The notes under the pieces: model-generated
Database searches by the model: none
What the model saw: the letters and a program-made list of their open reading frames with translations, nothing else
What the model was told of the DNA's origin: nothing
Made by a program: the position numbers and the translations under genes
In this document: piece after piece, positions 1 through 64,000 of the stretch
Position numbering within the stretch: the first letter of the stretch is position 1
Layout of the letters: each line of letters starts with the position of its first letter
Origin: Neelides folsomi
Taxonomy: Eukaryota > Arthropoda > Collembola > Neelipleona > Neelidae
Direction: 5' to 3'
DNA length: 64,000 nucleotides
Assembly (NCBI GenBank): GCA_034687125.1
Contig: JAQGBZ010000088.1
Coordinates: 124,001-188,000, forward strand

Positions 1-112
1 GGAAACCTCGGCGGCACGCGACGAGATTTAAAAACGTCTTACGGACCCTTTCTTTCACCACTACTTTTTATATGTTTTTACAAAGAGGAGATGACAAAGG
101 CGGGCGGCTTAC

Positions 113-1218
113 CGTTCTGGCTAATCTCAGATCTATATGAGCGTCTGTGGGAGGCGGACCGGGACGTTGAGTTCACATGTTGGAGGACGAGGCAGGCAGA
201 GGTGGAGGAGAGGGCCCGCTTCTGCCGCAGGGCCTCTCGGAAGATCTTTGAGTACATGACGATCATGACGACGGCCGGGATCCAAAAGGAGATGGAGGAG
301 GAGACGAGGGCGTACACTGCAGGCACAAACACACTTGACCTCAGGGATTGAACAAAACTGGCGGAGCATGGTGAGTTTCGCTGTTCCGAGTCAGTCCACT
401 CGGATGGGTTCACAATCATGAATGTGGGGATTGGGGAAAGCACAGGGAGAAGAGAGATACCGCAAAGCCGGTGCCACTCCACATTGTCACTTTGAACAAC
501 TTACCGGTATTGGGGATGAAGTCGCAGAGTTCGGGGTTGAGTTCCTTCTCCCTCAAGTACTCATCCGTCGTGTAGATCCCGAGGAAGATGGGGGTGAAGG
601 AGAGGAATGAGGGGAGGATCCATATCGAGCCGATCATCACCCTCACCGTTTTGTGAGTCATCTTGAGAGGGTACTCCAAGGGTCGACAGATCGCGAAGTA
701 CCTGTCAATCGAGATGCAGCAGAGGTGGAGGATGGAGGCCGTGGAAAAGTACACGTCCAGCGAGTTCCAGATGTCGCAGAGCACCTCGCCCCACAGCCAC
801 CGCCCTGGGGACAACAACGTTGTTGACTGGGAGAGGAAGACGGGTCGAGGGTTACCTCCGTTGAGGGACAAGGCCGCATTGAAGGTCATGGCGCAGAGGG
901 CGACGAGCATATCGGCCATCGCGAGCGAGACGTAAAAGTAATTTGTAAGAATTCGGAGTTTCCGGTGCCGCATGACGGAAACGATGACGAGCATGTTTCC
1001 GATCACGGCCGCCACGATGATGGAGACAAAGACGAGCCCCTTGAGGGAGAGGAGGGCGAGCTGGAAGGGAAATCGATTGGAGTGAAGAAACGGGGTAAGA
1101 CGGGACAACGGTCTTTTACCTCAAGATGCGGGGAGTCGGAGTCGGTGAAGTTCCCGCCGCGGGACCCATTTCCCCCGTCAGGGTCGGGGGCCGGGAGGAA
1201 TATGTCAGTCTCGTTCAT
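113..1218 (-). CDS. Octopamine beta-type biogenic amine receptor (GPCR), 5' part, cut by the left edge
   Basis: Class A G-protein-coupled receptor, probably a plasma-membrane octopamine receptor that raises cAMP. Exons on the minus strand: 1218-1120, 1060-856, 804-505, 316-113, joined in phases 0/1/1; the last exon ends at a good donor (gtaagc), so TM6-TM7 lie beyond base 1. Seen: an Asn-rich extracellular N-terminus with NET and NFT glycosylation sites; TM1 with GNMLVIVSV; TM2 with SLAMADMLVALCAMTFN; TM3 with DIWNSLDVYFSTASILHLCC, which carries the amine-binding Asp, then the DRY-type motif DRYFAI; TM5 with the serine run SSSISFWIP; then a basic third loop (FREALRQKR). The TM3 and TM5 stretches resemble insect Oct-beta receptors more than dopamine D1 receptors, as far as I recall them. 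The 51-nt intron at 805-855 leaves the frame open if retained. Exact subtype (beta1/2/3) is uncertain. Confidence 0.88.
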
Positions 1219-1830
1219 GGCTCACCCATGTGGCGGCGGGAATAGCCGCTAAGAGGCCAAGCGGCGGCGGCGACTCCGGCGACAACGCCTACGTCCTTCC
1301 TCGCCAAGACTCACGGCGCGATTGCCCCTCTCCTCCTTCCGAGTCTTCCGAGGGTCTCAAGAAGTGGGCATGGTACGCATGGGCCGATCCGGCCCAGGGC
1401 CCACACCTACCCCGACCCTCACCGATCGATCCCTCTTGGTCACCGGCCAACTGTCGCCTCCAACCCGCCGCCCCGCCACCGACCCGCCCTGAGAAAACAC
1501 ATCCATCCCGTTACATTGGCCCGCCATGGGCCGCGGTTTTGGGTGGACAGGGAATTGATGCCGGATGGTCTCCCAAAGAGCCCGACCTGCTGGGCTTTGC
1601 TTTAAACCTGCGGATGAGGTTGCTCTCGCGTGGGACGAGATCATGAATTTCATGAAGGGAACTTGGCCAAAAATCGATGCTCTTCATTTCTCATCTTCGT
1701 TCTCCTGCCAGCAACCACGTGGTTCCCCGTTCCTTTTTTCAAATCCCATACCCGCGACCAGGTTACTCCTCAATTTCGCGAATTATTCGCGCCCCGCCAG
1801 TGTCAATCCTCGTCCACAACCAAGGAAAAA
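1219..1830. other. Head-to-head intergenic region between the GPCR and PDHB starts
   Basis: About 610 bp separate the two start codons, which point away from each other, so this segment should hold both 5' UTRs and both promoters. It is GC-rich at the GPCR side. I see no convincing TATA box or conserved element. The open frames inside it (for example 1230-1646 +) show no family resemblance. Confidence 0.5.
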
Positions 1831-5013
<3,183 letters not shown>

Positions 5014-5051
5014 AAGTGTGGAAATGTATTATATGAGGAATGTAGGTCTTG

Positions 5052-5066
5052 AATAAAAAGTTTATT
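5052..5066. promoter_or_regulatory. Back-to-back poly(A) signals of PDHB (+) and the TMEM192-like gene (-)
   Basis: AATAAA occurs on the plus strand at 5052-5057 and on the minus strand at 5066-5061. The minus-strand signal contains the TMEM192-like stop codon TAA (5064-5062). The two signals are only 3 bp apart, so cleavage 10-30 nt downstream on each strand would make the two transcripts overlap. Use of these sites is inferred from position. Confidence 0.7.
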
Positions 5067-6454
5067 GTGCGAGAATGAAATTTGGGGGATTGGGTGCGGG
5101 GCGGTGGGGCTCTGTGGTAGGGGCTGAGCGCAGGTGGAGAAGGCGCCTTCGGAGCACCTCGTTTTCGTCTCTCAAGTAGCGGATGAGGTCGGCCTGTCGC
5201 TCGAACAGCTCCTCGTCCACGCGGCCCGGGCTGCAGAACTTACTCGTTAGCTCACGTCCCGGGAGGAACGGGAAGGAGGCAGCGGAATGCGCGAGGGAAA
5301 GGAAACAACCGAGCCGAGAAATTGGGACCGGAACCAAAGGGCCCCTGCTCTCCCTCACCTTCCCCCGGTTGAGATCCGGCTCATTTAATGAGCTCTCTCG
5401 CTCATCATTCCCTTTCTCCATGCACACACGGACCACTCACCTCGAAAAGCCCAGACTGCTGGCGGCCATCTCATCCCGCAGCACGTCCGGTGCGGCCCGC
5501 CGCCGATTGAACTCCGCGACGCGACCTGGGGAAAAACATAATTTCATTTAATATAAAATGATAGAAAGGCGGAAGGGACGGGTCATAAAGCACCGTGTGT
5601 CTTCCCTCTTCCTTCCGTCATTGAATTTACGGGGAATGTTGAAAGAGTAAATGGGAAGGATTCCGATAATTACGGCGAAGTACATACATAAGTAGGGTAG
5701 GAGGATGACGACGACAAGGATTGACTCGGCAGAAAGTAGCATCGTTCCGTAGTCGGATGATCGGAGCCATCCCCCGCACTTTTCCCCCACGCAGTTATCG
5801 TTAAGGACGGTTGAAACGAGAAGGAGGAGGCTGCTCCCTACAAAGCCCATTCAACCACGATGAGGACAAAGTCACTGGGGCAGGGGAACCCCAAATCTCT
5901 CAAGAACCCACTCACATAAAGAGACAAGGGCGAAGGGAAGCCGGCTCAATACCCGGTTTTCATTGTAGAAGTCCAGGTAGCCCCGCAGCCGCACTTTGAT
6001 ATGCTGGGACTGAATGAACTGGTCGGCGATCTGTTACAACCAAAGTTAACTCTCACGCTACTTGATCGCTTGAGTGGGAAAATAATTCGGGCAACTCACG
6101 AGAGTGAACCCCCAAAAAGCTGCATGGGAGTAGAGGAGGAGGGAGAGGGGTTTGAGACCACACGATCCGCTTTCGCAGAAATACGGGATCAACCAGGAGC
6201 CGACGAGAAGAGACATCTTTTAAAAGCCTTTTTATTGTTAAATGCCCTCATAGATAACTTATAGATAATAAGGGGTCGAAGGTTGTTCTTACGGCTGATA
6301 AGATCATTAGGAGTCCAATGCTGAGAGTGTCCACCGTGTGGTAAATGAGAGATTCTCCACGTCCTAGGAGCTCATCTCGAAGCTCGTCGGAGAAATTACC
6401 ATGATCAGGCTCATCGTCTCCGTCATTGATTCCACCGCCGCCAGAAAATGACAT
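5062..6454 (-). CDS. Tmem192: TMEM192-like lysosomal/late-endosomal transmembrane protein
   Basis: TMEM192 is a four-pass lysosomal membrane protein of unclear biochemical role. Six exons on the minus strand: 6454-6293, 6216-6100, 6030-5916, 5837-5631, 5525-5441, 5230-5062. They sum to 855 nt, or 284 residues, against 271 in human. The N-terminus is short and acidic. TM1 is in exon 1 (HTVDTLSIGLLMILSA), TM2 in exon 2, and TM3/TM4 in exon 4, with a Cys-containing loop between (NDNCVGEKCGG). The family hallmarks are the loop RLRGYLDFYNENR, the basic NIPRRVAEFNRRRAAPDVL after TM4, and a C-terminal coiled coil (ELFERQADLIRYLRDENEVL) that matches the human EKQGDTIEYLKRHN region in spacing. The gene is tail-to-tail with PDHB. 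The name rests on remembered similarity; the topology and frame are seen directly. Confidence 0.82.
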
Positions 6455-9086
6455 GTTATTCTATAGATATAACGGAGTTCAACGTTACAAAATAAGACTT
6501 TTTTCCATCTCTCCGAGTCTTGAGCTGGAATTGGTAGCCATGTGGCAAATCTTTTCATCTCAACTTTTAATCTAAATTCTCTCAAAGCCCTCTCTCATCC
6601 AACTTCCAAATCGTCAAATTTATACATCAGCTGCTATATCGTCGTTAAAATATGAATTTGGCATGCAGTCATGCATGCATTAAAAAACTTACAGATTCGC
6701 TCAAGCTGACCATTCCGAATTAAAAATGTGCTTAGCATTTGTGCAATTTCCGTCTCCTTCATAAATCCTTTTCTTTCTTGATCTTTAAATCTTATTGATT
6801 TCTTTCCCGATGGAATCTCTCTTGTTTATTCTTTTCTCGCTCCGGATTTGAAGAAACGACATGAACCACTCCACGTGAGACTCCAAAAGGCCTACTCCAA
6901 ATCGAGAGAGAAAAAACAAAATCCGTGGATCGGAATTTCGGAATGGACCATGAGAGCAGAAAGAGGAGCTTCAAATGTAGAGTGGGTGGCGAGAGGGAAG
7001 AAAAACACTTGTTTAAAAGTCAAGAATTCACATTTCGACAGATGTCTAGTTAAATAATATATATAAATAGATGTAAAGGGCGAGGATGAAAAGGATCGAG
7101 GGCTTTCCACAATAAAAAACGTGGACGAGAACGACGAGAAGACAGTGAAATTGACAAGATAAGAAATTGGCTTTGTATTTCGAGTTCACGCGTCCGCCCA
7201 GTTTAGTCATTGGCCAAAAGGCGAAGTGTCGCATGAGAAAAGGAAATATTTCTCTATTTATTTCCCATCTCTAACAATAAGTTGTAGCTATATCCCTCAT
7301 ACTTATCTTGCATCGGACTAACATTCATCCATTGGAGTTGAAGGTTAGGCTCGAGGAATTTAGTTCACGTCCTCGCCCTCCGCATGGGGATATTTCACCA
7401 TAATAGAATGAGGAAACGTGCACATTGCCCGATGGGATTGTATGTATTATGCATTTGTTCCAAAGGTTCCTTCACTTTCCTTCGAACCTGAATGGCCCAA
7501 GAAAACAAAATTGGATTTAATCCATTCCTCCGCCCACAATAACAATACTATTACAAGTTAAATAAGCATTAAGATAAGGTAAGCATGGATGTTTTGCGAG
7601 TAATATTAAAGATTAAAATAAGCTCCCGTCCCTATAATGCAATTTCTGTGTAGGAGTTGATGTAAGTACGGCAGCTTTTCGACTCATTCTATATCTGTAA
7701 ATAGCACAAACAAGGGAACAGCTTTACTTTCTCTAAAAGACAGTTAGGATAGGTCTGGAGGATTTTCTCTCATCTTACATCCATATTAATATTATGTTAC
7801 CTATATTAGATTTCCATAAATATGAGGTCGTATGTCGTTGGGAAGCATTGGAAGGGAAATGCAAGTTTCCGAGCATTTAAGCAGGAAGCGATGAGTAATG
7901 ATGTTATTCGTATGTATTTGGGAAATTACATTTCAATTATTTCGCAGACTAGTCTCGCATTTATTATTTACTTCTCTTCGCCGTAATCCTCTTATTATTG
8001 ACGTTGGCTCATAATCTCCGGAACAGCTTTTCCTGGAGAGGGAAGATAAAGGAGAGAGCGTTTTATATAGCCACTAAACTCCCGACTTGAGGAAAATGAA
8101 AATACATCACATGTATTTCTTTTTGTCTTTCAACTCTTTTGTCGCATTCTGTCAAAGAGAGAAGTAGGGTAGTATTGTTATATATCCAAGTATTTGTAAA
8201 CCTCTTAATCTTGTTCACTCTCCTGAAGGGAGAATAAGGAGAAAAAAGGAGCGGAAGAAGGGGCGGAAGTGTATTTATCAAAGGATGTTTATTGCCCTAG
8301 GACTCTCTCTTTTTCTTTCTCCCAGCCTTCCTTCCTCGCTCCCAACTCCCCCATCAGAGATCTCATAAGGATGAGGGAGAAAAGGAAGTTTTCTCCCTTC
8401 ACTCACTCCTTTCCACTATAATGGATCCTTAAAGCCTCTTTCTCACGCCTTTCTTCCCCTGCCACGAGGGAAGAGAAATATGGGGCCTGTCAGGGAATGA
8501 GAAAAGGGATGGACACCAAAATTGCCATCATCGACTCAAATGAAGGGAGCCCCAGACGGCGTCAATCAGTCGACTCTTTCACTATCAAATCCCCAAATTA
8601 CGGCTCTATTTATGGCTTTTCCCTGAATCTCAATTCTCAATGAATCTTCATCATGGGGCGGGTAAGGGAATCAGATGAAAGTTTTCCAGGTCCCTAGATC
8701 CTCTCAAGAAGAGCCTGCGTTCTCAATTCTATAATAACTTTTCCACTCGAAAACCCGTGGAGCTCTCCAGCAGCCAGGGAAGCCTCTCATCCCCTCCAAG
8801 CTCAATTCCTCGACTTCTGGATAAACTTTTTCTCATGCCGGGCAAAGTCAAGTCTATTCATTTACCTTTAACTCACTTCACTCACTCACAAAGAGCGGGA
8901 TGGGGGGAGTTGGGGAACTTACTCCGCCAACCCCGTTGATGAAAGTGGAAATAGAGAGATGAGAAACTTTTAGCTCAATTATGTCTCGTATTCAAAAATT
9001 TAAACCCTCGGTTGGTAGCCACGAGGCCAGGACAGGTCGGCGGCATAAGAGACTTAAGGGAATTGAAAAAAAGTTGAAAAAAAATT
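6455..9086. other. Intergenic, no gene seen
   Basis: Mostly AT-rich sequence with short GC-richer patches, between the TMEM192-like start and the tRNA. Open frames are short (under about 75 codons) and have no family resemblance or splice context. A small palindromic run of ATGCATGC occurs near 6661-6680. The TMEM192-like promoter should lie just above 6454. Confidence 0.4.
9077..9084 (-). terminator. RNA polymerase III terminator of tRNA-Ser
   Basis: Read on the minus strand, a run of eight T residues begins three bases after the tRNA discriminator base. This is the expected Pol III stop signal. A second T-run follows a few bases further on as a back-up. Confidence 0.85.
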
Positions 9087-9168
9087 CGAAGTCGGCAGGA
9101 CTCGAACCTGCGCGGACAGAGTCCATTGGATTTCTAGTCCAACGCCTTAACCACTCGGCCACGACTTC
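9087..9168 (-). tRNA. tRNA-Ser, anticodon AGA
   Basis: Cytosolic serine tRNA decoding UCU (and UCC/UCA after A-to-I editing at position 34). Seen on the minus strand: acceptor stem GAAGTCG pairing with CGACTTC, then discriminator G, which is the usual serine identity base. The D arm holds an A box (TGGCCGAGTGG). The anticodon loop reads CT-AGA-AA flanked by a GGA/TCC stem. The variable arm is long, as expected of serine tRNA. The T arm contains the perfect B box GGTTCGAACC. There is no intron. Length is 82 nt without CCA. Confidence 0.97.
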
Positions 9169-11517
9169 GCTCTTGGAGTATTTGAGTAAGATAGGGGCCC
9201 ATGAAGGAAGGGAATTGGGTTGTGGGTTAAACCAAGGGGGAACTTCGCACCAAAAATCTCCCTCTGCCTCCCATCAGCTGCTGAGGTCTTTGAAGACGAC
9301 TCCTCACCCACCTGTGACCTACTATCTCTCACCCGTCACCTCTCAGCCCGACATCCCGGAAGATTATTTTGGAAGGTAAGGAATTTATCCACCCATTATT
9401 CATCTTTTTCTCGCCTCACATATTGTTCTTTATGAACCAAGTTCGCTCATATTTAACATCTAATAAATATTGAGGGCCGGGGGAATAAATTCATTCCTAC
9501 GGATTCCTGTCTCTGGAATTCATCTCGCGAAGAGTGTCTACAGTACTTGGGTTGGAAAGATATTAGAAAAATGTTTATTATAGGAATAGTCATAGTGGCT
9601 CATGTTTTATGGCAAATTGCCTCATCGTTCGTGTCTTATCATCAGGAGCTGTAAGTTGTTATCATCCTTATAGCCTGTATGTTTATATGTCGAGAGCGTA
9701 TACTGCGGCGGGCACAAGGTCATTTCTTAATATAAGGTTGAGTCAGGTTCAATTTACAATATAAATTCTCCTCTATGGCTGCCACAGGGCGAGCGAACAC
9801 AGTTTTTCATTTTTATTTCAATCTCCTCCTCCAATCCGCCGGCCCTTTCGCGAAAGCCGAATTGCAAGCATATTTCCTAGCAGTGGAGAGGGCGAGAAGG
9901 TATTAAACTATTCGAGAGGGGATGATAGTAAACGAATTCTTTTTACGACCACACGGAGCTCGTTGTGAGAGACGGCCTTTACGAACCATCGAATAATATT
10001 CTCCATCCGAGAAAGAATTTATGTGTGTGAGGGAAGGAGTGATAAGATTCAGGAGGGAGATTTATAAAAAGAGAGATATTATCTCCGCTTAAGGTGAGCT
10101 ATTAATACCTTAACTGCTTCTGTGCATGTTCACTTCCATCCAATTTCCAAAATAAATTCTTTACTGGCCCAAAGAATAAGAAAGAAGAAGTCGGATTTCA
10201 CAATAACAATTATTTTATTCCTCTCAAAATCCCCTTTTGTTGTATTTTATTATAAAAATAATTCTTCCTTTTGTACAACTAGAATCGAGGAATCAAGGTA
10301 TACACCAATCGAGGATGCATTATCTTCATACAAAAAGGCATTGGATTGAATTGGGCTGCCAACATAAATCCCTTAATGCTAACTACAACCATACCATCAT
10401 GAAATTCATGATTGGGATAGAATTGGGAAAAGGGAATGGGGTAGGGTGTGCCGAATCAGGGAGCATTATGGGAAATCTGCTGCAGCAGCACATTAGTAAA
10501 ATTAATTATCTTTATAAAGCTTTCATGATTTCCCATACAGCTAAAAATTAGCGAATTCTTTAACGCATTATGGATAGGAAATCCTTTCATAACTTGATTG
10601 GTTGGGAATGTTGGAATACTAAGCACATACCTCTTCTGCATAGTTGAGCCAAAATTATTAAATGTGGGTATTACTTTTGTTGTTTTTTCATCGCTCATTG
10701 AATGGAGAGGGCGGAGATGGGAATTAAAAATGTGATCTCGTAAGATGAGAATCTCGTTGTGTGGTGTGTAATTGAACGAGAGTCGAGATTAATTGGCGAA
10801 GGAATAAAAATATTTTTATAGGTTTAAGAGTGGGTGAGTAGGAGAAAGCATATGGGGAAATGCGGGGGAATAATCTCACATTGCGGCTTCCATGTCAAAG
10901 AACACTTTCATCTGGAATGGAGGATTTGGGCCTATACTCCTAACGTCCCGCACTTTTCCCAATTTGTTCAACTTTGAAATGGGGCTGCCTATTAAAATAA
11001 TTATTAGCCTTCCACTCGTTTCCAACTTTCTCCAAATTCCTCTGGTTTGAGCTCGGGAAGAACTTTGAAGGCCCTTTTTAATTTCTTACAATAGGAGAGG
11101 TTTACCCCTTTCAAGCTCTCAGCTCTCAAACTTTGAACATTATGTAACAATAGCCTGTAATTTTTCCCGAAACGGCTCCCAGATTTAATTCATATGAGCC
11201 CACATTGTGGGCTGCATAAAGAGATTCGCACTGACAGTTGTGGAGACATAACTCTTTCCCTATTGATATTGAGGTCATAAGTGAAGGGTTATTTTGCCCG
11301 TGGAGGATTTATGGGGAGGCGGGACGGAAGTGGGTGGCGGTGAGTTGGATTCCGCGATCCTCCCGCTATCTCTATCGATCCCACCGTACCCGATCAATTC
11401 TCCCTCCATTCTCGGTTATTTTCAGGACAGAGCAGAGGACGAACAACCCGCCGCTCCACAGGAGACAACGTGACACTTGGACCCCTTCAACACTTCTCCA
11501 GCTGAAGACATATCAGG
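9169..11517. other. Intergenic region upstream of SNAP-25
   Basis: Mixed AT-rich sequence without a recognisable gene. Open frames such as 10237-10551 (+) are low-complexity and have no splice support. Sequence just above 11518 is probably the SNAP-25 5' UTR. I could not define a promoter. Confidence 0.4.
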
Positions 11518-14500
11518 ATGCCTGGGCCAGGGGATTATGTGGACTCGTCGGGCGACAGGAATCGGTCCGAACTCCAAGACATTCAACTCAAGACTTCCAC
11601 CGTCACCGACGAGGTAATAACATGTTAAAACTTACTCAAAACCTTTTCAAACTTCCACTCTGGATCCAAGTCATGTTATTCTACAAATAGACCTCCGATA
11701 TTCATAAGTCAACAAAGAGGAAAATAAACTCGATGAGAGTTTCTTTACATTGGACCTCGGTGGAATTTGACGTTTTCCTCTTTCAATAACTGCACAATAA
11801 ACTAATTAAAATGTTCACCAGCCTATGAAACCCTTCTTTAAACAACAAGGATATGCCTTGGAAAACTTAAACGTGCAAACGAGGTTGATAAATATAATAA
11901 TAGGCCATAATTTTGTTGGCCGTCTATTAATTTTTGAGTTATTAATACCATTGTTGAATATTCGATTAAATAAATTAAGGTCTCTTGTAAATTATCTACT
12001 TAAATTGCTCCTTAAAGTCTTAAAAATTAATTTAGGAGTACACTATATTTTATACAGTTAACTATCTACTATATCAGCTTGCGAATTCCATCCTTAATGG
12101 ATTTTTAATATTCATAAAACGGCAATTATGTTCCTTTTATCTTTTGAGTAGAAAATTATTATAAAACATGTGCATATTTAGCTCATTCTTTTAAGTTAAG
12201 TAGTAATTTAGCACTTGTACTTTTACTTTACCATCTATTTATATTTAAGCGTTTATTTTTATAAATTAATGACCTTTTTTACATCAGGGTGTTAGTTGTA
12301 ATAGGTATTTAGAATTGACATTTCATTTTAATGCAGATTTAGTTTGAAAATAAAATCTACATAATTCAGATTAGTCTCCTATAATATAATTTTAACCTTG
12401 ATTTTAATAAAATTGAATATTCTTTACCTCCACGTGTGATACTCGTACTATTCAGCTTTGTCAAACGAGAATAACAATAAAAATCCATTATTACCAGGAA
12501 CAAGAATAAAATGGAAAGACTCCAATAAAATATTTGATAGTTCCCCTAATTTTTTCATTTAAAACAATTCTCCGCGATTAACAAAGACCATTTCTACTTT
12601 AATTCCACTCGAGAATGTGTCCTATTATTGGCATACTTATCAGAAGGATCAAATTTAAATTTAGTTTTGGAAAGCTACATCGCTAAGCTAGCTACTATAT
12701 TTATATACGGAGCACAAGAGGAAGAGATGTAAAGGGAGCAATATGTTGGAAACAAGAATGATTATTGCTCCATCCTTCGAACATTTCGGCCAAATTGGTT
12801 GAACTTGATGGATTTGAAATCTCCTTTTACTTTATAATAGTCCTGTAAACTGAGAGAATGTGTACATAAAGGGAAAAGATAGACAAGAGGGAGAGGAAAT
12901 GAATCATGGAATCTCAGGATGTTTGATTTGCGATCCGAGAAAGGTCAAACGGAGATCTGTCGGCGTAATATGAGAGTTGATGGGAAGCGTGAGGGAAATT
13001 GGGAAATGATGGGGTTGCTAAGAGGAGTGATTAGGTCGGTAAGGACTTTCTCTCCGAATGGGAAATTGATGATTGGGGGGAAAGAGTCCCGAGGGAGCTT
13101 CCGCCTCCCACTCTCACCTCTCTACCTCCCCATCAATCAAATTAGGAGTTTATACGAATGATACCTGTGGGAGCGGAGGCTGAGAGAGATGACCGTCGCA
13201 CCAACTTGGACGCGCATCCTCCCCGCTCCCATTCATCAACCATCCGCGGAGGGCGGAACAACACTTGTTGGTCCCAACATGGAGCACCAGAAGAGGATTT
13301 ACTCCTTCGCCACGGCCGCCCATCTCGAAAATAGGGTCATTTTCTTAACTACTTCCGTCCTTCCCCCTCTTTCCCCTTCCTCCTCTTGGGAGAAATTGTT
13401 TTAGGTAGGGAAACCAGGTAGGACGGGGGTTAATAACGGGAAGTGGAGGGCTTAGGGCGCGGCCATTCACTCACTCTCACAGTACACATGTTATCGGAGA
13501 GGGATGTGAGGATTGGGAATCAATATTATTCTTTTGATTACACGACGAGTCTCGGGCTCTTCCGAGACTTGCCAAAGAGCTCTCCTGAGCAAAGCCCCGG
13601 GAAAGTGGTGAAAGAAGTGAAAGTGGTCAGGTATTTTATGAAGGAGGCTTATGATATTTATTTACGTTAATCCCTTGTTTCCAGTCGTTGGAGAGCACGA
13701 GGCGGATGTTGGTACTTTGCGAGGAGGTGAGTGATTGTAAGGTGTTTTGTTCCCCCTTCATGTTCTTTCCCTCTCTGTTTGTGCTGCGTGTCTCGGCAGA
13801 GCAAAGAGGCAGGGATCCGGACCCTGGTCGCTCTCGACGACCAAGGAGGTGAGTTCTCCCTCCCCTCACCCGTCTCGTCTCTGTGTCCCTGCACCCGCAG
13901 CCCCTCACGCGCTTTCCCTGCCATGCTCCCCCTCCTCACCCTTCTTTTGATTCCCAGAGCCAGGATGCGGGAGCCAAGACGTTGCAATTGCTCGACCACC
14001 AAGGCGGTACTACAACCCTTCACTTTATTTATCTCTTGCACCCCAAACTGCCACCCGAGGAACTCTTCTTTAAACCATGCGTATCCTACACTTTTACATG
14101 TAAACACAATGGATGTTTTTCAACAATTTTTTAATTCCCAACCGATGTATTGATTTTAATGTTTTTCTACCGATGTCATATATAATAATGCACGAATACG
14201 TATGATACGTTTTATATCTTAATTACGTCAATGGTTTGTATTTTTTTTAAATTTTTTATAATTATACAATTACTATTTATCATTAATTGTAATTTAATTA
14301 GTTCTTTACCCCTTTATGTATTTAGGTAATAAGTATTTAGTCTTGTTTAGTGAAGAATTTTTATTATTCCATTTGTAACCATTTAGCTTTTGATGTACCT
14401 TATGTACTTTTGGAGAAAGCATTGAGGATAAATACTTGGCCTGATATGGGGTTAAGTGATAGCTTTCGGTGTAGGAAAAGCTTAAACCCCGCTTCCCAAT

Positions 14501-15172
14501 TAGAGGACCTCAACTGAGAGGTTATTGTAGAACAACTTGACCGGATCGAGGAGGGCATGGACCAGATCAACGAGGAGATGAAGGAGGCCGAAAAGAACCT
14601 CACTGGGATGGAGAAATGCTGCGGTCTCTGCATCCTCCCCTGCAACAAGTGAGTGGGGATCTTTTAGGGTTGTATGAACGATGAATTCCATGGCTCTCTC
14701 CCAGGGCGTCTGACTTCAAGGAGGACGCGAGCACATGGAAAGGGAACGAGGATGGGAAAGTGGTAAACAACCAGCCGACCCGAGTGATGAACGACCGTAA
14801 CGGTGGTTCCGTCGCAGGTGGAGGTGGATACATTGCCAAGTGAGTGTCAATGAGAGAGGTGGAGGGGAGGCGGGATCGATAATTCATCTTCTCCAGGATT
14901 ACCAATGACGCGAGGGAGGAGGAAATGGAGGATAACATGGGCCAAGTGTCTACCATGATCGGTAACCTTCGGAACATGGCGATTGACATGGGGACGGAGA
15001 TTGAGGGCCAGAACAGACAAGTGGATCGGATCAACACAAAGGTGAAGTTTTTTGACGGCGTGTTTGCAATTTGCTCAACAAATGGCTCTTTTTTCTTTTC
15101 TAGGCCTTATCGAATGAGGGAAGGATTTTGAGTGCGAACGAGCGGGCAGTGAAGCTCCTCGGGAAATCATAA
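11518..15172 (+). CDS. Snap25: SNAP-25 (Qbc-SNARE) with alternative exons 3a/3b
   Basis: Presynaptic t-SNARE that gives two helices (Qb, Qc) to the four-helix bundle with syntaxin and synaptobrevin. Exons: 11518-11613, 13685-13726, then 13800-13848 (3a) or 13958-14006 (3b), then 14531-14648, 14705-14839, 14897-15041, 15104-15172. Using one of 3a/3b gives 654 nt, or 217 residues, the usual size. Qb motif: [14 protein letters not shown] in exon 2, then the alternative exon with the zero-layer Gln (Q61), then [17 protein letters not shown]. The linker has four cysteines for palmitoylation (CCGLCILPC). The Qc motif follows ([24 protein letters not shown]). AATAAA is at 15571. The 2.1-kb intron 1 contains no other gene that I can see. 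Identity is very secure; first-exon choice rests on the SELQDI segment and the phase-0 donor. Confidence 0.95.
13800..13848 (+). other. SNAP-25 alternative exon 3a (canonical form)
   Basis: This 49-nt exon (16 codons plus 1 nt) encodes residues 47-62, [16 protein letters not shown], matching the common animal SNAP-25 sequence. The acceptor is tctcggcag and the donor is the strong gtgagt. It carries the ionic zero-layer glutamine of the Qb helix. It is followed after only 109 nt by a second version of itself. Confidence 0.9.
13958..14006 (+). other. SNAP-25 alternative exon 3b (diverged duplicate)
   Basis: Also 49 nt with the same phases as 3a, it encodes [16 protein letters not shown]; 9 of 16 residues equal those of 3a. 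The acceptor has a good pyrimidine tract (cttcttttgattcccag); the donor gtacta is weaker than that of 3a. Gly51, Thr54, Leu58 and the zero-layer Gln61 are kept, while positions 48, 52, 56, 57 and 60 change. Including both exons, or neither, shifts the frame of everything downstream, which implies mutually exclusive use. Expression is inferred, not seen. Confidence 0.82.
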
Positions 15173-17242
15173 TCCGCCTCAGCCGGTGGAGAATGGAACT
15201 CTCATTAGGGAATTAAAGAAGTTCATTAGTGGGGGCCTCGTTAGGGCATCATTCTCCTCAAGATCCAAACGACTCCTTCACTTCTCCAGACCCACGATAC
15301 ATATTATACTATAGAGTATTAAACTCCCCACAAACCTCGGCTTTCCCACATCTAAAACCCTCCGATTCGTCTCGGAAATCAAGTTATTTTTCCTACTCAC
15401 TCCTGCTTGAGACGGAGCTCAGCCCGACTGATTGCGAATTGCGAACACAATCCTTGTAACTTTATTACTAAATACTACACAACACTCAATGTACCTTTGA
15501 CTCAATAATTCAACGTACTGTCTGCAACCTTCCGACCTTAAACCGGCTCCACTTCACATATCCCTCCTTCAATAAAATATCTTCCACTTTTGCAACCGTC
15601 ATGTTTAAATTAAACATATGGCAAATTTAAAAATAAATATCTTACTCGATTCTTATATATCAAACGATACTTTGTAACAATATTCTCTAACTACTAATAC
15701 TACATACATGCTACAATAAAATACAGACTATTGTAATTGCATAAGCTCTTCAAATTACAATGGTATTAAGATTGTCTGCTTACGACTACAATATAATCTT
15801 AATGGATCAAATTAAGAAGGAATTGTTTATTATTTAGAGTAGGTAATTGGCAGTGGAACTGTGCTTTATCTAGATTATGATTCCTTGTTATAATTCTGTA
15901 CGCTCACAATGTGATTGTTTTTAGGGAGAAATGGAAATTATTTATATAAAGCTCTTTTACTTTACCATGATTTTAACTTCGAGATAAATAGTTGTGTATT
16001 ACTCGGTGTATGTGAAATGTTTAAATAATACGTACGTTTATTGTGAATATTCTAAGAAATCTGCTTTAAACAATGTGTTTACACTCTCTATATTATATGA
16101 AACTTTCAAGGTGCTTCTCGACTATAAACACCTTGAGATTAATAAAAAAAACAATTCACTTTCCACTTCTGGCGAAGTGAGAAAGTGGTTGGGCTGAATG
16201 CAATTTCCTCCTTACAATCACCTTTTACTCATCTTGTCGTAAATCGATTCATCCCCATTGAGTCGAAAAGACTCGTATCATATTAGGAGATGAAATTGAA
16301 AATAAATTGAATGTGGTTCGATTCAGGGGATTCTCATTTTCATTTCTCTTGAGGTCGGTTAAGGAGGATTGAGAGGAGGATTTGTCCCCTGAAGAGATTA
16401 CTCGCCTGTGCTGTACCGAAGATCCTTCCTTCCTTCCCGACTCTTACCTAAAATACAGAATTTCTCGGATGGAATTCAACTGTGGTCTCTTTCTATGAGA
16501 GGAAACGGGATTCGGGAAAGGCTTTCTCTCTAATGCTCATTCCTCGTCATTTCATCATTGGCTACTTTACATAAATTGAATGCATAGAATCCCAGAGCCA
16601 ATTCAGACTAATAAAATGCTCAAAGAGCTCGCATACAGATTACAGAATACATCCTTTATAAATGCATTTATACATGAAACGGAGTTGCAATAAAATATCG
16701 TCAGTGCCCATTACAAATGTACATCTCCAAAAAGCTAACTGGAATTGAATTTTGAAACGTAAAGTACCAACTAGAGAAATAGGTGAATATTTAGATTATA
16801 ATTATTTATGTTAGGATAGTTTTTGATGATACTTATACGCCTATCACATTTGTAAATATGTAATGTAATATATAAATACACATACATATTGATGCCAATC
16901 GTTTACTAAACCTAAAAGTATAAAAATGTACCTTTTTGGTATTACCGTTAGATTAAATGAAGACTATATAAAAATATGAAATTGAAGAGTTAGAAAGTGT
17001 AAAATATATTCAAATTAATTTTCTTTTACTTTATTAGACTTAGATTAGATCTTTATCTTTAATTCATTAATTTATTTATGATATTATTTATGATTATGAT
17101 AATAAAAATTTAACTTTATAGCACAATAGTATTCATTAAATATTGTACCCGAATGTATGTAGTGTGTGTACTCATCATTACGTAATATTAGTATATGGTA
17201 TACTGTAATGCTTGATATACAAATAAATATTTTTTGTGTATT
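15173..17242. other. AT-rich intergenic region downstream of SNAP-25
   Basis: It begins with the SNAP-25 3' UTR (AATAAA at 15571, another near 15715). The rest is AT-rich with stops in all frames and no recognisable gene or RNA. Confidence 0.45.
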
Positions 17243-17708
17243 TACCGTCATTGGCCGAAAGATATCCAGGGACATCTTTAAATTTTTCGACCCTTACCCC
17301 CCGATATCTTTCGGGCCCCGGATATCTTAAAATAAATTTACAAAAATGGAATAAAAATTCCCTTTTCTCCTACGGAAGTACCAAGCTTTTTGCCCATATG
17401 GTTAATTAAAATGATATGCAATTCGATTTAAACGACATTTTTAAATGTTCTATTTTAATTTTAATATAAAATCAACAGCAAATTCCTTTTTGGGCATTTT
17501 AAATATAAATATTTAAAGGAAAATGTGATAAAAATGTGTACTATACGTTGTATATTATGCGCTTTTGCTATTAACATACAATATGTACTCGGGTACCCGG
17601 ACATCTTTTGGGTCCCGGATATCTTTAAATAAAATTGCTTCACCCCCCGGATATCCTTCGGACCCGGATATCTTTCGGGCCCCGGATATCTTTCGGCCAA
17701 TGACGGTA
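17243..17708. mobile_element. MITE-like non-autonomous DNA transposon with TA target duplication
   Basis: A 466-bp block bounded by perfect 25-bp inverted repeats at 17243-17267 and 17684-17708. Each starts with TA followed by CCGTCATTGGCCGAAAG, read inward. Taking the outer TA as target-site duplication gives a TA-flanked element, as in Tc1/mariner-type transposons. Subterminal direct repeats of a 16-18-bp unit (GGATATCTTTCGGGCCC and variants) occur at about 17302, 17320, 17599, 17617, 17649, 17665 and 17683. The core is AT-rich with no transposase, so movement would need an enzyme supplied elsewhere. The superfamily is inferred only from the TA duplication. Confidence 0.85.
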
Positions 17709-18553
17709 GTAAAGGCTAACATAGGCACATATTAGTTTATGTACTAAAAAGTATAGTACTAGATAGTACAAAATATACTTATGAACCTTTTCCAACTTTT
17801 TAATATAGTGACATAATTAGAATTTGCTCCTTTTCGAATTTAAAAAGATGAAAGACTTTTATTCAACTGTGAAGTTTTTGAGTTTGATACTTTATAATTT
17901 ATCAATTTCTACTTTATAGTAGATATACGTATCACATAACACATAGTTTCCCAGTACTCTAAATATTTTGTGAGACAGCTCTTAAAATTCACCCCATTTC
18001 CTTCTTTATTTAATTTTAATTAAAGAAAAGTAATGCAATCATGAAATATCTGCGTTCGTTTATGCATGCCAATTTGTATAGTAAAAATAAAAACAATACC
18101 TATAATACTACATATGGATGATATGATACAACTTTAAAAAAAAGTATTTAATACGTATACTTTCATACATCGTTAGTAAAGTTATTGAAGACTTTTTCAA
18201 ACAAATATTGAACAGACTACCACATATTTTAGAGTTTTATCTTTATAAAAGATATTATTAAATGATATTCCCTAAATCGAAACAGAAATAATACATAATT
18301 CAACACATTTTACATTTCTTTTCATGAAAGGTTAATGGTAGATTGATAACTGATAACCTTTACATTTACTGATGTACTTATTAACAAAATAAATTACGCA
18401 CCCAGCATAGCAATGTTGATGCTGAATATTGCATGAGGTCGAGTAGTGGGATCAAATGGGGAATTTGAGACTTTGAGGGGGCATAAAGAGGATAAAGCGT
18501 GAACTATTTCCGCTCTTCATTGAATATTTGGGAAATGAAATTTGGATTACGTT
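17709..18553. other. AT-rich intergenic region upstream of Gcn5
   Basis: Strongly AT-rich with no gene seen. The last 200 bases are GC-richer and probably include the Gcn5 promoter and 5' UTR. Confidence 0.4.
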
Positions 18554-22299
<3,746 letters not shown>

Positions 22300-22801
22300 T
22301 TTCATCTTAAATATTTTACACCTACAATTTTATTTTAACAACCGTATTTATTTCTGTTATTTCTTCATTTTTTACATTCCTCCTCACCCTCATACATTTT
22401 ATATCATAATAATAGTGATACATTGTTCAATTGAATAAAAATCCTATATATTTCGTTTTAATAATTTCCCTCGATTGCTATCATTGACAATGAGAGTGGA
22501 AAATTGGATAAGATAAAGGTCATTAAGGCCTTTATAAACATATTATCAAAGGTGGAAAGTGGGGCTTGGGGGGACTAACGTTTGATTCACATAGATCCTT
22601 TTGGATCAAGAAGATGAAGATGATGAGGGGGATGGGGAGTGGGCGTGGAGGGAGACACGGCGCCCTCTCTGTGGGTCCCCGCACCTGCGGAATGTGAGAG
22701 GATCTCGGCATTCTTCATCGAGATCTTCTGTCTCTTCGACTCTTCCTCGTCGGCCTCCAGCCACATTTACTCGGCGGCGGGAATGGTCGGCGGGTAGTGG
22801 G
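22300..22801. other. Short intergenic region between Gcn5 and the Src42A-like gene
   Basis: It holds the Gcn5 3' end (AATAAA 22434-22439) and, from about 22600, an open GC-rich leader in frame with the next gene but lacking an ATG before 22802. That stretch is probably 5' UTR of the kinase. Confidence 0.55.
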
Positions 22802-26483
<3,682 letters not shown>

Positions 26484-27746
26484 CCCATTCCCGACCATTA
26501 TTTTTCTACGCCATACTCAGCCGCTCAAACCCACTTTTCACGCCTACATTTTTTACATCCTACGCTAAACTGATTCCGAATAAACCTCGTTTAATCATAT
26601 TGCTAAACATCTCTATCTCTCTGTAAATGTTTCAGATATAGGATTTTTGAATAATGTTTGATCATATTATTAATAATTATAAATAATTTATGGAAGCTCT
26701 CCTTGAAGTTTCCCGCGTTTATCTCGCCTATAACTCATTGTCAGAGTCAAAAACTCTTTTAAAAGAACAAAATATGGCGGAAGAGTGGTTAAATGCTTGT
26801 AAGATACGATAAAATTATTATTTACACAAAATATTTAATATCTTGAATATACATTATATACTAACAGCTATACGACCATCTCTCGTTCTACGGGCTGCTA
26901 ATACCCATTTTCATCTTTAATCTTAAGATCGGTTATATACATTTGCTTTATATATATTATAACATTAATTAATGTTTCCTACTCTCAGCATTCTTACAAA
27001 TTCACTTTCGACATGACCTTGCATCATTTTTACTACCCAGATTGATGAGACTTCATTCATGAATTCAAATAACACTGCAATTTTTATAGAAAAATAATAA
27101 ATTAGTCGAAGTAAAAAACTCTTGATTCAAATTCATTCTCATTCGCATCGCTAATCGTAATCGTGAGTGCGTGGGAGAGTGAGCCGGAGAGGTAAGATCA
27201 ACATTATAAATGTTCATACAACAAAATATAAATGATACTCCTCGCAAATAAATCTTTTTTCATCTCCATCATGAAAATCTTTAATTTTTGGACCTTGGTA
27301 AGCAATTCACTATTCGATATCGTTACACCCTTTTAATGCACCCTTTATTAAAATTATTATTACATGTAATAAGCGTGAATGTATTTATAGTATTGATACA
27401 AATGTTTGCATTTAGGATTAAGTAAGGTGTGGTGGGGCCTATAAAGGTCGCCATTATAAAAGTACTAATGGTATACGAAATTTAAAAAATTGAAGATTTG
27501 ATGTCAGGAATGGCGGAATGGTCGATTGCGTAGCAAGGCGAGTACAGTAAATAGATAGGTCTGGGGTCTGGGGAAGGATCCTTGCGATCTGGTTGGTCGA
27601 TGGAGGTGACTGGGAGGAGGATGTTGTTAAAGTACGCGACGCAGTGGCTCCCCCTGCTTCGGCACAACTTCCAGACCTCGCCTCTTCTCCTTGCCAGTCG
27701 CTCTTTCTTCTTGCTGTCCTTTTGTTCGCAAACCTCCTTGGCTCCA
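26484..27746. other. Intergenic region between the Src42A-like and ATF7IP-like genes
   Basis: It starts with the kinase 3' UTR (AATAAA 26579-26584), then AT-rich sequence with no gene. From 27582 the ATF7IP-like frame is already open but begins at a non-ATG codon, so this last part is treated as 5' UTR. Confidence 0.45.
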
Positions 27747-30466
27747 ATGGCTCTGGCCATGAGTGGCGTCGCAAGTGCTCAACAAGAAGAGTTTCTTTCC
27801 GTGAGTGGGGCCGTGGATGACATCGTGGACCAAATCGTGGAAGAAAACAAAGAAAGTACCCCAGAGGGGGAAAATACGAAGAAGTGGGAGGAGCCTATGG
27901 TCATAGATCTAGATGATGAAGATGAAGAAAACATGGCGGCGCCCCTAAATACTGATACAGTTCCGGTCATACACGATGACCCGAAAGAAAACAAAGTGGA
28001 AGTGTCGAGTGTTGTTGACGAAATTGTCCTGAGCGAGGAAGAGAGTGAAGAGCCAGCTTCTAAAAAATCATGTATCGACTCCACAGCTGAGAGTGGAGCA
28101 GGGAGTGAGGGCATTAAAAAGGTAGTGAAATTATTATCGAGGAAGCAACTCGAGGGGCTCGTAACGAAGAAAATTTTAGAATGTCTCAATTTCGAGTCGG
28201 AATTGGGACAGCTGAAAGCAAAAATGACCCAAATGTCAGGAACAAAAGAGAAGCTTTTTCATAAGACAGCGACACTGCAGAAACAGGTAAAGAAAATTTG
28301 GCAACCCTGGGTTCAATATATAGGATGACTAACATTTTTAAATACCGGTCCCTATAATAAAATCATTAATTATACTGGCATTTGATTTCGGTTACATAAA
28401 TTCATAATCCTAGATTTTAAAATATTAGAAAATATGCATAATATTATAAAATGGTAAATTCTACCTTAATTGCATATGAGGAGTTTGGGTATTAATATAA
28501 TTATGAAAACATTTACCGGTACTCATTTTATTTTTAAAAATTAATAATTCTATATGAGTTGGGAATTTTTTTTTCTTTTATGGCAGTAATTGGAATTGTG
28601 TAGAAGATATAGGAAAAAATTAAAATTCAATAATTTTAATATTTTTTTATATTTTATATCAATTTTATCATCAAGCGTTTTAAATAGCAACATTTTACCA
28701 TTGGTTAATTATGATCATCCACTTTAAATATAATAGTGAATGACTCATATGAGCCTTATTGGGCAATCGGGCCGTGGGGCTCCCATTCACTTTTAATGCA
28801 AAAGCTCCAACTTTTAATTTTTATCCATTATGTTTAAACGATTGCTGATTTTCCTCCTTATGAAAAGTTAAATTCATGCATTTAAATACGAATTTAATTC
28901 TTTTTAGGTTGTCGAAATGTCGAAGGCCATGAGGGGTCTTGTTGAGAATAAGAGCCGAGATTCTGCGCCGAAGAACCACGTCCCCCTCAAGTTTTATCGC
29001 TCTGTGGGGCTTCAAGTAGGAGTGGAAAACATGCAGACTCTCAGCCGCCTTCAGAGTCAAACCAGAAAGGTGGAGCCGATTCGAACCACCAAACTAAGCC
29101 CTGGACTGATCCCTCTCGCTACCACGGCCCCAACCTCCATCGGTAACAATAATATGATCAACGGTCAAAGACGATATGGGAAAACGACCATTTCGGTGGC
29201 CGATATTACCAAATCGATTGGTAAAAAATCAAATTCTCCGCCTAAAGCAGGATCACGCCAAGCCCAGTCCCTCGTTGATCTCACGGATGAGAAAGGAGTA
29301 AATGGAAATAATGGTACATTGCATATTCATTTGCTTGCTTTTAGGTGTTAATTGCATTTTGCATTGTCCCAACTTTGATTCTAATCAACATTTTGCTTGA
29401 TTGTTGTAGTGATGCAGAATGGAGTTCAATACAGAATCGTCAATGGTGGGGGACAGCCGTTAGGGGGCAATGTGCAACTTCTATCAACCAGCACCGGATA
29501 CCGTATTGTCACACCTGGTGGACAAACCCGGCCTGTCCTTTTCGCTCAAAATGCCAAAAACGGGCCTCAAAATGTTCCTATTAGGGTAATTTGACTACTT
29601 TTACAATACATTAAATAAAACGATGTTATATTTTAATTTATCAATTTATTATTATCTTCCTTTTATATGGGCAGTTTATACATTTCTAATTTATTTTTTT
29701 AATTGCAGCCTAATAATATTGGTGGAAAACCAACAGCTGTTACTGGTCCTTTAAACCGATCTTCACTTGGACAGAATTCACCTATTCGTAAATTTACTCT
29801 TGTAAGTAAATACCACTTGTTTGGTCTGTTGTTTGATTTAGATTTTTTGGATATAAAAAATCCTAAAGCCGAGTCGTTGGATTTTACGTAATTAAAATAT
29901 CAGAACACCCCTGGCTCGTGTAAAATCGAATCATTCACTCACATTCAGACTTTTTATTATCTACATTGTGATTTTTGATAATGTTTTTTTGATATTTAGC
30001 CACCACTCCCTCCAGCTAGCACCAATACACTCCAACTTGCGAGGAAGGCAGTAAAAGAAATTCCACCTCGACCAAGCTTAACGCTACAAGAACAAAGCGA
30101 TGGAATTGTTCTCTCTTGGACTTTAAAACATACAATAAATCATGCGGAAATCCAGAGTTACCAAATATTCGCATGCCAAGAGCCTCTGACTGGGCATCAG
30201 CAAGGTCAACCTTCAAAATGGAAGCGAGTCGGCGATGTGAAAGCCCTTCCACTCCCAATGGCGTGCACATTATCCCAAGTAAGCAATAATTTCCGATTCC
30301 TAAACTTTATTATTTAAACTCTCTTGCGATGCGAAACTAGCGTTTTATATTTTTTTAGTTTACAGAAGAAAATCGCTACCATTTCATCGTCCGAGGACAA
30401 GATGCTTACAATAGAACAGGACACTTTTGCGATCCTGTTTCAATTATTCTCAAAAAGAAGCATTAA
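27747..30466 (+). CDS. wde: ATF7IP/windei-like cofactor of the H3K9 methyltransferase SETDB1
   Basis: ATF7IP family proteins bind, stabilise and retain SETDB1 in the nucleus for H3K9 methylation. Exons: 27747-28286, 28908-29313, 29410-29585, 29709-29801, 30000-30278, 30359-30466; total 1602 nt, or 533 residues, much shorter than the human protein (about 1270). Seen: an acidic N-terminal half (VIDLDDEDEEN, LSEEESEEP); a helical segment at about 150-215 (RKQLEGLVTKKILECLNFES) that corresponds to the SETDB1-binding region; a SUMO-interaction-like VDLTDE near residue 304; and a C-terminal fibronectin-III domain at about 425-533 with the family signature ALPLPMACTLSQF and YHFIVRGQDAYNRTG. The start could be either the first ATG at 27747 or the second at 27759. 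Family call is strong from the FN3 domain; the ortholog name is inferred. Confidence 0.85.
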
Positions 30467-30626
30467 GATACATTTTTATCGAAACAATTTCAGTTTTTAT
30501 ATGGTTCATCAATTTATAAATAACATGTTAATTTTTTATACTATAAATTATCTTTACTTAATATCTAAGATATTTCCTATAAGAATCTTTTAGAATGAAA
30601 GTAATTAAGATTGGCAATTTAGTCAA

Positions 30627-30636
30627 TTTATTTATT
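30627..30636 (-). promoter_or_regulatory. Overlapping poly(A) signals fused to the stop codon of the SMP-C2-C1 gene
   Basis: On the minus strand the last codons read AAT AAA TAA, and the bases run on so that two overlapping AATAAA hexamers (30636-30631 and 30632-30627) cover the stop. Cleavage here would leave a 3' UTR of only some tens of bases, before the ATF7IP-like stop at 30466. Confidence 0.65.
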
Positions 30637-33600
30637 ATCCGATCCCAGCGGAGGTTCTTCAGCACATTTAGGAGGTAGTGTAATTCCTTCGCTTTCCTCT
30701 TCCATTTTCACTTCGCCAGGTTCCTCTGAGATCTTTCCGAGTTTAGGGGCCTTCTTGAAGATATTCGCTATTGAACCAATTAACAAACGTTCAGTTGTTT
30801 TTAATTTTAAATCCTCCTTGAAAAATTTTTTCTAAAGGTATCAAGAATTTTAAATAAATAATCTAGAGTTTATTTTGTAATAAATACAGTGAAATTTGTT
30901 AATATTGGTGTATTTGATTGTAATGTAAGAAATAAAAAGTGTTAAAGGTATAATAAAGAGCAATTTTCTGAAAATGAAAATTCGATTTTTAAACAACCTG
31001 TTTAACAGTGTTAAAACTTGCGCTTAAAGTCAAATAAAAACTTAGGCGGTTTTTCTTAAAATAAAACTGGTTATTTTAAATTAAACAAAACGGTCAATCC
31101 TCGTTAATCATTCCAAACCAAAATTCCTTGCTTATTGTTTGTTAAATATTACTGTTTTAGAAAAGCACAGAAAAGCTTACAAGGCTTTTTTTTATTAGAG
31201 GTGTAAGGTAATTTCTGAAGCGCTGAACCGTTAGCCTTGTTAATTTTCCCATTCCTTACAGTCTCACCCTCATGGGTCACATGACCGTTGTTAGTTTTCT
31301 TCCTTTGGAAGAAGGAAGGTAAGAAGGCGAGAAGATTAGATCCCTTTTCACTCTTCGCTGTATCACTGCAAACTCACACTTGGTAGTTTTTGTCATCAAG
31401 AGAAAATATATGAAAAATGTTCCTTACAGCTCAATGTCGTACACTGTTGTATTGGCGCAGTAGGAAGTGACACGGACGTGGCACTCCTTGTGGCACTTCA
31501 ACTTACAATCTCGACACTCGTACCCTTGCTTTCCCAAACTGAACGGAAATCGACCACTGCAGATATCGCATGAGCTTCCACTGAAAAATGATAGAGAACC
31601 TTACGATTTGAAGAATTCAAGAAGGCACAATTGAGAAGTTTTGAATAAACACGATGCGTGAAATGCATTAGGGCATGGATCTCAAACTCACCTTGGGAGA
31701 TGCTTAGCGCCGAATGTGTGATCGTTGAAGATGTGGAGTTTCTTCCCACGCTTCCTCCATTTACCACTTTCGGCCAAATGAGGAGGGATCAAATAATACC
31801 TTGAGAAAGATTTAAAAATTAGATATGCCGCATTTCCTATGTTTTTGTGTGTACGTTTATAACTCGCATCGCCGTTTTCATCGTTGATTAAGTTTATTTA
31901 AAGTGAAAGACATTTACTCACTTTTTGACTCTGTTCTCCGTTGCTTCAATGACGAGGGTCGAGTTTTCATGAATGAAGGTCGTCGTTGAGAAGCCGGATA
32001 GCTCAGAGGCAGACGATCTCGCAGAACTCATCCCACTTCCTCCGACACTTAAGTGTCGACCGGTTAAGAGGCTTTGTCTGTCTTCAGAGATCGACCTCGA
32101 GAATTCAGGTTCGCTTTCAGTTCCGCCGTCTTCTTTGCTTGTGACCATAGACTGGGAACGACCTTTTGAAAAACGGCGCTTAATCGTCTTGAAAATGTCG
32201 CCTTTTCTTGTTTTCCTTCTCCCACGCTCTATATTGGATCAAAATTCCAAGTAAAGACCAATCAAGTAATGATGTTTTACCAAGAATTGAAAATCTACTG
32301 ACTCACAACGAGTCAGCATACCCCAATTCTTTCAAAAAATGCTTCTAATATTATCTCATTTTATGAAAGGAAAATATTATTGTCTATTTTAAATTGTTTT
32401 TTACCTTCTCCGTATTGATGATCCATACCGGCTGAACTTTGATCCTTGTCGCCTTTGTTGAGTCCCTATTGACATTAACCATAATGATTAAGGATACATT
32501 GAATCATTGTACATCGGTCTAGACTTGAAAGTATAAATTGTACTACATAATAACTAATACATTTATAATAAAAAAAATTACATTTTGTTCATGATTGTAC
32601 ATTATGGTAAATTGTATTCGACTACACACAATAAACCAAAAAGGATATAACACCCTTATGTTGGCTTTTTAATATACAAAATATACGTTTATTCACACAA
32701 GAGTAGTTATGTTTGTATAGATCCACAATTGGACATGGCACATAATGTTTTTATGTAAATATTGTAAATCGTAAATGTAAACTACAAGGAAAAGATCTTT
32801 CATACCTCGTTATCTTTTCCTATTATAATTTGTTCGGCTATTTTCTCCGTCTAGGGATTTTTGGTAAAAAATGACAGATAAAGGAAATTCACTATATTGG
32901 GCATTTGATTGTATACCCAAGTATCATTTCATTTGTGAGCAATGGGTGTAAGAAGAGAGGTGATAGCTTCAGCTGTACATACAAAATGTGCTTTGCTGGT
33001 TAGGTAAAAGTGATTTGTAAAATCATACTCTACTTTAAATTAATAAGAATATCATGTTACGACCTACTCGTACGATTTCCACTACAAAGTATGTAATTAC
33101 TTTAATGGTCTATTGAGAGTGAATTGTAACTGAAGGAGAGGTGAGTAATTGATACGAAGTAAAGAATAGAAGGAAGTCGTACATAATCATAAAAAAGCAA
33201 AGAAAAAAGCTTGTTAGTCAATCTTGCATCGTATTCATGAGCAGGTTAAATATGGTTTCCAGCTTTTTATTGCTTCATCGTAAGTTTCACATGTCTCATT
33301 TTACCTTTTGTACGGAGTGGATGATGAGGGTACTTTTGTCGGCGTTGGATATGGCGTCAAACTCCTTGAGAACCCCTTCAGTGAAGAGGCCCGACCCCGC
33401 CGTCGGAGATTTCGTAAACACCGTTCGTGTCGTCTTGATCAAATTTCCATTCGGGGAGATTTGCTCAATGATTTCTCGAGACTTTTGCATAAATTCGGCT
33501 TCGTCGAGGAAAGTAAACTGTTCATTAAAAATAATAAAGACAATATATCAATAAGACATAAGACAATATAGGTAAAATGATTATTTAGCTATTTTTTACA

Positions 33601-36600
33601 ATAATTATTAAATAGGGTTATACACGTTAAATACTGTATAAATTATTGATTGAATGGTTATTTTTAAAGATTACAATAAAATTAGACAATTTATTCGAAG
33701 AGATTTGTTTATTTTGCCATTTAATTGTTATTGTTTAATGTCTGATGGCATCGGATTACGGGTAAGAATAGGATATATATTAATTGTAATCAACAGGATA
33801 ATGGAGATTGTTCATCGTTAGGCTTAAAAATTACGCATAGCCATTCACAACATTAAATGAAGTTCGACTATTTAGCCTTTGGGTATGGAATAGAATTACG
33901 TACTTGTAGCTCAATTGTTCCAGTAATTTGTTCAGAGATTTCCATTCTACGGCTCTTGAGGGGAATTAACCGTGGGTTTCCCTCTACTCCGATTTCATCA
34001 ACGGAGAGAATGTTACAGCCGAGGAAACGAGCTCCAATTTGATCGTAGACTTCAAATAGGATTTCACCCGTCCCACCTCTGATGTTACTGAAATTAATCG
34101 AATTACTAATTAGAACAACGTTACGCAATGTTCTCTTCAACTTTGACCCATTTCTCTGTTTCCTCCATTTATTATTTATAATTTTATGTTGAATCCATTT
34201 TCGAGACAAATAACTTGAGCGTTTTCCTCCTCGTTGCATCGGAGGAATTTAGAAACTTTGAGAGTTAAATGACTCGGATCAATTTTCCCTCTCGTTCACT
34301 CAGCGTCAGTTCAAGTTCCTCATGAGTTTAATTATATGTGTTTATTTAAACAATGATGAGGAAACTTTGCCATAAACGCTCCATTTCACTTCCATTTTCC
34401 TAAATAAATAACTTAAGGATAATGGAAGCTCAATGTGCTTTGTTAGTGGCCAATCCTCTACTGCAATTTATTTGTGTCAATTAAAATGTTGGTAAACCAA
34501 GGGATTCATTTCATTTGATGGGCTGAGGATCATTGAAGGGAGCTTACAATACAAAGTTGTCCTTCCATTGAGGATTCTTCCCCTTCATCGGTTCTGTTTG
34601 ATACTTTTGAGGCGGATCATCAAGTTCGAGGACGCAGTAGGGTTCTTCACAGCCCTTTTGAAGCCCAATGTCTCTTCCTCCAACAACTTTCACAATGAGG
34701 TACTTTTTCTCCTTCCCCTGCAAAAATGGACACATGAGATTCTGCTGTCGTCATCATTTGTCTTTTACTGTCTTTCAGCAAAATATAAACGAGAATGAAA
34801 AGCCAATAGATGACATTTATATATCTCTATATGAAGGGAAGAAATTTAAGATGACCTAGTCTCTGCTCGGGATAATATCTCTTCGTTATCAAAACCAACG
34901 TAAAATATGAAACATAGTGCTCGTAAACTCGTAAATGTTTATAATGCAATCCCAGGTCATACATGTTCCGGAGTCTAATCTTGCTTAATACATAACACTC
35001 CTATGATATCTATCTAATTAATCTTCGTTAAATAAACTACTAAAATACATATTCCATTTATCCTACAGTTACACCCCAAAATGCTGCAATTTTCTTGGGT
35101 ATATAAAATACCCTGGAACATTGAACAAGTGAGAAGGCCGAATGGACATGACCTGTATTTTAAGTCAAGAGCTTATTTTTTATATCTAAAGTAGTGAAAT
35201 ATGGCCCGAGCGTTGCATTGCAGCTTTGCGGCATCAACGGTTTAAGTGTGGGAATGCAGTTGGAAGGGAAACAGTTTGAATGAAAAATGTAAAAATGTAT
35301 GACATACATGAGAAGAACGTCGACGGGAAAGGGGAGTAATTTTGGGGATGAGGGGGAAAGTGGGGAAAAGGTTGAGGTCGATGGAAAGGACAGCGTTGCG
35401 AATCGCTGCCGTCACTCCCTCGATCAAAGCTTCGTTCCCCTCCTTGTCGAGAGTTGTGGTGTGGGGGATGGACACGGCCACGTCAGGCCATCCGTCAAAC
35501 TTCATATTCGCCTTCTTCTCCGCCCCATCGAACGAAATGTTGAGTCGACCATTGAGGGTATCGACGAAGAAGTCCGACCTCGCCGCCGCTCCTTTAACTT
35601 TCGAGTAAAACGAGAGGACCCCGTTGAGACTCGTTTCACAGTCACAAGTCAATCTCTGCAAATAATAAAATCCTCGTATAAACCCACACAAAATTGGAGT
35701 TAACTACACATATAACTTTTAAATTCTCCTTTCGTGTCTGGCTGAACTCAAAACCCAATGTTCAATTCAACAATCTCCCTTCAAGGCTCAATGAGACATT
35801 AAAGTTTTTAATCTTTCTTTCCTCAAAATTAAGATAAATCAACTTTTCTCCTCCAAACTATTATTCGAACAACATCAATCTCTTTTTTCAATATTTGAAA
35901 TCGCGATTAGAACATTTTCTATATTAGCTCAAGAAACTCGACTCATTTACTTTTATACTCTCCCTCATTGAATGGGCGATATGTATAGGTATTTAAATAC
36001 ATTTCAGAAGGGCTATTGTACAACCAGGCATGGAGATATCAAGTGAAAAGAGCTCAATCTTACAATAACGTTGCTGCTCGCATGATGAGATTCCGCGTAG
36101 AGATTCTGTAGCGAGATCCTATCTCTGAACTTGAGAGCGAGGATTGTGGATGTCGACTGCGTCTGCCATATTTAAGACTCTTTTTAATAGCGTGTTTTCA
36201 ACTATAAAGGATTGAAGGAGCGAAGCATACACAATTTGAACCTCGTTTCATTATTGATTCGACATTCAACATGCATCCCACATCTGCATGCCACGTTGGA
36301 TTTGGGGAAATAAAAGTAGTTTTATTAAAGGAACCACTTCCCAATTTTTACCTTCTTTCCGCCGGAGTCCTTCAAAGAGTGATTCAAGGAGTCCATGAGT
36401 ATTTGAACTGCCTCGTCCCAAGTCCCATCCGAGACGGACCTGGGCGAGTAGATCCATTTGAACACGCCGTTTAAGTATTCATTGATGAGAGGGTCCGGGC
36501 CGAGACAAGGACCTTCATCATTTTCTCCGGAAAAGACCGTGGGTTGTTGCCTGGAAAAACTCGTACCGGCCCCGACAAGAACGATGTCGGGTTTCACTCC

Positions 36601-36990
36601 CCCACTCCCATTCATGGCATTGATATCCTTCTTATTCTTCCTCTTCCGTAGTTCGGCAGTCGGAGGCTCATCGTCATTCCCCGACTTCCGAACCGGGGAA
36701 GTTGGGGGAACCGGTCCTGGCAGCCCTGACGAATTTGACTGATTTGGGTCCGATGATTCACTGTAGGATTTCTCTTCTACGTCTGGCTTGGCCCCTTCGT
36801 TCTGGGCCTGGATGGGCGAGGGTCTGGAGAAGCGGACGTAGAGGAATTTGATCCCTGCGACGGCCAAGAAGAGAAAGATGATCCAACCGGTGAGTAGCAT
36901 TGAGATCGTGTCCATGTCACTGTCAGGGTTCCCACCTTCGAATACACAAATTAAATCATCCACACGGTCGGCGAGGTCGAACTCAAACAT
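30628..36990 (-). CDS. Membrane-anchored SMP-C2-C1 lipid-transfer protein, TMEM24/C2CD2L-like
   Basis: Probable ER-anchored lipid carrier at membrane contact sites. Twelve exons on the minus strand: 36990-36352, 36162-36064, 35655-35308, 34717-34548, 34087-33904, 33517-33305, 32465-32405, 32228-31922, 31799-31692, 31580-31428, 31365-31268, 30767-30628; total 2520 nt, or 839 residues, with phase kept at every join. Seen: an N-terminal signal-anchor helix at about 29-51; an SMP-like domain at about 165-360 (EAVQILMDSLNHSL, LNGRLNISFDGAEKKANMKF, DLNLFP); a C2 domain at about 365-480 (CVLELDDPPQKYQTEP, GTGEILFEVYD) that resembles C2CD2/TMEM24; a polybasic Ser/Thr-bearing patch from residue 573 (KTIKRRFSKGRS); and a complete C1 zinc finger at 701-750 with H-x12-C-x2-C spacing. 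TMEM24 lacks a C1, PDZD8 has one, so the family name is left open. If exon 10 were read through, translation would stop at 31424, just after the C1. Confidence 0.8.
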
Positions 36991-39900
36991 GGTGAAGGTC
37001 TTGACGGGTGTTTTGGGCAACTTCTCAATGGAACGGGATGAGGGGAACGATCACCTCAGGTGCGACTCCCTCCTTCATGTGAGAAGAAGAGACTGAGGAG
37101 AATTCCTCGGGATGTAATGAGCTACTACTGTACTTACTTAAGTAATTGGAAGAGGAAAATAGAGGGAAACAATTGGCGCAAGGAGCGTGTGAGAATTGGC
37201 TGAGGTTCTTACCATGGGAGTTCTTCACATTTCCAATGTTCTTCTTCCCGTTGGATTTCCTCTTGAGAGCGGCAGTAGGGCGGATGGGATGGCAATGACT
37301 AATTTTAGACACACTAGTTCTGCAGCATTGTGCATAATCAGAGAATCTGTATTAACTTTGCCACTGCTACAAGTTCCCCATGGCTCATCCGCCGAACTGA
37401 ACCGAGCCTCCCCGAATCCCAACTACCCGGGTGGAGACTAGATGGCCAAAGCGGTGGATTCCCGCTCCTCCGACCTCCTGGTTCCTCATCAATCATTTCC
37501 AACCTCAACTCTTTTAAATCCACTCTGGCCCCTTTCAACCGCCCACCTTGGCAGAACGCATTTCCACTTGGGTCGAAATCGATCTTGGGCATAACGACCA
37601 CAACTCACAATTTAAATTGTATCTCGGGGAGAGTGGAGAGGGAATTGGGAATTTGGAGCCTGACATTTCCGGTGGGTCGAGTCCTCACAAATGGGAGTAT
37701 ATGATCGTTGTCTCCGTCATCTTTTGTCTCCATTGTCTCTCACCTGTCGGGCGAGCGTCGATTCCGACCCCGATTAAATCCTTCGTGTGACATTTGAGCC
37801 GTGGCCTTTTGGAGTGGACGGAGGGGCTTCTGTGACTACTCTGTGACGGGAGATGAATTCGGCGAGGGAGACACGTTTCTCCCTCGCATCATTTCCTAAA
37901 ATGCTTCCCCCTGACGTGATACACTATTAAATGAGTTAAGATCTTTCTCGGGACATAAATTACGGGAGGGAGGTGGCTGACGGGAAATCGATATGGAAAA
38001 ACAATCTTTACATCCTTCACTTGTCGATCTCCTTATCTGGGGTGGGAAGGAGGGAGATCCGGGGTGAGTGAGAGTGTGTGAGCGAGATGAGCCTCGCTCC
38101 AATGCCTCCCAGCCCCATTATATTCTAATGAAGAGGAAAGTTTCTGCTGACAAACATAGGCCTCGATTAGAATCAATCAATTTGGGATGAGGATGAGCCG
38201 AGTTGAGCCCGTTTCCTTCTCGGACGTGCCCCGACTTCGCCCGCTCAACGAATGAGCCCATAATCTTAATTTAGGTATAAAGCATCTCGGAATATTTCTC
38301 CAAACGTCCACAGCATCATGCATGTAAAGAAGGGGAACGAGCCTTGGCGCCAATTTCCATCACAAATTCCCATCTCGTCCGCGCATTTTTCATGATTCCG
38401 CCTTTCCCGCCCGTTCCGGAGGTAGAAACAATTTGCGAGCTTATTTAGATTTACAGAGACGTAGTTGGAGCATTAAGAGGCTAATGGCTTCGGGCTCCTA
38501 AACGACCCTCATGAGTGATTAGCGTCGTCGTGGGGAGGGCGATGATGGATCAACTCAGCCGCCCGGCTGTCACCCACATCCTACAACAATTGATCTACCG
38601 GAGACTCAATAGATTTCCCCTCCCATTCTCCCACATTCACCTGATTCTTCTAGAAATTGAGTCTCGAGTGGGTCTCGATTCGGATAAAGCTTCTCATTAC
38701 GACTACTTCGCGAATCCTTCTCAATTACCTTCCAGAAGGGTCTTCGCGACTCCATGCAGAAAAAGACGATTGAATTTAATAAGGCTTCACTCCAGAGCCC
38801 TGTCACCCCGAAATTGCTTCCGCTAACCCAGGCGGCTCTCCCCAGCCCAACCTCAGACACCGAAATGAGATTTTTATTTATGACCCCACAATAAAAATAG
38901 TGTTGATTTATACGAGGGCCCCCGCCGCCCCGCCATAATCATCGATTATCCCTCTCAGGTCCATTAATTCCCGATATCAGGGGAGAGGATTAGGGCCGGA
39001 GTGTGGGAAGATATGAGGATTATCGCCTCCTTGACCCTCTCATTGGGGCCGGGGTGGTGGCGGGGCGGGGCGGGGAGATTTACGCTCTCCACAACGGGAG
39101 GAGTGTCTCCGGATAATTATCTCCAATGGTCAAATACGGTGATCAATAGATATTTATGGATTTTATCATTCCGGTCCTCTTTTTTCCGAGCCATTGGGCT
39201 GCAAGGGGATCGATCTCGCCCTCACCCCACTATTTACAGGCATAAATCTGTATGAAGGAGCCCCGCGAGTTCTCCGACCAACTTTGAAAGTCAAATCCAT
39301 GATGTTGTTTATGGGCCGTGTCAATCCATTTCTCCCCCATTGATTGAGGGGCACTTGAGGGAAGTGAGTTGGATGGTCGTGAGTTCCCTTCAAACCCCTC
39401 CGTCAGCTTGTGAGTCAGCTCAAAACGCATTCATATGACTTACTAACTAAATGTATAAAAGTATTAAAGTACTGAAGTGTAGTCACTGTGTGGGTTTGTC
39501 AGTCATGTACGTAAAGTACTACGTATGGTACATAGGAGTTAGTTACTTCCTCGGATATCCTCCCCGGCCTCTCTTTTGCAATTATTCAAATAGGGATCGA
39601 AAGAGGGATAATAGGGCATAGATGGGTTCTCTAAGCCCCATTACGCCCATTAGGAATGCAGACCCGAGGAGAGGCGATGACAACTGTGTGTGTTGTCCAC
39701 CGGCATGATGATTAAGGGAATTACGTGGAATTTGGCTCAATTGAGCTTCATTGATTATCGTCCTGATTCCCCTTTGTTGCTCCTTCCGGAGCGCAGAGGA
39801 AGAGCCAGCGCAGTGAGTGAATTTCCAGAGGCGACTCATCATCTCCCCACTCCACATAAAATAAGCAAATGGCACGCTCCCTCATCCATGAAAAAGGAGA

Positions 39901-42900
39901 AGAGGCCGAATGGAATTATTACTCTCCCTAATTCTCCCCATCCTCCTCACATGGACATCAAATGTCGGAGCGAGCCCTCGGGGGATCTCCTTCCGCCGCC
40001 GCTCCCTCCCCATTTTTATTCACTCCGACTGTCAATCTCGGCCAGCTTCCGTTCCAGCCTCCGTCGACACGCAGGAGAGAGACAATGGGAAACAAAACAA
40101 TCTCATTCACTCTCCTCTTGTTTGGCGAGAGAGTGATGAGGCTCTGAGCCAGTAATTGAATCACTACCAACTCGCTCTCTCGCCGATGATAATGACGGGA
40201 ATTTGAGTCGGCCATTCCGTGTAATTGGCGGCAAGGGAAATGTCGGCATAATATGTAAACAGGGACAGCTGGAGAACCCGCTGCGGTTCCTCAGCTCAAG
40301 GATCGCCCTTTAACGTCCGCAGCGGCGGAATTCGGGGAATAAACACTATGGGAATGTTTAGGAATCAGACTTGATTCCGAGACCACGAGCTGCTTTTATA
40401 CATTTCCCTGGGTTTATTATTCTCTAAAATATCAGAAGCGTAGAAGGCAGTAGAAGGTGATCATGGAGAGTTCAACGAGCCGGAGTAATAGGAGCAGGAT
40501 GTAATGGCAATAACAACGGCAGAGTTAATTTAAGAAAGAACAAAGTTCGTATTTAATTTCAAGGCGGTTTGAGGTAGAGAATAGAATCTAGAAGATCTAA
40601 TGATCGCTGCATATAATTCTACCTGGGTTGGAGAATAAATAAGATCTTGACGCAAGTATTCTTTTATGTGGTATAATTTTAATAATAGCAAAATGGTTCA
40701 TCCTACAGGTCTAAAAGACTTAGTTATTTCCCTAATGGGTTCAGACCTTTTGTTCATTTCAATACATTCTGTGATTCTGGTTTGCATTGGCTACATCCTG
40801 TAGTTTCCAAACTTTGATTACTTGATTGCCAACTTCATTAAAAATTTATATTCTTTAATATATTTTATAGAGTCATTATGGGGAGCATGCAGAGTGCCAA
40901 AATGCACGACACATATTATTTATTAGATTTATTGCGACAATTTATTAAAAAATAAATCGACCAATGACCAACAATTGAATGAAAAGGCCTCAAGGTAAAA
41001 GTGGAAGGTTGTAGGAAAGTAGTAAAGCCATAAATGCATTTATTAGGAAAAAATTCAGAATCTCGAGTTTTTGGTTTATCAGAAAGGAAACAATAATGTT
41101 TTGTGGAATAACTCTATCAAAGGCCTATCGAGAAAAGAAACTCAATCAAAGGAAAAGTTTAATCTTTATTTCTCCGATTCATAAATTCATTTTCATAAAT
41201 GTTTGTGGTTACAACATGCATACATCATCATATAATGATAAACCCGTTCATTTCGATTACAAAAATACCATTATGGTACTGATAATTCAGGTAAAAATAT
41301 CCATAGACATGCACGGAGTTTCCGCACCTTTCGAGAGATTTTTCAATGTTTTAATCCAAGTGGGGCAATGAAGTTGAATGATGGGGCAGGTGGATGTGTT
41401 GTTGGATGGCCCCTTTCGACGGCGGGGTCGGAATTTGAGTAATAACATAGTTCTGTGCGACAAACTGCAGAGGCGTGTGCCCGTGGGGTTATCGAGAAAG
41501 GGTGAATTTGTGCTAATCCTAACATAACATGCTAATGTTAATGAGAGTGGTCATATCTCGGTGTAAAACGACCCGGGAACAGCGGTTCTCTCCGGAGGGA
41601 GTCCCCCAACAACCCACGCTGCCCTCCCAATTATATGACATTCCATCGGGGGAACCTCGGGGAGAGATAAGGGCCCATTGCACGACATCATGAAACCTGT
41701 ACTCCTCCCGTGTTCCCTACCTTCAATTCCTCCCCCCCACTTCCGCTTCCAATAAAGTGGGCAACCCCGGCCGGCACAACACCCCCACGGCACAAGAAAA
41801 GGGAACGGGTGAAATATGGAGATCCCGAGATTGGGAGAACTTGTCGTGCTACCCTCCACTTACCGGACACTCCACCGAGAACCCGGACTCCCTATAAATA
41901 TATGCCTTGCATTCATTCCACAGCAGCTCCTCGGGTTTCCGAGCGGATAATGCGGAGTCTGAACACGTAGTTACGGTTTCGTTTTATGAATTATATTGCT
42001 TCACCTCCTTTCAAATGTAATCCGAGCCCGGGGAGTGTGCGAGGACTCCTCGCATGAAACCAAACCCGAAAAACTCTGGGAGAAACTCGAGGAGCGCCCG
42101 AGGGCCACCCTTCTCGGCCTCTCGAGGAATCCGCTAATTAAAAGATGGCCACTCCGACATTTGACATGAGGAGACAATAGGGGATGACGGCTGGGACACG
42201 GAGCACATCCTCGTAATTGGTGACTCACTATGATGGGATCGACAGGCGGGACATCGGCGGAGTGAGTAAGCAACCACCCTCCTCCATTTCATTCCATTGC
42301 CTTCACCCCCGAGCTCCCTTCCTCCTTCCTTCCGTCTCATCTACCCGGTTGGAGAGACAGAATATTAAAAGTCGCATTTCTCCACCCTCTAATCCTCCAT
42401 ACATTCTTCCATCATCGAACCCACCCTTTCTTCCAATATATGCAAAGTGGCGAAGTTCGGATGGGGAGGAATAATGGAACCAATGAGTACAAATCTTTCT
42501 CCGAGCCCATGACCGTCTCCGGTTGGAAATTAACACCTTCCCGATCCCCCTTGATGAAGAGAGGGAATGAAGAGGTTTGTATTTCCACAGAGTGAGGAGA
42601 TTTTTGAGGATCGTTTGAGTGGGGCTCTGGGTAAGTGTGCTGGAGTTTGGGGCGAACCTGGGGATTATCGTCCCGCAGCTGACGGGTGGGGGCGAGTGGA
42701 GACGGGGAGCAGACGCCGTTTCTGGCTCATTCGTACTCGGAACGTCCACAAGTCCACACGTTCCGTTTCTCCTCATGGACCACCGATGGAGTTCAATTTG
42801 TGCTAACGTGCAACCTGTTCCCTTTGTCTATTAAGATTACTTCTCCCGTAGTATGGAAAAATATTAGTGTAGAGATATTATATGGGAAATATTTGTTATT

Positions 42901-42972
42901 GAAACGTTCGTCCTAATCGTCATTAATTAATTCCTCCCATGGGCCGTCACTTTTGGAGGAACACGAGGTGAG
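36991..42972. other. 6-kb intergenic region between divergent SMP-C2-C1 and beat genes
   Basis: GC-richer than the preceding 20 kb. It must hold both promoters, since the flanking genes point away from each other. Longer open frames (37330-37704 +, 39690-40136 +, 42303-42776 -) have no family resemblance, no consistent splice neighbours and are typical of chance frames in GC-rich DNA. No tRNA, repeat array or transposase was seen. A non-coding 5' exon of either gene may be hidden here. Confidence 0.4.
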
Positions 42973-45900
42973 ATGATTGTCTCGGAAATCATGGCGACGT
43001 CAACGGCCCTCCTCCCGCTCTTCGCCCTTCTCTTCCATGGTAAGAGATCTTTGTTTTGAACATTGGGGTTTATGGCTGTTGTTGAGTAAACAATGGTCGT
43101 AAGTGTGTAAGTGTCGGAAATTCGGTGTTGGGTGGATGGGCTGATAGGGCGATTGGGAATGTGTAAGGGAAGAGTGGAGAAAGAGAATGTGTACCTTATC
43201 TCCAAGATTTCTTGTTTAATTTTCCAACCGGGTGAAGTGAAATGATTCGGGAGTGGAAGGTCGAGGCTTCTGGTGTTTATTTCTGAGGGCAATGAAAAAT
43301 ATAGGGATGATTGCTGGCTGTTGAAGACCTCATTACGACCTTCGGTGGAGTTGGAAAGCGGGCCTCCTGGGGGACAAGAGTTAATCACTTCTCGGCGGCC
43401 TTTTGAGTGAGAGTTGGAGAGTAATTAGCCGAGATTCTCCGAGTCTCTTTCTCCTATTCCCCCGCCACGGGAAGAAGGAGGGAGTTATTTCCATGAAGGC
43501 GGAGTGTTAAAGTAATTCCCTCTTTATTGTCCGCCGTGGATTTTATGAGGGACCAAACCCCCATTCTTCTTTACAGGGGCTGAATAAAACATTAAAAACA
43601 TGAGATGGAGGGAAGTTGGGAGCCTTCGGCGGCTCTCTCGCCCCGCCGACATCCATTACCTTTATTGCCGACCCCAATGAGGAGGGGTCCATTATTAATT
43701 AGGGGCCGGGCCGAAGCCGGCCCTCAATCTCCCCCAAACGTGGAGAAAAATGGGCGGAGGGGACAGAGATTAATTTAGCGGAACAAGGCTCTTCAATTCG
43801 AAGGCGGGATTAGTCTTGGATGTAAATAGGAGCGAAAGCGGTCGAAGACCCGTCGCTCCCTTTCTCCCGCACCATAAAACACACCGAGGGGAAAGCGAGA
43901 CCTTCACCATTTGAGATATAAAGAGGGATTCTTTCCTTCTTCGCCCTTTTGTTCGGGTGCGAAAAAGTGAGAGAGTGAAAAGAGAGCAATAAATGAGCGC
44001 CCAACTTTCCCAGCCACCCCGATGCAAAAAAGTTTTTTAATCCAATAAAATCGGCTCATATTTTCCCCAATCGGCCGAGATGGTGGTTGGTGGGGGCGGC
44101 CATCCTAATCATTCACTTGCCCATCTCATGAGGAAGAGTCATAAAGGCCCGAATCGGAATCACTTGTTCGAAGATTTCAGTGCGTGCAGAGGGGGAAGAA
44201 CTTTCCTTCGATCCAACCATAGGGGGGAGAGCAAAGACCAAGTCCGAACAAAGAGTTGGGAATTATTAGCCTCATTACGACTCGAGCAAAGTGCAGTGTA
44301 ATTCAATTTACTCGACGCTTTCTCATTGAAATATGATGATTGGGAAAAAATTAATTACGGAGCTCATCCTGGGAGGGAGAGGTTTTTCCCTCGCCAGCAG
44401 ATTCCAAACTTCCATTAATGCCTAAATACTAATAGCACAAAAATTAGTCTGGTACTTTTAACACCAGTGAATCTCCATGTTCCATGAGTTCCATCCTTTG
44501 CACCCGGAGACTTCATATGGCCATGACTCAACTTCCTCACAGCACCAGTGGCTGTAATTGGTGAGGGGATTGTGAATGTTGGTGAGTAAACTTGATAATG
44601 TAAATCCACCCTCCGTCTCGCTCTCCCTTACAAATACACACAAATAAATCGAAAGTGAATATTCGGGTCTGGCTTGTAGTATTTACGCCCTAAGTCGTGT
44701 GAGTGGCGTCGGTAAGTAAATTGAGTTATTTGTAGTGGGGCGGGGGTGGCAATGGGGGGATTCCGACCACACGGCTGGCCAGGTGTGCTGCCACAAGGAG
44801 CACACTTCACTCCACGCACACGGCCAATTTCCGATGTCAACTGAGGGATGGGGAGCGATAGGAGCACCGATAGGTTACGTGTATTCCTGACCAGGACCAG
44901 ATGGCGAGATCCCATATCTCGCCCTTGCCCTTCTTCAAAACATGGTCTAAATACTCCAGCTTGCATTATCCTCATTGCTATTATTATTATTATTATGATT
45001 ATTACTGTAAAAAAGTCTTACATAAATTGATCTCCCCCTGCCACACGGCAATTAGGGTTAATCCTATACATGGGATGGACTCTACCTTATCTCCGTCTTG
45101 GGCTCTCAGAGCTCCTTCAGGAGTGGGAAGGAGGAAATCCGGCGGTAATCGGACACAATGGCCTCATTACCCAATCAGACACAACAAGTGTGGAGTTGAA
45201 GCCCATTAGGCTCAGAAGCCGATCAATGATGAGCCATTAGGTCTAGTCCTCATAATTCATAACTCACTCACTCGTTAATCTCTGGGTTCCCAGGCACTCC
45301 ACAACCAGATTCCCACTTTCCAGAGCGGGGGCTGAGTGAGTGGATGAGGCCCATAAGAGCTCCCTGGGAATTCCCAACTTCTCCATGATCATCCTTCGCT
45401 GATCTGGCGTGGCAGGGCTTCTTGTTCTCAAATAAAATAATAGGAAGGAGGAAATGTTTGTTTGGGAGTGTAGAGTCCGGAAGTATCTCAGGAGCTCAGC
45501 AGGGGCCCGAGGTAATTCACATCTTTTCCCCATTAAGCTCCGCGGACGGGAGCTCCATATATGCGAATTGGGGCGGATTTGGAATCTCCTCGAGTGTCTT
45601 CATCGAGTGAGATTGTGGATTCTCGTGGCGTAGCCGGCGGCCCAACGTTTCCGATGCAAATTCCCCGTCGGGAGTGATTCGGTCCATCCTCATCTCCGGA
45701 GTGATGGATAGCATTAGGCGGCAGAGGCACGCGAGACGTCCGCCAGAGTGAACGAACGGGCTGGAAATGAGGATTTATTATTCACTCTGTGGAGCATTTC
45801 ACTCCACGGCGGCACCGCCGGCCCCGGCTCATCCCCGTGAGTGAGGTTTGAAGAAAAGGTGTGGAGGACACGCACCGCCCGGTCCAATCCTCAACATCGC

Positions 45901-48900
45901 TCTCTTTAGAATTCGACTCATCGACCGATGACCTCTGAGTGACAAATATTTGCCTGACGGCTGCCACAATGGGGATGAGTGCGGGTGTAATTAATGGGAG
46001 CCGGAGGAGGGAGTAGCCATTAAGGAAATCGAGGTTCCATCCCATTACCATTAACTGTCCCCTTTTGTCACCAATTCCTCTCTGCGGAAGGGAACCTCCC
46101 CGCTGCCTTGCTCGAAATTTAACTAGCGGAGTGACGGGCAGGACAGGTGGGGGCCCGATGAAATATTTAGCAAAGCCGAGAGTGGCGGTCGGACCCGCGG
46201 TGTCAAAAGGGCTTCGCCTCCAACCACCACTTACATATTTCATCGGATTAGCTGGCTGCCCACGTTCCAAGATGAAGAGCATAAATCCTGACGGCGGCCC
46301 GAACCCTCCCGCCGCTCCCTTAAATAGCACATTTACTAATCCGCTGCTTAATATTCTCTCCCGCCTCCTTGGGCTTTCTTGTTTACCCCGCTTCACCTTC
46401 GCCATCGATTTGCAATTCGGAATTGGAAGGGCTTTTAAGCATTCGGGGAGCTAGGTCCTCCGCCCCGTGTTTACCCCTCCACTTATGAATACCCTCTTTG
46501 GCAATCAATATGAATTTTACGGTCAAGTGGCCCCGTGAAATTCCACCAATTTCCTTCTTCCAAATGCCCACTTGAATTTATTTTTATGGGAACTATACGT
46601 GTTTAGGTTTAGCCACTCCACGAGGATTAACATTGCATTTTAATTGGGCTTTCGACGGGTTCTTCCTTTTCCTAAGAATGGACCCCTGGAGGAACGGGAG
46701 ATTCCCCTTCATTAGGCTAATGACGGCCTCCGCGGCGGGTGGACAGATGCGGGGTACTTTATGTGTATCCAGTGGATCCTTAGCTCCTCCCGGCGCGTGA
46801 GGAGCTGCCATTAAGCGAAAGCAGCTGTAGGGGATGAACGGACTAACGAAGATAAATTGGGCGGAGCCGGGAGCGTAATTATTTATTCAGGGCAGATTCG
46901 GCTGTAAATATGAAAATAGGCGGCTAATTCTCCCGCCTTCCTGGCTAATGAAATTTGGAGTATTGATGGGCGGCTAATGGTTGATGTCCTCATTTGGCGG
47001 TGGAGCGGATGATGAGATGGGCTCGGGGGAGCGGAGTTGAGCTTTAAATCGATTTTGGATCTCCTTCATCTTTGGTGATGACAGGGACCGGGAGCCGGGT
47101 GACAGGTCGCTGGACACCGCACTTCCCACTTCATCACCCGTAATTTAGAGCTCTTGCCCCAGTCCCGGACGATGGAGAGGAAATGAGAAATTCAAATTGG
47201 GATTCAATTTCCACCGCCTTTGAGTCATTTTATTTGAAAAACCCATTTCCTGTCCAATATGAGATGTTTATTTAGGGCCATTCTCGCCAGGCGGGGAAGA
47301 CAGAGAAAGGAGAAGTTATGATGAGGGAATGGAGAAAGTGGATTTAAGCGGCTTCTCCCCACAATGAATATTGATTCGGCGGAAATATGTAATTCTTTGG
47401 ATGTCTCCGCACTCCCACTTTGGGAGTAATCCTCCCACTCTAACTCTTATTTACTTCGCTTCTCCAATTTTAATGGGTGGGAGGAAGGTAGGGAAATGAG
47501 GTATCGGTGGGCCGACCAGCACACTTCCTCTCGTTAGTGTCGTTAGATCTCCTTCCTCATTAGGAGGCTAAGAGGGCAGGAGTGAGGAGAAAATGCCGAC
47601 TCCGCCACTTCACAACTTCCTCTCTCAAAAACATCTCGCTCGCATTGGGGGGAAAACAATGGGTTTTGATTGTGGATCAATAATTGATGGGGAGAAATCT
47701 CTTTCAAGAGTTATGGAATGCACATGATGCTCCTTTAACAGTTTTTATTCGGAAGCGATCCGCTCGCTCTGCCCGGCCCCACGTACGTGTCCTCGCAACA
47801 TCCTCGAAAGAAATAAGAAAAAGGGCGGAGTGTGTTGAAAGCCGCCCGCTTCCGTCATCCCTCCCTCATGTCCCGCATCAATCTGGGCTTAGGAACAATA
47901 TTCGGGACCTTTTAATATTTAAAATTTAAAAAGCTCGCTCGGAGTCTCACAAATTATGTACATTGAAGAGGGGAACAAAGGAAGAATGCCGACAGTCCTC
48001 TTCTGCAACCCTCTTTCTGCTCCTCTCCCTCTGGGCTGAAGGACTAAAAATGACTTCTAATTGCTTTCCACGTGGGCTAAGAAGCTCAGACCACTCTGAG
48101 CGAAGGACAATGAGTGGGGAAAATCCTGGGAGATTTCCATTTCTCTTGTGATTGTTCTGCGGAGCTTTCTCGGCCCACTCCGAGTTGTCTCAAAGTTTGT
48201 GAGAACCCATTTCCTCTTACCTACTCCGCCGAGTTCAATGTGTGGGTAAATGAATTAATTAGGGGCGGCTGTTTCAAGAGAAGGAGGGCGGCCCTCGGGA
48301 GATCCGCGACGGTAGGTCTTTAATTGTGTAGGAAGATAGAGGACAAGGGGACCCGAATTGTTTGGATAAGAGTCCATTCATCAAGACGTCGTCGAGGACG
48401 ATGGCTCGGATTTTTAACTCAGCTCCCTCAAATACTCTTGAATGATTAATAGGGAAACTTTGAAAGTGGAGAGGATTAGGGGCTGAAGTGGGTTATCTCG
48501 GAGATTTCCCCTTCCCTCACCTCTCTCCTAATTTCTTTCAACTTCGGGATTAAGGGGCCTAGGGCGGGGAAAGGTCACGGCTTCCCCGCTTTTCTCGTTT
48601 CTTTAATTGGGAGGGCGGCTCGAGAGGTTCTCGTTTTTTTCATATTCCAAACTTTTAATGGTCTCTCCAATTTCAGGTGCGTCGATGCTCCAACTGGCGG
48701 ATTTGAAGGTGCCGAGCCACACAGTGCGCGGGCAGGGCGTCCGTCTCGAGTGCCACTACGACCTCGAAGGCGAAGCTCTCTATTCGGTCAAGTGGTACAA
48801 GGACGGGAACGAGTTTTTCCGCTTCCTCCCCGGTGACGACCCGCCCGCTCAAATCTTCATCCTCCCGGGAGTGACAGTCGATGTGAGTGGTATTTTATAT

Positions 48901-51280
48901 ATGAGGTTGGGGCGGATCGGGGGATCTCAATAATGCAGGCTTCTCATCATCATACGGGGAGATTAAGATCCCCTGCCTCTTGGCTCCAAAAATAATAAAA
49001 GATTCGCCCTGTTCTGTTTTTCCAGTTGCTGAACTCGTCAGACACTGCCGTGTCACTCAAAAACGTGGATTTGGGCGGATCAGGAGTTTACAGATGCGAA
49101 GTTTCCGGGGAAGCCCCCGCCTTCCAGACCGTCTCTCGCAACGGGGAAATGCAAGTCGTGGGTATGGTCATTTTCCTCTTCTCGCCTTTCTCTTCGCTCT
49201 CGGGCTCAGGTGGCGGGGAAGTGAGCTGTTGTTCCTCCATTAGAATTACGAGGAGCCTCCTAATGAAAGATCCGATTAATCGGATGAAGGAGCTCGGGGA
49301 CTTGGACTCGCTCCAGCCCCAACTCTCTTTGATGGATGTCAATGAAATTTGAAGTTATCTCGCGCCCGAGTCCCAATTACCCCTTCCTTGGTGTGTGTGA
49401 GAGTGTGTGGGAGAAGATGATGGGCTGGAGAGCCATCGGCCTAATTGGGCGCCTGCCACCAACCACTCACTTCCGACTTTCCCTCAGTTCCCAACCTCTG
49501 TAGATAGGACTTCCTGAGAAATGTGCCCCCGGTCACCCCGTCCACTCCAATTACCTCGCTCTGAAGTCTCGAGTAATCTGAATGGCAACCACTTCGTATC
49601 CCGTAATTGATTGGGACTCCCGGCCACCTCGTAATTAAATTCCAAAATTCTCATCCGCCTCATCAGGGGAAGGTCCGCCAAACGAGGGCAAAAGCAGGCG
49701 GGGAAAAGGCAGGGGAAAATCAACATTTCATTACATGGCGTTTTGGGATTCGGGCCCCAATTAAATAATAATGCTTTGGAAGGGAGGGGCTCGGTTGGGG
49801 TACGCCAACTTGTTCCTGCTATGGTTCCACTTTTATTACAATTACTTCCTCTCGCTGTTTTATCACCTTGAGCAAATCTGGGAGTTTTATTCAGCGGAGA
49901 CATGGACTTCCCTCCCCCGCATTGATTGCATACTTAAACGGAGGGAAATCCGTGGAAAGCCGATCTGTCACCCATCCCTCATTACTCCGCCTGTTGAGCA
50001 TCCCACCCGATATCCGAATGGTCTATAATAAATCAGGTCTATGGGCTCCCTCCCCATATAATCACCTTTATGGCCCTTCGTCTCCCCCCCCCCCCGCGTG
50101 AGGTGAGGAGAATATTTGTGAGGAAAGGAGTTCTTCTGCAGTGGCCCTCGTAAATCACCACAAAATTATTTCATTGCAGGAGAATTAAAAACCTGGCTTC
50201 GCGCATTGCTCCCCAATGTCCTCAATTTCCACCCAGGGATCCCAATTTACATTCATTCTCTCCATAATTGAGGGCTTCCATGCATAAGCGAGGTTCTTTT
50301 GGCAAGTAGACGATTAACATGTAGTTAACTTGTAATTTGATCCTTTCAACTTTCTCCTCTTGACTCTCTGACTCGTTGGGATTCTCGTAATATGGGGGCC
50401 GCCCACTTTACCCTTTTAGATATTCCGGACGATGGGCCACACATTGACGGGGGGAAACCTCGGTACGCTCTTGCCGAAACAGTCCGCGTCAACTGCACCT
50501 CCTCTCGCTCCCGCCCGGCCGCCAAACTTGCTTGGTTCATCAACGGAGAACCCGTGAGTCCAAAGGCCCTGGCCCTCCCAATCCTCACTGTTATGTTTAG
50601 GCGGAGGAAGGGCTTCTCCGACGATATGACCACGTGGTGGACATTGATGGAGAAGAGACCTCCATTCTCGGGCTCGAGTTCAAGGTCCGACCCAAGCATT
50701 TCAAAAAGGGCGACCTCAAGATGAAATGTGTGGCAACAATTGCAACTGTTTACTGGCGCAGGTGAGACCCGGAATCAATTATATTTTTATAGGAATTACA
50801 CCTCTGTACACACACGGGTGGAATTCCATCAGCTCTGTTTGCATATTGGTTGAAATGCAAATAAACGGAAGGAAGGCGATGTGAATGATCCCTTTGTTTG
50901 TCCGCAGCAACGAGGAGAGCGTGGAGGGGGAGCGGTCCCAGAAAGCGGTCGCCTTCGAGAGCAGGGAGACCTTTGGGCCGGGTAAGCGAGGTGAGTGTGT
51001 GGGCAATAATGAAATGGTCAAGGAGATTCCCATCGGGTCACGCGAGTCGGGGAGCAATCAATACCCGTCACCCACTTCCCCGTTTCGGTTCTCCCTCCTC
51101 ATTTGTCACCCGCCTCCTGTACCTGGCGAAAGAAAGACCAGCCGTTTGTCCGACCGTCAACTCACCAATTTCTTCCTTTCAGAAGCGGCGAGTCATTCGG
51201 GGACCGGCGGGGTTTTCTACACTTGGATTCCACAACTGGCCATGGCCGCGGTCCTTTTCTTCCTCTCTGGTCGGAGCTGA
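42973..51280 (+). CDS. Beaten-path (Beat) family immunoglobulin cell-surface protein
   Basis: Beat proteins are arthropod axon-guidance and synaptic-recognition molecules that bind Side-family receptors. Exons: 42973-43039, 48677-48882, 49026-49161, 50420-50553, 50601-50761, 50908-50981, 51183-51280; total 876 nt, or 291 residues. Exon 1 is a signal peptide (TALLPLFALLFH), starting at 42973 or 42991. Ig1 contains LECHYDLEGEALYSVKWYKD, the family signature, and closes with GVYRCEVSGEAPAFQT. Ig2 runs from VRVNCTSS to LKMKCVATI, with PAAKLAWFING between. Two N-glycosylation sites are visible (NSS, NCT). After a charged stem the last exon encodes a hydrophobic end (VFYTWIPQLAMAAVLFFLSG) that fits a GPI-anchor signal with only two residues after it. 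AATAAA lies at 51440. Which Beat paralog this is cannot be said. Confidence 0.9.
43040..48676 (+). other. Large first intron of the beat gene
   Basis: A 5.6-kb intron separates the signal-peptide exon from Ig1, a layout common in beat genes. It contains no recognised gene. A 207-codon open frame on the minus strand (45782-46405) is the longest unexplained frame and is discussed under rejected items. An ATT microsatellite lies at 44979-45004. Confidence 0.6.
44979..45004. repeat. (ATT)n microsatellite
   Basis: Eight or so near-perfect ATT units with one G interruption, inside beat intron 1. Confidence 0.85.
50084..50095. repeat. Homopolymer run of 12 C
   Basis: Uninterrupted C run in a beat intron, prone to length error in sequencing and to polymerase slippage. 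Confidence 0.85.
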
Positions 51281-53386
51281 GCTCAAGGGCGTGTGTGATG
51301 GAGCTCTTCACCTTTCTTCCCTCCCGCTTTCCAAAGACTTAAGTGCCGCCTCTGCGAAGTGTCTACCACCACCACCACCAACCACAATACGTCTCTGTAT
51401 AAAAACGAGTGTAGCATTTTAGGCCTCGTGTAGCCATTGAATAAAGACGTACAAATGGTGAGAGGAGGTGAGGCGGAAGTGAGTTCTTTAATGGCCCGTG
51501 ATTTATCCGGACTAGTGGTCGGCGGGACGGAGGGAAGCCGAGGCCGCTTTTATCTCCGAAGTGGCTCCATAATTACAGAACGAAATGGGCGGCAGTGGCC
51601 GGGAAATTGGACGGCGAAGGAGGGAAGAGGAGTGGCGGGTGGTGGCCGGCTTCGCCTAAGTGCCCATTCCCGCCCGACCTCCACTCTAAATGCTAATCCT
51701 CATCATCGTCAAATGAGCCCCACCAGTTCCCTCCACCCCCTCTAATGGCCCTCACAAATCTTCATCCCCACAAATCTCCTTCCCGCGCGAAGCCAATAAA
51801 ATAAAGAGAGTCATAAACGAGGGCGAGAGGCCTCTTTTATTATTCCATCAGGCTCAGGAAGTTCCTCTCAATAATGCAGAATGACTTGTTGAAGATGGGG
51901 GCCATTAGCTCTGATTCCCTCGACCTCTAATTGAAGGTTTGGAGAGGTCGGATGGTAATGGAATTACTTTCTAATCCCCTTCTGGAGTCGGCGGGCGTCA
52001 AGTCCTCATCGGTGCACTCAGATCCGGGATGATTTCCCATTCGGCATCGATCTCCATTTTCCTAAATGTACGCTTTCAGGCCTCCTTCGAAGAGCGGGAG
52101 GGGAGAGACGGAAAAGGTCACGTCGGCCCGGAAGTTAAGTGGAGACAGTCACAGAGGAGCAGAGGCCTTTAATTAAAATTTGTACTTTTTCCTTTCCATC
52201 TCTTCTTCTTCTCTTTCTCGTGCCTTTCTCTGGAATTAAAATGCAATGGGATTTCATCCTCTCTTCCTCCGATTAAGCGACTTCTTTAGCTTTATTACGG
52301 CCTCCTTTGGGAGGAGGGGAGAGAGTTTAATTACTCAAAGAGCGGAGCAGCGGCGGAGAAAGAGAAAGGACGAGCACATTGCGGACATAGGGAACTGAAG
52401 ACCCGGGTTGGTATGAACATAGCTCATCTCCCCATTTATTCCCTCTTCCTACTTCAAATCATACTCCAGTTCCTACTCCATATTCCGCTCGGGGAATGAG
52501 GAGACGAGGACGTATGAATTCCATTCACCTGAGCCGCGATTCAAATGAGGAAGTCCACATCGAGATCCAATAAGGTTGGAGATGGAGCAGAGTAAACAGG
52601 AGAAGGAATAATAAAGGGCTTATCTTCGAGGACAACGGGAGTTCTCTTTGTTTCCTCCTCCATAAACTTCCCTCACAATTACAATCAGAGGATCGAATCA
52701 AATATGAAAAGGGCCTATTGAGGAGAAGGAGGAGCGCCTTCGATTTCCCCATAAACATATCCCTCCGTATCTCGGATCTCTCCACCGAGTCCTCAAATTC
52801 CTTTCAGGAGGTTTCCAGCGGTTCAATCCGCTCAATCTAATCCGCCACTCCTCCCGAAATTCGCATAATAAAAATAAAAAAGTTCAACAATCCCGACCCT
52901 CAAAATAAATTATCGGGCGGGAGGAGTCGGAGAGAGCCTCGGGAATCCCGAGTTTCAAACCACGACGGATTATTTATTTTAAATAAAGTCCTTCACGGAA
53001 TGATAAAAGTTTAACAAGTTTCCCCTCTCCGCGATCTCACCGACCGAGAAGAATCCAAAGTTGGGCAAAATGCCTCTTTCTGCCCCTGTCCTATGCCACA
53101 ATACACCAAGGAAGGCCACTTGAGTTTAAAGGATGTAATCCCAGTTCCGCTCTCTTCTCCTCAGTTTGAATTATATTCCCCAGAAAAGTCTCATTTAACT
53201 AACTTCCTTCAGCTATTTTACAAATGGGCCCTCAGAGTCCCCGACACTTAAATTATCCTCTTCTATAATATCCTCTTTTATAGTAATAACAAAGGGAAAG
53301 ATTGGAAGTCTGGAGGGTCAAAAGTGTAAATTATAACTGATGGATCTCGAAAGTCTACTTCGGAGTGTTTTTGTTCCATAAAAGGA
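51281..53386. other. beat 3' UTR and intergenic region
   Basis: The beat 3' UTR contains an ACC/CAC repeat (51364-51385) and AATAAA at 51440-51445. Beyond it the sequence is GC-moderate, shifting to AT-rich near 53.2 kb, with no recognisable gene. The ADCK1 promoter should lie just above 53387. Confidence 0.5.
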
Positions 53387-56300
53387 ATGTTTTCAATTAG
53401 ACGAAAGTTTATATTTTTAAGCGGTCTTGCTGCCGGCTCGACTCTCACGTTCTCTCTGGCTCAGCGTAATTCATTTGATTGGAATTCTTTCGGAATTGTT
53501 CGGTTTGGCCGGGCGGCGATTGCGGTATGGATCCATTTTCATAATTTAATTACTATTATATTCTACATTTATTTAATAAGATACCAGCGGGACGAACGAG
53601 ACGGAAATATTTTTAGACCCAATAAATTGAACTATCCTCTTCACAAATTCCCCATATTGTTCTAGCATTACAAAGCTAATAAATAAATAGTGTGTATACA
53701 TAAAATCTTTGAATTCTTAAAATTAAATAAATACGTTATACGGAAGGAGAATAATAAATAAATTTACAATCATATCAAACCTTATTTGAATCGTAAACCC
53801 AAATTACTCTATTTTTATTATTTCTTTTATTCATGGGTGAAGGCAATTTATTTTCCTGATTTTGTTTGTTTCATTTTTTCATTTTATAGACGGCATCAAT
53901 TGCATATGACTACAAATTCAGCGTCTACTACAAGCAGCTTCCAGATGATGAAGGCGAAGCGAACAAAATTTGGTCACAGGTTTGCATTTGCCATTTGCTG
54001 GCTCCTTCATTATAAAGACTTACTCAAGAAATCTTTTATTTCAATTGCGGTTTCTACGTTGTGCTTGAGAGATGGATTAAAAGATTATGTGTATGGAAAT
54101 TGAAGGTTCATAAGAGATCAGCTCAGAAGCTGCTTCAACTCTGTCGGTCGAACAGAGGGGTTTTCATCAAAGTAGGCCAACACCTTGGTGCCCTCGATTA
54201 CCTTTTACCTGCAGAGTATGTGCAAACGCTGAGCGTCCTCCATAGCCAAGCTCCAGAGTCTTCGCTCGAAGAAATCCAAGCTGTGATCAAAGAAGATTTA
54301 AATACAAATGTAAATATTATGCGTAAACCGCATTTACTTTTTATTCAGACCCATTTTCATGCCCTGAAACAATGTTTTTCCTTTCATAAAAAAATTTTAA
54401 ATTTGAATTATTTTAACCATTCAAACTAAACATGGGAAATATTATTCATTTTTTGTTTATTTATTTTTTTAGGATATTACTGAAGTATTTACATATTTTG
54501 ATAATGAACCGATCGGGGCCGCTTCTTTGGCTCAAGTTTATCGTGCCAAACTTTGTAACAATGCAGAAGTGGCTGTTAAAGTACAACACCCCAAAGTCCG
54601 AGCTCACTCCAAAGTTGACATCCAAACGATGGATTTTCTGGTTAGATTGGCAGCAAAGGCATTTCCAGATTTTAAACTCCTTTGGCTGGTCGACCAAACG
54701 AAGGCCAACCTTCCCAAAGAGCTCGATTTCCTTCAAGAGGCGGAGAATGCAGAGAAAATTAGAAGTCATATGAAAGACTCCCCATGGCTTAGGGTAATTT
54801 ACCTGTCCAGTAAATACGTAATTGCCCTAATTCCTATCCCTTGAAATAATAGCATAGTAGTTAATACAGAAACCGCCCTCGAGCCCAAAACTTCCCTCAA
54901 CTCTATTTACTTCTAATTAAATATTCAAAAGGCAAACAGGAGCCGATGTCATACTTCTTTTAAAATGCAGATCCCAAAGATTTACCATGAGCTTTCAACT
55001 CCGCGCCTTCTCGTGATGGAATACTGCAAGGGAGGGCATGTCAACGACCTTGACTTTATGCAAAAGAACAAAGTGTCGACAAGTGAGGTGGTTGCCAAAC
55101 TCGGTGAACTCTACAGTGAAATGATCTTCAAGCATGGGTTCATTCATTGTGATCCCCACCCGGTATAGCTACCTATGTTTATTTTTTTACATTTTTGAAC
55201 ATAAACAGTCCTTTGCTCCTATCAAATTCAAACTTTGCATCATTAATGCATCAATGGATTTAGATTTATGGCTTAAGTCTCTGAACAAAGTTTATGCATG
55301 CATAAATATCCAAAGTTGCAAAAAGGCTCAAGCAGGATTTGTGGATTAAAAATTTTACAAACGTGGAGCCACATGTTCAGTACGATTATGTACATAAAAG
55401 AGGAGCAACATCACATAACTGTTGAGACACATGCCATAAATTATCAACGTGATAGGAGCGGAATGGCTGGTGTATTATTTACTATATAGGCAAATTTCAT
55501 TGATCAGGGGAACATCCTTGTGAATAAGCGGACCAGCGGCATCGAACTTTGCCTCCTCGACCACGGGCTATACACGGTGGGTTGGAGTAAATAAGAGTTT
55601 CTTCTTCTTCCTGAACCCTCTAGGCTCATTTAACTCTTCATGATTTTCCAGACCCTCACAGATGAGTTTCGCTTCACATATTCTAAATTTTGGTTGAGTA
55701 TCCTGGAGTCGGACGTGGGAGGAATAGCGAGATTCAGCGGAGAACTGGGAGTGGGAGATTATTTTGAGTTGTTTGCCTCGATGGTCACAGCACGTAGCTG
55801 GAACTCCATCACAAGCTCCGGAGGGATCGCGGCGAAGAAGTTGACGGTCGAGGAGGTGAGCAACCCGCGGGTTCAAGACCCAAACTCAATCTCATCTTCC
55901 ACAGCAAATGCAAATCAAGAAGAGCATCTCCAACTTTGTGACCCAAATCTCCGAAGTCCTCGACCGAATTCCCCCGCCCATGGTCCTCATCTTCAAGACT
56001 AACGACCTCCTCCGCGGAGTCGAGTACGCTCTCAAGACCCAAAAGACGTACGTAGCTATAAGGACCAAAATTACATCCTAACCGTTTCCGCCAATTTTTA
56101 GAATGCTGCAAGGCAGAGAGGAAAGGAAAGAGTGGTGGTGGATGTGAAAGAAGAAAATTACCAATATTTTATTCTTGGAAAATCTCATATTGGGCACAAT
56201 AATCCAATGAAATTGTTGTCTGTATGCTATATGTGCGTATGCGTGAAAAAAAACAAACGGTTTCCCTTTGAATTTCCCCTATCCCATTCATCATCCCTCT

Positions 56301-56570
56301 TTCCTTTTTAAATGCAGACAATGAGTATTTTTACTTAAATTTATGCTAGCGATGAAAGGAAACTGAACGGAGTTTTTTCTCAATTCCAGAATGAGTTCTT
56401 TCTCAACAATGGCCAAATTCTGCGTGCGGGCGGTGTACTTAGAGCGTCTGAGGGCATGCAAAGGGTTGTGGTGTCGGATCCAAACCATCCTCGGCGAAGA
56501 AGTTTCCCTCATGCGGATCCGTCTGGGAGAACTGATCCTCTGGTTTTCCACCTTGCTCAATTGGGGCTAA
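53387..56570 (+). CDS. Adck1: ADCK1, mitochondrial UbiB/ABC1-family atypical kinase
   Basis: UbiB-family protein in mitochondria, linked in other animals to inner-membrane and cristae organisation; its substrate is not settled. Exons: 53387-53524, 53890-53979, 54106-54309, 54473-54793, 54971-55162, 55508-55576, 55652-55855, 55905-56047, 56390-56570; total 1542 nt, or 513 residues (human about 530). A basic/hydrophobic N-terminus (FSIRRKFIFLSGLAAGSTL) fits a targeting segment. Family motifs: KVGQ at 98-101; the Ala-rich loop GAASLAQV at 159 that replaces the usual Gly-rich loop; Lys180 in VAVKVQHP; HCDPHPGN at 310-317; and DHG at 333-335 in place of DFG. The C-terminal exon keeps KTNDLLRG upstream and a helical basic tail. 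The acceptor of exon 3 has a poor pyrimidine tract. An ATTAAA signal lies at 56595. Confidence 0.93.
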
Positions 56571-57376
56571 GAGGCCCTTCATATTTATCCCTTCATTAAA
56601 TAAGCTGTGAAGGAGAAGTGAGTGCTGGTGTAGGTAATCGTAACTGTAATTTTATGAGGCTCGGCAGGGCAATAAGTGTTAATGGTGGGGAGAGAGGAGG
56701 CTTCAGTTTATTGAGCTCCCCTCACTCACTCCGCTCTCCTAATTCATTCCTTCGTGAGCGTAACAAGACATGATGAGGGTCTCTAATCCGTCGGCTCCCG
56801 AGGAGAGTATTTTTAATTACGAGGAGAGGAGCCTGGCCCTTCCCGACTGCATAAATGATGAGTTGGAGGCCCAGCCCAATTTAAGACTCTCAGATTACGA
56901 GGTCCCGCGAGGGTCTTTATCTTCAATTCAAATACCCGCCTTGTTGGTTCCGCCCTCCCCGCCGTTGTCTCCGACAGGGGACCGTTTGGGCCTCGGTTAG
57001 TGCATAAGGAGGGCCTAATGCGGTCTGATGCTCAAATAAATGGAACGGTTCTGGAGTTTCTTATTATTATGCCTCGATGCAAAAGATGCAGTGATGAGAT
57101 ACATACTTTACATACCAACTTCACTTTCCTCGCATACCAAAAGAGAAAGTGGTTCATCCAAGGGCTGAGAAGAATTTATTAGTTTTTTAATAAAGAGTGG
57201 CTTTGGAGTCTCATCGGAAGCCACCCACCTGGAGACAATGGATTCTCAATTCCCCATCGATTCTCGTCGAGGGCGAGAGAAAGTTGGGCCGAGCTCCTGC
57301 AGATGTGAGAGAAAGTTAATGAGGGAGAAGAAGCTGGGGAATTTCAGACTTCACCTTTTTCCTAGCCCCGAACTCC
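56571..57376. other. Region between convergent ADCK1 and gelsolin genes
   Basis: It contains the ADCK1 signal ATTAAA at 56595-56600 and a minus-strand AATAAA at 57180-57175 for gelsolin, 197 nt below its stop. A 76-codon frame at 56770-57000 (+) has no start context or homology that I recognise. Confidence 0.55.
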
Positions 57377-60300
57377 TCACTGCCAGTCGGGGAAGAGGAC
57401 GCGGAAGGAGTCGGGCTCCTCACCCTGCTTCACCACAATGGAGATCGTTACGGCGTTCCCTCCAGCACGCTCATGCTGTGACCGGATGTATTCCTGCGAA
57501 ACCCCATTTGCATTTCCAATTCATTTACAATTCCCTCTTACATCGGACATCTTCAGGGAGTTGGCTCGCTCCTCGGCCGATGCCCCTTTCCCGAGCCAGA
57601 TGAATATCTCGTCCGCTCCCGTGTCCAACACCATCACATCGTCTTCGTTCAAATCCTATCGTTAGAAACAAGCTGTGTAAATTATTCTTTCGCATTCCCC
57701 AACTCTCAGAGCCCTGAGAGTGGGCAGTTTGGGTGAGTGGTGCGTATAGGCATAGGAAATAAACCTCTTTAGTAAAGTTGTGAACTTCGTCCACATCCAG
57801 CTTCGTTGATGGAGGTGTGATACTGCAGTGGAAAAGGCGAGTCGCAAGTGTGGGGCTGTCGTTCTCAAAACTTGCCTTATTGTATTCTCCCTTTCCACTA
57901 AGGAGAGCCCAAAACTCTTCTGGCTCGCTTCCCTCACTAATTTTGCTCGCCGTTCGGTCGGGAGAAACGAGAGCGTCGACCTTTGCTCCCATAGCTTTCT
58001 CCTCTTCCGAAGCCCCTTTCCCGATCCACATGTACGTGACTGAAGGGCCGTCAAGAACGAAGACGTCGTCCGAGTCCAATGAGGCCGCTTTGGGAAGCAC
58101 TTCAATCGCCCGGGTGTCTTCGTCGCAGGTGCCTTGGACTTGGAAGAGCCGTGGGACATTAGAATCATATGTATCATGTTCGCGAACGTTTTTAAATCCG
58201 CTGGCATGTCCCCCGCGGAAAACGATCATTTTCCCTTTAAAAACACGTAGGAAATGGGCCGGTTCGTGTCCTTGGAGAACCCTCACTTGGACAGCTCGAC
58301 CCCCAAGCTCATCATCCAATCTCAGGGTTTGAAGGGCCGCGGCCGCCTTTTCGTCCTGGCTGCTATCCACTCCCTGGACATAAAAAGTTAATTGCTTTCA
58401 ATCCGTTTTTATATATGTTTTAATCTCCTCTCCGGCAAAGGAGGCCGGACGAGGTTCAGGTTGAGTCGAAGGATTAAGGGAATTGCCTGCCAAAAGTAGA
58501 GGATGTAGTTTTCCCTTCCACTTTTCTCCTTGTACGTGTATTTGAGAACGTAGGAGTCTCCGCCGAAGAACATGCCGTGTTTCTCTGGGGGAACCGGAGC
58601 GAGCTCAAAGTTCTCGATCCGCCAAAGCTCAGTTTTCCCCGTTCCATCGTCGGGGCAGAAACCAAGGGCCTTGCCGAGATTCTTCAATAGCTTTCGCAAC
58701 TTTTCCTTGTCGTTCCCCGCGTCTCGAATCTTTTCCCCGAGAACCGGAGTGCTTGCTGAAGTTTATAAGGAACTCGAGTTAATTAATGGGATCCAAGGAC
58801 AGGGAGTTAAAGATATACCGGCGATCTTCTCCATTGTGTACACTTTCCCAATGATGGGCGGAGAGTCGTCCGCCTCCTTCCATACAGTGAAGTATTGCTT
58901 GAAGGCAGGAGGTTCGCCGTCGTCCACTACGCGTTGGATCTGTGAAGAAGACGGAGCTCTGGCCCTTTAACTTCTCCACTCCCCCGCTTTCACTTACCCT
59001 CGTCCATTGTGGGTAGTTGTTTTGGGTCAAGAAGCCTTCGGCCGATTTCATGGCATGGGCCTTCTCGTCCCTCGTGCACTTCCGTCCAATCCATACAAAG
59101 ATTCCTGACTTGCCCGCATCAAGGATGTAGCAATCCTATATATATGAAATCAACGTCTCAGCCGAATTCCTCACCGACAACCAAAAATGTGCCAGAAAAC
59201 AAATACCGAATTCAGTAACCATCAAAAGCAAAAACCCGTTTTAATCTTGTTTACAACCCTCTTAAGCTAGTCAAAATTTTGTTAGTGATTATCATAATAA
59301 ATAATTGCCCATTTCACTCATTTGTATGGGGATATAAAGGGCACTTGGCTCACGAAATGCTTCGAACCCAAAAGGACTCGAATATTGAAACTTGTTAAAT
59401 AAATACTTGAGGAAAATTTTTGTCAACGCCCTTGGTTTGAGTGCATAAGATATAAATATAGTAGTTACATAATGGACCAATGCTCGAGTGGAGCTATTTA
59501 ATAATCAAATGAATTTTGTAAAGAAGCAGTTTGGATGTAAATAGGGTTAATTAGCTCTTGAAAAACACTCTTGAATTCAAATAAGCATAAGGGGAAAATC
59601 TATATACAGATTAAATAAGTAGGTATTATGTAATGCATGACTAACCTCGCCTCCGTCCCCCTCCTTCGTTCCGTCATGTTAATGAAAGAAAACGTCTCTA
59701 TATTAGGCATATCATCATTCCACTCTCAACATATTTCTCATATCTCTCACAAACTCATAATGCTCCGAGAAAACTTCACGCCAAATGAGTTGCGAGGAAA
59801 AGTGTTCGCTTGCCTGAGATTGAAGCATTTGTCTCTTCAGAGGCTTCTCCCCCACTTTCTCCACCTTCACCACCCCGGAAGAGTCGCTGACGTGGAAGAG
59901 ACTCACGGTGCTCTGGAGTTGACACTTGTTCAGCCTTTTTCTCATCCCCTTAACCTCACCTCTGCCTGCTTCTCGAACACCACGTCGTCGTCTGTCGGGG
60001 GAGGGTCGGCCATTTCAGCTCTTGACCCTCCGCCAAGAGCTGTGAAGAAATCCGCTACGTCCTCTTCGCTCGAGCTGGGTTCTGAAATTAATTAATGTTT
60101 TCCAAATCCGATTAGTCAAATGGAAACGAACCGATGACTGTGATTTTGAGTCGGCCGCCATGGTCCTGGTCTCGGATTTGGTTCGCTGCTTGGATCGCCT
60201 TCAGCCGTTCTGTTCGCTTGCTGTAGCGCCCGACATAGACGAAGAGCTTTTTGGGAGTATCCAGGACGAAGCAATCTCCCTTATTCATCGACTTCACACT

Positions 60301-62454
60301 CGTTTCCACCTTTTGAGTCAAACGTCATTTTCTTCTCGAGAGGGTCCATTGAAATTGTACAATACCTCTCGCACGCGGACGTTTCTCTTTCCTTTCACTT
60401 GGAAGAGGCGGGACGGGGCATCGTCTGGGTTGAAGTGTTTAAACCCGCTTTTGACTCCTCCGGGAACGTAGCGGACACCTGGGCGGGAAATCGGATTTAT
60501 AATCCCTCCAAATCCCCCAAAGTCTCTTCTTCACTCACCGCCTGGGAAGTATGATAGGAAGACCGGAGACTCATACTCTTCCGTTTCGCGGTGCTGGACC
60601 GGAATTCCGCCGAGCATTTCATCCAACTCCACCGCCTTGATTGCAGCTGTTCCCTTCTCATCCTAGATGAAAGAAAACATCTCATTTTTTCCACCCTTAT
60701 CCGGAGAGAGATGGATGGGGGAGAGATAGGGAAATTGTAATTAAGCTCCCCCTCACCTGTGTCGTCTCCTTGCCGAGCCAAAAACTGTGAAAAAAGAAGA
60801 GTGAGCGTGTGATAAAGGGGAATTGGAAACTAACTGGATGTCCCAAGACAGAACGCCGTTCCGCTCCTTCGTCTAAAAACAAGAGGAGATGAGTAATGGG
60901 TCCGCGACTAACAAGTTATAAAGAACCCTGAGAGGCATCTAAAAGAAAAGGTTCAAAGGCTTTTCTCGTAGATGAGTCTAAGAAACTCGGATGACTCTCA
61001 TGATATGACTCATATGATATTCCTCTCATATTCACATAGTTCCAACTTTGGGAGAAAAATTTACTCACATAGAGGATGATGTAGGAATCGCCACTATAGA
61101 ACTTGCCGTAGTCTTTCTCTGGGTACGGGACTGGTGCGAAGTTCTGAAAAGTAACACTTTCTCATTCCACCGTCATAATTCATAGGATCGAGGTAAGGAA
61201 ATGAGTATTTAAAAGGAGTCTTGAGGAGGGCAAACGGAACATGGGGAATGCATAATAACTCCGTGTTAGTATAATGGGTTGAGGGAGAAGTCATTGGGTT
61301 TGTGAGCGACGACTCATTAAATTTCCCCTCAAGAGCGGTTGGGCCCATTTTGGAATTTTACTCATTACCCGGAGAGGGGGGCTTCCGGAAATAGAGTGTA
61401 GGGCCGAAATATAAATCAGGAGCTACAGACCCACTTGAAATCCGAAAACCTCGAATCCGCCTCCGCTCTCCCGCATCTCCTCTATACCGTATTTATAGAT
61501 CTCGACCGAGCGGATAGTTCGATGGGATGGATTTCCCATTCTCTCGCTCTCCGGCCCCTTTCCTCAGATGAACTTGTCAAGAAGAATATCTTGAGAGATT
61601 CAGGAGGTCCATGAAGCCAAGAGCAACTCGCTTCACCTTAATGCTCTCATCTCCGGAATAAAAACAAACATTCTCCATTCTCTCCCGTCCTTACTTATTT
61701 ATAAGGGAGGATCTCGCCAGCCCCCACTCACATACATCCAGAGATTTAATCTCTATTTATGCAGCTCCATGATCCCATCAACTCCACACGTCCTGAACCG
61801 GGAGCTTAACTTGCGGGCGAACCTCGCTCGATCGTATGGTACAAATATATAATCCTGGTTCTCTGTTCCAGTACGTAAATAAGTATATAGAGACTATAAC
61901 TCACTCACCGAGTCAGAGACTCCATTCCTTAATTAATCCATTAGTCCATTCAACTCTCCCAACTCTCACTCATCGGATATCCCGCAAGCACAGTAGAACC
62001 TCACAATAGAGCCCTCATGTGAGTATGTAAATGTTTCTATAATTACTTCATGATCTAATGGACAACCCTTTCTCGAAAATTAATAAATTGAACAAAGCGG
62101 CCATCCCCACTCCCACATTATTATATTTAAAAGCATGGTTCGGAGTGAAGGCGCTGACGAAGTTAACAGATTAGTTGGTCCCAGGGACGATTAGTGGGAT
62201 GAGCAGAGTCCGATAAATTATTCAAATCAATTAAGAGAGGAAAAAGTTTGGGAAGAGGAGAGAAGGATGTGAAAGGGCCAAGTCCCATCCTCACACACAT
62301 TTCTTTCAGAAGAGTGAAGAAGAATAGAGGAAAAGAAAGTGAAAATAATAAAAAAAAGTGGAGAAATAAAAAGAGTATGGGTAACCTCGATTCTCCATAT
62401 TTTGGTGCCGGGTGTTTGGCCGACGCCTGTAAATGCTGGATCAACGACCGTCAT
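57377..62454 (-). CDS. Gel: Gelsolin, six-domain cytoplasmic-type actin-severing protein
   Basis: Calcium-controlled protein that severs and caps actin filaments. Fifteen exons on the minus strand: 62454-62386, 61143-61069, 60872-60835, 60784-60757, 60662-60539, 60478-60366, 60309-60132, 60081-59960, 59912-59814, 59135-58998, 58939-58819, 58755-58487, 58373-57765, 57655-57542, 57493-57377; total 2214 nt, or 737 residues, the size of cytoplasmic gelsolin. Domain 1 begins TKIWRIENFAPVP with [11 protein letters not shown] and [12 protein letters not shown]; domain 2 has [10 protein letters not shown] and [12 protein letters not shown]4 has [14 protein letters not shown] and [14 protein letters not shown]5 has [16 protein letters not shown]6 has [19 protein letters not shown]. 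The chain ends FPDWQ. No signal peptide is encoded by this first exon, so the form is intracellular. Exons 3 and 4 are only 38 and 28 nt. Two introns use GC donors (58486, 59813), and intron 59913-59959 is 47 nt. Confidence 0.93.
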
Positions 62455-63660
62455 TTTTCTTCTGTTCCTCCGTCCGTCCGTCGAAGGTTCGAGTTCTCCG
62501 GCTGTCAAAGTCGGAGTGGTGGAAGAACCGTCGGAGAGATTTCTTTATTTAAAGCCAAGTTGTCAGAGGAAACTCCTCACTGACTCATGTCTAAATTGAG
62601 AAGAGCCGGCGCACGGGAAAAATGAGCGGATCACATTCATAAGGAAAAAAGTGAATAGACAAGCTGGTGGGAGAAGCTTATGGTTTCAACATGTACGAGG
62701 GAATATTTATGCATGTGTGCACTGTTTTGCTTCACATTCGCAAGGAGTTTCCTCTTGTTGATTCCTTGCGAATATAGACATATGGGCCTGGAAGGTCTGT
62801 GAGTTTGGTCCCCGAGGGAAACCGCCCTGCTCTGTATGGATGCCCCACTTGGTCATAAATGAGTCTTCTTCTTTTCCTCTTTCCACAATTTCCATTTTTA
62901 CACCACTTTTATTACTTCAAAGTTGGAGAGACATTTTCCTCCAATTACGAGCTTAAAGGAGAATATCATCACTTCATTCCTCCCAGTCTTTTAGGAGGAA
63001 AAGCCAAGGAGTTTAATGGCTGACTGTTAAATGCATACTCCGACGAGTTCCTTCTTCCTTCTAGTGAAATGAAAAGTCTTGTTGAGCAGAGTGGTTCGAG
63101 TCGATTATATAAGTATTATAAGAAGCTGCCGGGAAGTTCCTTTTACAGCTTCTGAGTATTTAGTTAGCCGGCCTACTCACATTCTAAAATGCTCCAAGCT
63201 CCCCACCTTAATCTAATCATAAGGGATGTAGTGAACTATTTTATTAACGATTCCCACCTCCTGAAACAACTACTTTATGCCAACTACTTTATATTTGGTA
63301 AATATTGGGTTGTTTAAGGATGCGGTCGTGTTGTGAAAAGGCATTGCGTGCATGAACCGTTGTTTATCATTCATAAGAGAGGAGTGAACAATATGCAATA
63401 ATTTAACCTCATATTGAGGCGGTTGGTCGTGGGGAGCCAAGAATTTGTCTCTATTAAAGTGAGACTTCCTTTAATCTTGAATAGACCTGAATCACATTTG
63501 ACTTTTATGTACTTCCATTGTGAATTTATTCGGAGGAAGCGTTTGGGGAGGAGATGGGGCCAACGCGGCTCCTCGTCGTCGTTTCCATTTCTTATTCATG
63601 AGGATCTGAAAGAGGGTTCCGAGAGTCCCTTCGCGGTTCGTTCTCATGAGTAAGAAATCC
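62455..63660. other. Intergenic region upstream of gelsolin
   Basis: Gelsolin promoter and 5' UTR are expected just above 62454. The remainder is AT-moderate with no gene seen. It also receives the 3' end of the unrecognised gene ending at 63661. Confidence 0.4.
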
Positions 63661-63970
63661 TCATTTCGACCAACCCTTGAAAAATGAGGAAACCGAAGAG
63701 ATGAGCCCCGTCCCACTCGTCCTCGAGGCGAAGAGGTCGCTTTGAACAGAGCCGAAGCTCGCTTGGTACACACTGGCGGCCGCCATTTCTTGCAGACTCA
63801 CTTCGTCCAGCAAGGTCCCCTTTTGAACATTTTCCCAGTCAGGGGGGAAGTTTGAGTCGGACCAGTCGAGGTCGGACTCCTCGGAATCGTCTTCGTAGAA
63901 CACCAAATCCCGCTCGATCGATTCCTCCATTGACTTCACGAGCTGGGTCGGCATCTCAAAAGGTCCGCTC
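63661..63970 (-). CDS. Terminal coding exon of an unrecognised gene entering from the right edge
   Basis: An open frame of 102 full codons plus stop, starting after an acceptor (caattag, read on the minus strand) at 63970 with one base belonging to a split codon. The encoded tail is acidic (FYEDDSEESDLDWSDSNF), then Ser-rich, and ends SSFFKGWSK. The clean acceptor, long frame and biased composition support a real last exon. I do not recognise the family. No membrane segment or zinc-binding pattern is visible. The rest of the gene lies beyond 64000. Confidence 0.6.
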
Positions 63971-64000
63971 CTAATTGAATCCAATTAATTAAATGGGGGG

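Follow-up and report, generated by a model that had tools for sequence, protein, structure and literature searches.

The duplicated exon of vertebrate SNAP-25 genes is 118 nt long and encodes residues 56-94. Its two copies in Snap25, exon 5a and exon 5b, differ at nine of 39 residues, located at the end of helix 1 and in the linker, and the account in PMC2581893 places the duplicated exon 5 in bony fish and not in Torpedo or Drosophila. Convergent tandem exon duplication has been described for 27 orthologous gene families in human and Drosophila, among which the calcium channels duplicate different exons (PMC9741552), and mutually exclusive exons 13A and 13B are described in Drosophila tomosyn (PMC8612732). 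A human survey of mutually exclusive exons refers to SNAP-25, in the passages concerned, only as the known vertebrate case (PMC5740500). Convergent tandem exon duplication as such is known; for the SNAP-25 site described here, no report or other precedent was found among the papers listed from the open-licence literature, which is a weak negative.

The locus compared here lies in a 64,000-nt stretch of the genome of the collembolan Neelides folsomi (GenBank assembly GCA_034687125.1, contig JAQGBZ010000088.1, positions 124,001 to 188,000 of the forward strand), referred to below as the window. In-silico splicing yielded an intact SNAP-25 gene at window positions 11518-15172 (+), with seven coding exons, the third of which is present in two versions (3a and 3b), and a product of 217 aa (Table 1). 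Solved SNAP-25 chains matched query residues 15-215 of the 217 (best E value 7.9e-68). The Pfam family PF00835 matched with 71.2 bits against a cut-off of 25 and, since this match covers residues 99-153 only, it provides no test of exon 3. The zero-layer glutamine is present in both 3a and 3b, and the linker reads CCGLCILPC. The predicted product, which combines two SNARE helices, the zero-layer glutamine and a cysteine-bearing linker, is a SNAP-25 (Qbc SNARE).

Table 1. Features of the SNAP-25 gene, in window coordinates.
Feature	Position	Strand	Basis
Coding exon 1 (MPGPGDYV...TVTDE)	11518..11613	+	Splicing; solved SNAP-25 match begins at query residue 15
Coding exon 2, 42 nt, 14 residues	13685..13726	+	Splicing; solved-chain alignment
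Coding exon 3a, 49 nt, 16 residues, standard version	13800..13848	+	16/16 residues identical to SNAP-25 on contig C319
Intron between 3a and 3b, 109 nt, 77% pyrimidine	13849..13957	+	Length and composition
Coding exon 3b, 49 nt, 16 residues, duplicate with changed surface residues, donor gtacta	13958..14006	+	Splicing; comparison with 3a
Coding exon 4, 118 nt, single, counterpart of the vertebrate duplicated exon	14531..14648	+	Splicing; scan for copies
Coding exon 5	14705..14839	+	Splicing
Coding exon 6, start of second (Qc) helix	14897..15041	+	Splicing; solved-chain alignment
Coding exon 7 with stop codon	15104..15172	+	Splicing

The initial annotation had described two consecutive exons of identical length and phase, separated by 109 nt and each equipped with splice sites, and this was confirmed, with AG before and GT after both exons. 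Its count of 9 identical residues among 16 was reproduced (30 of 49 bases are identical), and its argument that only one of the two can be used per mRNA was upheld by splicing in silico: a transcript with just one of 3a and 3b has an open frame of 654 nt (217 aa plus stop), and transcripts with both exons (703 nt) or with neither (605 nt) run into an early stop in exon 4. After double inclusion this stop comes close to the beginning of exon 4, and three introns follow it. Judged from sequence, the two exons are thus homologous neighbours of equal phase and length under a one-of-two frame rule, which is the arrangement of mutually exclusive tandem exons. The pair resembles vertebrate SNAP-25a/b in belonging to the same gene family, in consisting of tandem exons that touch the first SNARE helix, and in one-of-two use, which is described for the vertebrate exons (PMC2581893) and predicted here by the frame logic. 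It had also been proposed that the pair stands at a different place from exon 5a/5b, and this was borne out: the exon duplicated in vertebrates is single here, as claimed, a scan of 11000-16000 having found no second exon 4 (best other stretch 10/38 residues), whereas the preceding 49-nt exon is duplicated.

By alignment to solved SNAP-25, the query residue minus 8 gives the human residue in the first helix, so that exon 3 corresponds to residues 39-54 in the human numbering, with codon 55 split across the junction. Relative to 3a, 3b carries K40Q, E41D, I44A, R45K, V48Q, A49L and D52H; positions 39, 42, 43, 46, 47, 50, 51, 53 and 54 are unchanged. The core layer positions within the exon were placed at 39, 43, 46, 50 and 53 from Q53, which is the zero layer, and by the 3-4 heptad spacing from I67, which is layer +4 of SNAP-25 (PMC10911398). 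The stretch of the first SNARE helix encoded by the exon carries layers -4 to 0 on the inner side, and its outer side makes up much of the primary interface with synaptotagmin-1; all five layer positions are unchanged in 3b (hypergeometric p 0.029 on 16 codons). PMC8967716 singles out K40, D51, E52, E55, Q56 and D166 as important for the primary interface, and V48 is part of its hydrophobic patch (PMC10911398). Interface positions 40, 48 and 52 are altered in 3b; positions 51, 55 and 56 are retained, as is the D166 equivalent according to the solved-chain alignment. Interface positions within the exon (40, 47, 48, 51 and 52) are changed in 3/5 cases against 7/16 overall; they are not over-represented, so the case rests on the identity of the changed residues.

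Several published alterations affect these residues or their neighbours. The V48F substitution reduces the docking of Syt1/VAMP2 vesicles, increases spontaneous release and makes evoked release less synchronous; it also promotes the association of SNAREs and reduces the barrier to fusion (PMC10911398). D51A/E52A/E55A weakens C2B binding and makes SNARE complexes less SDS-resistant (PMC4878868), and K40A is a component of a five-fold mutant designed against the interface (PMC9811660). The stapled peptide SP9, derived from SNAP-25A residues 37-53 and built to disrupt the primary interface, suppressed calcium-triggered fusion, and the unstapled form of the peptide left mucin secretion unaffected (PMC8967716). 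At or near the primary interface, SNAP-23 differs from SNAP-25A by K40Q, L47I and V48T (PMC8967716). It is like 3b in having K40Q and a polar residue at 48 and unlike it in that SNAP-23 and SNAP-25 are separate vertebrate genes, whereas 3b is an exchangeable exon in which L47 is kept and residue 52 is changed.

A C2B query against the genome returned 25 match rows, and three C2B domains (contigs C511, C51 and C15) were examined. Their residues were numbered by the rat synaptotagmin scheme. On the synaptotagmin side, the interface is formed by R281, E295, Y338, R398 and R399 (PMC8967716); the equivalents of all five are retained in the alignments of 3/3 examined domains, so the interface is likely to be in use in this animal.

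Taken as a pair, 3a and 3b are very probably functional mutually exclusive exons, and it is highly likely that both are used. Given such use, the chance that the synaptotagmin interface is the property being tuned is roughly even. The reading in which the choice of exon gives SNAP-25 either a standard synaptotagmin interface or one that is weakened or re-targeted is consequently put at somewhat short of even, because the two estimates, for use of both exons and for tuning of the interface, were combined. In such a switch, a splicing regulator would choose between 3a and 3b according to cell type or stage, and products containing both exons or neither would be discarded through the frameshift and nonsense-mediated decay. 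Since its five layers are intact and positions 40, 48 and 52 are changed (K40 to Q, V48 to Q, acidic 52 to H), 3b should allow SNARE zippering to persist and sensor binding to weaken or shift: SNAP-25 made with 3b would bind the calcium sensor less well or prefer another synaptotagmin, and release might become less clamped, less synchronous or paired with another synaptotagmin. The tentative picture is of an arthropod splicing switch, in which a 49-nt duplicate swaps the synaptotagmin-docking face with the SNARE zipper left intact, and one gene could supply both a sensor-coupled and an uncoupled or differently coupled fusion machinery.

If the switch is real, it would be a natural experiment in which residues 40, 48 and 52, akin to those altered in laboratories and in human disease alleles, are placed under splicing control, and the contribution of the primary interface alone to synchronous as against asynchronous release could be tested directly in an animal. 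SNAP-25 would also join the genes in which different exons are duplicated in vertebrates and arthropods for isoform tuning. The convergent duplications, such as that of the cacophony exon for Ca-beta binding, resemble this locus in that different exons of orthologous genes were duplicated independently in human and Drosophila and a partner-binding region is swapped (PMC9741552). They differ from it in that "SNAP25" has 0 occurrences in the main text of that survey (PMC9741552). In Drosophila tomosyn, 13A/13B are likewise mutually exclusive exons of an arthropod gene for the release machinery, but the gene is another one and its exons encode a WD40 scaffold loop, not a SNARE helix (PMC8612732).

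The main point against an interface switch is the weak donor of 3b, and 3b is also seen in one gene of one genome. Moreover, neither V48F nor D51A/E52A/E55A is a pure loss of Syt1 binding. The exons might instead be truly mutually exclusive and tune another property, such as the rate or stability of SNARE assembly, contacts with complexin, Munc18 or tomosyn, or disassembly by NSF; this is possible, if on the doubtful side. Two of the seven surface changes, I44A and A49L, may affect the stability of the helix or the binding of other partners. In the vertebrate pair the tuning goes through different residues, which lie where helix 1 ends and in the linker, and mice that lack SNAP-25b have impaired short-term plasticity (PMC2581893). 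The added effect of V48F on SNARE association (PMC10911398) points the same way. Against this, the exon nearly coincides with residues 37-53, the source of the interface-disrupting stapled peptide, and three of the changes strike named interface residues (PMC8967716).

It was also considered that 3b is a relic, once used or never used, which is now decaying while 3a alone is spliced in. By U1 pairing energy, its donor (GCG/gtacta) is the weakest of the seven in the gene and ranks 15th among the 18 donors of the three SNAP-25 genes of the genome, the other two of which were found without 3b. A weak donor can mean either a regulated or a dying exon, and the acceptor tract of 3b has the most pyrimidines among the gene's seven (17/20). 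When 16-codon frames on both strands of the window were scanned against 3a, 3a itself scored 16/16, 3b 9/16 and the next best frame 6/16, and first-order Markov randomisation of the window, repeated 20 times, gave 8/16 at best; on these scores 3b is a true duplicate of 3a, not a chance match. No further copies of exon 3 were found in 11000-16000. The exon pair aligned with z 5.4, equalled by 0/500 shuffled pairs, and the 60-nt intron flanks of the two exons were at background (upstream z -1.1, 429/500 shuffles as good; downstream z 1.3, 58/500; ungapped identity 19/60 and 14/60). Divergence between 3a and 3b was 0.69 per silent site (pS) and 0.31 per replacement site (pN), with a Fisher value of 0.041 on 16 codons only, and when unselected drift to the same base identity was simulated in 20,000 runs, indels ignored, the frame stayed open and 9 or more residues were kept in 0.87% of them. 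These statistics on purifying selection are modest (16 codons) but concordant, and 3b looks like an old duplicate maintained as a coding exon. A relic is thus improbable: 3b has no stop or indel, its GT-AG borders are intact, its replacements are restrained while its flanks are at background, and drift seldom reaches the same state.

Assembly duplication was ruled out by the single 100% match obtained for region 13640-14660, which is single-copy, the other three match rows being single-exon matches in C319. A scan of viral_contigs for relatives gave 20 pattern matches and 0 true relatives.

A role of 3b as a switch-off exon, whose joint inclusion with 3a would lower SNAP-25 through nonsense-mediated decay with the 3b protein of little importance, agrees with the position of the double-inclusion stop ahead of three introns but is very improbable, since a pure poison exon needs no conserved frame and the 3b protein is constrained, with its core layers intact.

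Mutually exclusive choice is enforced in some genes by docking and selector RNA pairing or by an intron too short to be spliced, and neither device is obligatory. Steric exclusion of joint splicing is unlikely for 3a and 3b, since four other introns of the gene (56, 57, 62 and 73 nt) are shorter still than the 109-nt intron between them. Pairing between the 3a-3b intron and the intron from 3b to exon 4 gave z -3.3, with 0/100 whole-intron shuffles as good, against z -0.3 and 0.6 for the other two intron pairs. This candidate device was dropped because two controls removed the signal: eight local windows gave z -1.2 to 0.8, and 107/150 random 524-nt stretches of the window paired equally well or better. 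The pyrimidine-rich intron between the exons would suit a pyrimidine-tract-binding regulator.

The genome searched comprised 75.1 Mb in 840 contigs, and three SNAP-25 genes were found in all. The gene on C319 has one 49-nt exon 3, whose protein sequence is identical to that of 3a, and in the gene on C75 exons 3 and 4 are fused (194 nt). From start to stop codon, a second exon 3 was absent from both, the next best stretch sharing 6/16 residues in each. Because of the C319 identity and these two scans, 3a was regarded as the standard form and the duplicate as present in one of the three genes; a search of the genome with the 3b peptide returned 3b alone. Silent-site divergence (pS) was 0.69 for 3a-3b, 0.75 for 3a-C319 and 0.92 for 3b-C319, and, silent sites being almost saturated, an attempt to date the exon duplication against the divergence of the SNAP-25 genes failed. 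The divergent third gene (C75, 2307-3628 (-), L005) has, besides its fused exons 3 and 4, an extended cysteine linker, SLFWYVFCECCGTC, and its first intron is probably GC-AG. Beside the three SNAP-25 genes, the genome holds the three synaptotagmin-1-like C2B domains (L022, L023 and L024, on contigs C511, C51 and C15); the two sets may reflect either expansions in the lineage or the remains of a larger duplication. Among the mitochondrial genes, of which COX1 was identified by a family search and the others by eye from their translations, the order is nad2-cox1-cox2-atp6-cox3-nad3 on one strand with nad1 on the other, and about 40 nt separate cox1 from cox2. This arrangement fits the arthropod ground pattern lacking the pancrustacean tRNA-Leu at the cox1-cox2 boundary, and ARAGORN, run with bacterial settings, detected no tRNA there.

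Other features were noted in the window around the SNAP-25 gene. A tRNA-Ser (anticodon AGA) lies upstream of it at 9086-9169 on the minus strand, and neighbouring coding stretches encode a rhodopsin-type GPCR (419-1120, -), a PCAF_N domain (19095-19748, +), SH3-SH2 domains with the beginning of a tyrosine kinase domain (24589-25332, +) and gelsolin repeats (57528-58397, -). At 17243-17708 there is a short element whose 29-nt inverted ends are 97% complementary and lie 408 nt apart, which carries seven copies of a 17-nt unit of the CCCCGGATATCCTTCGG type, within it or at its ends, and which looks like a small non-autonomous transposon.
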